This document shows, piece after piece, positions 1 through 64,000 of a stretch of 64,000 nucleotides of DNA; position 1 is the first letter of the stretch, and each line of letters begins with the position of its first letter. The stretch is taken from NCBI GenBank assembly GCA_030272155.1, contig CP126199.1:1178001-1242000 (forward strand), written 5' to 3'. A program made the translations under genes and the position numbers. The notes below the pieces were generated by a model, which worked only from the letters and a program-made list of their open reading frames with translations, had not been told where the DNA came from and ran no database searches. The stretch is from Tetradesmus obliquus (lineage: Eukaryota; Chlorophyta; Chlorophyceae; Sphaeropleales; Scenedesmaceae).

Positions 1-1470
1 GCGAGACTGGGCAAACGTGGTAACATGCCACGCCGGCGACCCTGCTGCATACACGTGGCGCCTTGCACACTTCACACTTGGCGAGCACGTGCTGCTGCCG
101 CCACCAGAGGAGCAGCAGGCGCCCGGCCAGCAGCTGCAGACAGCTGCAGCAGCAACTGCTGTGGCGGTTAGCTGCTGCGGCAACTTTGCGCTGGTGGGGA
201 ATGATGCGGGGCGCGTTGACCGTTACAACTTGCAGAGCGGCATTCACAGAGGCAGCTACTGGCGCAAGCAGGCAGATGGTGAGTTTCCACAAGCAGTGCG
301 AGTACTAGGTATACTGCCGTGCTAGTGCTGTCTGCTGCCCAGAAACATGAGTATTCCATCCTGTGTGGTTACAAGCTTAATACCTCGTCTCACTGTTTTG
401 TTTTGCGACGAAATAGTTGAATCGATTGAACTGGCAGATGGTGAGTCATCACTGGCAGGAGGTGCTGCAAGTCATCTTGGGTATGCCTTTGAGTCGGCAG
501 CATTGTAAGTTAAGTCCTTGCTACACTGTGCTAGTGCGTACTGCCATTGGGAAAAACATACGCATTTTCCTCCTCTGTTGTTGTATCACAGTTTCATACC
601 TCCTCTCCCCGCTTTTGCAACAAAATTGGTCAAAGTCGATAACAATGGTCAAACCAACTATCCTGAACCCTCCCTGCTGTCCACGCTGCCCTGCGCAGGC
701 GCCCTGCTCCTCGCGCACGAGTCAACAGTCGTAGGGCTAGGCTCCGACAGCTGCAACAAGCTGCTGGTCACTGTAGGCAGCGATGCAGCACTACGCACGT
801 GGGACTTCCGCAAGCAAAGCCTTGCAGGGGAGCTTTTGCTGGACGCTGCTGCTACGCATTTAGCGCTGCACACGGGCTCTGACCTGGCGGCGGTGGGCTG
901 TGTGGACCGCGTGGTGCGGCTGGTGGACATTGAGGCGTGCAGGGTGGTGCGGCGCTTCAGCGGGCACAGGTGGGGAAGTGCTGCTGTTGGGCTGTGGGGC
1001 TGTTCACTAGAGGATGATTGCTGCAGCTGGCAGCAACGACTGTCTCGTGTGGGGGGATCCTGCAAGCTCTGCTGTTGTAACTGCATCTGCTGCATCGAGC
1101 TGTGCACAGCAAGCTGTTTTCAAGAAAGAATATGTGTTTACCCGTGGCGGCAGTTGGCTGTGTGGACCGCGTGGTGCGGCTGGTGGACATTGAGGCGTGC
1201 AGGGTGGTGCGGCGCTTCAGCGGGCACAGGTGAGGATGTGCTGCTGCTGCTGTGAGGCGTGAATGAAGGGTGACTGCTGCTGCTGGCAGCGACAATGACC
1301 CGTTTGTTTGTGTTTTTTTGCTGCCCCGTGTGATGCAAGGTATGCAATCCTGCTGTGCGCTCAGCAAGCTTCGAGTAGCAGCTTGCAGGCCTGGAGTCGT
1401 ATGGTACTGGCAACCTTGGCTGCAGAGCTGGAGCCTGACTGCTGACTCAGCGCCCCCGACTACAACTTAC

Positions 1471-1518
<48 letters not shown>

Positions 1519-4518
1519 GCGCTGCAGTGACCGGCTGACTGACGTGGCCATTAGCGCAGACTGCCGCTGGCTGCTGACTGCCGGCATGGACTGCACGCTG
1601 CGCGTGTGGGACATCCCCGCCTCACAGTGCCTGCAGGTGGGTGGCGTTTGTTGAGCAGGCGTGCTTGCTGTTCTTCATGTAATACTTGTTCTGGTACTGC
1701 ACTTACTCGCGAATGCAGCACCTTTTTTGTTACGCAAGGCATAGGAGGTGCCTGCGCATGCTGCACCAGGAGCCTGCAGATGCGTGCATATCTGTTGTGG
1801 GTATCTACATGCAGCTGCCGCTACCCCAGCTGCGCTGGACGTGCTGATATGTGTTGTGCATGAGAAGCTGCGCAGCGACTTCTATGGTCAGTTGAGTCAT
1901 TCCTGCAACACACACCTAAACGCATGGCTGCTGCTGCATCCATTCTCACAGGTAATGCACATGGGCACGCCTGTCACCTCGCTCACCCTCAGCGGCAGCC
2001 AAGACCTGCTGGCCACTGCCCATGTCAACAAGCGGGGCGTGTTCCTGTGGAGCAGCCAGCTCATGTTTGGGGACCCAGCAGCAGTAGCAACATACAGCGA
2101 GGATGCAATCCCCGTGCACCTGCCGACCATCGCTGCTGCAAATGCCGGCAAGCAGCAGCAGGGCGGCAAGCAGCAGCAGCAGCAGCGGCAGCAGGATAAG
2201 GTGCGTGTGGCTTCAGCGCGGGCCGGTAAGCAGCAGCAGAAGGGCGGCAATGATGGCAGCAGCAGTGAGGAGGATGGGCAGCAGTCGGAGCAGGAAGATG
2301 AGCAGGAAGCTACACAGATGCTGCAGGGTAGGGAGGTACGGCTGCTGGTAGATGGTGGAGTGTTTTCTGATGCTGAAGAAGAGAGCAGCAGCGACTACTA
2401 CCACAGCGATGGCAGCAGCAGCAGCAGCAGCGACAGCGAAGCAGATGCAGCAGGGGACAGCAGCAGCGACGAGCCAGGAAACAGCGGCAGCGAAGATGAG
2501 CTGCAGCAGCAGAAGCAGCGCAAGAAGAAGCGCAGCAGAGCACGGCGTGCGGCGGAGGCTGCTGCCACTGCGGCAGCTGCGGTGGCTGCTGCCGCATATC
2601 GCCAGACAGATAGCAGCGGCGCGCCGGCACCGCTGGGACCCAACTTGGCTACGCTGTCGCTGCTGCCGCGGTCACAGGTGACTTTAGGGTTTTGATTTTG
2701 CGCTGATCTTGGCTTTCAGCACACACTTGGCTGTTTTCGTAGCACAACTTGGGGACTTGCACTTTGCCGCTCATCATGTCATATCTTACAGTTCCGGCCA
2801 CAGCGACCCAAGCAGGCATGCCGCAACAAGCCAGCAGCAGCCGTGGCTTATGCTATGTAAGCGGCTGACGCCGACAGCTTACTACCACACTACTGCTGTC
2901 GCTAGGCATCCTTTTCTTCTGGTGGTGGCCTTGCATTGCACTTTGCAAGTGTATTTGCTCGACACCAAATGTAACAAGCATTCTTAAGCTTACACCCTCT
3001 ACTGCTGCTGCTGCTGCTGCTATTCTTCCACAGTGGGAGAACCTGCTGCACCTGGATACCATCAAGGCCCGCAGCAAGCCCCTGGCCCCTCCAAAAAAGC
3101 CTGAGGCAGCGCCCTTCTTCCTGCCCACCGTGCCAGGGCTGTCGCGAAACCCTGTGTTTGCAGCAGCAGATGGCGCTGAGGTGGAGGGTGCAGAGGAGGG
3201 AGAGGCAGGTGAGGGGGTGCGGCAGCAGCAGCAGGAACACAGCAGTTGGCAGTTGTCACCTGTTGATGTAACAATTCAGGTGTAAGCGCGTGCTGTTCGG
3301 CGTTGGTTGACCCCATGTACCATAGTATGTCTTACTGCTGGCTCGATGCCTGGAAGTTGGTATATTACACACAACACGGACAGCACACAGCATTTCTGTG
3401 CCGAACCAAACCCTGCACACTCACCTTTTTTCACAACGTCGCAGGCCCCGGCAGCCGCGTGTTGCGCAGCATCTCTGATTTGACATCAATGTAACTCGTG
3501 TGTTTGCTACTCCTGCCTGCACCATCCAACTCAACCCCCGCAGGCCCCGGCAGCCGTGTGCTGCGCAGCCGCGGCGACAGCGTCTCCGCAGCAGCAGCGC
3601 CCAGCGCATTCGTAGCACTCCTCCGCTCCAGCAGCGCAGCCGGCGATTTTGCCAGCTTCATTTCCCACATTCGCGGCCTGAGCCCGGCTGCGCTTGACCT
3701 GGAGCTGCGGGCGATGCTGGTGCTAGAGGGTGATGAGTCAGCAGCAGCAGATGAGTCAGCAGAGGAGGAGAACGAGGATGTGAAGGATGTGGGGCTGCTG
3801 CTGGAGGCGCTGCAGGGGGAGCTGGATGCTGCGCGCAACTTCGAGATGGTGCAGGCGCTGCTGGCGCGCGTGCTGGTGGTGAGTTTGGGTTTGGCTGGGG
3901 TTTCTTTTGCTTGTTGTTTGTTTGTTTTTGGCGTGAGCGAGTGTACAATTTGCGTGTTGGCAGCTGGACGCTGCGCGCAACTTTGAGGTGGCGCAGGCGC
4001 TGCTGGCGCGCGTGCTGGTGGTGAGTTTGGGCTGGGGTTATCGTGTGTGTGAGAGCAGTTGGTGTTGGGAGGTGTGGGTGCGGCCTGAGATGGTGCAGGC
4101 GCTGCTGGCGTGCGTGCTAGTCGTGAGCTGCTGTTGAGGATATTCCTTACATCTTGTCCTCACGTTTTTCTTGTTTCAAACCTCATGTTTTAGCCGACTC
4201 TTGCATGCTCTGCTGCGCTGGAGCTTTTCTTGCGCACATCCATGGCAACACGCCGGTGCAGATTTACGGTTGATGATGTAGACATCAGGTACCCTCTTGA
4301 TCGCACACTACCTGCTCTCTGACCTCTGCGCCCTGCTGCTGCTGCTGCTGGTGTCTCTTTCCCTGCAGATCCACGGCGACACGCTGATGCGCCACGCCTC
4401 GCTGCTGTCTGCCGTGCAGCGGCTGCAGCGCCGGCTGCGGGGCACCTGGCTGCGGCTGGACGAGCTGCTGCAGAATGTGCGCTGCATGGTGGACTTTATT
4501 GGCAACGCGCAGCAGTAG
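1..4518 (+). CDS. UTP21: UTP21/WDR36, WD40 subunit of the SSU processome (5'-truncated by window)
   Basis: Partial gene; the first codon in the window starts at base 2. Exons: <1-278, 699-969, 1528-1636, 1952-2677, 3034-3208, 3544-3878, 4369-4518 (stop TAG); all phases agree, giving 680 C-terminal residues. The first exons encode WD40 blades that match the second propeller of UTP21/WDR36 (RDWANV at the start, CGNFALVG, SGIHRGSY, then DCTLRVWD). Exon 4 ends the propeller (ATAHVNKRGVFLW) and adds a Gln/Ser/Glu-rich insert of roughly 190 residues before LSLLPRSQ. Exons 5-7 form the Utp21 C-terminal domain (Pfam PF04192): WENLLHLDTIK, APFFLPTVPGL, GLSPAALDLELR, IHGDTL. In yeast and humans this protein acts in the nucleolus in the UTP-B subcomplex, binding 5' ETS pre-rRNA for 18S maturation. 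Introns carry duplicated exon fragments (listed separately). The N-terminal propeller lies upstream of the window. Confidence 0.93.
1156..1231 (+). repeat. Intronic copy of the 3' end of UTP21 exon 2
   Basis: About 76 bases nearly identical to 896-971, including the exon end and GT donor. The copy has a better donor (GTGAGG) than the original (GTGGGG), but it lies in another frame relative to the original exon, so reading from one into the other does not give tandem domains. Using the first donor keeps the frame into the exon at 1528. Confidence 0.85.
1472..1517 (+). repeat. (CTG)n microsatellite
   Basis: About 15 uninterrupted GCT/CTG units act as part of the pyrimidine-containing tract just before the acceptor at 1526-1527 of UTP21 exon 3. 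Similar CTG tracts precede many acceptors in this window. Confidence 0.9.
3440..3470 (+). repeat. Copy of the acceptor and 5' end of UTP21 exon 6
   Basis: The acceptor GCAG and the following GCCCCGGCAGCCG segment are repeated about 99 bases before the real exon (3539-3570). The upstream copy soon reaches an in-frame stop, so the downstream copy at 3544 is the functional one. Confidence 0.8.
3962..4120 (+). repeat. Two decayed copies of the 3' end of UTP21 exon 6
   Basis: Segments at about 3962-4033 and 4086-4120 repeat the exon end at 3825-3890 (GCGCTGCTGGCGCGCGTGCT and the GTGAGTTTGG donor). The second is more diverged. Splicing from 3878 directly to 4369 gives the expected family sequence across the junction, so both copies are intronic. 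Confidence 0.82.
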
Positions 4519-5548
4519 CTGCTGCATGCTGCGGCGAGTACTGCATGGCAGGCCTGTGTGGCTCGCCGGAGGCTGAGCACTGCTGTTGGCAGAGAGTTTG
4601 CACATGGCGTTTGAGATGTAAGTATCCTGAGCATCCTGAGCAGCTTTTTGGGAGGCCTGCCTCCAAAGCAAGTTGTGGTGCACGAGTATCAGGCGGTGCC
4701 AGTGGTGCTGCCGTGACAGACAGCAATGACTGAGTGGTGTGTTCATGTGGCAGCTGACAGGGCATGTGGCTGTCCTGCAAGGCGGTTTATTACCGGCTGT
4801 AACATCACATGCGCAATTCAAAATGGCAACATGCTGATGGCAATGCTATGCTGGGCTGCCCCAGAGGTGGCCCTCAGTTCCTGGTGACCTTACTGTCATC
4901 GTGACATGGTGACGGTTTCGGTGTTCGTAGAGACGGCTGTCGTAGCCAGCCAAGCGCTCATCTGCAAAGCACGTGATTCCAGTGGCGTTTATTGCATGCA
5001 TGGCAGCGGCAAGCCTCTTACAATTGCGTTTAAAGAAGTTTTGCAGAGCAGCTTCTTGTCAGTTCGCGGGCTCCGGAACATCCATCGCTACAGAAGCGCA
5101 CGGCAAGCGCACCAGACAAGTACTTACCGCGTTGCCTTGCCAGACAGCAAGGGAATCGATTTCAACAGGATATTGCTGCTGAGGTAGAGCCTTTGCGTGC
5201 GGTTTCTTGTCGGTGAAGGCAGGCAGCTCAGGACTCGCTTTACCAATCGAAGAGATGGCTCTATTCACTTCCAGGTAAATCAATCAGCAGCGCCTGACGC
5301 TTACCTGGGATGGCCAAGGCATCCGCTTGTGCCGAACAGGGCTGGTTGCAAGGGCCTGGCTTGTCAACCACCGTCAAGAGCTGCTGTTCCGCCGGTTGTA
5401 AATTTATTATAATGGATTCGCAGCTAGCGCCATACCGAATGCAGCCAATGCAGTAACATACGTGATCTGGTCGTACATGCCGTTTACAGTGCAAACGCAA
5501 GCAGTGCCACCACCGTATCCTGTCTGAAACGCTTCATCAACCAAAGCT
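4519..5548. other. UTP21 3' UTR and intergenic DNA
   Basis: After the UTP21 stop I see the probable 3' UTR to about 4820, then about 700 bases without a coding region I can support. The 3' part presumably holds the promoter and 5' UTR of the secreted-protein gene that starts at 5549; no clear TATA box was seen. Confidence 0.5.
4798..4802 (+). terminator. TGTAA polyadenylation signal, UTP21
   Basis: TGTAA, the usual chlorophyte polyadenylation signal, lies 280 bases after the UTP21 stop codon. Cleavage would be expected some 10-20 bases further on. Confidence 0.5.
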
Positions 5549-6337
5549 ATGAAAGTTCCTGTCTCTTTGCGTCCCTGCAGGTGTCACGCCTTGCAGCTGG
5601 TGGCAACAGCGGCATGGCTACTGCTGCTGCTTGCTGTGGTGCCACCGCTGCCAGTGCACAGCGCAGCATGCCTGAAGCCCTGCTACCCCGGAAATGTGAG
5701 TCATGACATGGAGATCATCATTCGAAGAAAGCTAAGCTGCATGACAACACCTGGCTTGTGCTGGCATCTGCTTCAGTGCACACCAGGGCGCCTCCAAGCG
5801 GCTTGGATATGTGTCAGCCCCAGCGCTGCAACTGCAGGGGCATTCTCCAAGGGTGTGCTCAAGGAGGAAGTTACATGCCGTGCACTGACAGCTATGTTGC
5901 AGCAGCACCGCTCAACAACCAGCAAATAGCCAGTCTGCAAATTCAGACCATGCACGCTGCTAGGGGCCGTAACATCACACAACAATTCTCAGCTGCTTGT
6001 GCTTGCTCACTCATCAACTGACGGCCTTCCGGTGCCCCTTTCACTGGTGCAGAACACCCAAGTGAAACTCCCACAAGGGCTGACGAAGAACATGTTCAGC
6101 CCGTAAGCCAGACAGCCAATCTGTTTTTCATCTGGTTTTGTTGTTTTTGTGTTGTTCTGGCATGTTGGCATTGTCGGGTCTTGACCATTTTGTTCTGTTT
6201 CAATTGTTCATCTGGTAACACAGCTGAAGTCCCTCGGCAGTGTCCACCAGCGCAGCAGCCGCAGCAACAGCAGCAACTGTGACAGCTCCGCTGATTGTGC
6301 CTGGCCTACACCCGCTGACAGCGAGGATCACTCCTAA
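5549..6337 (+). CDS. Secreted protein of unknown function, N-terminal exons
   Basis: ATG at 5549 opens an exon with a clear signal peptide: basic N-terminus, then the core AAWLLLLLAVVPPLPV and a likely cleavage site near HSAA, followed by CLKPCYPGN and a GTGAGT donor at 5696. Further exons are less certain. A Cys-rich segment at about 5800-5965 (MCQPQRCNCRG, QGCAQGG, MPCTD) and segments at 6051-6101 (donor GTAAGC) and 6222-6337 (stop TAA) can be joined in frame, but other joins are possible. This may instead be the start of one long gene continuing to 9802. I recognise no family; an extracellular Cys-rich protein is inferred from the signal peptide and paired cysteines. Confidence 0.4.
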
Positions 6338-6690
6338 CGATGCATTAGCGCCTCGCTGTGCTTGACGTACAGCTAATTATCGTGGTGTTTGAAGGGGTTT
6401 TGAGATTTGGGCACTCACGAAGGAATTTTAGGTTTGCACGCTTATGAAAGTAATGGTGTTTGAAGGGTTTTGAAAATCTGGGCACTCATGAAACTGACTC
6501 CTTTGCCATGTGGCCCGGCTGTAAGATTATGCAGCGGCTCCTGAGCACCGGCACATGTGTACACGCGCTGCACTGCCAATCTGCTGCAGGTTTGCATGCC
6601 TGGCTGACCCTTCAGTTGACTGCCGCCTGCCAGAAGACTTTGCTGACAAGCAGCCAGGCAATTCTTGGACCAAGAATGCATCCTGTCCCA

Positions 6691-6879
6691 GCTGCTTCCT
6701 CTACTTCAGGTGGGCCAGCTGCTTCCTCTACTTCAGGTGGGCCAGCTGCTTCCTCTACTTCAGGTGGGCCAGCTGCTTCCTCTACTTCAGGTGGGCCAGC
6801 TGCTTCCTCTACTTCAGGTGGGCCAGCTGCTTCCTCTACTTCAGGTGGGCCAGCTGCTTCCTCTACTTCAGGTGGGCCA
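6691..6879 (+). repeat. 27-bp minisatellite, 7 units
   Basis: Seven near-perfect 27-base units (each contains CTTCCTCTACTTCAGGTGGG). Because 27 is a multiple of three, several frames stay open across it. Each unit carries a CAG|GTGGGC splice-donor-like site, and the array begins where a plausible exon ends (about 6592-6709, with residues PEDFADKQPGNSW), so it resembles a repeated exon-end/donor junction. Confidence 0.92.
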
Positions 6880-7368
6880 GCCTACCTGCCTTTGCACGCC
6901 ATGCTAGTACTCGTGCTAGTAACACGTCCTTAACCACCCAGACCCACACTGCGCTGCTGACAGGCAGCAAGTGCAGCTGATAGAGGCAGTTATAGCCTGC
7001 CAGTGGCGAAATGCATGGGTGCTGTTGTGTACGCTGCGCACGCTCTGCAGTAATAGCTTGGTGCGCGGGGTCTGGCCACCTGCCAGGCGTGCGCCGGCTC
7101 TGTTGTGCTGCTGCTGCCGCTGCTGCCGCACTCTCGCTGCAGCTCACACGCCCCAGCGCCCTGCTATCTGTGTGGTAGCCTGGGGACCCTCCGCTGTTCA
7201 AGCGCTGCTGCTTCTGCACACAATGCGCCCGGCACGCAACCAGTGGCTGCTGTACAGAGCTGTGCACATGCAGCTAAAGCATGCCATCTTGTTGGTGCTG
7301 CACGCCTTCAATCCCCCCAAACCCCAAACTGACATGATCTCGCACTGCGGCGGGCTGCTTGCTGCAGG

Positions 7369-7461
7369 CACTGCTCCCAAGCCGATGGCTCAATGAACTC
7401 TTTGCCACTGAAGTTTGTGAGCAACAGTGCAAGCCCAGTGTCTCTGAAGGAGCATGCACTG
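7369..7461 (+). other. Candidate isolated exon of the secreted-protein gene
   Basis: The sequence is bounded by CTGCAG (acceptor) and GTAAGA (donor), and one frame reads an acidic Cys-containing segment (LNELFATEVCEQQCKPSVSE). It sits between the N- and C-terminal exon groups. Its end phase does not match the exon at 8316 directly, so another exon would have to intervene, or the call is wrong. Confidence 0.25.
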
Positions 7462-7491
7462 GTAAGAAGCAGGGTGTGGGACAGGTACTCG

Positions 7492-7923
7492 CACATGGCC
7501 GCACAGCCCATGTGTCTTGACATGGCCGCACAGCCCATGTGTCTTGACATGGCCGCACAGCCCATGTGTCTTGACATGGCCGCACAGCCCATGTGTCTTG
7601 ACATGGCCGCACAGCCCATGTGTCTTGACATGGCCGCACAGCCCATGTGTCTTGACATGGCCGCACAGCCCATGTGTCTTGACATGGCCGCACAGCCCAT
7701 GTGTCTTGACATGGCCGCACAGCCCATGTGGCTCGACATGGCCGCACAGCCCATGTGGCTCGACATGGCCGCACAGCCCATGTGGCTCGACATGGCCGCA
7801 CAGCCCATGTGGCTTGACATGGCCGCACAGCCCATGTGGCTTGACATGGCCGCACAGCCCATGTGGCTTGACATGGCCGCACAGCCCATGTGGCTTGACA
7901 TGGCCGCACAGCCCATGTGGCTT
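7492..7923 (+). repeat. 27-bp minisatellite, 16 units in two homogenised blocks
   Basis: Sixteen 27-base units containing ACATGGCCGCACAGCCCATG. The first eight read TGTCTT and the last eight read TGGCT(C/T) at the unit end; within the second block three adjacent units carry CTC and the last five CTT. Ordered variants of this kind show growth by stepwise duplication. All frames on both strands are open, which creates long spurious ORFs. It starts 30 bases after the GTAAGA donor of the candidate exon at 7369. Confidence 0.95.
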
Positions 7924-8315
7924 GACAGCAACACACCTGTGTAGTGCGGTGGGACTATGCATGCAGTTGAAGCTCCATGGCGTCATTGCTTACATTGGCA
8001 ACACGAATGCCTCTATTCAAGCGCACAGGCAAAGGGAACGAGGGGCAGCTTGCACCATAGCGATGGCAACTGCGGCCGCGGCCTTGCGGCGACGGAGAAT
8101 GGCGCGACATGCACGAGCTGCGCATGATGGCGATGACGAAGTTCTGTGGCTGGCTTGTTGTTGGTGTGACCCTGCGCAGCCACAGCTGCATTACCATCAC
8201 CCCATGAGCGGAGTAGCGGCTTGCTGGGCTAGTGCCTGGGGTCGGGTGCAGTCCCAACAGTGTATTGTATGATTGTATAGCATGGCATTGCTCTGCCCGC
8301 CGTGTGCTGCGCCAG

Positions 8316-9802
8316 GTGATGCCGAGCATGCCGTGCCGCGGCGTGGAAGTGTGGGAAGACCAATTCTGCGGCGGTGAAGAGATCTGGGATGCAGCGTTTA
8401 ACCATTACAATGCCAAAGGCGATGCGACCAAGTACTTCAGCTACGTCTTTGCCGTCAACAGCATGCGCAGGCGCGGCATGAACCAGGTGATGCTGCTGGC
8501 ATGCATAGGATGTTATGTTGCAGCGCTGTGCATGTCGCCAGCTGCGTTACCGCAGCTTCCAGACAATCGAGACAAGTCAGCAACGTGCATTGCAGGTTAC
8601 CCGAGTGCTGTGAGGCCCCCGGTACCCTGGTAGAAGCCGCCAGCAGCTAGAGCACATCAGTTAATGCACTGCAACAGTAGTACCACTGTTGCTGCAGTGA
8701 ACAGGCAGGGAGTGTATGTGTGCCTGTCTCATACTACGCCTGTTCAGCTATGGTGAAGCAACCACTGCTGGCTGCACTGGTGGCCTAACCTCTGCTGCTG
8801 CTGCTGCTGCTGCTGCTCCTGCTGCACTGTGCACCATGCTGTGATGTGCAGCTGCACATGCATGTTGGCTTGAGTGCGGCTGAAGTTGCAGGCGCCCTGC
8901 AGGCTGGGTACAAGTGGGCAGTCGCAAACAAGACGGCAACCTTTTTCATCAAATGCACGAATCCGACCAAGACCACGATTGACTGCAAGTTCAACAACAC
9001 CCAAAAGCCAGCGGACAACAGGAGGTCGATCAAGGCCACCATTGCAGCTGGCGCCACGGTGAAAGCAGTAAAGCCCTTCAACACAGTGAGTTGCTGCTCC
9101 TGGCAGATGAGCGACAGCAGCTGGCGCCAAACTCGGCTTAACTGACAATTCACTTGTGAGGGCTGGTGCACAAGTAACAGTGTGACGGTCATCATGACGT
9201 CAGCTTATACACACAGGCCACCTCCACTTTAGTGGAGCGAGCATAACTCGCTGCAAGTCTGCGTACTCCAGTGCTGCCGGTTGTTTTACACCGCCGCCTA
9301 ACAGCCTGCCTAGCTTGCTTGTACATGCTTTCCAGGCAGCCTGTGGCTCGCAAGTAGTTGGATGGACAATTTGTTGCTTGAAAACACTTGAACCGACACC
9401 TGAGGCCTGCGGGGAACTGTGCGCGCTGCCTGTTTGCCATCCCTGCAGGTGTATGGCCCGAATCCGACACAGGGAAGCTCCCCCAGCGATGCCACTATCT
9501 TCAACTCCATGGGTGTTGTGGCTGCTGCTAATAAGCAATGGCTGATCCTGCAGCTGCTCAATGGCGCAGCTGAGTGCCTCTTCCCTGACGCTGAGTCCCA
9601 AAGCAAGTGCGGACTGCCTAGCAGCCGGCGCCGGGCAGCTGTTGATGTTGCTGCTGCTGAGGGAGTGGTCACTGCTGCCGATGGTAGTGTGGCTGCCGTT
9701 GCTGCTGCTGCTGCTGACGGTGTGGCACCTGTTGAAGATGTGGTGACTGCTGTGCCTGTAGCTGACAGCAACAACGCGCCTGGCAGGCGGCTGATGATGT
9801 GA
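8316..9802 (+). CDS. Secreted or hypothetical protein of unknown function, C-terminal exons
   Basis: Three consecutive exons with matching phase 0: 8316-8486 (acceptor GCCAG, donor GTGATG), 8852-9085 (donor GTGAG) and 9449-9802 (stop TGA). Recognisable stretches are PCRGVEVWEDQFCGGEEIWD, then AGYKWAVANKTATFFIKCTN and GPNPTQGSSPSDATIFNSMG, and a Val/Ala-rich tail ending PGRRLMM. The conserved-looking core has paired Cys and aromatic residues typical of an extracellular domain, and a signal-peptide exon lies upstream at 5549. I do not recognise a family. It could be the 3' half of the gene at 5549 or a separate gene whose first exon lies between 6400 and 8300. Confidence 0.5.
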
Positions 9803-11441
9803 AGATGCTTGCAAGCTACCTGTCCATAAAGCACCTGCAGTGTGCTGTGATGTGGACCGCTTGTGGTTGGTTACGTGCTGCGTGTTGGCATGTTTTACTG
9901 ATGACTAGGTGTTGCCTGTTGGCAAGCGTTTCTCGTTGATTAGGTGCTATATGTTGGCTTTGTATGATTTGGGTTTAACCCTTGTGCTGGCATGCATTAA
10001 AGTTGTGGTGAGTACAGCGGCGAGCATGGTCATTGCCAGGCTTTCATTTTCATCACATTCATGAGCACCATCCTGCTGATGGCGTGATCAGCACGGCTGC
10101 AATCACAGCAGCAATATCAACATGGGTCATTCACACAGCTCTGGACACGCCTCTCTACTAATGGAAAAGGCTTTAGTACCGGCACTGGAGGCACCATCAT
10201 GGACAGTGATTTTCATGTTGACGGATGGGGATGATCAGAAAGATCCCACTGCATAGTTCCAGCATTGGAGGCAGTCAATGGGCAGTGATTTTCATGTTGA
10301 CGGCTGGGGACGATGAGAAAGGTCTCAAGGTATGAAGTACAGTCATAGTAAGGTGATGTTGTCGGCCCTTTTGATTTCCGCTAATGTTCTTTTGGGGGCT
10401 TCCTGATCAAAGACGGTCGGATTTCAAGAACTGTTTTGGATGCGCCACAGTGTTCAGCAACAGCAAGGTGGCAGGTTTGTTCTTTGACGTTGTTGAAATG
10501 GCAACTCCGCCCGGCGGCTGAGGGTGTGAGGATGTGCTGTGCTTATGCTGCTGTTCCTCTTGAGACTGAGCAGGCTACAATGAGCTTGGTGATATTGCAC
10601 TGTTGGCTGCAGTTTTCTGGATACTCGTTGGACCAATCATGGGATGTGTTGAACACGGATGCACCCGCTGCACTGCATGCGGCTCCAGGAGGATTGTTTG
10701 AGCAGCAGCAGCAGCAGCAGTTGGGGCACAAGAATATGAGGGCAATGCGAGCACAGCAGGTGTGTGCTCGAAGGGCCCTGCCACGTGCTGTCCATGCTGC
10801 CTCATCATCATCGCCATCATCGCACTGTTGAAGCAGTGCCGCACATGAGTCATGTAGGTCGATGCTGCCTGTTTACTGCGAGGCAGTCAGTAGCATCACC
10901 TTTCAAGGGCTGTTGTTTCATGCCACAGCAGCCGCGGCCTTGCCCAGTGGGTACCGATGCTGTGGTGGGCGATCAGCGCCAGCATCAATGCACGTACGCT
11001 GCCATCATGGCAGACGGTTTGTGGGTGTGCGACGATGCCCAGGATGAGGTTTGGCAGTTTCTTTCCTTTCAAGGACTGGTGTGGTCAGGTTGCGTTGTTC
11101 TCTGCCGAATGAGCAATTGGCTGCGTAACAGGCAAGGTTGCTTGTGTAACTCCTTGGGATGTGGGTGGGCAGGCCTTTGGTCAGTGGCAGCCGTTGTGTT
11201 GCGTGTGGTTGCGGGACACGGCCCTGGACAGCCTGCTCACTAAGTGCTTGCTCCAGCTGTAACAGACCACGCATCAAGCAGCTTTGCTTGAAGGTGCGCA
11301 GCTGTGGATGACCAGCGTCCTTTGGGATCCTGGCTTTGTCTAGGATTCGTCATTTTGCATCACATGTGTTACTTGCGTATGTATGCGTACCAGCATGGCC
11401 TCCAGTTGTGCAGTCACTGACACAAGCTGAGCTGCTCGTCA
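9803..11441. other. Intergenic region with weak coding hints
   Basis: I cannot support a gene here. There is a 46-codon ATG ORF at 10384-10521 (+) reading DFKNCFGCATVFSNSK then GLFFDVVEMATPPGG, and an exon-like segment at about 10942-11048 (+) reading PVGTDAVVGDQRQHQCTYAA between a CACAG acceptor and a weak GT. Both have natural-looking amino-acid composition but no confirmed partners. They could be remnants or exons of an unrecognised gene. Confidence 0.25.
10178..10318 (+). repeat. Imperfect direct duplication, about 80-bp period
   Basis: Two copies, about 10178-10237 and 10258-10318, share GGCAGTGATTTTCATGTTGA-like cores (first copy GGACAGTG) followed by CGG(A/C)TGGGGA(T/C)GAT. A local tandem duplication with drift; no function is evident. 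Confidence 0.75.
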
Positions 11442-14400
11442 CTACCCTGTGGCTACAAATGACGAATTGTGTGCAACCTGCAATACTTGAATCCGTGCCA
11501 AACCTTGCGACAGCTGAAGATGCACGATTGCAACCAAGGGCAAAACAATGAGCATTGTTGCAGACATCAGCTTATCATACGCTGATGAGTGAGTCACTCA
11601 GCCAGTGCAACAGCCATTGTTTCTAACTGACTTCACTGGCAGCGTCATGCATCTTCACACCTGGTGCCAAGTTCGCTGCTCAACCAAACCCGCCACCACG
11701 GATATAAGACAGATTGCAAAGCGAAACATGCCATTGAAGACAGCTATAACAAACAAAGCATGAGCCAGGAGTAGGCTCAGTATTCAAGGCAACACCATTG
11801 TTGCCGCACGGCGCGTGGATGCCTGGGCGAGGCGGGTGGCCGGGTCCCTGGCGGGTGCCTGCGGTCTGCAGGCAGCAGTGGGAGGCAAGGGGAGCACACA
11901 CCAGCCAGCAGGGGCAGCGGCAGGGCGGCTACGCCCAGAACAACGGCAGGCACTCGTGCAGGGGCACCTCGTGCCACTAGACCAACGCCTTGATGGGGCA
12001 ACACGACACCTCAAAGGGTACTAGGCAAATGCAAGAGTAACTGGCTGAACGGCAGGGACGAGCAGGGAGGAGGCAGCACTGGCGTGAGTGCTGAAGCAGC
12101 TGACCGCTCGAACGAGCTGGCCCAACCAGACTTGCAGTTGCAACTAAGACTTCAGCAGTGGGCTAATATGCAGCAGATCAGCGGGCAAAGTTGCTCGTGC
12201 TGTGTGCTGACGCGACCGACTGGTCAACAGCAGAGGTCTCCGGTTACACGCTGTTGCGCACGCTCAGGCTTCGCCTAGCTGGCAACTTACTGCACCGATG
12301 TGCGACTTAGCTATGTGCAGGCCTGGCGCGGCTCTGCACCGAGGGAAATAGCCCGTAGGCTGGGAAACTGGGAGAGCTCAGTTACACTGGTGCTGTAATC
12401 AACAGCAGAGGTGACTGTAGCCCAGATTTGGGCAGCAATTCGGTCTGCTGATAGCACAGGGACACAGAGTCGGTCCACTCTGTTCACTGACGTCCCCCTC
12501 TTCCCCTCTCTCTCTCTCTCTGTGTGTGTGTCTCTCGAAATGAAAATGTGCAGCGGCCTTTTATACTTCAGGCGGAAACTCAACCAGGACCACACAATCC
12601 TGTGGCTGTGGACGCGCAGCATCCCAGCCACAATACCGTTTGTGGTTGGAGGCTTCCTGTCCACTCAACAAACCCTGAGCCAGGGTGCAATGCAGGCCAA
12701 ACTTGTCACTTGCTCAGAGGCAGCACAAGGGCCATGCATACTGTCTTGGCCCAGAGCTTGCAGGGCGCAAGTCTATTCACAAAATCAACCGAAGTAGTCA
12801 ATTCCAAATGTTTTACTCTACACAATGAGACTAGGTTTGCTTGCTTCTGCCAGAATCGGCGGGTGGCACCATCTCACCGACAACTAGGCAGCCCGTAACT
12901 GGAGCAAGCTTGCTCAAATCAATATCTAATGTAATATTAAGTACAACTCGACCCAAGCAGGACCAAGACAGCTGTCTGTCGACATTCTGCTTGGCCTGCG
13001 CACCATCCACTCGTACACAGCACTTGCAGCATCAGCCAGCGCCAGCCATAACAAGGCGTATACACCGCAAGGCTGCGCGAATCAAACTTATACTGAATCA
13101 TAGTAACCAAATACTGCCGTCCTGCAAGCAGTACAACACCACTGCAGTAGCAGCAGCATTGCTGTCATGCTGCTGCAGCAGCTGTGCTGTGTGTGCCAAA
13201 CATGAGCGCAGCCCGAACATGCCTCATGCGGCTATGGTGCTCGGAATAGAGTGAAGCCAAGCATGCGTTTATGTTGATGGTGTTGCTCAAGAAGGACTGC
13301 TGCGACACTGCCGGGCACTCCACAAGACAGCAGCACCTGATATCACAGCTAGCACCCCACAAGGTGCAACAGCTGTTGCCACCTCCCCTAACAGACAAGG
13401 CCTGCCCTCAGGCCTAAACCACACAGGGCAAAGGACTGGTAACGGGCACGACCATGCTTGGTGAAAGCTGAAAGACAGCTGCATTGTATGGTACAGCGGG
13501 GCTAGTATACAGCGAGGGTCAACCAAGTGCCAGCCTGGCAACCAGAGTGCCAGGTGACTACTACATGCATCAACTGGCAAGCCAGGGCAAATGCCAGAAA
13601 CAACCATCATTTTGTCTCCCCTTTTTTTTTAATTGTGGCTAAATGCAAAACACAAACTGGCCAACCACACGGCTCCCTAAACCAAAAGCAGAGCCGGACT
13701 GGCATGCAGTCACAAAAAGCCAGCGGCTCGTAACAAACAGCCTGGCGATATTAACCAACTGCTGAGAATACTGCAGCTTTCAGCAATTGCCACACAAACA
13801 CGTGTGCAGCAGCATAGTGCAACCAGCAGCACTGTTATAACACCTGCCAAACCAACCACGCAGCGCGCAACAGTAGTGCTGCGCCATGTCTAACAGTCTG
13901 CTGCCAATCTTCCGAACTATAATCAAGCCAGCGTGTACTGTGACATCAGTAAGATATAAAGCTGTCACACACGTTCATTACCAACAAACTGCTGCCCAGC
14001 AGCAGCATCATAACCAGAGGAAGACCAGCAGAAGCCAGATTAATCAGGCTAGCTGCTAGCAGCAGCTGGGCCACAACGCAGCCAGCAGCATGCTGCCATC
14101 ATGCATGCCACCGTGACCATATCATGCGGTCAGTGAACAAGCAGTGCTGCCACGGAACAACTTGGCTGCACCTGGCTGCATTCTCCCCTCCACCAAACAA
14201 GCCAGGCCACCTGGACTGGGCTCACAGTGCGCTGAATGCGCGGCGCGAGAACAGCACGCCAATGTGCACCTCGCCATCAGCATCCACGTGGCAGTGGCTG
14301 CACATGTTGATCTCAGGCACAGCAGCTGCGACCACAGGGATGATGAGGGTCTGGCCCTGCTTGCCGGCAGAGTCAGCCTCGTCGCCGCGGTCTGCAGGAG

Positions 14401-17400
14401 CCGCGCACATGGCTGCTGCACCAGCGCCGCTGGGGGTGTTGCTAGGGCCGCAGCCTGGGAAGCGGCCACAGCCCTCGGGGCAGCTAGGCACCCTGTAGTC
14501 GCTGGAATGAGCAGATACGCGCTCACCCTCCCGCTTGCTGCTGTGCTCAGACCCAGATGAGTCGGGTCGCTGACACGCCCTCCAACAACCCTAGTTGGGC
14601 CCGGTGTGAACGTGAGGACGGCGCCCAAGCACCAACAATCACTGCTGCTGACCGAACGATGCGTGAGTGCGATGCTTGCACCGTAGAATGCCGCATCTCG
14701 CATAGATTTCCCTGGACGACTTCCTTGCTGACAGGGGCTCTCCAGACCGCAAAATCAAGCAAACTCGATCACAACAACCACTCGGAACCATGCCAAGGGG
14801 CGACATGAGTAGCTACAAGGGCGTTGTCAGGCAGCAACCTGGCAAGCTTCCCGAAACCAACAGCGACACTGCGACTGCAGCGCCTGAGCATCGCAACACA
14901 ACCAGGACGTAAAACGATGCTGGTAAGCTGATGCACAAACCAGGCAGGCAGCAGCTGTCAACCTCAGCAGTGCCTTGGTTGCTGCTGCTGCTGCTGCTGC
15001 ATGTGCACATGCAACTCCCAGCTGCAAATTGAAATTTAAAGGGTGTGAGCAACTGATGCTCCGGAACGGGCCCTGGGGACGAGGGCTAGGGACGGGTCTC
15101 AGGGACTTGAAGGCTGCCAGGGGTTGGCGAGCCCGCCCACGTACCGCAACGCACCCTTAGTTGCATGCGGATCAAAGTCCAGCGTAATTCTGTAAGCCAG
15201 GGGTTGCCTAGCATACAGTAACTGCATGATTTTCTCTGCGCGCCGCCATCTCACTCCGCAGCAGCGCCCGGCTTGCGCAGCAGCTGCTTGGGTGTGTCAG
15301 CAGTGTAGGGTGCCAGCCGTGTCACTGAAACACTCCACTGGCGGTTGTCGTTGTCTTGTAACACAGCCCGCTTGAAATCTGGTGAGTAAGCTGCCAGGTA
15401 GAAGGGGCCTTCTGTTGACAACTTTTTGTGCATTTTGGTGTACTGCGACATCTTCATCAGGCAGAGGTCGCCCACTTTGATGACTGAATCAGGGCGCAGC
15501 ACATGGTGCCGCTTCCTGAAATCTCTTTTCTGCTTCTCTTGACTTGCCAGGATGTTTTTCTCCACTTTAACCAAGGTGTCCTGCCTGCTGGCTGCGCGCT
15601 GCTTGATGTCACTCAACAGGTCACCAGCCGGCTCCTGGGAGTTCGTGAGGTCGATCGGTGGGCTCTGTGCAGCACCAGGCAGGTGAGCCGCAGTAGCTGT
15701 TGTAAAGCCTTCCAAGTTGATGCCACTGGTTGTATAACGCGCAGCAGCAGCTGCACCAGCAGCAGCTGCAGCAGCAGCTGCACCAGCAGCAGCTGAAGGG
15801 AATGCTGTTGTAGCCTGCCAAGAGGCTGGCAAGTGTTGCCACCAGTCGTCATCGTCGTCGTCGGCTGATGTGGTCATAGCTGCTGCAGCAGCAGCTGTCT
15901 GTGCGCTGAACGGGGTGCCTGTGACGCGCGCAGCAGTGACCGGGGTGCTGTTGCCAGCCGCTGCAAGGTTGTCAGGGACAGCTGCCTCTGTATTTGGCAC
16001 CGCAGCTGTGTCTGTGCGCTGCTCTGCAGCTGTTAGTCGCCTCACATCGGCTGGCAGGCGAGGCGTGCGTGCCATAGCCGCCTCAAACGGCGTGCATTTG
16101 GTAGTGCTGTGAGGTGCAGAGCGTAAGCCAAGCAGCACCCAGGGCAGCTTAACGTCCCAGTCCTCTGCTCTGTCCAGGCTCGCCTGCAGTGCTCGCAAGA
16201 TGCTCTTCACACTTGACTCTGCCTGGCCGTTGACATTTGGCGCATATGCAGGGGACCGTATGTCCTTGATGCCCAATGTCTTGAGCATTTTGCTGTACTC
16301 TCCCTGGTACTCTTTGCCGTTGTCGCAGACGAAGGCCAGAGGGCAGCCGTATTGGGCGATCCAGTTGACGCAGAAGCGGGTGGTGGTGGCTGAATCCAGC
16401 GACTCCACTGCTTCCGCGTGCACCCACTTGCTGGTGGAGTCAACACCCACAATGATGAAGCGAGCTCGCCTGGGAGTTGTGGGATATGGCCCCATGCTGT
16501 CCAGGTGAACTCGGGTGAACAGCGGTGATGGTGGGATGGGCTTCAACTCAGGCTGCAGCTTGAACAGCGCCCTGTTGCGCAGGCAGCTGACACAGCCCTT
16601 CAAGTTGTCCTTGATTTGCTGGGACATGTTTCGCCAGTAATAGTTTTTTAGCAGCATGCCGCGCAGCCTCTGCTGACCAACATGTCCGTAATCTTCATGA
16701 TACTCCAGACACAGTGCATCGCGCTGGTGAGGGGGCGGCACCTCTCTCTCCCTCGGGCACTTGGCTGATGCTTTGAACAGCAAGCGGCCGGTTGCAGCAT
16801 CCCATCTGTAATTGCTTGCGCGCTTCTTGATGCGCTTCATCTTGTTCTTGATCTCTGTTCTTGTGTCGCCTTGCAGATTGTCAGCATCAACCTTGCTGTG
16901 CTGAATGTAATGCAGCACTGACAGGTCATCAAAGATGTCCCTTGGGCCGCACCCAGCATCCTCTTCTTCTTCCTCCTCTGAAGAACTGCCACCTTCTTCC
17001 TCTGGGTGCCCCTGGCCTGTGCCCGCCTGCACAGGAGGGCTGGGCGTGCTTCGCTGCTTGGGTGATGGTTCCCCATCTGTGTCCCAATCTGAGCTGGTGT
17101 CTTCACCATCTGAGGTGGGTTCGTACTCGGAGCTGGTGTTGCTGACAGCAGCGGCAGCTGCAGCTGCTGCAGCTGCTGGCTCAGAATCGCTAGGCTGCTC
17201 GTCACTGCTGCTGGGCTTGCAGTCAGCACAGTACCAGTCGCCGGCTGGTACTGACTTCAGGCCCACGCAGTAGGTGTGATAGCCGTCAACGCAGCCTGAG
17301 CATAACAACATCTTGTCATCATCCTGGTTGCGGTGGCATACCCTGCATGCCAAGTTTGGATCCACGGAGGGGCCTGAATCGTCTTTTTCTGTTATGGGTG

Positions 17401-20400
17401 CTGCTGCTGCCGCTGCTGTGTGCTTGCGCTGCAGGGTTGAAGGCTTCTTCTTTGGTGGTGCGGCGGCACGCGCACCTTGTTCCAGCACATTGAGCTGGGC
17501 AGTAAGCTCACCAGAGCCTGATTGGTGCGGCACGCTGCTTGCCAGCCGCAAGTGAGTTGATGGGTCAATGGCGCTGCCACCATAACTCATTTCCTGTAGT
17601 AATGGGGTGACTGTGGCTGTGTTGATGAGCGGCAGGGAGGCTTGCAGCCCGCAGCACAGCAGCGGCCGCAGCCTCACTACCCTGATCCAGCCATCCAGCA
17701 CAAAGCCTTCATTGCGGAGGCCATCCTGCCAGGGAAATGCAACTTCGCAGCTGCCCTGGCGGTTGATGCCTGGAAACTGTGCTGTCAGGCCTCTCATCCT
17801 GTGCCTGGCATAAGTGTTGGTGTCAACGTAAACGGCCTCTGAGCCGTTTTCGTGGACTTGGCGCACTTGCAGAGCCCCGAGTGCTTTGCGCGGCGCAATT
17901 GCAAGCTGTATGTTGGACCCTGGAGCGTTAGCTGCATGTGGACCAAGTTGTGAATAAACCTCAACTGCTCTGACGTTGTCAACCCTGTTGGCTGTGTTCA
18001 CAGGTTCGCCATAACGCCGCTGATATGTGCAGTGAAAGGCCTCAGAGAAGGCGAACCTGCCAGGGCCGTTCTGGAACAGCACAGGCACCTCCAGCTCGGC
18101 GTTGTAGATCAGGCCCAGCGGGGTGTACAGGTAATTGGGTAGCAGGGTACTGCTGCTGTTGTCAGCAGCAGCAATTGTGGGAGCTGTAGCGGCCACAGCA
18201 GCAGATGCCAGCTGAGGCAGTGCCGGGCGCCCTTCTGTAGCTGGGGTTAAAACCAACAGCTGCTGCATGGGTGTTGACTGTAGATCGCTGGGGGGGGATG
18301 CAGACACATCCATAGCATCGGGCGAGATGCAGGGTGCTGCAGAGCTCGGTGTCGTCTGTGTGCCTGCAGGACTGTCCAAGTGTGCAGCTGCTACTTGGCC
18401 AGCAAGCAGCTTCACTGCATCCAGCGCAGCAGCTGCTACCTTCTCGGGGTCAGCATCTGCGTGGATGACGATTTTAGGGCCAGGGAAACTGCTGAGGGCT
18501 TGTTTGTACTGTGTGTCCAACTTCTGCAGGTAGCCGAGTGTGACAGCTTCTTCGCCTGGTCTCTGCCTCTTCTGAATCCGTCGCAAGCATTCCTTGGGTG
18601 GCACATCCAGGTAAATGATGGCGGTCGGCCATGTGCTGCTGAGGGTGTGGTTCATGTAGAACGCCACATCACACACCAGCTGCTCAAAGGCTGCTGGCAA
18701 CTGTTGAGCGGCCAGGAACACTTCTAGCGATGACCAAGGGCCGCGCTCCATCACCACCATAGGAGAAGCCAGCGCATCGGGGGTAGCTTTGGCATATGCT
18801 ACCAACACGGCAACCTGCAGCAGCGCTGCAATGCCCTGCTGTGTGGTGGAACCCGCTGCAGCACTGTAGAAAGGGGCCAGCAGCGACTCCCAGTCATGCA
18901 CTGGTTCGGGCACTAAGTGCCACTCAGTGCATGACAGCTCTTGAGCCAGGTGGGCTATAACTCGCGACTTGCCGCTGCCAATGTTGCCATCGATATAAAT
19001 GCGCACCGGTGATGCGCCTGCTGACTTGCAGGATACGCCAGGACGCCAAGGCAAGTATGAAGCTGGCGCTGGAGTGAGGAGCTGGTTGTCATCTGCTGCA
19101 AGCTCCTCGTTGCAAGTTGGCGTGCGGGGACTGTCATCTCCTTGTGGGGTGCGTGCATCGTTGACATCATCGAGAGCAGCCGCAGCTGTTGTTGGCGCTG
19201 CTGTTGTCGCTGTTGCCGTTACCACAGTCAAACCTGTAGTGCCAGCGGTAGCAACGCTGGCGTCTGGCGGGCACTCGGTGTTGCACTCAGTGTCGCTGAC
19301 AGTATAAATTTCGTCCAGTAGGTGCGCTCCATAGCAGTAGATTTCGGGGCGGGGATGGGGTATGCTTGCCTCATCCCCATCATCGCTGTCAAAGGTCGGA
19401 TCGCGCGTGAGGGCATCCACACTTCTGTGCATGGTCCCCTTGCGGTGCTCAATGGCAAGGCCAGGCAGCAGCTCCTGTAGACGTAAGCTCCAGCGGGCCA
19501 GCCTGCCTTGTAAGTGTGTGCTGGTTAGCAAGTACTTTAGAGCTGCATGGTCGGTGTAAACTGTGACACCCGGCGGATGGTGCCAAAGCCACTGCCGCCA
19601 CTGCACGCACACCGCTTCAATCACTGCAAGGCACTCCAGCTCGGAGATGCTGTAGTTGCGCTGCGCGGGTGTCAGCTTCCTTGAATGATAAGCAACAACC
19701 CACTCTTGTTTGCCGGTGTCATCTTTTTGGGTCAGGATGGCGCCCACTGCTTGACCAGAGGCGTCGGTGTGCACGTAGAAAGGGCGGCTGAGGTCTGCGC
19801 GCCGTAAGCACGGTGGGGTCAGCAGATTGCTCTTGAGCGTATCAAATGCCTGCTGCTCCTCAGCTCCCCACTTCCAGGGATTTGTCTTCTTCAACAGGTC
19901 TGTGAGGGGCGCTGCAACCTTGGCGTAGTCCTTCACAAAGCGGCGGTAGTAGCCTGTAAGGCCCAGCCAGGATGCCACCTCCTTGGGGTTGCGTGGTGGC
20001 TGCCTGTTGGATATTGCTGTCAGCAGCCGAGGATCTGGCTCAAGACCCTCTTGCGTAAACACGAACCCCAGGAATGTAACTTCAGATCTGAAGAAGGAAC
20101 ACTTCTTCGGGTTGAGGCGCAGGTTGGCCTGTCGTAGCGCCTCAAGCATCAGCTCTAGGTGCTCAACATGCTCTTCGAAGGTGCATGAGTAGACAATGAT
20201 GTCATCCAGGTAAACAAACGCGTGCTTGCCAACCTGCTCACTCAGCACCTTGTTCATAATCCTCATGAAGCAGGCTGGTGCATTGGTTAGCCCAAAGCAC
20301 AGCCGCAAGGACTCAAACAACCCGAAGGGTGTGATGAACGCTGTCTTTGGCACTGAGTCTGGGTGCAGGGCCACCTGGTTGAAGCCACAATATGCATCCA

Positions 20401-23400
20401 TCGTTGCCAGGTACTTGCAAGGACCCAGCTGAAACACAATGTCATCAATCAACGGCATGGGGTACGCGTCCTTGCGCGTAATGGCATTTACGCGCCTGCT
20501 GTCCACCACCATGCGCGTTTCACCGTTGGGCTTGGGCACAAGGTGCACTGGGCTAGCCCAGGGGCTATTGCTTTCCCTGATAATACCAAGCTCTAGCAAG
20601 CGCGTGATGTGCTCCTTGAGCTGTAGGTACTTCTGGTGTGGCATGCGATAAAACCCCTGCTTCACAGGTGGTGCGTCACCTGTGTCAATCTCATGAAAAT
20701 CCACTGTGCAAAGCCCCAGGTCAGAGGGCTTAAAGCAAAACACGTCTGCGTTGCGCTGCAGCATGCCTAACGCCCGCTCAGACTCCTCCTTTGACAAGTT
20801 GCTGCCATCGAGCATGCTTGCAAAAGATGTAGGGTTATCACTCAACATATCATCGTCCGGGAAGGCACAGGGGTCATCCTCCGGCACAAGCAGCACGCTT
20901 GTGTTTTGTGCCTGGCCCGCCTTTTCTGTGATTGGCAAGTAAACTGGAGGATCCGGCGATACCGGCGCTGTGCCATGACCACTTGTGTGGAGAAGCAGGG
21001 CTTCTGGCTCTTCACCAGCAATGGGCTCGTAGTCACTGAGCGTGCTGCCGGTGTACATGTACACTGGCGATGTGAGATCCTCTAGTGAGGGGCAATCATC
21101 GCTGCACATGCTGTCACTGTCGCTGTCTAGCGGGGGGCAGTCGCTCCAGCTGTCACAGTCGTCCGCAGCATCACCCTCAAACAGTAGAATTTGATCTGGC
21201 TCCTCCATGTCTCCTAGAGGCTCGGGCAGCGCCACTCCCAAGTCGAAACTGGCAAGCAGTTGCTGGCTGATAGGGTCCAGACCTGCGTAAGGCTCGCTCA
21301 GTGCAAGCAGCGCCTCATGCCTGCTGCTGCTTGCACTTGGCGAGGGCTGAGATGCTTGCACCGACACGTAAGAAGGGGTAGTCGCAGGAGGCAGGGACTC
21401 AAGGGTGTACCGGCTGCGTTTGGGCGGGGGCGGTGGCATGGCTTCCCTGTCCGCAACTTGTCGCTGTTGATTGTGGCTGCTAGGTGGGTAAGGGTAGTCA
21501 TGGTCGCTCCCATAGAAAGCGGGGGGCAGCCGTGTGCCGCCGTAGCGGGCAGTGCTGCGCGCGTGAGAGACCGTTGGCTGGTAGGGAGCAGGTAAGGGTG
21601 AGCTGGAGTAATACAGCTCTCCTGGCTGCTGATTGTCATAAGATTCGGGTGGGAAGTGCTGCGCCTGTGGCAGCAGCTGCCCTTCATCGTCACATACTTC
21701 ATCTTCGTCTTCACTCTCATTGTTGCTCTCCGACTGCCACTGCCCATTTGTGATTTCAGGCTGCTGGCCAGGCCAGGTGCTGACGGGTTCAACACGCGAA
21801 ACAACGCTGCGCGAGGGAGGCGCTGGGGCCTCTTGTTCATCCAGCTGCTCCAAATAATGGCGCGTTGACAGCGGTGCAAGTGGCGTGACGCAGCGCTCTG
21901 CTGCTGTGACGGCGGCATCAGGTGCGTGCTGTTGTGTTCCAGGCTGCACAGGGACGGGCCTGACGGAGCTGTACATGCTGCGAGAGAACACAGCATCAAC
22001 CCAGTCATCGCTGCTGCTGCTATCATCGTAATGGCTGTTAGTGTCTGGGCTGGAGCAGCTGCCACTGTCAGCTGTGAGGATCTGCTCTGTGGCGATGAGG
22101 CCGTTTTTGATGTCCTCGAAGGCAGCTTCCTGCCACTCTGCCAGCAGTGACAGGCGAGCTTCTGTCGCAGGAATGTACTTCGGGATTAGTAACTCCTCCA
22201 GCTCATGCATCCTGCTCAGCCGCTTGTCCATCCACTGCTCATACAGCAAACTATCAGCCTGGTTTGCGTTGCTGGGCACGCAACGCTTCCAGCCTGGCGC
22301 GTCTGGGCCGCAGGGCGGCAGAGAGAACACCGTGAAGATGTAGTCAAAGAACAGGTCTGAAAACACTGGATCAGGCTGCCAGCCTGCTTCGCACGCCTGA
22401 CAGTCGCAGTCGTCGTCTGCTGTGCAGTCCGGCGCTGCTGCTGTGAGCATCTCATCCCAATACAGGGTAGCAGCTGAAGCCTCGTTGGAAGCGAGAGTGA
22501 TGTCAAGCTCCTGCACTGTGTCCTGGTCGATGCGCAGCAGCATCTTGAGCCTGTCGTAGTCAATTACAGCCCTTGCCCTGCTCAGCACATCATTGCCGAT
22601 CAGCAGGTCGTAGTTCAGGGCTTCGGTAACAGTGGGGCTGATGAGGGTCTCAAAGGCGCCCAGCCCGAGGGCCATGTTGAACACGCGGCCCTTGCCAGCT
22701 GAGATCCTGCCATCTGCATTGATGTAGGATACGCCCATGTCTTTGGCGTTCAGGTGCTCCAGGTTGCAGCGGCGCAGGCAGTCCAGAGTGACTGCACTGG
22801 TGGTGGCACCCGTGTCCACCACAGCTGTGAGCTCCTGACCGTTGAGTGCTGCTGCCACCTTGCAGGTGGAGACACGCTGCCCTGCTGGACGCACGCCACG
22901 GCTCAGCAAGCCGTGCCTAAGCAGTGATGCAGAGGGCTGCGCAGCTGCTGTGCGCATGGGGCCTGTTTGCGCCATGTTTAGCAGCAAACCGGCGCCTGGG
23001 CGCCTGCTGCTGGTGTGCAAGCTTCTGATCAGCGAGTCAACCTGGCGTGCCATGTCTCTGCCCTGGTCGACCATCTTCTTGTCGCCCACCAGGTGGCCAG
23101 CTAAGCAGGTGAGCACTGCCTGTGGCACCACTGTGCTTTCACGGATGCCGTCTAGCTTGATGCTCTTGCAGATAACTGAAGCCATCTCCTTGCCCTTGTC
23201 ATCTGCCAGCTTAGCAGCATCAAAGCAGCTGCTAGCCTCTGGGGCTGATGCATTGGCTGCTCGTGCGGGCGCTGCAGCTGTAGCAGTGGTGGTGGTGCGT
23301 GGTGCAGCACCGTAGGGGCGAGCGTCCACTGGTGTACGCTGCCTGGGCATGCGCCTGCTGGCATCGTAAGCTGAGCTGCTGCCAAACTTGTTGGCGGCCG

Positions 23401-26400
23401 AGGTGCCGCCATCACCAACAGCAGTCGCAGCTGTAGCGGTTGCAGCAGCTGCACTAGTGCTGGTGACACCTTGCATGCGTGTTGGACCACGCGGTGGCTC
23501 TGGTGGCTGCCGGGAGGGCACGAACGGGCTGTTGGCATGGGGGTTGACTGCCACCCGCTTGTGGGGGACCCTAAGGGTGAAAGGGTCTGACTCATCCCTG
23601 GGGTGTTTGGCATAGATTGATGCCATCACCTCGCCCAGGTACTGCTCATCAATCTCGTCTTCGTAGCCACTATCAGCTGTGTAGCCAAAGAGGTTAATCT
23701 GCGGCATTGCTGCCGCTGTTGCCTGCGTCTGCTGCTGCAGGGCATGGCGCAAGTGCCTGATCTCCTTCTCCTTATCACGCAGCTGCTGAGATGTGTTGAT
23801 CTCAAGCTTCTCAAAGCGGCGGGTGAGGTCATCAATGGCGGAAGAGCATGATGAAGCAGCGGCGACAGCAGCAGGCTTGGAGGCCGCAGGTGAGGGGTGT
23901 GATGCGGCAGCTGGCCTGTTGCTCACATCACGAAAGGGCTGCCGGTTGTTGTCGCGAAAGGCAGCTCTGTTGTGATCACGAAAGGGAGGCCTGTAAGGGC
24001 TGGGGCGTTGCCCTGCACCCTTGTTTTCAAGCTGATGGCTGTTGCTGCGCACGCCAGCTGCATAGCTGTTGTTGCTGCTGCTGCTGTTCACAGCCCTGCT
24101 GCCTGAGATAGTGCCGCCAACTGGGTAGGGCTCGTCAGAAAACCTGACTGACTTCACAGGCATGTCTGCATTAAAGCTGGCGCGAAACCCCAGCCAGTAG
24201 TTGCAGAAAGATACCACCTCATCAATGCTGCGCATGCGCATGCGGCCTGCCTCCTCACAGAGGTCTAGGCGCAGGCGCTTGATGAACATATAAACCAGGG
24301 CGTCATCCTCAACCCTGCCTGCACGTTCTGCATCCTGCAGGAACCTGTCAGCGAACTCTGTGGGGCTCTCATCCTGCAGCTGGTAGCAGGACTCAAAGCG
24401 GCAGATGGCTGTTTCCTTGGTCTCGCCAAAGCGACGCAGGAACTGGGAAGAGAAGTCATCCCAGTCGGTGAACTGCCGGTTGCGCGCCCAGCGTGACGCT
24501 GGGCCCTTCATCTTGAGCCTCGCCACCTTCAAGAGCGTTTCCTCTGACCACCCGTACAGTGACGAGAGGTCTAAGAAATTCTCAACCCAGGCATGGGCAT
24601 CACCCTTGCCGTCAAACTTGTCAGCAGTATTGAGTGCTTGGGGGGTGAGACCAGCTGGCAGAGCATGCTGCTGGTTGGAGGCAGCCGCTGGCGGTGCTGC
24701 GGCGTTGGCTGCAGCGCCGGCTGAGGTGCCGCTGGCTGAGGGGAGACTAGAATTAGTGATGCTGGTGTTCTTATCCATGCTGGAGACGGCTGGGTAGAAC
24801 ACACTTGTTTTTTGTGGGTGCAGAGGCAGCTTGCAGGAACACTGCAAGAGGGCTGTACCCTTTTGTGGTTATCTGGTGTGCAAGGGTGGCTGCAGAGATT
24901 GCTGCCTGCCTTTTTGCAATGAACGGCTATCAGAAAGACGTATCTGCTTCCGTAATGGGGTAACAGGGGCCTGAACGCTGAAAAGGCACAAACTGCTAGA
25001 CCGCAATGCGGTTTAGTAGTAGCAGTAGCTGCTGCTGTAAGGTCGCAGACCGAATCGGTGCAGTTGCTGCTACGCAAGACGTCTGCCAAGAGTATTTGAG
25101 TGCTTTTAGCAACAGCGGTAAGGCTCTGCTGAGTTTACGTCGGTGAAGAAGTAGCTCGAGTAGGCAGTGGAAGCGCGGATGGGCTCAGGCCGCGGTAAAC
25201 AGGATCTTTTTCTTGTTTTGCCTTTGAAAAGGCTGTTACAGCTCCAAGAGCTGTCTCGGCTACCAGCACGGCGCGTGGATGCCTGGGCGAGGCGGGTGGC
25301 CGGGTCCCTGGCGGGTGCCTGCGGTCTGCAGGCAGCAGTGGGAGGCAAGGGGAGCACACACCAGCCAGCAGGGGCAGCGGCAGGGCGGCTACGCCCAGAA
25401 CAACGGCAGGCACTCGTGCAGGGGCACCTCGTGCCACTAGACCAACGCCTTGATGGGGCAACACGACACCTCAAAGGGTACTAGGCAAATGCAAGAGTAA
25501 CTGGCTGAACGGCAGGGACGAGCAGGGAGGAGGCAGCACTGGCGTGAGTGCTGAAGCAGCTGACCGCTCGAACGAGCTGGCCCAACCAGACTTGCAGTTG
25601 CAACTAAGACTTCAGCAGTGGGCTAATATGCAGCAGATCAGCGGGCAAAGTTGCTCGTGCTGTGTGCTGACGCGACCGACTGGTCAACAGCAGAGGTCTC
25701 CGGTTACACGCTGTTGCGCACGCTCAGGCTTCGCCTAGCTGGCAACTTACTGCACCGATGTGCGACTTAGCTATGTGCAGGCCTGGCGCGGCTCTGCACC
25801 GAGGGAAATAGCCCGTAGGCTGGGAAACTGGGAGAGCTCAGTTACACTGGTGCTGTAATCAACAGCAGAGGTGACTGTAGCCCAGATTTGGGCAGCAATT
25901 CGGTCTGCTGATAGCACAGGGACACAGAGTCGGTCCACTCTGTTCACTGACGTCCCCCTCTTCCCCTCTCTCTCTCTCTCTCTCTGTGTGTGTCTCTCGA
26001 AATGAAAATGTGCAGCGGCCTTTTATACTTCAGGCGGAAACTCAACCAGGACCACACAATCCTGTGGCTGTGGACGCGCAGCATCCCAGCCACAATACCG
26101 TTTGTGGTTGGAGGCTTCCTGTCCACTCAACAAACCCTGAGCCAGGGTGCAATGCAGGCCAAACTTGTCACTTGCTCAGAGGCAGCACAAGGGCCATGCA
26201 TACTGTCTTGGCCCAGAGCTTGCAGGGCGCAAGTCTATTCACAAAATCAACCGAAGTAGTCAATTCCAAATGTTTTACTCTACACAATGAGACTAGGTTT
26301 GCTTGCTTCTGCCAGAATCGGCGGGTGGCACCATCTCACCGACAACTAGGCAGCCCGTAACTGGAGCAAGCTTGCTCAAATCAATATCTAATGTAATATT

Positions 26401-28289
26401 AAGTACAACTCGACCCAAGCAGGACCAAGACAGCTGTCTGTCGACATTCTGCTTGGCCTGCGCACCATCCACTCGTACACAGCACTTGCAGCATCAGCCA
26501 GCGCCAGCCATAACAAGGCGTATACACCGCAAGGCTGCGCGAATCAAACTTATACTGAATCATAGTAACCAAATACTGCCGTCCTGCAAGCAGTACAACA
26601 CCACTGCAGTAGCAGCAGCATTGCTGTCATGCTGCTGCAGCAGCTGTGCTGTGTGTGCCAAACATGAGCGCAGCCCGAACATGCCTCATGCGGCTACGGT
26701 GCTCGGAATAGAGTGAAGCCAAGCATGCGTTTATGTTGATGGTGTTGCTCAAGAAGGACTGCTGCGACACTGCCGGGCACTCCACAAGACAGCAGCACCT
26801 GATATCACAGCTAGCACCCCACAAGGTGCAACACATATAAGGAAAGTTGCCGAATTGCATTCATTACAAGCATCAGCATCATGCAACATAATGCGCACTC
26901 ACATGGCAAGAAGTGGTCCCCCGAAAGGCCACCGTGGCTGCTGAACCTCAGATTAGCATGTGCAGCTCCTGCTTCTGCTCCTACGTCGTCTAGTATTACC
27001 TGCAACCATAACAACACCTGGTCAGCGCCGTCCCGAAGAGCCACGATGCCCTTCGGGGGCAACGGCACTGACAGTCTTCCATCCTCTTGTAGTCCTTGGT
27101 AGCCTGGGTAGTGACACCTTGTCAGTGACGCCACTTGGTTGACACCGTAGCTCAGATTGAAGGTGAAGTTTTCCTCGCAAGAAGCAGGAGTGGCAGTAGT
27201 GTAAATTGCATGTAATGGGGGAATGTGTATGCCGGCTGCACCGTTTCGTACTACTGTCATTCAAAGTTGACTGTCCTAGTGGCCATGTATGGCATGTTGT
27301 AAATTTCCTCGTCCTTTATCAGACGATGGGCGCTCAGCGCTCCCCATCGTCACGTGCGAGTGATCGTATGGGATGTGTTATATGCATTGAGGATACCCAC
27401 CCGCATGCCCCATACTAATAGGAAGATTCCGTGGTCAACAGCTGGGTTTGCGCCGAGAGCTCAGTCATCACAGCATGCCACCGTCATGGCATGCTCAGCA
27501 GCAGTCTCAAGCCAGCACCATCCCCAGCAGCAGCATCATAGCCACCGCGGATCAACCATATAAACCACAGAAACAGCCAGCAAACAAGGCGTCCTCTGCC
27601 TAAGTAAGCCATATGAAAGGCATCTCTACCTGAATGGAGCATCTCCTGCTCAGCGTGCACAAGATGCACCTCAACAGGCCCATGACGCTGACATAGGCGC
27701 AAGATATGCCAGGCGCAAAAGAACAACGTTGTTAACAACACGCGCGGTGCCCTGCATGACACACAGCTACAGCAGGTAAGCTTGTACAAGCTGCTCACAG
27801 CCGAATGCCTGCTGTAGCCGTGTGGTGCATTCAGTCAACAACCACGCCCCAATCAGTTGTTCAATCCTGTGGCAGCCAACCCTACATATAAGAACAGCAA
27901 TGTACCTGCGTACACGCACTTTGCCACCGCAACGGTGCTGCCAAGGTGCGGTTTGCTATCAAATGAACAAAACGCAGACAACAAGCGCTGTGCGCCGCGT
28001 CTGGCTGTGGCGCATCCACTTGTTTATGTGAATGTCTCCTGCTGCAAATGCAACCAAAATGCACAAAGCGCTCAAACATTCCATGTATGCTCCATACCGC
28101 ATAGATTTATGCCGTATGTCCCATAGAAATGCCACCAATGAACATACCATCAAGTGTCTGCCGCATTTTTGCAGTGCTCTGGCTGACAACTTCGCTGCTG
28201 AAACAGCGACACGCAGCCACCATCAGGACCCCCACAGCAATGAGGCGCCGCAAGCAGCAGCGGCATGCAGCATGCCGGGATAGATACAT
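11442..28289 (-). CDS. Putative small membrane protein gene split by a retrotransposon
   Basis: Low-confidence model on the minus strand: exon 28148-28289 (ATG at 28289; basic N-terminus then hydrophobic LIAVGVLMVAAC, a likely signal anchor), an uncertain exon around 27960-28041, then 27630-27751, 26903-27235, 11661-11743 and 11442-11513 (stop TAG). Junction phases agree from 27751 to the stop even though the whole 15-kb element lies between 26903 and 11743. Readable segments are ASCEENFTFNLSYGVNQVAS, then KGIVALRDGADQVLLWLQVI, and a second hydrophobic stretch FRFAICLISVVAGLV. I recognise no family. If real, the element sits in an intron in sense orientation. The donor of exon 2 is the weakest point. 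Confidence 0.35.
11806..13371 (-). repeat. 3' LTR
   Basis: This 1,566-base copy matches 25266-26833. I see one microsatellite length difference (CT/GT tract near 12500 versus 25970) and one T/C substitution (13236 versus 26696). It contains the TATA motif (12557-12565, minus strand) and short chance ORFs that I do not call. Confidence 0.95.
13379..13389 (-). promoter_or_regulatory. Candidate polypurine tract
   Basis: Minus-strand AGGGGAGGTGG lies 7 bases before the start of the 3' LTR. It is the expected place for the plus-strand primer of an LTR retroelement, although a 7-base gap to the LTR edge is unusual. Confidence 0.5.
13390..15250 (-). other. Element 3' region with a possible extra reading frame
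   Basis: There are 1.9 kb between the polyprotein stop and the polypurine tract, much longer than in compact Ty3 elements. On the minus strand about 14570-14222 is GC-rich and open for some 115 codons, ending in a stop at 14222. It reads SSDYRVPSCPEGCGRFPGC, then PVVAAAVPEINMCSHCHVDA and GEVHIGVLFSRRAFSAL. No ATG lies near its start, so expression would need splicing. It could be an accessory gene, a captured host exon or chance. The rest shows no coding signal. Confidence 0.3.
15251..24847 (-). CDS. Gag-Pol polyprotein with deoxynucleoside kinase and PHD finger
   Basis: Single frame of 3,198 codons; translation probably starts at Met24 (MDKNTS). Domains by residue: Retrotrans_gag about 84-180 (GPASRWARNRQF, ESCYQLQDESPTEFADRF); no CCHC zinc knuckle seen; repeated PFRD motifs near 290-310; aspartic protease with DTGAT at 678-682; a long acidic disordered linker; reverse transcriptase about 1380-1640 with YLDD at 1546-1549; RNase H from about 1690 (catalytic TDASG, Asp1695). 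Then comes a deoxynucleoside kinase at about 1948-2150: P-loop GNIGSGKS 1954-1961, EPVHDW with Glu1981, MERGPW with Glu2034, and lid RIQKRQRPGEE near 2090-2100. An unrecognised domain follows (about 2240-2400), then a PHD finger (Cys2501-Cys2543, C4HC3), integrase zinc-binding domain, integrase core D2783, D2842, E2877, and an SH3-like C-terminal domain (VGDLCLMKM). All catalytic residues that I can check are present. Confidence 0.96.
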   Translation of the reverse strand: MQCSCKLPLHPQKTSVFYPAVSSMDKNTSITNSSLPSASGTSAGAAANAAAPPAAASNQQHALPAGLTPQALNTADKFDGKGDAHAWVENFLDLSSLYGWSEETLLKVARLKMKGPASRWARNRQFTDWDDFSSQFLRRFGETKETAICRFESCYQLQDESPTEFADRFLQDAERAGRVEDDALVYMFIKRLRLDLCEEAGRMRMRSIDEVVSFCNYWLGFRASFNADMPVKSVRFSDEPYPVGGTISGSRAVNSSSSNNSYAAGVRSNSHQLENKGAGQRPSPYRPPFRDHNRAAFRDNNRQPFRDVSNRPAAASHPSPAASKPAAVAAASSCSSAIDDLTRRFEKLEINTSQQLRDKEKEIRHLRHALQQQTQATAAAMPQINLFGYTADSGYEDEIDEQYLGEVMASIYAKHPRDESDPFTLRVPHKRVAVNPHANSPFVPSRQPPEPPRGPTRMQGVTSTSAAAATATAATAVGDGGTSAANKFGSSSAYDASRRMPRQRTPVDARPYGAAPRTTTTATAAAPARAANASAPEASSCFDAAKLADDKGKEMASVICKSIKLDGIRESTVVPQAVLTCLAGHLVGDKKMVDQGRDMARQVDSLIRSLHTSSRRPGAGLLLNMAQTGPMRTAAAQPSASLLRHGLLSRGVRPAGQRVSTCKVAAALNGQELTAVVDTGATTSAVTLDCLRRCNLEHLNAKDMGVSYINADGRISAGKGRVFNMALGLGAFETLISPTVTEALNYDLLIGNDVLSRARAVIDYDRLKMLLRIDQDTVQELDITLASNEASAATLYWDEMLTAAAPDCTADDDCDCQACEAGWQPDPVFSDLFFDYIFTVFSLPPCGPDAPGWKRCVPSNANQADSLLYEQWMDKRLSRMHELEELLIPKYIPATEARLSLLAEWQEAAFEDIKNGLIATEQILTADSGSCSSPDTNSHYDDSSSSDDWVDAVFSRSMYSSVRPVPVQPGTQQHAPDAAVTAAERCVTPLAPLSTRHYLEQLDEQEAPAPPSRSVVSRVEPVSTWPGQQPEITNGQWQSESNNESEDEDEVCDDEGQLLPQAQHFPPESYDNQQPGELYYSSSPLPAPYQPTVSHARSTARYGGTRLPPAFYGSDHDYPYPPSSHNQQRQVADREAMPPPPPKRSRYTLESLPPATTPSYVSVQASQPSPSASSSRHEALLALSEPYAGLDPISQQLLASFDLGVALPEPLGDMEEPDQILLFEGDAADDCDSWSDCPPLDSDSDSMCSDDCPSLEDLTSPVYMYTGSTLSDYEPIAGEEPEALLLHTSGHGTAPVSPDPPVYLPITEKAGQAQNTSVLLVPEDDPCAFPDDDMLSDNPTSFASMLDGSNLSKEESERALGMLQRNADVFCFKPSDLGLCTVDFHEIDTGDAPPVKQGFYRMPHQKYLQLKEHITRLLELGIIRESNSPWASPVHLVPKPNGETRMVVDSRRVNAITRKDAYPMPLIDDIVFQLGPCKYLATMDAYCGFNQVALHPDSVPKTAFITPFGLFESLRLCFGLTNAPACFMRIMNKVLSEQVGKHAFVYLDDIIVYSCTFEEHVEHLELMLEALRQANLRLNPKKCSFFRSEVTFLGFVFTQEGLEPDPRLLTAISNRQPPRNPKEVASWLGLTGYYRRFVKDYAKVAAPLTDLLKKTNPWKWGAEEQQAFDTLKSNLLTPPCLRRADLSRPFYVHTDASGQAVGAILTQKDDTGKQEWVVAYHSRKLTPAQRNYSISELECLAVIEAVCVQWRQWLWHHPPGVTVYTDHAALKYLLTSTHLQGRLARWSLRLQELLPGLAIEHRKGTMHRSVDALTRDPTFDSDDGDEASIPHPRPEIYCYGAHLLDEIYTVSDTECNTECPPDASVATAGTTGLTVVTATATTAAPTTAAAALDDVNDARTPQGDDSPRTPTCNEELAADDNQLLTPAPASYLPWRPGVSCKSAGASPVRIYIDGNIGSGKSRVIAHLAQELSCTEWHLVPEPVHDWESLLAPFYSAAAGSTTQQGIAALLQVAVLVAYAKATPDALASPMVVMERGPWSSLEVFLAAQQLPAAFEQLVCDVAFYMNHTLSSTWPTAIIYLDVPPKECLRRIQKRQRPGEEAVTLGYLQKLDTQYKQALSSFPGPKIVIHADADPEKVAAAALDAVKLLAGQVAAAHLDSPAGTQTTPSSAAPCISPDAMDVSASPPSDLQSTPMQQLLVLTPATEGRPALPQLASAAVAATAPTIAAADNSSSTLLPNYLYTPLGLIYNAELEVPVLFQNGPGRFAFSEAFHCTYQRRYGEPVNTANRVDNVRAVEVYSQLGPHAANAPGSNIQLAIAPRKALGALQVRQVHENGSEAVYVDTNTYARHRMRGLTAQFPGINRQGSCEVAFPWQDGLRNEGFVLDGWIRVVRLRPLLCCGLQASLPLINTATVTPLLQEMSYGGSAIDPSTHLRLASSVPHQSGSGELTAQLNVLEQGARAAAPPKKKPSTLQRKHTAAAAAAPITEKDDSGPSVDPNLACRVCHRNQDDDKMLLCSGCVDGYHTYCVGLKSVPAGDWYCADCKPSSSDEQPSDSEPAAAAAAAAAAVSNTSSEYEPTSDGEDTSSDWDTDGEPSPKQRSTPSPPVQAGTGQGHPEEEGGSSSEEEEEEDAGCGPRDIFDDLSVLHYIQHSKVDADNLQGDTRTEIKNKMKRIKKRASNYRWDAATGRLLFKASAKCPREREVPPPHQRDALCLEYHEDYGHVGQQRLRGMLLKNYYWRNMSQQIKDNLKGCVSCLRNRALFKLQPELKPIPPSPLFTRVHLDSMGPYPTTPRRARFIIVGVDSTSKWVHAEAVESLDSATTTRFCVNWIAQYGCPLAFVCDNGKEYQGEYSKMLKTLGIKDIRSPAYAPNVNGQAESSVKSILRALQASLDRAEDWDVKLPWVLLGLRSAPHSTTKCTPFEAAMARTPRLPADVRRLTAAEQRTDTAAVPNTEAAVPDNLAAAGNSTPVTAARVTGTPFSAQTAAAAAAMTTSADDDDDDWWQHLPASWQATTAFPSAAAGAAAAAAAAGAAAAARYTTSGINLEGFTTATAAHLPGAAQSPPIDLTNSQEPAGDLLSDIKQRAASRQDTLVKVEKNILASQEKQKRDFRKRHHVLRPDSVIKVGDLCLMKMSQYTKMHKKLSTEGPFYLAAYSPDFKRAVLQDNDNRQWSVSVTRLAPYTADTPKQLLRKPGAAAE
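24848..25247 (-). other. Retrotransposon 5' leader
   Basis: About 400 bases lie between the primer-binding site and the ORF. No separate coding region is evident. It is expected to hold packaging and dimerisation signals, none of which can be recognised by eye. Confidence 0.6.
25248..25265 (-). promoter_or_regulatory. tRNA primer-binding site
   Basis: On the minus strand the sequence right after the 5' LTR is TGGTAGCCGAGACAGCTC. It starts with TGG, complementary to a tRNA 3' CCA, with zero offset from the LTR edge. The implied tRNA ends in GGCTACCA; I cannot name the isoacceptor without the tRNA set of the species. Confidence 0.85.
25266..26833 (-). repeat. 5' LTR
   Basis: This 1,568-base copy is the promoter-bearing LTR for the minus-strand element. 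Its inner edge at 25266 is fixed by the adjoining primer-binding site, and its outer edge at 26833 by loss of identity with the other LTR. Confidence 0.95.
26019..26027 (-). promoter_or_regulatory. TATA box of the 5' LTR
   Basis: TATAAAAGG on the minus strand, about 0.8 kb inside the 5' LTR, with the CT/GT microsatellite 30-60 bases downstream. It is the best core-promoter candidate for the genomic RNA; the start site is not determined. Confidence 0.55.
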
Positions 28290-29383
28290 AACCAAAAGGC
28301 AAGAGGCCTTAGGCCGATTCTTCACCCAATATATTGTGTAATGTATTCTGATGTAAAAGCAACATGCAAAACCATAAGCAACCGCCCACTGGGTCAAGGC
28401 ATATCTGTCCAATTGCCAGTGGTCCTGATAATAAGTAAAGGAAGGCCCCACACATGCTCTGACATTCCAAGCAGCGATCAGTCATAAGGTGCTGCTCCAG
28501 GCATATGTATGCCCTCAGGTTGCCTTTGCAAGTAAAGAAAATACCTTTTAGAAAGGCATCACAAAAGATATGCACATGCCTCTGGAGGCATCCCACCAAC
28601 AGCTGCTCGCAGGAGCCGTAAAAACATCTCCTTTTACATGCCCACTAGCATCCCAGCTTCCCACAGCATTGCGCAAATCATCAGCTTCATTATTTCCTTC
28701 AAATTCCTTTGTCAGCACCGTTGCCGTTCCCACATCACAACCAATGCTCCGAAGCACCGCCGTGCATTATCACACCCCAACCGCGCCTGCCGTTGCCCAC
28801 AGCGGGAGAAAGTAACAGGCAACACGCAGCAAACACATGGCTGCTGTCTAGCAACATTTCCAAATTGATGTGACACCGCAGCAGCCACAGCACAGCATTC
28901 TTTGTGTTGCTGTGGTTACATAACGGATATCTCAATGCACACACCAGTCACAGGATAGCTGAAAAGAAGGACCAGCTGCAGTTGCAGCAGTACAGCTAGC
29001 CTTTTTGCAGATGCTAGCGCAAGCAGTGTCAGCCCATGCCGGTGGATGCATTGCCTGAGCTTACTTGCAGCACGAGCATGTATATATGCTTCAGCCCTCC
29101 TCAGCCCTCACGTCCAGCAGCAAGCCAGCCAGCCAGCAAGCAAGCAAGCAAGCAGGTGACACACTAGCCTAGCATCTGCTGCATACTGCAGCATCCACAA
29201 AAAAAAACTCAACACAGCACCTGCGCATCTATGCACTCCTTGATCATTCGATGAAGCAGCTAACGTTAACCTGCACATTACAGGCACGATTTGATCTGAT
29301 CCAGCAGTGAGGACACTGCTAATGTTGCTTTGATCCAGGCAGCAAGCGCTCAGCTCAAAGCAGCGGCAACATCCGAAGCTTTC
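28290..29383. other. Intergenic region
   Basis: Between the start of the putative membrane-protein gene and the stop of the large secreted-protein gene I see no supportable coding region. There is a short (CAAG)n/(CAGC)n tract near 29124-29155 and a polyadenylation signal for the right-hand gene. Confidence 0.5.
29278..29282 (-). terminator. TGTAA polyadenylation signal, secreted-protein gene
   Basis: TGTAA on the minus strand, about 100 bases after the stop codon at 29384-29386. Confidence 0.55.
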
Positions 29384-32300
29384 TCAAGGGAAGCTACTGC
29401 CTCGTGCCACGCAGGCTGTGCCCATCAGGTTGGGCTCCTTGCCAGCTGGGCAGGGCTCGCAGGTCTGACCTGTGCCGTCTTGGTACCGAGGAGGGTTCAG
29501 GGCGCGGCAGTTGACTGAGCAGATGCTGGCGGCACCAGGCGCTGTACCAAAGCCAGGGTCACAGGCTGCAGCCAGACAATCGAAGGCAGCAGCAGCAGCA
29601 GCAGCACAGCCAGGAGCACGTCAGCATGCAGCCGCTGACACGTACGGTATAACGGGCATCAAATGCAAGGAGTTCCCTATGTGGTGCATTGGTGCTGTAC
29701 ACGGAATGCTCAAACAGCTCACAGCCAATGCCGTGCTGCACGCTGCTGCCGAGCCTCGCGAAGCTGCGCTGTCACATCATCCAACATTGCAATCTAGCAG
29801 CTGATGACATAGGCAGAGCAAGGCTATCCCGCACCTGACTCTGAGGGCTCGCTGCATGCTGCTGCCCCCGGCTGTGGGGCGATGTCCCCATCCGGGCACT
29901 GCTGGCAGCTACCTGCGCTGCCGTCCTGGAAGGTGCCTGGCTGGCACTGCTGGCTGCAGGAGGGGGCACCTCCATAACCGGGCGGGCACTCTGTGGTAGG
30001 GGGAGGGATGCAGGGCAGCAGCAAGCACTGTTAAGGCCACGCAAGCACATAACGATAGGCTGCAGTTACTGCAGCAGACCAGCAGCCGCATATGTATAGA
30101 TGCAGCATCACAGCCTGAATAGGCATGCATAGCACCACCATAGCCGGGCAGGCACTCTGTGGTAGGGGAAAGGCGGCAGAAGGCAGCAACAGGGAAGAAA
30201 CAGCAGCAGCTTGTGTTGGTGGGACGCCAGGAGGTTGTGTGGTTCAAGCGGCGACGATGATCCCTGCACATCTGCAGAGCATTATACACGGAGCTAGACG
30301 CTCTTGGATGCTCTGCTGGTGACTGCGCATTATACTGCTGCTGAAGTTGCGCACTGCAAACACTTGCGACTGCCCGCACAGCACCATCATGCATGCCTGT
30401 CAGCTGTGTTCAAAAAGGGTGGTTCCTCCCCCTATGAGCCTCTCGTTGGCTCCTGACTGGGACTCCCACTCTTCGTGAGCGGAGCACGTAATGTATTGTA
30501 ATGTAATGCATGCGTAATCAGATGGCGCGCACACTCACTTGTGACAGGTGCCGGCACACAGTCAGATGCTGCAGTGGACCCTGAGGCTGATGTCTTGCCC
30601 TCAGGGCACGCCACGCAGTCTGCATGCTGCCCATCCTGCCAGTAGCCAGCCGGGCACCGCTGCTGGCAGAAAAACAGCCCTCCCCTGCCTGGCGGACACA
30701 CCGCGCCCGCTGCCCTTGCTGCATCCAGCTTGCCAGCTGCTGCTGCTGCTCCAAAGTCCGGGCTGACAAAGAAGCTGCGGGTCCCAATCTGGTCCTCGCC
30801 ACCTCGCGTGGCCCAGCCCTTACCAGGCACATGCATGTAGCCCCAGCACGCAGCAGCAGCACTGCACAGCGCCTCACAGCTGGTCTCGCTGTCACACTCG
30901 CCCCAGGACACTGCGTGCTCCTGCTCCACAAGCTCGGCACTGGTGGCAGTGCCTACCTTGCCTGCTGCTGCTAGGGTGGCCCAGGCGCCGGCCATTGCGC
31001 AGCGCGCATACTGCGTGGATCCACGCGTCTTTGCAGAGACCTCATTGCTGCTGCTGCTGCTAGTGCTGCTTTGAGTATTGCTGATGCTTGCAGTAGCGAT
31101 GGCCACGCTGGGTGGCAGCTTGTAGAACAGCTTGGCGCCCGGAAACCCGGGGCCCACCGGTGCCAGCTCGGCACGCTTGCAGCTGCTGCTGGGGGCCTCC
31201 CATTGCACAATGCAGCACTTTTCAGGCCCGCAGCCGCCTAAGCAGCTGACAAGGTCCTGTGCAGCAGCATCTGTGGTCAGCAGGCTGTCATCAATGCCCA
31301 GGCGGGCGCCCGCAGGCGCGGGCAGCTGTGTATGTCTTGGCACACACTGGTCGATGCCGGTAACCAGGGAGTTGAATGTTATGCCGTTTGAGACGTAGGT
31401 CGGCGCGTTGGGGTAGTTGAAGGTGGTTGGCGGGCAGGCGGAGCAGCGCAGGCTGTTGCCTGTTGAGTAGGTGCCGCCCTCGCAGGGCTCGCAGTCTGAT
31501 GTGTTTTGGCTGTTTGGCTTGCTGGAAGGGATGCCGTAGCCGGGGGCACACACTGCACAGGAAAGACGGGTCAAAGTAACCAGCAATTCAGCAGCCACAG
31601 CAGCAGCAGCAGCAGCAGCAGCAACACAATGCATGGTGATCGCTGGCCACATACAAGCAAAGCAGTGGTTACCAGCGCAGACAGGGCCGAATAAGCACAC
31701 CAGCTGCAGCACAATCTGGCAGCTTGCACAACTCCAACTTCAGCCACGCTGCATGCTGGATTGTCAGTCACACTTGGCCTGACACTGCAATCTCAGCGTC
31801 AATGTCAAACAACGAGTACTGCAGGCAGTGTCTGTTGCTGCCAGCAGCACACCCACCATCACAGACAGGCTGACCAGGCATTGACGTGTACATGTTGCCG
31901 GGGCACTTTGCGCAGGCGGGGTTGCGGCTGCGTTGCCCCTCTGGAGCATCTCCAAGGTTGAAGTAACCCACAGGGCACTTCCCAGCCCTCAAGCTTGCAG
32001 TGCGTACGGTAGGCGCAAAGACGTCTACTGCGTCAATCGAGTACACGCCATAGCCGGGAGGCACCTTGCAGTCATGAATTGAAGCCTGGACGGAGCCGTC
32101 ACCCGGAATGTATGCTGTGATGCGGCCCTCAGGGCAGGGCACGCAGCCGGTCTGCAGCAGCAGCAGCAGCAGCAGCAGCAGCACACGGAGTGCAAGTTAC
32201 AGCTTGCCAGTTGCGCATTACATGTGGGTACCTTTGTGCCGCTGTGCATATATCTTCAGTCTGAAGCTGTGTCACCAGCACTGCATGGCTGCCGGTGCTG

Positions 32301-32992
32301 CTTCAACCATGCAGCATTCATTCCTACACGCTGTTGCAGGCGTCCCTCCTTCCACCCACTCACCATGGCTCCCTTGGTTGCGTAGTGGTTGTCAGGGCAC
32401 TGGTTAGCTCCCTCGCTGCTGTACGAGAAGCCCGCAGGGTTCTTGCAGTCTTTGAAGGAAGTCGAGCCTGGGTTGGACTTGAGGCCCTTGGTGCAGGACT
32501 GCGCAATGCGAGGAAGGGGCAGCGGCCGCCAGCAGCCGAGGTTGAATGTAACCTGGCATGCGCATACTGACTTGAATACTGCAGTATGCGGGGTCGCTGC
32601 TGCATTAGTATTTAGGTGTGCGCATGTGGAGACACGAGGATGAGGAGGGCAGCAGCACACGCGCTTCTGCACCCTTGCTGCCACAGCACACGGCACCCTT
32701 GCTGCCACAGCACACTGCACCCTTGCTGCCACAGCACACTGCACCCTTGCTGCCACAGCACACTGCAGCAGATGCCATCTGATCCTGAGGCGAGTGTGCA
32801 CCCTCGATCTAGCTGTTGCTTGCTGCTTGCTGCATGCGCACCTTGCAGGGTGAGTTGGCTAAGCCAAAGGTGATGTTTGCCACGCCATATGTTCCAGCTG
32901 GGCACGGCTTGATACCCATCATCTTTGCGGTTGTTGCGTTATTGAATGTAGCTGCTGCATCGTAAGCCATGCCCCAGCCGGGCAAGATGTCT

Positions 32993-33024
<32 letters not shown>

Positions 33025-34347
33025 GCCAGCGGGATCAAGCTGGGTCGAGTTGTTCAGCAAAGCAGGGGATTGTGGTTGAATTAGCATGCGAATCAGGTGC
33101 TGCCCGTGCCAGTGCGGCCAGGTGTGATGGCACTGGCTGAGGTGAGGGGCCAGAGTGATGGTGGCAATGCAGGGTTGCTGTTGCAAGCAAGCTTGATGTT
33201 GAGTGCAGCCGCTGAGGCGCAGCACAGTGCAAGGAAGTGCAAGCAAGACGTAATGCTAGCTAGCACGCAAACAAGCAAGGCGCACACAGCCACACAGAAC
33301 AACTGCTTTGCCATACTTACAACAGGAGGAGGCGGAGCTGCTGACAAAGCCAGGCCGGGTGTCATCCTGCCCCAAGGTTACGCTGCTCTCATCAGGCTCC
33401 ACCAGTGCACTGGGGATGTCCCTGCCACAGGCAGTGCAGGCAGCAGCAGCATCAGGCCCAGAGGCCTGTCCCGCAGCCACCCAGCCTGCCCGGTAGTAGC
33501 CTTGGCCTGTTGATGGATCGGTGGAGCACTTGGCGAGGCGCGGCAGGTTGAAGCCGTTGTTGACAAAGTAGCCGGGTGGCACCAGGCACTGCATAAAGGT
33601 GAGCCAAGGACAAGGCAGGCAAGCAGGGGGCAGGGGACAGAGGTGAGCCAAGGGACAAGGCAGGGCATGATTTGCAGAGGCGCGGCGGGTTGCTGCCGGT
33701 GGTGACAAAGTAGCCGGGCGGCACCAGGCACTGCAGAGAGATTTGAAGAATTGGTAAGATAAGCAGGCAGGGGCAGCAGACACGTCGGGTGAGTGTGCTT
33801 GGCGCTTGATGTCAAGCCACGCTATCAAACGGCTGGCCCCAGAACGTAGACCCGCAGCTGCCCCTTACATGTTTCAATTTGAACCATGGGAACCCCAAGT
33901 TGACACCAATCGGCTCTTTTTCTTCCTTGCTAAGCGGGAGTAATCCCGACAGACGCCAGAGCTGTGCACTGCGCAACACACATGGGCCACCCGCTGTCAC
34001 GACTCACGTCATTGATGGACTTGCTGCCGGTCTCCTGGGTGATGGATCCTCCCGGACACCTCACGCACGCAAACGTCTCATTCGCTCCGTCATTGTAGAA
34101 CCCTAAGGGGCACGCTGCAGTGGCGGTTGGGCTCGTGCCTGCCGCTCCTGAGGCATGCAGGTCTGCAGGAAGTGCTGCAGCAGTGTCGCCGGCCGTGTAG
34201 TTTGCAACCATGAATCCTGGCAGGAGTTTGTTGCAGGCCTGTGTGGATGTGGCTCCCTTGATGGTGGTGGTCCAGCCTGTGGGGCAGCTCTTGCAGGCAA
34301 CGGCCCTGACAATAGATGGCAGCAGCAGCAGCAGCGGCGGCGGCAGC

Positions 34348-34396
<49 letters not shown>

Positions 34397-37300
34397 CATT
34401 CAGCATGTGTGCTTGCTGGTTGCTGGGAGCGAACACTTCCCAGCATGCGGCACGCAATTCAGCGCGAAGGTTTTGCTCTGAACTACGTCCTTGCGTCTTG
34501 CTGGCTGCCCTCTGCAGAACATGCATTAATGACAGCATGTCACAGAGAAGATCTTCAGCTTATCACTCATCCGCTTTGCGCTGGATCTGCTGCCTATCTG
34601 AAACAAAGCTCCGCTGATCTCACCTCTTGTCATCAAGAGGCACGCTGTCAGGCCTGTACAGTCCCCAGGGGCATTCCCGCACCACACCTCCCTCCAAAAA
34701 GCGCCCAGGCGGCACCTGGCACACCTCAGCCTTGTGAATGTGCAGGCCCACATCAACATCAGGAGCACCAAAGCCCGAGGGACACGGCAGGCACTGCTTG
34801 AGCCTATTGTAGGGTCCAGGGGCATAGCTGGGGCCGGTGCACTTGATCGCCTGCTGGCCAAAGCTTGACGGAAGGACGTAGCCGCCAGTAGCTAGGCAGT
34901 CGGAGGGCCGTGTCGCTCCCTCGACCTTGGTGTCAAGGCCGTTGTTGGTTGCACCTTCGGGGTTGCAGGCCACGGCAGCGCCAGGGTCCACAGTCCACTC
35001 ATCCACCTTCTTCCACCCGGGGCCTGCAACATGACACGTCACAAATTTGTTATGACAACGTTATGACAGTCAGGCGACAGCTGGCGCTGCATGAATATGC
35101 ATCTTGAATGAACAAGGCAGAGCAACGATACCTAGCAGCTGACCTTTCTGCGTTGTGCTGAGCTCTGCATGCTGTGGGCATGGGCACCACTGAGCTTGTA
35201 ACAAGCATTGTAACAAGCTTTGTAACAATGGCGGTGTGTCAAAGAGGATAACGCAGGACACGTGCAAGAATGCAACACGGTCCTTAGAGCAGTCATATCT
35301 ACTCACAGTAGCTGCCCTTGAGGCAGCGGCTGCACTCGTACTGCTTGTTCTTCGCGGTTGGTGAGGTGCCGTTCTTCAGGCCACTGAAGGTACCAGCCCT
35401 GCAGCCTGCAAAGGGAGATGCATTGTAGCAAACAGTGTCAGCAGCAGGAAGAGTCGATGAGCAGCGTGCTCAGCAAGCAGAGCGCGGCGGTCATGTACAA
35501 TGGTGAGCATGCCCACAGGCTGTTGCCAACAATTGTGACATTGGATGTCACAATCACAAGTCCACGCGTACGGCACTACAGAAACTTTTGACAACCTCAG
35601 CAGACACAACCAAGTTGCAGCCGCCAGATCATCTCAGAGGACTTTGTTTTGCGGAAGGGTACACATAATTGCATGCACATGGCGGGCCTGCAGCAGCTGC
35701 AAGCCGTAGCAACAAAAGTTAACAACACAAATAACAGTGTAGCGCAGCCAGCTCACCGCACTGGATGATGGATGCACCGTCAGCGCCGGTGATTGCCTGG
35801 TGCCCTGCCTGACAGCGCAGGCACACGAATATGGTGCGGCTGGACACGATGCGCGTAGTGCAGCGGTTGGGCGCGCACGCGGGGATGGCCTCACCGCTGC
35901 GTTTGAATAGTTGCAAGAAAGCAGCGTGAGTCAGCGCAGCTGGTGCTAAAGAGCATTGGTGCGTAACAGCGTGATGCTTGGCGAGCAACAGGGGCGAGCA
36001 ACAGGGGCGAGCAGCATAAATGCTGGCGGCAGCCAATGCAGCTGTTACAGTGACAGAAAATCTGCTGTCCAGCAAAGCAGAAGCGTCCGGCATGCATTTG
36101 ATACAGACGCTCAGAGTTTCGCGAGGTTGACAGAGCTGTTTTTCACTGACAAGCATATGGTCATGCCACACATCTGTGTCAAGCTTGGCGTTGATGAGCC
36201 CAACTGCGCACGCATACATGCATATGCGCAAGCACGCTGCACTTGCAGTGCTGCGCAGCAAAGAGGCTCAGCAGCTGGGGTTGAGAGTGAAAGGTACCTA
36301 GCTCACACAAATCTGTGCGCCTATCTCGGGCAAACATTGCACGTGCAGCGCTGCACAGCAGAAAGGCTCACCAGCTTGGGTTGGGTGCAAAAGGCGCCAC
36401 CTGGATGTCGTACACTTCCTTGCCACCACCAAACATGTATTGGAAGGTAGTCGTGCCATTGAAAGCCACAACTTGCATCATGAAAGCATTGATGCGCATT
36501 GCCTCGTTGGCAGGGCTGCTGCTGGGCCTGTTGACCACAACAACTTTCTGCAGCGTCTTGCTGCAGGGGTAGGTCACTCTCAGCCGCACAGGGGTTGTGT
36601 CGCCTTGCCCACTGTGGCACGTTGTGTCATTGTTGCCGTCGAAGCAGTTGGAGGCAGGGAGGAGAGACCCGTCCCAGGTGCTCGACATCGTGTAGGTTAA
36701 TTGACTGGCGGGGATCTGCTGCGACATCCTCGGGCCAAACAGCATGACCTCTGCAGCAGCAGCAGCAGCGGCGGCGGCAGCAACATCAGCAGCAGTTTTC
36801 AGACGTCCAGTGGCTGCATTGCTGCGCCATCTATGCAGCCACAAACCGCGAGCAGAGCAGCAAAAGCAGACATCACACAGCTGGTGTACGCAGGTCAAGG
36901 GATTCTGGTGTCACCAGAACCTTGCACAAGACCCCCGGCAGGCATGCAGCAGCAGGTAGCGTTGGGATCGTGCAGCAACCTCAGCACTCACCATTCAGGT
37001 TGAGGTAATCGCTGACTGCAGGATTTGTCAGTCGGAGCAGCACCTGGCAGGCTGCAGCAAAGCAAGCATGCACCACAATGCAGCAGGCAGTACAGTCTTG
37101 TCAGTCACAAAGCCATTTTGTGCGCTCCTGCACCTGGTAGAACGAGGCTTGAAACAGCACTCATTCTAGACAGTACTGCATGCTATGTCAAGACCGTCCC
37201 ACAGGCGACTGGTGGTGCACACGTACTGCTGGTTGTGCTGTACGGCCAAAATGTGTACTGCTTACCTGGAGGCGGTACAGTAATTGTCTGAGTCAGCACT

Positions 37301-39943
37301 GACTGCAGTGGACTGCTGAACATAGGTCCGCCACTGCCAAGCACCTCCAAAGTGAACCGGTTCAAAGTTCGCCCAGAAGGGTGCAGCCTGCATTGTAGCA
37401 CACATGAACTTGAGTACAGTCATAACAGTTGCCAGCTGTGCGAGTAGTGCAGTGTTACACTAGCAATGTGGCTGGTTGTCAGCTGTGCCATCTGCCACCC
37501 TTCCGCAAGGCTGCTTCGACATGCGGAGACGCCGCCACGTGTGTCGCTGCCTCAGCAGCAGCCTGCTACGTGCGTGCTGCAGCCTGCACCGTCGCAGTGT
37601 AGGTTTGAAGTGGGATGCGCATAGCAGTGATGGCTGTCTAGCCATCCTTTCACCGAGGTCTTGAATACACATGCATGCATGCATGCATGCATGCATGCAT
37701 GCATGCATGCATGCATGCATGCGCAAGGCAGTCACTCACAGGCCATCGGAGCCTTGATAATTGCGGATCACCACACTTGACACGGCCTCCGAGCATGGAT
37801 AGCCAAACGTCAGGCTAGGGTTGGTGTCGGCCTCAGCTGTGTGGCATAGATCTGCCCAGCGGCCGTCAACCCTTTCATTGCTGCTGATGCCATTGACGCA
37901 GGCGCCTGCAGTGTAATCTTCATAGACACTCGAGGACTGCCCTGAGACCCAGCTGACCCTGGAACCGGCTGCGTTGTACAGCTCGACTTCGTTCAGTGCT
38001 ATGAACGTCCCAGACTGCGGCGCTGCTGTAGCGGAAATCTGGACAGCACAGTTGCCTGACAGCAGCAGCAGCAGGAGTGGGGAGGAGCCGTTGATTCGAA
38101 TCAACGCAAATGTGGGACGGGGCAGCATAGGAGCATAAAGAGCTGCACAATCTGCTGCTGCTGCCGCCTGGTGCTGCTGCTTGCTAGCATTATGTGCTGT
38201 GAACTGTGAGAAGCAATCGGCAGTACTAGCAGTTCTGCTGGAAGCAGATGCTACGCGCTGCTGCGCACCTGGAGGGGGCACAATGAACTCCTGGCTCAGC
38301 AGTGCGCGCAGCTGCGACCTGAATGTAACGGCGCCTTGCACTTCAACTTCGAGCGTGAAGTACCGAATGTCGGTGGCAGTGGAGCGCAACCTGCACAGCA
38401 AAATACAAATGTTGATATACTACGCGCCAGCGCTCACTCAGTCACCCAATATATCACTTGGCAGATTGCAGGCAGGTGCGGTGAAGAAAATCTTCACAGG
38501 AACGCGCACAGAATGTTTGCAGGAAAGTGCACGCAGGTGTCACTCTGTCGGCACAATTAGCAGCGTGCCTGGGGTATAGCAGCAAATCCCTGCGCATGAA
38601 ATATGGAAGCAGTCACGCGCCTTGCTGATGTGCACTCTGACAACGCCCATGCATTGTCATGCAGCACCAATCGCTAGAAACGTGCCAACTGCCTGCGTCA
38701 GTGGCTCAAAAACGCACATCGGATTCTGTAGCCTGGCAGCAACACACTTACCTGCCCATTTCATCTTTGAAGCCCTGCACCACTACTTTCTTCAGCGTCT
38801 CGCTGCAAGGATATGTCACTTTGAACCAGGGGCTGTTGTCACTAATGCTTAAGTGGCACAGGTCTGTCCAGAGTTCTCCAACAAGCGTGTTTGAGTTGAG
38901 TCCGTTCACACAAGCAGCTGCCGAGTAAGGCCCGTTAGGACCGATCATCGCACTGCTCTGCTGCGCTGTCAGCACCCCAGGCTCTAGCCTGGTGCCAGCT
39001 GCATTGTATAGCTCAACCTCTGCACACACCAGCAAAGCACACCACAAAAACAGCAGCAGAGCAGCAGCAGCAGCAGCAGCTTAGGCTGCAGGCTGATTGA
39101 CGCACCACATTCCTCATGCGCGGCTGATGATGGCCGAGGAGAATGCACAGTTGCTTCAAGGCAATCAATACACGGCGCGGCTGCAACATTTGCAGCACAA
39201 CACAGCAAGCTGCACAGTCGTATTTGCGGTGCTGCAGGCCTGCAGCTGCTTGATTACTTGCAGCAGCCACATGCGGGCTGCAGTTGCTGTGGCTGCCGCA
39301 ACTGCTGTGCTGCAGGCCTGGTAGGGATCCAGACACTGGCAGCAGCACCAGCATTACCATGACACGATGTTGACATCGGTACCCACCATTCAGGCCGAGC
39401 ATTACCGGGAATGCGAGCGGCACAGTTGGCCTGATGCGCAGTAGGCAGGTGTCTGCAGCAGGCCAGCAGCAACAGCAGCTAGTAGTCAAGACGGTGTGGG
39501 TGCCTGTTGTCACTCGTCACAGTTCAGGAGTGGCTGCGGTGGTGCGCCTGCTGGCGTCAGCAGCAGCGCTGCCAACCTTCCAGCTGCAGCACTGCGCTGG
39601 TGTGCCAAGCAGGCCTTGAAATGCTGGCTGGCTGATAGCTGCCAACATTAGAACGGTGTTGCAGCTCAAACAGCTGTTTGAGCTTCGGATCGTAATCTTG
39701 CTGGAAAATGTGTCTAGAAGCCACGCTAGGTTTACTGCCCAGCTGCAGCTGCCCCCTACCTGTCTGCAGCAGGCTACGCCCAGACCCTGGCTGCGCTCCA
39801 GCAAACTCCGGCAGCACTGACTGCAGCACTCCACTATGGTTATCATTAAACACACGCCCTGCCGCTCCCTGTGCTGCCGCGATGAGAAGTAGCAGACACA
39901 GTAAGACCGGGCCGGGCAACTGATAAAAACCACGCACCGACAT
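29384..39943 (-). CDS. Large secreted protein with F5/8C-like modules and Cys-rich GCC2/GCC3-like repeats
   Basis: Nineteen exons in transcript order: 39943-39577, 39452-39387, 39019-38752, 38390-38269, 38055-37740, 37387-37266, 37051-36992, 36750-36372, 35896-35757, 35405-35307, 35023-34624, 34305-34008, 33588-33321, 32990-32842, 32498-32364, 32151-31857, 31552-30539, 29990-29835, 29565-29384. All phases fit, giving 1,611 residues. The N-terminus is a signal peptide (VLLCLLLLIAAAQGAAG). Residues about 123-566 hold three related modules with parallel exon structure (LNEVELYNAAG, CVNG, VTYPCSETLKKVVV, YFTLEVE), resembling galactose-binding/F5/8 type C domains. Residues 567-1611 are Cys-rich repeats (CPPGYGG, CPAGYWQDG, CVACPEGKTS) like GCC2/GCC3 or ephrin-receptor-like modules. 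No C-terminal membrane segment is seen. Probably a cell-wall or extracellular-matrix protein. The exon 1 donor (GTTGGC) is the least certain junction. Confidence 0.85.
30132..30175 (-). repeat. Copy of the acceptor and 5' end of the penultimate exon
   Basis: The sequence repeats 29965-30000: CCCCTACCACAG acceptor followed by AGTGCC(C/T)GCCCGG. The copy lies inside the intron upstream of the real exon and lacks a good downstream continuation. Confidence 0.8.
32669..32764 (+). repeat. 24-bp minisatellite, 4 units
   Basis: Four tandem units containing CACCCTTGCTGCCACAGCAC, in an intron of the large secreted-protein gene between exons 32364-32498 and 32842-32990. Confidence 0.9.
33670..33736 (-). 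repeat. Copy of the acceptor and 5' end of exon 33321-33588
   Basis: On the minus strand it repeats TGCAG|TGCCTGGTGCC and the following CCCGGCTACTTTGT. It encodes nearly the same peptide start (CLVPPGYFV) but diverges afterwards. The region between the copies also has a duplicated GTGAGCCAAGG(G)ACAAGGC segment. Confidence 0.82.
34327..34396 (+). repeat. (CAG)n microsatellite
   Basis: An AGC/CAG tract interrupted by GGC units, in the intron just upstream (on the minus strand) of exon 34008-34305. On the coding strand it forms a CTG-rich tract before the acceptor. Confidence 0.85.
36240..36300 (-). repeat. Diverged copy of the 3' end of exon 36372-36750
   Basis: It shares the GCTGAGCC/GGTGAGCC donor neighbourhood and GCTGCGCAGCA-like flank with 36345-36390. 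Similarity is weaker than in other cases, so this is the least certain exon-end copy. Confidence 0.5.
37671..37722 (+). repeat. (ATGC)13 tetranucleotide repeat
   Basis: Fifty-two bases of perfect, self-complementary ATGC repeat lie 17 bases from the donor of exon 37740-38055. The tract could form a cruciform or RNA hairpin next to the splice site. Confidence 0.95.
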
Positions 39944-41379
39944 GGCTTTAGCTTGAATATACTTTTTCTCAGCCCCTGATGCGTATGGTATTCAGGTGTG
40001 ACGAGGCCACCGCCGTGTGCGATGAAGAATGCACCTGGATGCACTCCTCCGCCCGGCACGGTACTAAAGCGCGTTGATAATAGGTGAAAGCACTACTGCG
40101 ATTGATAGCTGTGACTTTGCACACCAATATACCATGCGTCGATGTGGCCAGCTGGAAAGGCAGTGATTCGTAGGGAGGCGACACGTGCGAGTCGGAAGTC
40201 CGATCCTGCCGGGCTACACCAAATAGGCCACTGAAACCAATCTATGGCTAGCATTATAAATACTTCAACCATTTAAGACACCTACAGTATGTCTGAATGG
40301 CTCGCTAGAGACATGATGGAGCAGTTGATCAGTTATGTCATGTGGAGAACTGCCGCTGCTGTGCCCTTTACTTGTCCTACCAAGTTGAGGACCTGTCCAA
40401 AATGCATCAGCTTCCAATTTGTAAAATTTACACCCGCACGCATCGTTTCCGGCTGTCTGTGGTGTAATCATCGTTGATTTGCCAGTTGATTACTTTCAAC
40501 TTGCCTGCACTGCAGGCTTGGGGTAAGCTTGCAGTGCAGGCAGTTGAAAGAAATCAACTGGCTATTCAACGATGTTTACAGACCCGGGTGGCCCAGGCTG
40601 CTGTCAGCAAGTTGCAGCAGCACTGTACACTGCACATGTGCACACTGCTAGGGGCCGGGCCCAGCATGAACTGATCATGAGGACTTTTCAATCCTTGCTT
40701 GGAGCAAGTGAGAGAGAGAATCCTAACACCATGTGACTATCAAGCTACAGTGGCAGGATGTGGTGCAGTAGTCATGGCAGAAAAGCATTTTGACAGAATT
40801 CACTTGAGGGGCGTGGCTGTGTGTCAAGGCTGTATGCCACATTGATGGTACCGTTCTATGTTTGAAAAGGAAGGGTGGGTGATAAACAGCCAAACACTTT
40901 TTTGTGCGGCTGTGTACATCGGCGTCGGGGCTGTGCTGCTGTCACTGCGGCAGTGCAGTGTACCGGTACAGGTACCTGCACTGTTCCTGTGGCGCCATGG
41001 TTGAATTGGTCGGTCCGTTCTTGCATCGAAACGCATGGTCTAGAATTCACACATGCCAGATTAAAACGTCGATTATTTTACATGGCCGTGATAGAGAATT
41101 TTTATCAGCAACCATATAACGGGTTTGAAATGTGGCGGGGTGGTAAGTGACATACAGCTGGGTAGCGCCTTGCAACAATGACTTTACATCGACAGGGGAC
41201 CAGTACATCTTCAAAGGTCGTGTATCTGAACTGATCTTTGCTCCAGGGCAGGGCAATCAGCCAAGTGATATTGGTCCGGCTTCGTGTGGCGAAAGAAGCT
41301 GCTGGAGTGAAAGCAGAAGCTTTACAAAGACGATGCAGGTTTGATCTGTGCAGCCCAGTTAACATCAAACATCGCGAGC
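39944..41379. other. Divergent intergenic/promoter region
   Basis: This is about 1.4 kb between the start codons of the minus-strand secreted-protein gene and the plus-strand methyltransferase gene. It should hold both promoters and 5' UTRs. No convincing TATA box was found. It contains the inverted repeat at 40469-40574. Confidence 0.55.
40469..40574. repeat. Near-perfect inverted repeat (hairpin), about 48-bp arms
   Basis: The left arm starts CATCGTTGATTTGCCAGTTG and the right arm ends CAACTGGCTATTCAACGATG. The arms pair along about 48 bases with a few mismatches around a loop of about 10 bases. It could be a short foldback (MITE-like) element or a small-RNA precursor; no target-site duplication was established. 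Confidence 0.85.
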
Positions 41380-44300
41380 ATGGCAAGCAACGCTGAGCTT
41401 GATGCCTGGACGGCGTTGGGCGGTTCGATTGAAAAGAAAAAGACGGGCAACCGCGAAACAAAAGTGTTTGTTGCCCCTGACGGTAAGTGATCGTGCTGCT
41501 GCCCGACTTCGTTGTTGTGGCACTGCTTCTGCTCTCCCGCCTTTGAGAGATTGTGACGCCACGGTGCTGCACTGGCCACAGGCAAGAAGCTAAAGACTTG
41601 GAAAGAAGCTTCTGAAGTCCTGAAGGCCGCAGGCGAGCAGGACAAGCACGGTGAGTGCAGCAGCAGCAGTTGTGGCAGCAACGTTGGCAGCAGCAGTGGC
41701 CCTGCACTGCATGCAGCCTACAGCATGTCTTGGGTATGCTAACAACAAGCATGCGGCATGCTCAGGTGCCCTTGGGATGACTCCCAGTGTAAAAGCATGT
41801 GGATCATGCACACTTCTGACGGGTGCATGGCTACTTTCGCCATGGGATGCGCACCTGTTGTTGCCCACCCACTGCTGCGCGTCCTGCAACCACTTGATTG
41901 GAACTCGAGTGCATGGTGCTCATCCCAACCACACGCTCACTGCCTGGCCACTCTTCTGCTGCTGCATGCCTACCTTGTGCCTCTTGAGTTGCAGCCCGCA
42001 AGCGCGGCCAGGCTTCCCCTGATGTGGCAGCAGATGACAAGGAGAACAAGAAGAAGCGCCAGAAGCAGCAGCAGGCAGCAACCCCCGCTGCCAAGGCCGA
42101 CACCGACAAGCCTGCTGCTGCCGACAAGAAGCCAGCCGCCGACAAACCTGCTGCTGCTGCTGCTGACAAGAAGCCAGCTGCTGCTGCTGCTGACAAGAAG
42201 GCAGCAGCTGCTGCGGACAAGCCCAAGGCCACCCCAAAGAGCAGCAAGAAGCCAGCCGCAGCTAGCAAGCGCAAGTCAGCGGCAAAGGAGGCAACACCCG
42301 AGCCTGTGAAGGAGAAGGAAGCAGACGCTGCTGCTGCTGCTGCTGCTGAGGAGGACAATGAGGCCACCCCAATGGAGGAAGACGGCGCAGCGCCAGAGCA
42401 GAACAGCGACGCAGCCGAGGCAAAGGCTGCTGCTGCTGCTGCGTCTGGCAGGCGTGCTGCGTCAGGTGTGAAGAGCTACAAGGAGGCTAAGGAGAAGAAG
42501 CTGGGCAGGAAGGATGAGGTGAAGGCCAAGGTGGAGCCCAAGGCTGAGAATGAAGGAGAGGCAGTGGCGCAGACGGCTGGCGAGAAGAGCAGCAGCATCC
42601 GCAGGTGTGGCATGGTGTTGCAGTGTTGTTTTTGTGTGGCCAGGATGTGCTGGATAGATGTGTGGCGTGTTCAGTGCACAGCTGCGCCCAGCGTGCTGCT
42701 TGCGTGTGCGCTAAATGCTTGCTCCTGTCCTTGTCGTGGGTGCTCGTCCTGCAGCGTGTTTTACTGCAGCCGATTGTGAACCAGCATCTTACAGCAGTTG
42801 TGGCGCCTTGCCTGCCGTCCCTGCCTGTTTCTGCAAGCTGACGTGGCCCTGGCTACCTTGCCCTGCTGCGCACGCCTGTGCGCTTGCTGCCTCTTCCTCT
42901 CAACAACTTACCCTCAGCTGTTCCTGCAACGGGCACTGACTAGCTTGCTCTGCTGCAATGCCTGTGTCCCCCCTGCCTCTTCCTCTCAATGCTGCGCAGG
43001 CTGCTCAACTTTGCCGTGGTGGATGACGAGGGTGAGCCGCAGCACCTGGACCGCCTGGAGCTGCTGGGCAAGCCGATTCTGCTGTCAGGTGCGTGTGCTG
43101 TTTGTTAGCATGCTGGTACATTATTCAGTGAGTCAGTGAGCAGCATGTATTTGGCAGCAGCTGGGCAGGCTGGAGCTGCTGGGCAAGCCCATCCTGCTGT
43201 CAGGTGGGGTGTGGATGGACGGCTGCTGCTGACCGCTTTGTATGACTGTGCAATGTTTGTGTGCGACGCGTACTCAGCAGCATGGCAGTGGCACTATTGG
43301 ATCCTGTGGTTCTGGGTTGGCACAAGCAGAGTGTGCATGTTTTGCTGCACCTGCTGCACCGTATGTGCTTGCCGGTTCATCCACTGCCCCACACCGCCCT
43401 CCCCTCCTCGCCAGCCATCACGTCCAAACCGTGATTGCTGCGCAGGCTCCGTGTACCCCCCTTGCTGCAGCAACTCATTGCTTGCCCCATGCCTTCCACT
43501 GTCTTCCTCACCCACACCCAACCCTGCCACTCATATGTTGACCGGATGCTGCGCAGGCTCCGTGTACCCCGAGCAGGGCTCCCTCAGCAACAAAGAAACC
43601 GGCAGGCAGCTGCAGAAGCCCTTCGGGCCCATCACCAGCTGGCACGTGCGCTACAGCAGCAGCAGCAGCAGCGCTGCAGGCCCTGAGGTGGTTGCTGTGA
43701 CAGCCAAAGCCAGCTATGTGCTGAGTAAGCCCAGCCAGGCCTACCGCAAGGTGTTTGCGGTGCTGGAGGAGCAGGCAGGGCTGGCAGGGTACGTGATGCA
43801 GGTGTGTTGAGGCAACATACAATGGCACGGAGGTGGTCTGCAGACGCGGAGTTGTGTGTTTGTCGTTTGTTGGTGTTTGGCGTGCTGGAAGAGCAGGCTG
43901 GGCTGGCCGGGCATGTTATGCAGGTGCGGCGGCTGCTGTAGTTGTTAGACAGGCAGATGACTTGTGCAATATGCTTGTGTGTGCGGTGTTAAGGTAGCAG
44001 CAGCGTGCGGGGCTGGCCTGGCATGTTGTGCAGATGCGGCGGCCGCGTTCAATGGCATGAAGCTGGTCTGCAGAGGTGCAGCCGTGTGTGTGGTGCTAGC
44101 ACAGGGCGATGCAGTGAAGCGTTGTTTTTTTGGATGCACTGGCTCACAGCTTGTAATGCTATGTTTGAGAGTTCCTTTGTTGTTGTTTCTTGCTGCCTGC
44201 AGGCCATCAACCCTGAGCTGGGCGGCAGCGCATCCGCCTCGCTGGATGCCGTGGTGGCCAAGCTGGCGCGCGCCAAGGCGGGCAAGGGCTACGCCAGCGC

Positions 44301-45558
44301 ACGCGAGGCGCTGCTGCTCAACGGCCGCTTCGTGCTGGGCCAGGTGCGCGGCTGTTGTCTGGTTGTTTGTTTGTTTGTATGGCAGGTGGGGCAGCAGCTG
44401 GGCCTGCAATGCAGCTGCTGCTCAACGGCGCTGCGTGCTGTGGCAGGTGCGTGGCTGTAGTTTGTTTATGCGTTTGCTTGTTTGTTTGTTTGTATGGTAG
44501 GTGGGGCAGCAGCTGGGCCTGCAATGCAGCTGCTGCTCGACGCCCGCTTCGTTCTGGGCCAGGTCCGCGGTTGCTAGTTTGTTTCGAGCTGCGCTAGCAA
44601 TACGCTGGTGCAGTTGGGCAGGGGATTGCTGGCGCAGGTGGGCAAGCAGCACTGCTGGTCTGTGTTTCTTCCTGAGCTGCATGCGGCTTGTGGATGCACG
44701 TCATGCTCGTGACCTCTCACAGGTGCATGATGGGTCAACTGCACACAGGGGGCTGACACTTCTCTCTTTTGTGTGCTGCTGTATTGTGTGTGCTGCTGCA
44801 GGTGGCGGCGCACGAGGCGCGCCGCGGCGGTGGTGCCAAGGCTGCTGCTGACAAGGGCAAGGGCAAGGCCCCCGCTGGGCTAAGCAGCGGGCCCTTCTAC
44901 AGCGAGCTGGAGGCAGAGGTGGGTGCTGGAACCTGTGGCAACATCTGGTTGGGATGATGTGATTGTGTGTGTGTGTTTCAGTGATGGGGAATCATGTGTA
45001 CCGTTGCTGAGCTGAGCAGCGGGCCCTTCTGCAGTGAGCTGGAGGCAGCAATGGGTGATGATAATGGACAGTGGGCACTGGCGGGTGCAGCTGAGTGATG
45101 TGCATTTTCTTGAGGCAAGGCCCCCGCTGGGCTAAGCAGCGAGCCATTCTACAGTGAGCTGGAGGCAGAGGTGGGTGCTAAAGAGCAGCAGCAGCAGCAG
45201 CAGCAGCAAACCTGTGGCAACATCTGGTTGCGATTATGCGGCGGTGCATGTATCAGTATTGAACAGCAATGTGTACCTTTGCTGGCCTGAGCAGCGGGCC
45301 CTTCTACAGCGAGCTGGAGGCAGAGGTGCGCAGTGGGGAAATACGTATGTTTCATATTTGGCAGGGGCGGGGCAGCTGAGAAGCAAACACAGGCATCTGT
45401 ATGAAGGGGCAGTTGCTGCTGGTGGTAGTGCTGGTGGCAGTGCGTGCTTCGGCAGCAGTCATCACTGTACAGAGGAGAGGAATGCTCAAATTCGGTGGCA
45501 GGGGGTTGATGCTTTTCCTTCTGCTCCCCGCTCTGCCCGACGTTGCGCTGCTTGCTAT

Positions 45559-45590
<32 letters not shown>

Positions 45591-48500
45591 GCTGGCCAAG
45601 GGGCCCATCCAGGTGGGGCTGGTCAGCGGCAACGCCATCAAGATCCGCGACGTGCAGGCCGAGGGCGCCACTGCTGCTGCTGCTGGCGGCTCCGGCGAGC
45701 CAGCTGACGCGCTGGCAGCTGCCGATGAGGAGATGGCGAGGCGGCTGCAGGCCAAGATGGATGCACAGTCCATGGGTGTGGGCAAGTGAGTGTTGCATAT
45801 TTATTCAAGGAATATGAGCGCTGCCTGAAGGGTCCAGCTGCAGCTGCTGCTGGTGATGGTGATTTTGTGTGGGCGCAGAAAGCTTGTAGTCTCTGAGAGG
45901 AAATGAGGACATATGAGCAGCATTAGAATAAGAGCCGGCAGTTTGCAGGGAGGTGCTTGGTCACGCAGGAGATCTGGGTCTGCTCAGTTGTTGGCTGCAG
46001 CCAAGATGGATGCACAGTCCATGGGTGTGGGCAAGTAAGTGTGGCAGCTGACAACAGTGCGCTGGTAAACTACATGCGAACTTGCCGAATGTCCAGCTGG
46101 TTTGTCCTGTAGGTACAGCAGTAGGAGATCTGGTGTAGCGCAGCTTGTTGGTTGGCAGGAATTGGGATTGTGCGTCTCCCAGCTAGTCGCCATTGCCATG
46201 CCTCCACTCGGGGCGCATCCCCTGCCAACCGTGGATACCTGCTGACCAACATCCTTGCTGCTGCTGCTGCTGCTGCAGGGGCCGTGGCGGCGCTGCTGGC
46301 GGGCGTGGCGGCGCTGCGTACATCAAGATCAGCGAGGCTGAGATTGCTGACGACTACCCCATGCCCAAGCAGTACAAGGTGTGGAGTGTTGCACAGTTTG
46401 AGAAAGCAGGATTGGCCAGCAGCAGCAGCTTGCAGCAGGTGCCTGCTGCCATGATGGCTAGGGTTGGCTTCATGCCCAAGCAGTACAAGGTGACAGCAGG
46501 ACGGGCCAGCAGCAGCACTCCAGCAGCAGCAGCCCGCGAGCTTGCTCCTGGGGTGTTTCTGCTGCCATCTGTTGTACAGGCACATAGTCTCTGCTGCACG
46601 GTCCCCTTTTGGGGTGCTAGCGGCTGGCGGCTGTGCAAAACTGAGCGGCTGATCGAACTTGCTGCTCCTGCCTCGCTGCTGCTGCTGCTGCTGCCGCTGC
46701 TGCTGCTGGCCAGGCGCCTGATGGCGTGGAGGAGACCGATGAGCTGCTGCTGTGGGATGAGGATCTGGCTGATGTGGACCCTGAGTGCCTGCCCAAGCAA
46801 CTCATCACAGACTTCTCCATCTACAACGGAGAGGTGCGCTGCTGCTGACGCAATATGTTGGGTGTGAAACATACGAACGTAAGCAAAAGAGTTTGAACTC
46901 CGTTCAAAATTCCGTTCAAATGCATAACTAAGCGCTGCTGGGTGGGTGCAGAGAGGCCCTGTTGCGGCTGCCACTAGGCTGCCACTCTGCTTGCTCAGTA
47001 TCAGTTTGCTTCTTCTCTCTTTTCGTTTGGATCACCTGCTCAACCTGCTGTTGCATTGCTGCTCTGTTGCTCTCCCTCCTTGCCCTGCTTCCTCTGCTGC
47101 TGCTTTTCTTTCTTTATCCTTTTAGGGCTTCTTCGCAAGCCTGGAGCTTGCTCACCCCCCTGTTGCGTCGCTGCCATACTGCTCTCCCTGCTTCCCTGCT
47201 TCCCCTGCTCTTTCTGCTGCTGCTGCCGCTGCTGCTGCTGCTGTTGCCTCCACCCAGGGCTTCTTCGCAAGCCTGGAGCTGCTGCCGCTGTTGCGTTGCT
47301 GCTCTAATGCTCTCCCTGCTTCCCCTGCTTTTTCTGCTGTTGCTGCTGCTGCTGCTGCTGTTGCCTCCACCCAGGGCTTTTTTGCCAGCCTGGAGCTGCT
47401 GCCACTGTGGTCAGGAGTCGACCCTGACGTGGAGCTCTACGCCAGCGGCATCGTGAAAGCTGAGGAGGGAGACTGGGGCACAGGCGGCCAGCCGCTGCAG
47501 ATCGAGCAGCAGCAGCAGCAGCAGCCAGAGGCACAGCAGGCAAAGAAGGACAGCAAGAAGAAGGGAAAGGACAAGGAGGAAGGCAAGCCTGCTGCTGCAG
47601 CTAGCGGCAGTGGTGCAGGTGGCAGCAGCAGCGGCGCAGGCGGCAGCAGCAGCGCCGGCGGCTCCGGCTCCACAGCAGCAGCAGCAGCAGCAGAGCCAGC
47701 TGGCGCTGAGGAGGCTGCTGCTGCTGATGCTGCAAAGGAGGTTGCTGTTGGTGCCGGGCCTGATCCTGTGGCTGAGGGAGGCATGCGGCTGTACCTGAGC
47801 CAGATTCGGGAGTGGGTGGTGGAGTTCAGCGCTGACATGCTGTTCATCTCCATCAGGACAGATGCCGCCTGGTACAAGCTGTGCAGGTGAGGCGAGAGGG
47901 GCTTCCGCGCGGTGGTGTGAGGCAAGGCGGCAGCGGTGGTGGCAGCAGCAGACCGCATTGACCTTATGTGCAGCAATCCCCTTTGTTCGACCTATCTGCC
48001 GGCTTGCAGTGCCTGCTTGCCAGTGTGCAGTGCACATTAGGCGGTCCATTTCTCGCCCGAAAGGTAGCTCTCATAGCCCGTTGCGCTGTGCTCAAGCTTT
48101 CAACACTGCCGCCTGTTGCACTGCTGTATGCTGCCCTGCAGGCCCAACCCCGAGTACGCGCCCTGGTACGGCGTGCCGCTCAAGTCAGCGCGCGTGGCTG
48201 TGGCGCTGATCAACATGCTGCAGCAGGAGAGCCGCGCCAGCCGGCTGTCCTTCGCTGACATCGTGAAGCGCCTGGCAGAGGTGCCGCCAGGCAGCCACAC
48301 CTTCATCAGCAAGCGGGTGAGGGCCTGGTTGAATAGCTATCTACTGCGCATTGTTTTGCATCAAATGGCTGTCGTTTGCGGACATTGAAGCGCCTGGAAG
48401 AGGTGCCCCCCGGCAGCCACACCTTCATCAGCAAGCGGGTGAGCATGTGTGGTGACATTGGTTGGCTGGCTGTTTCCCGCGCAACGAATGTGCTAAAAGG

Positions 48501-51500
48501 TTTGCCAACTGACGGGTTATGTTGTCCGGGAACGCAGGTAGCAGGGACAGTGTTCACGGCAATGTTGCTGAATGTATTTGTACTGTTTCGCGTTCCCTGG
48601 CCACGAGTGGTGTTCACGCTGTGTCTGTGCAGCAGGAACGAGTGGAGCGCTACCTGGTGGTGCACGGCCAGATGCTGCTGAATCAGATCAAATGGTTGAC
48701 AACCTAACATGTTGTAATGACTTTTCTGCTGCTGTTGACTGCAGCCGGAGCGCGTGGAGCGCTACCTGGTGGTGCACGGCCAGATCCTGCTCATTCAGAC
48801 CAGCATGGTTCTAACACGTTGTAATGTTATATGCTGCTTTAAACTGCAGCCGGAGCGCGTGGAGCGCTACCTGGTGGTGCACTGCCAGATCCTGCTCAAC
48901 CAGATCAACATGGTTCACAATGTAACACGTTACAATAATGTTATTTGCTGCTTCTAACTGCAGCCGGAGCGCGTGGAGCGCTACCTGGTGGTGCACGGCC
49001 AGATCCTGCTCAACCAGATCAAGGCCTACCCCAACCCGGCTGTGCAGAAGGCTCCCTTTGTGGGCAGCCTGCGCGAGAAGATGGAGGCGCGCAAGCACTC
49101 CAAGCTCTACTTCAGCAAGCGCGGCTTCAGCAAGGCGGCGGCAGTGCGCGCGGTCAACCGCAACCCCATGAAGGTGAGGGGGCGCAGGCAGCGGCGGGGT
49201 GGACCGTGCTGCTGTTGGATCGCTGATGATTCATAAAACAAACCCCCTCCTGTTGTGGCTGCTGCTGCATCTGGTCGCTTTCTAAAGTGCGATCGCCTGC
49301 AAGGCTGCGCTACCGTAGGGCTGCGCCAAGCCCAACCTGCTGCTGCTGTAGTGTTGTGGATATCCACTGCTTCCCCACTGACCTATCTTGCACCGCAAAC
49401 AACACCCCTCTGCAGGACCGCGCCGCCTCAGGCCGCGCCATGCCCATGCCCGCCACCGCCACCACCATGGTGCTGCTGCTACTGCTGCCGCTGCTGCTGC
49501 ATCAGATCATGTGTTTGTCGTCTATGTAATTGCATCTGCAGGACCGCGCCGCCTCGGGCCGCGCCAAGCCCATGCCCGCCACCGCCACCACCATGGTGCG
49601 CGCCATCTGGCAGAACTACTTCTCGGCCCTCGAGGAGGCCGGCAAGAAGGACGCGGCAGCAGCGGCAGCAGCAGAGGCCGCAGCAGCGGAGGGGGAGGTT
49701 GCAAAGGAGGTTGAGGATGATCCTCTTGAGGAGGAGGAGCAAGAGGAGGCAGGAGATGCTCAGGAAGATGCATTGGCAGGTGGCAGCGGGCCTGCGAGCC
49801 CCAAAAAGGCCAAGCGTGCCAGCCGCAGCAGCAAGGCTAAGGGTGGCAAGGAGGGCATGGCTGCTAAGGCAAAGGACGCCGCCGCAGCAGCAGCGGAGGG
49901 TGCAGCTGGCAGCAGCAAGCAGGCGGAGGAGGCTGAGCAGAAGCAGCAGAAGGAGAAGAAGGCAGCAGCGCCTCTCAAGGTGGGTGCGCAGTGCGTGTGT
50001 GGTGGTGTAGCGCAGGTGTTTTGCCTGCAGTGTTGTATGCAAAGCATTGTTACGCCTGGCTCTCTGCGGCCTGTTGCATTGTATGTATGGTTGGTAGGGG
50101 GTGTCAGCTGCAGCATATCCATCCACAGTTCAGCAGGTCTGCTTTCTTCACTCCTGCAGCACCCAGCCGGCTGGAAAGGCAATCCCACTGCAACTCTTCT
50201 TGCGATGTTTGCTGCTGTGTGTGCTTTCAGGTGACCTGGAAGGACGCTGGCGCTGCGGCTGACGCCGAGGGCCGCACCATGCACAGCTAGCTGCCAGTTG
50301 CTTGCCCTGCAGCCCTTCCAAACCTGTCTATCTGTGTGCTGCTTTGTGTGCTTTTAGGTGACCTGGAAAGATGCTGGCACTGCAGCCGACAGCGAGGGGC
50401 GCACCATGCACCTCTAGCTGCCAGATCATCACTTTGCCAAACCCTCTCATCCTGTCTTTGTGCGTTGCTTTCAGGTGACCTGGAAGGACGCTGGCGCCGC
50501 TGTTGACGCCGAGGACCGCACCATGCACCGCAAGGCACAGGTTGGCACCTGGCAGCTGCAGCCGGGCAGCGTGGTGCTGCTGGAGGCTGAGGCGGAGGAC
50601 GAGGATGCGCAGGAGCCGCCGCTGCTGTTTGGCCTGGTGCAGTGCATGTGGGAGGACGAGGACGGCGAGGCGCTGGCACAGGTGCGGGGCATACTGCAGG
50701 GATTGGTTGTGTGCTGAGTTGTTTGTTGTATGTGGTGTGGCTGCGCAGTGGTTTTGTTGCAGTGCATGTGGGAGGACGAGGACGGCGAGGCGCTGGCACA
50801 GGTGCGGCTCCAGCCATGAGCCAGCCATTTGCAGCAACCCAGCATGTGCTAGCAGCTGCAGCCGGCTACCAGCACACAACATGCCTCACAGCATGTGGAG
50901 CGGCCACCACGAATTGAAAATAGCCAATCACAAATCGCTGACAACGGCTTTGCTTCGTGCTGCAGGTGCGCATGCTGGCGGCTGGGCGCGACACCGTGCT
51001 GGGCGATGCTGCTGCTGAGGAGCAGCTCTTCCTCACGGCCGACTACGAGGACATCGCGCTGGCTGACATCTCAGGTGAGACAGGCCTGCTGTTCTGGTAC
51101 TGGATGCTGATTGATGTTGCTGCTAAAGCAGGCCAACTTATGATGGCCTTGCATGTATGATCGCACTACTTCCAGCATCCCCAGCAGCAGCGGAAGTAGC
51201 GCCTGCTGGCCGGCTGCGAATGCTGCGGTCTCTGGCAACTGTTGTGGTTAGCTGCAATGTGACATTGACACAATTGTGCGCTGTGCCGCAGGCCTGGGCA
51301 ACGTGGTGCCACTGTGCCGCAATTTTGATCAGACCTGCGCACCTGTACAATTGTCTGATGCATTGCCTGTATGTGTTGCCTGCTGCGCGTTGCTGCTGCA
51401 GGCCTGGGCAATGTTGTGGCGCTGCGCCGCAATCTCGATCGAACTTGCGCACCTGTACAATTGTCTGTTGCATGGCCTGTGTGTGTTGCCTGCTGTGCTT

Positions 51501-54500
51501 TGCTGCCGCAGGCCTGGGCAATGTGGTGGCGCTGCGCCGCGAGTTTGACCACGAGCTGCGCGTGGGCCAGTTCAAGCAGGACGAGGCGCTGCGCGCACGC
51601 AACGCGGCAGCCAAGGCAGAAGGTGCGGCTGGCCGATGCAGCCGAGAGATGCTCCTGCTGGTTGTATTGGTCTCCCTGCTGGCAGCATCAGCTGTGGCCT
51701 GCGGTGTTGCAGCTCAACTCCTGCTGCTCCCATCTCACCGCGAATTCATGGTTGTGCTTTCAAATACAGCGCGCAGGCCGCCTGCTAGAGTACTTCTACT
51801 GCCATCCCCTGCTGCTGCTGCTGCTGAGGTACAAGCGCCGTGCTGCTCACCAGATGTGCCCTTGTGCATTTTTAATCGTGCCTACAGGCCGCCCGCTGGA
51901 GTACTTCTACGGGCACCTGTACCTGCCGCAGCAGGGCATGTTCAGGGCGCTGCCCGAGGAGCAGGACCTGCAGCTTGGCACCTACCAGGCTGGCCCCGCT
52001 GCGCCTGTGGAGCTGGGAATGCTGCCTGCTGACAAGGGCAGGGGCTTCATCAAGGACGGCGTGGAGTACAAGTGAGCAGCATGGCATTAGAGTTTCTTTG
52101 ATGACTTTATGAATGTAGGACACGTCATAGACTTTAAGATTGACTGCAAGGACGGCGTGGAGTATAGTGAAGTGCGGGTGCAGTTTTGAACAGTCTGCAG
52201 CAGTTTGGGATGAGGAGAGTGCTTGATGTCCTGCTGCGCCTGCTGAGCTGGGCATGCTGCCTGCTGACAAGGGACGCGGCTTCATCAAGGACGGCGTGGA
52301 GTACAAGTGAGCAGGATGGCATTAGAGTTTCTTTGATGACTTGATGAATGTAAGAAACGTCATAGACTTTAAGATTGACTGCAAGGCCGGCGTGGAGTAC
52401 AAGTGAGGTGCGGGTGCACTTTTGAACAGTCTGCAGCAGTTTGAGATGATGAGAGTGCTTGGTGCTCTGCTGCGCCTGTGGAGCTGGGCATGCTGCCTGC
52501 TGATAAGGGAGGCGGCTTCATCAAGGACGGCGTGGAGTGCAATTGAGCGCGACGCACTGCCAGTTACAGTCAGATCAGTGATATGACACATTATGATTGA
52601 TATAGATGACGGTTGTAAGCCCCGAGGGTCCTTTGGAACCTCACCTGCACTGTCACACACACGCAACAGATAAAAAGCTCACCTGCATTGCTGCTTTTTG
52701 CCGCTGTGCCCCACCCTTGTTGCCGCGTTGCGCAGGGTGGGCAAACACAGACATTGTGCTCAGCGTCTCATCTGCTGCTGCTGCTACCACTGTTGCTGCT
52801 GCGCAGGGTGGGCGACTTCCTGTACGTGCACACCGACACCTTTGACGTGGAGGCGTCATCGGAGGAGGAGGAGGGCAGCGACGACGAGGATGAAGACAAG
52901 GAGAACAAGGTGATTGGCTGGTACTGCTGCTGCTGCTCTTGATTCCTCTTGCTTTTGAGTTTCAATCCTCCATTCCAGCATGCATTCCGCAGCCGAGCAA
53001 ATGCTGTCGGAAGTGACGCAGACTGGATAGTCCCATGCATATCTGTCTGCTGCATCATCTTGCTGCTGATGCATAACATCACATCGTCACGGCTGAATTG
53101 TCTCAGAGTTTTCTTTTGTGCCGCGCTGCAGGCGGTGCCCGCCTACGTGAAGAAAGGCCGCTTCCACAAGGGCAGCTGCGCGGGGCTGCGCGCGTGGGGC
53201 ATGGCTCGGCTCGTTGAGGTCAAGGAGGCTGGCAGCAGCAGCCGCGGCAAGGACAAGGTGCGAGCCTACTTCAGGACCTTTGCGCGTCTTTGCTGCAGCA
53301 TGTTCACGCATAACAGTGCACAGCAGCCTGCTGTGCTGCCTGGCCAGCTGCGGCTGCAGCGCTTCTGCATCGCCTTGCCGATTATTGACACACGCGTATC
53401 GTATTCACGTGTTTTCATAACCTGGACATGCATCGCCTTGCCGATTCCTGGCACACGCATATCGTTGTTCATGTGTTTTCATACCCTGGTCTAAAACCTG
53501 GACATGCTGCAGGCTTGCGCGCTGCCGGGCAAGCTGCGGCTGCAGCGCTTCTTCAGGCCCGAGGATGTGGGCAAGGAGCAGGCCTACAAGGCGGGCTTCT
53601 GGGACGTGTACGCCTCGCCAGCGCCGGCCAGCGCAAGCAGCAGCGAGGGCTGGGTGCACTGGGTGGAGCCAGACAGCGTGATCCGCAAGTGCTGCGTGAA
53701 GGCGCCCGGCGCTGACACGCCTGAAGGTGCGGCAGCGATGAGCTAGCTAGCTGTCTGCATTTCTTCGCTGTTGTTATGACAACCGGTATGTGCCTCAACT
53801 TGCTTTGGGCTTGGGGTGCTGAGCGCTGCCTTGTCAAGCAATCACGCATTGCACACGATGCACTAACAGCGCCGGCGGTTTGTCATGCCCATGTCATCAA
53901 TTTCAATCATACTGAATCCCAAATCATCATACTCAATCCTTGACTTCTGCAACCACCTTCGATCCTTTTCCTGCAGGCTGCGAGGACCTGGACTGCTTCG
54001 AGGTGGTGGGCACCTTCAACCCCACCACAAAAGAAGTATCCGCAGCACCCGAGGAGTTCACAACAGCTAGCGCAGACATGCAGGTGGATGGCGCAGCAGC
54101 AGCGGAGACAGACAAAAGCCTGGCGATGGCAACAATGGACATCTTTGCCGGCTGTGGCGGGCTCAGTGAGGGCATGCACCAGGCGGGTGTGGCTGACACG
54201 AAGTGGGCGATTGAGTATGAGCAGCCGGCTGCGGACGCGTTCAAGCTGAACAACCCCGAGGCTGCGGTGTTCTGCAACAACTGCAACGTCATCCTGCTGG
54301 TGAGTGGGGAGAGGGGGCTGACGGTTTCATAGGTTGCCGAGTGCTATCAAATGGGCTAGAGAGAAAGCTGTCAAGCCTACAGGCTGCACCAGCGCTGCTG
54401 TATTGTCCTGGTGGTGCCAAAGGCCATCGACATGCGCATGCTTGATGGCTGCGTGTTTCCATAGTTGCTTGCTGAAAGTTGGCTGATGCCTTCAAGCTGA

Positions 54501-57500
54501 ACAACCCGGAGGCGGCCGTGTTCTGCAACAACTGCAACGTCATTCTGTTGGTGAGGGCATAGGGCTGGTGGGGTGTGTTGTGTGGGGTTTGGGTGTTTAG
54601 GGATGTGGGCTGGGCTGCGCAGGTGCGTAAAGTTTGCAGGCTGCGCCAGCCCTATGGCATTCATCATCCTGGTGGTGACAGAAGGGTCTTGATGGTTACA
54701 TGCTGTGTGGTTGCGTCTTTCTGGATTTGCTTGCTTACGTGTCACAGCTACTCAACGGCAGCCGGCAGCAGCAGGCAGCTACAAACGCAGCCGTCCTGCG
54801 TATGTTCTGGCCTTCCGCACCCACCCTTCTCTGCACCAACACATGTGATCTTGTGCAGGCCGCCATGCGTAAGGCGGGCCTGGAGCGCGACTGAAAAGCC
54901 GTATCAACTGACAGTACTATGCTGCTGACACCTTGCATTTATTCCACTCTTGCAGGCCGCCATGCGCAAGGCCGGCCTGGAGAGCGACTGCGAGGCCTGC
55001 GATGACGCCAAGACAGCAGCAGAGGCCATGTCGCCCGAGGACCTTGCCGCACTGCCTCAGCCCGGCCAGGTGGAGTTCATCATGGGCGGGCCGCCCTGCC
55101 AGGGCTACTCCGGCATGAACAGGTTCAACAAGGGCAACTGGAGCATGGTGCAGAACAGCATGGTGAGAGGGGAGTGTGTGTGGGTGTTTCCGGCTGTTGC
55201 CTGTGAGCTGTGCAGCGGCAGTGCTGTGTCAACAAGGGCAACTTGAGCATGGTGCACAACAGCATGGTGAGCCTGCGTGGGAGTTCAGGTGCACGCCCTG
55301 ACGTGGCATGAAGGCGTCTGTGTCTCCTGTGAGCTGTGCACTGGCACTATTGCTTCAGCACAGGCTGCCGACGCCGCAGACGTCACACATACCGATCGCT
55401 GCTGCTGCTCCCCTGTATATTACCGAGCAGGTGATGTCCTTCCTGAGCTACGCCGACTTCTACCGCCCGCGCTACTTCCTGCTGGAGAACGTGCGCAACT
55501 TTGTGTCCCACAACAAGAGCTTCACCTTCCGGCTCACGCTGCGCACGCTGCTGGACATGGGTTACCAGGTGAGGGCTTGGCTGCTGCCGCAGCCTCTGAG
55601 GTCGTTACCGCTGAGGTTGCTGCTGCTGGTCGAACACGTATCATCCACCTGTTGCAGCATTCAAGAGACCAGGTTGTGATTATCCCAAACGCATATAAGC
55701 AGTAACACTGTGTGGTCGTTAAGAACAGTTCTTTTGCTTGCCTATGATGTTGTCTGCTTGCGCTGCACCTTCAACTATTCATGTTTGCACCACTGACTCT
55801 CTCTCTCCCTCTTCTGTCTTGCTCTGCATGCGTTTAGGTGCGCTTTGGTGTGCTCAACGCGGGCAACTTTGGCGTGCCGCAGTCGCGCAAGCGCACCTTC
55901 ATCTGGGCGGCAGCGCCCGATGAGGGCCTGCCAGAGTGGCCTCGCCCGCGCCACGTGTTCAGGTGCGGGTTGTTGCAGCCGAGTGCAGCCCATATGTAGC
56001 CAGCACTGTGAGCTCAACCTGTCCTTGCTTAGCAGTGAGTGGCCACGGCCTTGCCATGTGTTCAGGCGCGGGCAATGACACTCGGATCCTTGACTTGGCC
56101 AATATGTAGTCAGCCTTGCATGGCTGCCTGCACGCCCTGTGCACTGGATCCATTTAGAACCTGGCATTGCTGCGTGTTACCTGAAGCCCGATGCTCCCGC
56201 ACCCTGTAACCCATCATGCGTGTGTCTGTTTGCGCGGGTGCTCAACATCCCTTTGCATGTTGTGCCTGCTGCTGCAGGAGTTCACAGCTCACGGGGAACC
56301 TGCCCGGCGGCGTGTTTTACTGCGCCGTGGACACCAGCATTCCCAGCGCTGCTGCTGACCTTTCGTTGCCTGTCGCTGTTGCTGCCGCAGGAGCCCGCAG
56401 CTCACGGTCAACCTGCCAGGTGGCGTGTCCTACTGCGCGGTGGACACCAGCATCCCCGGAGCGCCGCTGCGCACGGTGACCGTGCGCGACGCCATTGGGG
56501 ACCTGCCCACCATCAGCAACGGCCACGACAAGTGAGTCTTTGCAACATTTGATAACAGCCTTTGAACGCCAGTTGTATTTGGTTGGCAGCTCAGAGGCGA
56601 CCTGTGGAGCATCCAAAGAGGCCACGACAACTGCATAGATCTGCAGCAGCAGCAGCAGCAGCAGCAGCAGTGGTTCCACTTGTGCAGCCTCGGGATGTCG
56701 CCGTGATGTGTGTGGCACACCAACTTGGCAGGCTGCAGAAGATTCTTCCCGCCTCACCGCTGCGTCAGCATCTGCACCTGCAGGCACCCCCGTGCTGCCG
56801 TTGTCTATGTGTGCGGTGCTGCTCATTCACACTCACTCAACCTGCGTGTGTATCTGCTGCTGCTGCTGCTGCAGGGACCCCATGCCGTACAGCGGCCCTG
56901 CCGTGTCTGCCTTCCAGAAACTGATGCGGCACAAGGCCAGCGAGCTGCGCGACCACATCTGCAAGGAGATGAACGAGCTCAACCTGGAGCGCTGCAGGTG
57001 AGGCTGCTGTGATTCTGGGTTTTTGTGTTGGGTTCTTGACTGCACGATGCGGGGGTCGATGTAAACCGATTTCATCTGCGAGGAGATGAACGAGCTCAAC
57101 CTGGAGCGCTGCAGGTGTGGCTTATGTTCGTGCTGGCGCTATGGTGCAGTGTGTGCTGGGTGTGGCTTGATGGCATGCGCGGATGCACATGTGCAAGGAG
57201 ATGAACGAGCTCAACCTGGAGCGCTGCAGGTGCACATTTGTTGTCAATCTGCAGATACATGTGGATGATGCAGTGGGTGCTGTGGAACTTGTTGTTGCAA
57301 AGATGCACCTGCAAGGAGATGAACGAGCTCAACCTGGAGCGCTGCAGGTGTGTGCTGTGTTGGTGCTTGCCCTTCTATGATGCAGTGGGGGTGGCTTGAT
57401 GGCATGCGCAAATGCACTTGCAAGGAGATGAACAAACTCAACCTGGAGCGCTGCAGGTGTGTGCTGTGTTGGTGCTTGCCCTTCTATGATGCAGTGGGGT

Positions 57501-59050
57501 GGCTTGATGGCATGCGCAGATGCACCTGCAAGCAGATGAACGAGCTCAACCTGGAGCGCTGCAGGTGCGCATGTGTTGTCACCCTGCAGATACATGTGGA
57601 TGATCAGTGGGTGCTGCGGAGTTTGTTGTTGCAAAGGTGCATCTGCAAGGAGATGAACGAGCTCAACCTGGAGCGCTGCAGGTGAGGCTGCTGTAATACA
57701 GGTATTGATCCGATGAAGAGCACACTAGTGTATGTCCAGATGCACCTGCAAGGAGGCGAAAGAGCTCAACCTGGAGCGCTGCAGCTGCTCACATTGTTTT
57801 TACGCGGCGTGCGTGAAGCGCATGCGTGCAGCGCAAGTGTTCAAAGTGTGGGCCAGCTTCGCTTCAAAAACTCCAACGTTATTGGTTATGCAAGCCGCTC
57901 ATGTCTGCTTGCTGGCCGCCTGCCTGTCGTGCCTGCAGGTGCATCCCCAAGGACACGCCTGGCGCTGACTGGCGCACGCTGCTGGAGATTGTGAAGAACG
58001 ACCCCAGCAGGGAGAAGTTCAACGTGAGTTTACTACGCAGTGGAGTTCTGTGCAGTCCACTGTCCATGCATGTGCCTGCGTTGTGCTTGCTGATGTGCAG
58101 TGCCGGCTTGCCAAATGCTGCGTTCCTGGGCCCAGTGTGCTGGCGACTACATGTGCTTGCTGACGTGCAGTGCCCGCATTCGATTCACCAACAGCGCCGT
58201 CACACCAACAAACAAGCTTCCTCGAATCAGCCCTGAGCATTGCTCTACCCTCTGCCACAAGCAGATGCTGTTTGCATCATGCTCAGATCTGATGCTAACC
58301 CCAATGCTGCTGACACCTCCCGCATGTGCTGTGCCGCACCCTCTCTTCACTCCCACAGGGCCAGCCGCTGGTGCCCTGGTGCCTGCCCAACACCGCGGAC
58401 CGCCACAACGGCTGGCGCGGCCTGTTTGGCCGCCTCGACCTGGCTGGCCACTTCCCCACCAGCACCACCGACCCGCAGCCCATGGGCAAGGTGGGGCAGG
58501 TGTTCCACCCCAACCAGGACAGGATCGTGAGCGTGAGGGAGTGCGCGCGCTCGCAGGTGAGGCTGCATGGGTTGACGTGAGTTCACTGGATTTGTCATGT
58601 TTGTTTTATAGGTGTGTTCTCTTCTGCATGCGCACCTGTTCCTTTGCACCCGCAAGGGCTTCCCAAGGGCCCTGCTTCTTCAGCGGCAACGTGTGCTGTC
58701 ACCCTATCAGGGTCCAACCTAGGGTAATGCATGTGCTCTTTTGCTGACTGCATATTGCGTCTGGCACTGTCCAATTGGGCTCCAGGGCTTCCCGGACCAC
58801 GTATTCTTCAGCGGCAACGTGCACAGCAACCCTTGCAGGGTCCAGTACTAACTGCATCGCTGTTTCATCTGCTGTTCTCCCGCACCCGCAGGGCTTCCCG
58901 GACCACTTCTTCTTCAGCGGCAACGTGCACAGCCGCCATAGGCAGGTCGGCAATGCAGTGCCGCCCCCGCTGGCAGCCTCCCTGGGACGGCAGCTGCGCA
59001 AGGCGCTTGCAACCACGCAGCAGAAGCGCAAAGCTACCTTGCTGTGGTAA
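41380..59050 (+). CDS. MET1: DNMT1/MET1-type cytosine-5 DNA methyltransferase
   Basis: Thirty exons, all in phase, 1,891 residues: 41380-41482, 41582-41650, 41995-42604, 43000-43088, 43557-43801, 44203-44343, 44802-44918, 45592-45785, 46279-46378, 46714-46833, 47375-47886, 48142-48316, 48964-49173, 49542-49979, 50475-50681, 50966-51074, 51512-51622, 51888-52071, 52807-52909, 53132-53257, 53513-53726, 53977-54299, 54956-55162, 55431-55568, 55838-55962, 56391-56531, 56875-56997, 57939-58023, 58359-58556, 58892-59050. Lys/Ala-rich N-terminus; two replication-foci domains (about 262-458 and 524-895; [14 protein letters not shown] in the second); two BAH domains (about 1041-1415). The catalytic domain has FAGCGG (1449), PPCQGYSG with nucleophile Cys1548, ENV (Glu1588), QSRKR (1630) and GNAVPPPLA (about 1859). 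By homology it maintains CG methylation after replication in the nucleus. The introns are packed with exon-end copies. Confidence 0.95.
43172..43456 (+). repeat. Copies of DNMT1 exon 4 end and exon 5 start
   Basis: About 43172-43210 repeats the end of exon 4 with its donor (CTGGAGCTGCTGGGCAAGCC, then CTGTCAGGTG). About 43438-43456 repeats the acceptor and first bases of exon 5 (GCTGCGCAGGCTCCGTGTAC). Both lie in intron 4. Confidence 0.85.
43878..44034 (+). repeat. Two copies of DNMT1 exon 5 end
   Basis: Copies at about 43878-43924 and 44005-44034 repeat GTGCTGGA(G/A)GAGCAGGC through the TGCAG exon end, with progressive decay. The first keeps a GTGCGG donor. Confidence 0.82.
44389..44566 (+). 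repeat. Two copies of DNMT1 exon 6 end in intron 6
   Basis: Units at 44387-44451 and 44501-44566 share GGGGCAGCAGCTGGGCCTGC and resemble the exon 6 end (CTGCTGCTCAACGGCCGCTT, then GGCCAG|GT). Intervening GTTTGTTTGTTTGTAT is also repeated, showing that intronic sequence is part of the unit. Confidence 0.85.
45011..45327 (+). repeat. Three copies of DNMT1 exon 7 end in intron 7
   Basis: Copies at about 45011-45050, 45118-45172 and 45284-45327 repeat AGCAGCGGGCCCTTCTACAG and GAGCTGGAGGCAGAG|GTG. The middle one also includes the preceding GGCAAGGCCCCCGCTGGGCT. Confidence 0.87.
46001..46491 (+). repeat. Copies of DNMT1 exon 8 and exon 9 ends
   Basis: About 46001-46036 repeats the exon 8 end (AAGATGGATGCACAGTCCAT, then GGCAAGTAAGTG). 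About 46471-46491 repeats the exon 9 end (ATGCCCAAGCAGTACAAGGT). Confidence 0.85.
47125..47281 (+). repeat. Two copies of DNMT1 exon 11 start in intron 10
   Basis: GGGCTTCTTCGCAAGCCTGG occurs at about 47125 and 47254 before the real exon 11 start (GGCTTTTTTGCCAGCCTGGA at 47375). Each is followed by the same CTCTCCCTGCTTCCC intronic sequence, so a unit of about 125 bases was duplicated. Confidence 0.87.
48363..48905 (+). repeat. Copies of DNMT1 exon 12 end and exon 13 start
   Basis: About 48363-48438 repeats the exon 12 end (GGCAGCCACACCTTCATCAG, CAAGCGG|GTGAG). Three copies of the exon 13 start (GTGGAGCGCTACCTGGTGGT) lie at about 48630-48690, 48744-48800 and 48850-48905 before the real one at 48964. 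The copies keep an acceptor-like CTGCAG or GCAG. Confidence 0.88.
49415..49470 (+). repeat. Copy of DNMT1 exon 14 start
   Basis: It repeats TGCAG|GACCGCGCCGCCTC through GCCACCGCCACCACCATGGT about 127 bases upstream of the real exon (49542). Divergence begins right after ATGGTG. Confidence 0.88.
50229..50803 (+). repeat. Copies of DNMT1 exon 15 start (two) and end (one)
   Basis: Exon-start copies at about 50229-50290 and 50357-50415 (CAG|GTGACCTGGAA(G/A)GA) both run into in-frame TAG stops, so only 50475 can serve. About 50759-50803 copies the exon end (CATGTGGGAGGACGAGGACG, then CTGGCACAG|GTGCGG). Confidence 0.88.
51290..51810 (+). repeat. Copies of DNMT1 exon 17 and exon 18 starts
   Basis: Exon 17 start copies lie at about 51290-51325 and 51400-51445 (GCAGGCCTGGGCAA), each followed by a shared CACCTGTACAATTGTCTG intronic segment. 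One exon 18 start copy lies at about 51772-51810 (GCAG|GCCGCC, GAGTACTTCTAC). Confidence 0.87.
52135..52545 (+). repeat. Four copies of DNMT1 exon 18 end
   Basis: Segments at about 52135-52170, 52225-52312, 52372-52405 and 52468-52545 repeat parts of CTTCATCAAGGACGGCGTGG with the AAGTGAGC donor, alternating with a repeated intronic block that contains GTCATAGACTTTAAGATTGA. A composite, nested duplication history is visible. Confidence 0.86.
54484..54895 (+). repeat. Copies of DNMT1 exon 22 end and exon 23 start
   Basis: About 54484-54556 repeats the exon 22 end (TTCTGCAACAACTGCAACGT, donor GTGAG). About 54857-54895 repeats the exon 23 start (GCAGGCCGCCATGCG) but reaches an in-frame TGA within 12 codons. 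Confidence 0.87.
56036..56345 (+). repeat. Copies of DNMT1 exon 25 end and exon 26 start
   Basis: About 56036-56066 is a diverged copy of the exon 25 end (GAGTGGCC, CATGTGTTCAGG). About 56274-56345 repeats the exon 26 start (GCAG|GAG, CCGTGGACACCAGCATTCC) before the real exon at 56391. Confidence 0.84.
57066..57790 (+). repeat. Tandem array: seven copies of DNMT1 exon 27 end
   Basis: The last 40-48 bases of exon 27 (AAGGAGATGAACGAGCTCAA, CCTGGAGCGCTGCAG|GT) recur at about 57072, 57189, 57306, 57416, 57523, 57643 and 57741. Spacing is about 98-120 bases, and intronic sequence (TGGCTTGATGGCATGCGC) lies inside the unit. The first six copies keep a GT donor; the last ends GCAGCTGC and has lost it. 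Confidence 0.93.
58652..58830 (+). repeat. Two copies of DNMT1 exon 30 start
   Basis: Copies at about 58652-58692 (diverged) and 58784-58830 repeat GGCTTCCCGGACCAC and TTCTTCAGCGGCAACGTGCA before the real terminal exon at 58892. Confidence 0.86.
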
Positions 59051-59841
59051 GCGCAGCATGTGTTGCGCGCTGCGCTGGCGGCTCCGCTTGCTGGCTGAGG
59101 CAGCTTTTGAAGGGGCTGGGGAGGCAGCAGCGGCGCGGGCAGCAGTGCGACAGCGGCATTCCCTGGTTTGAGGCTGTGATGAGGTGGGAGGTGACAGAGC
59201 AGTGACAGAGGTGTGATCATGGCAGTGGCAGAGGCGAGTTGGTGTCCGGACAGCTGCCGTGCAGGCAAACTTGATAATGCTGGTGTAGGCAGACAGGCCT
59301 GGGTGGGGGTGGTGAACTGCAGTAGGGTTGTGTGTGGTTTGGTTCTGTGTATTGGCGAGGGCTTGGGAATGGACAAGCTGCAATGCCAGCTTCTGCCATG
59401 TGCTACTTGGGTTGTAGCAAGTAGTCGGAGCTGTTTGGGTGTGAACTGTACAGCTCAGCAAGCAACCCAGCCTGTGCTCTGCATGTACATGCACGTGCCT
59501 CACTAGAGTATCAGAGCTTACAGTGGGTTGCTTGACAGGCAGGGTTGAGGATGGGTGTACAGCGCACAGAGTTTCCGCAGGGGGTTTCCAGCATGTACAT
59601 CAACATGCATGCAAGCATTGCATCACGCCTGGTGATCATGGTTTATAGCCGACGGTCCAAACGAGTGTATAAAACACGTTTCATCAAGTCAAGTGCATGC
59701 GCTGCCCCAATGTGTGCTGCTCCTGTGCAGCAGTTTTTCCAGCTTTGAGTGTTGCTGTCACCGAATACCGCAAAGTGCGCTGGTAGTTTGCAGATTGTTG
59801 TCGTGAGCAGGTTGGCGGGGTGTCTGGCTGCTGGACATGTT

Positions 59842-59846
59842 TGTAA
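59842..59846 (+). terminator. Possible TGTAA polyadenylation signal, DNMT1
   Basis: This is the first TGTAA I find after the DNMT1 stop codon, which would give a 3' UTR of about 800 bases. A closer variant signal cannot be excluded. Confidence 0.3.
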
Positions 59847-60583
59847 CAATGCACCTGCATGTACCTTCAATGCAACATTTGACGATGGTGCCACCATGAT
59901 GGTGCAAATGGCCATGTCTGATGCTACAGCCACTAGTAGCCTGTTACTATAGCAGCTACCCACCCCGCTGCAATTGAGAAAAAATGTAGAAACAGCGCTG
60001 TGACAGTTCTTATATGCAGCGCAGGCTGCGCAGCGTGAGTTCTGCAACTTGCAGATAGCTGAGCTATCACCCTGGCCATGTCTGCTGGCAGTGCCGGTTC
60101 AAAATACACATGTTTGAGAGCAGAGCACGAACATAGCCACATGGCTGCTACGCCAATGATGTGTTGCTTCCAAGAACAGCTCGTACACCTCACAGCTGAT
60201 CTTATCATCTCGTTATCAAACAGCGCGCACAGTGCGCTGCGCGGTGCACCGGCAGCAGCGTGCTGTTCCAACAGGATCATCATCATCATGTTACCCATCA
60301 AGCCATAGCATCAACGCCAACAGGATACCTGTGATGACAGTGTGCATTGCCCGCACAGCACAGCAACAGCCGCTGAGCATGCCAGCTATCTTCTGGAACA
60401 TTCAAGTTCCCAGGTTTGCAAAGGGCCACAGGCCCACCCACTAAAGAGCCAAACAAGGCTCATGGGGTCCACAAAATATCAAGAAACAATTGGAGCCGAC
60501 CACGACTTATCTAGTCCAGCCATCCGGTGACAAGATCATCGGCCTCAGCAGAGTGCAACGACAGGCATAATCTTGGTCAAAAC

Positions 60584-60890
60584 AACCATCATCAGCACCA
60601 ACACTGTGCCAAGCGGCATCCCTAAACCCCATGCGACCATCATCAGCACCAACACTGTGCCATGCGGGATCCATTCGTCACCATCATCAGCACCAACACT
60701 GTGCCAAGAGGGATCCCCTGTCACCATCATCAGCACCCACACTGTGCCAAGCGGCATCCACTGCAACCATCATCAGCACCAACACTGTGCCAAGCGGCAT
60801 CCACTGCAACCATCATCAGCACCAACACTGTGCTCAGCTGCACTCAAATCATCATGCACCAGCACCAGCACTGTGCTGAGCAGCATCCGT
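60584..60890 (+). repeat. Imperfect tandem repeat, 43-51 bp, about 7 units
   Basis: Units contain CCATCATCAGCACCAACACT followed by GTGCCA(A/T)G(C/A)GG. Six are well conserved and a seventh (about 60850) is diverged. It lies downstream of the stop of the minus-strand gene. Confidence 0.9.
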
Positions 60891-60938
60891 CTACTGCCAT
60901 TGCGGCTAGCACACGGCCTGCCGGGCTGTTCAACAGCG

Positions 60939-60943
60939 TTACA
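60939..60943 (-). terminator. TGTAA polyadenylation signal
   Basis: TGTAA on the minus strand, 52 bases after the stop codon at 60995-60997 of the coiled-coil gene. Confidence 0.5.
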
Positions 60944-60994
60944 CAGCTGCCAGCTCGCCTCCATCCCGCATAACTGCGCTCACAGTGAGCACAC

Positions 60995-62057
60995 CTACAC
61001 ATCAGTTGGGTCCCAGATCAGCCGCTGGCTCCAGCGCTGCTCCGCAGGCAGCTCGTCATACTCTGCGCTGCTGGCTGCCGCCAGCACGGCCACCAGCGCC
61101 TCCCTGCTCACGGTGATGCCCCTGTTGCTCATCCCGCGCATGATGTCGGTGAGGTATGCTGCGACGTCATTGGCAGGCCCGAAGAGGCCGAGCAGCACCT
61201 CGTTCAGCGCCGCCAGCTCCGGACGGGTCAGGCCGCCACCAGGGGCCTGCAGGGCAGCAGCACACATGTCAAAGGGTCTGTCAGCAAGGAGCAAGGCACA
61301 GCAAAGATCAGGACGTGTGCTGACCGAAGACGCGATTAGCACACCTGCTGCAATGAGAGCTGAGTGGTTATTGGCGCTGCCTGTCCTGCTACTTTGAACA
61401 CGTAGAGCCGTGTTTGCGTATTTAGGCATACGCACGCCACCGAGCGCTCTGGTTGCAGCTGCCACGCCTGCCTGCTAGCACGCTGAAGCGCTTCAGCAGC
61501 ACTTGCAGTCTTGCCAAATGCAGCACAGCAACCATGCGACACCACTGCTCACCGGCGCCAGACGCTGTGCTTCTGGAGGCGCAGCAGCCATCGCATCTGC
61601 TGCAGCAGCGCCCTTGCTGGCGCCAGCTGCTGCAGCAGCAGCAGCAACAGCGGCACTGCTGCTCAGCAGCGCGTGGCGCTTGGCCATGGAAGGCGCTGCA
61701 GCCTCCGCATCTGCTGCAGCAGCGCGTTCGCTGCCGCCGGCTGCGTAGCGGCGGCTCACCGGCGCACGGCGCTTGGCTGTTGGAGGTGCGGCAGCTTTTG
61801 CTTCTGCTGCAGCAGCGCCCTTGCTGCTGCCAGCCACCGCCGCAGCAGCAGCAGCACTGCTGCTCAGCGGCGCGTGACGCTGGGCTGCTGGAGGCACAGC
61901 AGCCTGTGCAGCTGCTGCAGCAGCGCGTTTGCTGCTGCCGGCCGCTGCTGCTGGTGCTGCAGCATACCGGCTGCTCACCGGCGCGTGGTGCTTGGCTGTT
62001 GGAGGTGCGGCAGCCGTTGCATCTGCTGCAGCCACGCCCTTGCTGCCGCCAGCCGCT

Positions 62058-62097
<40 letters not shown>

Positions 62098-63319
62098 GTT
62101 GGCTGCTCACCGGCGCGGGGCGCTTGGCTTTGACAGGCGCAGCAACCTTTGCACCTGCTGCAGCAGCACCCTCACTGCTGCCAGCGGCTGCAGCAGCAGC
62201 AGCAGCAGCAGCAGCACTGCTGCTCAGCGGCACGGGGTGCTTGGCTGCTGGAGGCACGGCAGCCTTTGCAACTGCTGCAGCAGCGCCCTCACTGCCACTT
62301 GCGGCGCCGTCACCACTTGCTGCTGAATTCAGCTGTAAACAGCGCGGCCGCTTGCGGCGCTGCTGCTGCTGCTGCTGATGCTGGCGCAGTTCCTCCTGCT
62401 GGCGCACTTCCTCCTGCTGGCGTTGTTCCTCCTGCAAGCGTTGCTGCTCCTGTAAGCGCTGCTCCTCCTGCAGGCGGCGCTGCTCCTGCAAGCGCTGCTG
62501 CTGCCGCTGCAGGCGGCGCTGCTCCTGCAGGCGCTGCTGCTCGTGCTGGTGCTGCTCCTCCTGCTGGCGCTGTTGCCGGAGCTGCCGCTGCTCGTGGCGG
62601 TACTGCCGCTGCAGGCGCTGCTCCTCAATGCGCTGCTCCAGCAGGCGCTGCTCTTCCTGCAGGCGCTGCTCTTCCTGCAGGCGCTGCTCCTCCTGCAGGC
62701 GCTGTTCCTCTGTTTCTGGCGCCACCCCTACATTGCTTGTTGACCCACTTGGCCACACTGTCTGCGCTGCTGGTGCAGCAGTGTCAGCAGCAGCAGCACC
62801 ACCACCAGCAGCAGCAGCAGCAGCAACAGCAGCTGTTGATGCCTCATCAACCTCGGCAGCATCAGGCAGCCTGCCCACTTGAGCTGTGCGCTGCGCTGCT
62901 GCTCCAGGCATGTTCGCTGCCTCTGCTGCTTCTGCTCCTGGTGGCGCTGCAGCAGCAACAGCAACGGCAGGAGGAGGCACATCAGCAGCTGCTGCTCCTG
63001 CTGCTCCTGCTCCTGCTGCTGCTGCTGCTGCTGCTGTGGCGGCGGCGTCCATGGTAGCACTGGCTGGTCCTACTCCCGCGGCAGCCGCTGCCGACGCGGC
63101 GTCGACCAGCTGCTGTGCACTGGCAACTGCTAACCGCAGCTCTGCAACTGCCGCCATTGCTGTGTCGAGCTGTTCAACAAGAAGTTTATTGATGATGTTT
63201 AGGTTGTCCCCCAAAGCGCGTGCTGCATCAGCATGCTGTGCCAGCTGCTGCCTCAGCTGCTGCACTTCTCTGGAGCCCAAGAAGGCAGCCTGCTGGCTGC
63301 CACATGGGATGTCCGCCAT
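60995..63319 (-). CDS. Low-complexity Ala/Gln/Glu coiled-coil protein, unknown function
   Basis: Two exons, 63319-61553 (ATG at 63319) and 61246-60995 (stop TAG), both phase 0, giving 672 residues. The first 60 residues form an amphipathic segment (REVQQLRQQLAQHADAARAL, NIINKLLVEQLDTAMAAVAE) and are likely a coiled coil. An Ala-rich part follows, then a Gln/Glu/Leu/Arg array (repeats of EQRLQE, roughly residues 210-330), then about eight Ala-rich repeats each containing AKRxAPVSS-like sequence. The short C-terminal exon looks globular and conserved (LTRPELAALNEVLLGLFGPA, then SREALVAVLAAASSAEYDEL). No known family is recognised. A start further upstream (63373) is possible, but an AG acceptor just before 63319 suggests an upstream exon may exist. 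Confidence 0.6.
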
Positions 63320-64000
63320 GACCTGCTCAGCACAGCAGCAGGCATCAGCACAGCAAGTATGAGTGAGGATCAATGATCAACTCCAGCAGCTGGTGGACCA
63401 AACAGTTGCAGTGAAACTGCCATGGTGTGCTGTGTGCTGTATCAGGCACAAGATTCAGCACGGAAGCTGAGGCATGTACTGGTATTATTGCTTCTCAGCA
63501 ACTAAGGAGTGTCGTCTGCTCCTGATACGCGAAGATCAGGGGCCCTGACCCGACGGGTGTTATGTCAGCGCAAAAGGCCAGCGATGCCATCCAACGAAAG
63601 CGATCAAATACCCTATTTAATGTACATTTCAGGAGTTACATGTCAAGATCTGTTCGCAACGCAGTAGCCACCGGAGCTCACTTGGTGGCCGATCTGTCTG
63701 CGAGGGCCTGGGAGCGGATGATAAAACGCGCGAATGAAAGCGCACAAGTACAGCGCAAAGATCACACATGCTGAACGTCAATTCTGTGTAACGTGGCACT
63801 CATTGGTGGTTTTGGCAGCCGAATTGGCGTCTCGGGCATCCTACGTGAGCCAGCGCTCACGCGTCCTGTTATGACACCCGGAATACTTTCTTCTGACCTC
63901 TGGCACTGATGAACGGCTGTTATGAACGGCTGTTATGCAGACAAAGTAACAACCAGCTGCGTGAACCCGCTACGAGAACTTGCTAGGAGAACCCGCTACG
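63320..64000. other. Intergenic right edge of window
   Basis: No gene is supported. Short tandem duplications occur near the end: GAACGGCTGTTAT twice at about 63910-63935, and GAACCCGCTACG at about 63963 and 63989, which may be the start of an array cut by the window edge. Confidence 0.4.

Follow-up and report, generated by a model that had tools for sequence, protein, structure and literature searches.

Captured enzymes in LTR retrotransposons

In fungi and bdelloid rotifers, Ty3/gypsy LTR retrotransposons (Juno, Vesta and TelKA) have Pol proteins that include a dUTPase domain (PMC2864245, PMC5408684), and replication in non-dividing cells has already been discussed for this retrotransposon enzyme (PMC2864245). 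Orchid Gypsy elements encode an m6A demethylase (PMC9289625), and DNA methyltransferases have likewise been described in LTR elements (PMC5890265). Moreover, deoxynucleoside kinase (dNK) genes occur in large DNA viruses, e.g. phycodnaviruses (PMC4602308).

The window analyzed in our study, a stretch of 64,000 nucleotides of Tetradesmus obliquus DNA, contains an LTR retrotransposon with a dNK domain in its polyprotein (Table 1). The element resembles the dUTPase elements in having an added enzyme of dNTP metabolism in Pol, which in those elements lies at varying places (PMC2864245, PMC5408684). However, dUTPase removes dUTP whereas a dNK makes dNMP, and here the enzyme lies between RNase H (RH) and integrase (IN) and is accompanied by a PHD finger and a further domain, X. 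Like the demethylase and methyltransferase elements, it belongs to a retrotransposon lineage in which an additional enzyme domain became fixed, a rare event, but those enzymes concern RNA or DNA modification and not nucleotide supply (PMC9289625, PMC5890265). The large DNA viruses likewise have their own dNK (PMC4602308), and viral models match the fold of the element domain; in contrast, these are DNA viruses, and among viral contigs we found no close sequence relative of the element dNK (28% identity at best), and none at all among phages.

The first-pass annotation of this DNA knew of no LTR element with a dNK. Our literature search for a retrotransposon with a dNK, a nucleoside kinase or a thymidylate kinase yielded no relevant paper among the titles listed. 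LTR retrotransposons with a captured enzyme of dNTP metabolism are already known; the dNK is the new enzyme there, as far as the literature searched shows. A retroelement dUTPase guards against one bad nucleotide, while a kinase would enlarge the supply itself, a step for which we found no report in an LTR element in the literature searched.

Table 1. Positions of the element and its parts in the window
Feature	Position	Strand	Basis and remarks
Whole LTR retrotransposon	11799..26833	(-)	paired direct repeats, one long gag-pol frame between them, C4 copy
5' LTR (upstream in element sense)	25266..26833	(-)	direct-repeat match
Putative primer-binding site TGGTAGCCGAGACAGCTC	25248..25265	(-)	adjoins 5' LTR
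Single ORF, 3198 codons, no stop	15251..24847	(-)	first in-frame ATG is codon 24 (24776-24778)
Gag domain PF03732	24272..24526	(-)	Pfam, residues 108-192
Aspartic protease (PR), DTGA	22577..22855	(-)	Pfam, residues 665-757; motif read in sequence
Reverse transcriptase (RT), YLDD	20060..20539	(-)	Pfam, residues 1437-1596; motif read in sequence
RNase H	19472..19795	(-)	Pfam, residues 1685-1792
Deoxynucleoside kinase domain	18398..19018	(-)	residues 1944-2150; Pfam 1950-2132, predicted fold, residue map
Domain X	17528..18097	(-)	residues 2251-2440; kept across clade, no known family
PHD finger	17219..17347	(-)	Pfam, residues 2501-2543
Integrase zinc-binding H2C2 domain	16571..16738	(-)	Pfam, residues 2704-2759
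Integrase core (rve)	16238..16462	(-)	Pfam, residues 2796-2870
3' LTR	11799..13371	(-)	final 7 bases (11799-11805) absent from inner end of 5' LTR

The element has long terminal direct repeats and the order PR-RT-RH-IN, with RT preceding IN, as in Ty3/gypsy elements (Metaviridae), and its nearest RTs among the matches listed belong to polyproteins with gypsy-type domains, in an RT tree that held no copia, Bel or retrovirus outgroup. The integrase core scored 29.9 bits, slightly below the Pfam cut-off of 32.6, while the relatives P0001-P0006 were at or above it; three acidic positions, which we take to be those of the integrase, are readable in the window sequence.

Domain X had no Pfam match and no convincing match in the PDB. 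Its only two matches in the genome were both element copies, and by BLAST it was found in 13 of 128 proteins, all of them dNK elements (34-49% identical). The structure model of X is mostly confident over the first 148 of 208 residues. The PHD finger preceding the integrase, possibly a chromatin-targeting part, was matched in 13 dNK elements and also occurs in three gypsy polyproteins of Haematococcus that have no dNK.

The kinase domain and its possible role

The Pfam dNK profile (PF01712), a search proposed in the first-pass annotation, matched residues 1950-2132 with an E-value of 1.5e-26 and 93.9 bits against a cut-off of 27. In the PDB, sequence matches to deoxycytidine kinase (dCK) reached an E-value of 2e-13, with NDUFA10 also among the matches. 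Structure prediction, likewise proposed, gave the dCK/dNK fold, and all 50 of the 50 structural matches listed were dNK-family entries. A profile search with the element dNKs and three ordinary dNKs in the profile also supports the family. Since the Pfam E-value and the PDB matches to dCK agree with the predicted fold, and other elements have this domain in the corresponding position, a chance match is excluded. All four motifs named beforehand were located in the ORF, i.e. GNIGSGKS (1954-1961), EPVHDW (1981-1986), MERGPW (2033-2038) and RIQKRQRPGEE (2090-2100), and the domain reported as intact and in frame at 18398-19006 corresponds to residues 1948-2150 in a (-) strand frame without stop. 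Its placement between RNase H and integrase held in so far as RNase H (1685-1792) lies before and integrase (2704-2870) after it; however, it does not adjoin the integrase, as domain X and the PHD finger intervene.

We compared 19 element rows in human dCK numbering, leaving out the truncated P0010 and P0108. Gly28, Gly33, Lys34, Ser/Thr35, Glu53, Pro54, Tyr86, Arg128, Phe137, Arg188, Arg192 and Glu197 were kept in 19 of 19 rows, residues which presumably serve 5'-OH activation, contacts to the 3'-OH and phosphate, and the LID. The position of Glu127 is Asp in P0097 and that of Arg194 is His in P0002. The hallmarks of the family, namely the P-loop, the catalytic Glu (EP), the ER/DR motif and the LID Arg, are thus present, and with human dCK and Drosophila dNK the domain shares the fold, these motifs and the sugar contacts. 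It differs from human dCK in its place in a retroelement polyprotein, in an identity of only about 26%, in the lack of the dCK insert of approximately 20 residues and in the positions of Phe96, Gln97, Arg104 and Asp133. Phe96 falls in a gap in all 19 rows, and Arg104 is Gln in all of them, residue 2011 of the window ORF; Asp133 is replaced by Ser in 18 rows and by Ala in one. At Gln97, which adjoins the alignment gap, only three of the 19 rows have Gln (window, C4 copy and P0114), the others having His, Glu, Asp, Pro, Ser or Asn. All four dCK residues are retained in the host dNK and also in P0011 and P0012, two sequences that fall together with a viral contig in the tree.

Arg104 and Asp133 of dCK matter for base choice. 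Structures have been solved for the R104M/D133A mutant with L-thymidine, and their titles fit this role. With the catalytic residues kept and the base-pocket positions changed, catalysis looks intact and base choice looks altered, judging from the aligned residues. The first-pass annotation had suggested that the ERG variant may mark altered substrate choice. This suggestion is weak, given that ERG occurs in 9 of 21 element dNKs (C4 copy counted) and ERS/DRS in the other 12; in this alignment the triplet is not a clade mark, and the change at Gln97, Arg104 and Asp133 is the stronger sign of an altered preference.

The supply of dNTPs limits reverse transcription, and cells exploit this as a brake on retroelements. 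We consider it probable that a dNK was captured, most simply in a single event, by an apparently green-algal lineage of Ty3/gypsy-type LTR elements, became joined in frame to Pol between RNase H and integrase, and has been retained there as a functional enzyme that aids reverse transcription. The kinase would be made together with Gag-Pol and so be packaged within the virus-like particle or beside it, and would convert at least one deoxynucleoside to dNMP. Its base preference would differ from those of dCK and the host dNK. Host kinases would then complete the dNTPs, and the local or cytosolic supply would aid reverse transcription when pools are low. By analogy, the suggestion published for dUTPase, replication in non-dividing cells, would carry over to the element dNK (PMC2864245). 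We count the dNK profile and fold, the order RT-RH-dNK-PHD-IN, the clade-wide retention, the residue conservation and the second genomic copy for this explanation. Against it we count that Gln97 is found in only three of 19 rows, that the RT and dNK trees do not match, that P0125 shows no dNK, that host kinases are present and that a dNK alone yields only dNMP.

A more specific version is put forward tentatively, namely a lineage with part of its own nucleotide supply in which the RT-fused dNK has a clade-specific base pocket tuned to the deoxynucleoside that limits algal cDNA synthesis and forms a metabolic module in or beside the particle. The presence of the kinase alongside RT, here and in the related elements, suggests a contribution to the DNA precursors needed for copying the element. 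The clade offers a natural series of this enzyme in which the catalytic centre is conserved and the base pocket remodelled, so that synthesis of own precursors and base choice are directly testable in laboratory algae and in vitro.

Alternatively, the domain may be an active kinase that serves something other than the reverse transcription of the element, such as the deoxynucleoside pool of the host in trans, nucleosides that are modified or toxic, or an uncommon substrate. We regard this as rather unlikely. In its favour, the base pocket is rebuilt throughout the clade with the catalytic residues kept, and the genome already has salvage kinases: a third dNK locus at C1:3491150-3492185 (within C1:3488001-3495000) was matched in three pieces that are probably exons of the host's own gene, with inferred introns, and a TK1-type kinase was matched on C2. 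The element kinase is therefore not the sole salvage kinase present, which also counts against a simple account in which the cell lacks salvage. However, the fusion into Pol between RNase H and X, PHD finger and integrase would point to a role in the replication complex.

A structural or regulatory role of the dNK fold, e.g. in nucleotide sensing or as a Pol scaffold, with no need for catalysis, is less probable still. Such a case is NDUFA10 of complex I, a subunit of dNK fold without such a catalytic role; it is among the sequence matches, and the base contacts are changed. Nevertheless, all 19 rows share the P-loop Lys, Glu53, Arg128, the LID residues Arg188 and Arg192, Tyr86 and Glu197, beyond what a scaffold would need.

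A thymidylate-kinase-type or other nucleotide kinase is very improbable. Several database matches are labelled 'thymidylate kinase', and the window domain weakly matched the Pfam Thymidylate_kin profile (21.3 bits, below the cut-off of 27) and NCBIfam dTMP_kinase (29.1 bits, below the cut-off of 83.25). Some relatives pass the Thymidylate_kin cut-off, with 43.0 bits in P0002 as the best score. Yet the dNK profile scored higher in each protein scanned, the structural matches listed were of the dNK family throughout, and all 19 rows have the EP motif with the catalytic Glu of dNKs.

Relatives, genomic copies and history

Fusions of RNase H, dNK and integrase, which the first-pass annotation had suggested to look for elsewhere, were found in related polyproteins. 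The dNK part of the full polyprotein had six matches among 5.8 billion proteins (47-57% identical in dNK), all six with the order RT-RH-dNK-PHD-IN. P0006 starts near RT, and P0001 has no Pfam gag match, yet is 61% identical to the gag stretch of the window by BLAST. A search with the cut-out domain gave seven more matches, of which P0007-P0010 are element-like and P0011-P0013 ordinary dNKs (29-30% identical). As the alignment of P0008 (Scenedesmus sp. NREL 46B-D3) with P0003, 60% identical over 328 aligned columns, includes the upstream linker, P0008 is a piece of an element.

The RT-RH search had 764 matches, of which 120 were listed; among these PF01712 was present in 14 of the 15 matches whose RT is at least 50% identical and in none of the 105 others. 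Nine of the 14 were new (P0087, P0097, P0098, P0105, P0108, P0110, P0111, P0114 and P0115), which brings the dNK polyproteins besides that of the window to 15. P0108 has the first half of the dNK only, and the frame of P0114 ends after it. In P0125, the exception among the close RT relatives, no dNK is seen and the frame ends approximately 138 residues past RNase H. Outside the elements, nothing nearer than about 32% emerged as a dNK donor from the database, viral-contig and phage searches.

An RT tree of 71 rows was built by a quick method from the window, the C4 copy, the 15 polyproteins, P0125, 35 other database matches chosen by identity and 18 of 57 other genome RT matches. The 17 dNK rows and P0125 lie on one side of a branch (SH-aLRT 100), and the 18 fetched genome loci fall outside this group. 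The element dNKs form one clade as well (100/100). From these trees, bearing the kinase is a clade trait. For a common set of 15 elements, the RT and dNK trees agree in their main split (9 vs 6; bootstrap 94 for RT, 100 for dNK), as predicted by one old capture. However, an identical topology was rejected: the RT topology had an AU p of 0.006 when tested on dNK data, and the reverse test on RT data gave 1.3e-8. Without P0114 the values were 0.009 (dNK data) and 0.017 (RT data), and without P0114, P0002 and P0115 they were 0.058 and 0.021, respectively. This conflict may mean that elements recombined with each other, that contigs are chimeric or that the model is in error.

A second copy on C4 (7.045-7.060 Mb) is 98.4-99.3% alike in long matching blocks over nearly the whole length, and its LTRs are identical at 1556 of 1560 positions. 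Window positions 14285-14560, outside the reading frame, are missing from these blocks. The C4 reading frame has an interruption within RNase H and gaps at 15 codons in other parts, but its dNK runs through unbroken; 4 of 207 dNK codons are changed, two of them silently. The annotation had named lack of the domain in other copies as a refutation; this copy and the other elements have it, apart from P0125, and none of the grounds for refutation it gave held for the window element. Only these two element-type dNKs were found in the 104.7 Mb genome, where counts are lower bounds. C12 holds a remnant LTR, of which the matching pieces are 76-89% alike.

Across nine other long elements the mean identity to the window was 0.56 in RT, 0.57 in RNase H, 0.51 in dNK, 0.43 in X, 0.47 in the PHD finger and 0.41 in integrase, while the linkers flanking the dNK had 0.18 and 0.24 in the same 10-element alignment. 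As far as protein data go, the dNK appears to be kept by selection. Gene capture by LTR elements is known and the C4 frame is broken, but a passive passenger or assembly artefact is hardly credible, as there are two genomic copies, the domain stays in frame in relatives whose dNK identity is only 45-58%, and the conservation contradicts such a reading.

Repeats and borders of the element

The direct repeats at 11806-13371 and 25266-26833 are identical at 1564 of 1568 positions, so the insertion in the window is young. A TATA-like GTATAAAAGG lies approximately 805 bases into the 5' LTR. The putative primer-binding site begins with TGG and adjoins the 5' LTR; at the four other genome matches to its 12-base complement ARAGORN found no tRNA. 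Three-base repeats flanking the element ends were read by eye as ATG at C9 and as GTT, within a microsatellite, at C4, while C12 showed no clear repeat.

At its outer end the 3' LTR has seven extra bases (GGCAACA in element sense) without counterpart at the inner end of the 5' LTR, and these are present in the C4 and C12 insertions too. Ordinary tRNA-primed copying is expected to yield identical LTR ends, from which this excess departs. The motif GGCAACA-GC-TGTTGC is located on the inner border of the 3' LTR. Besides, the window contains two 27-base minisatellites, at 6661-6908 and at 7385-8005, the latter with a frame open throughout that encodes a repeating TWPHSPCVL-like peptide.
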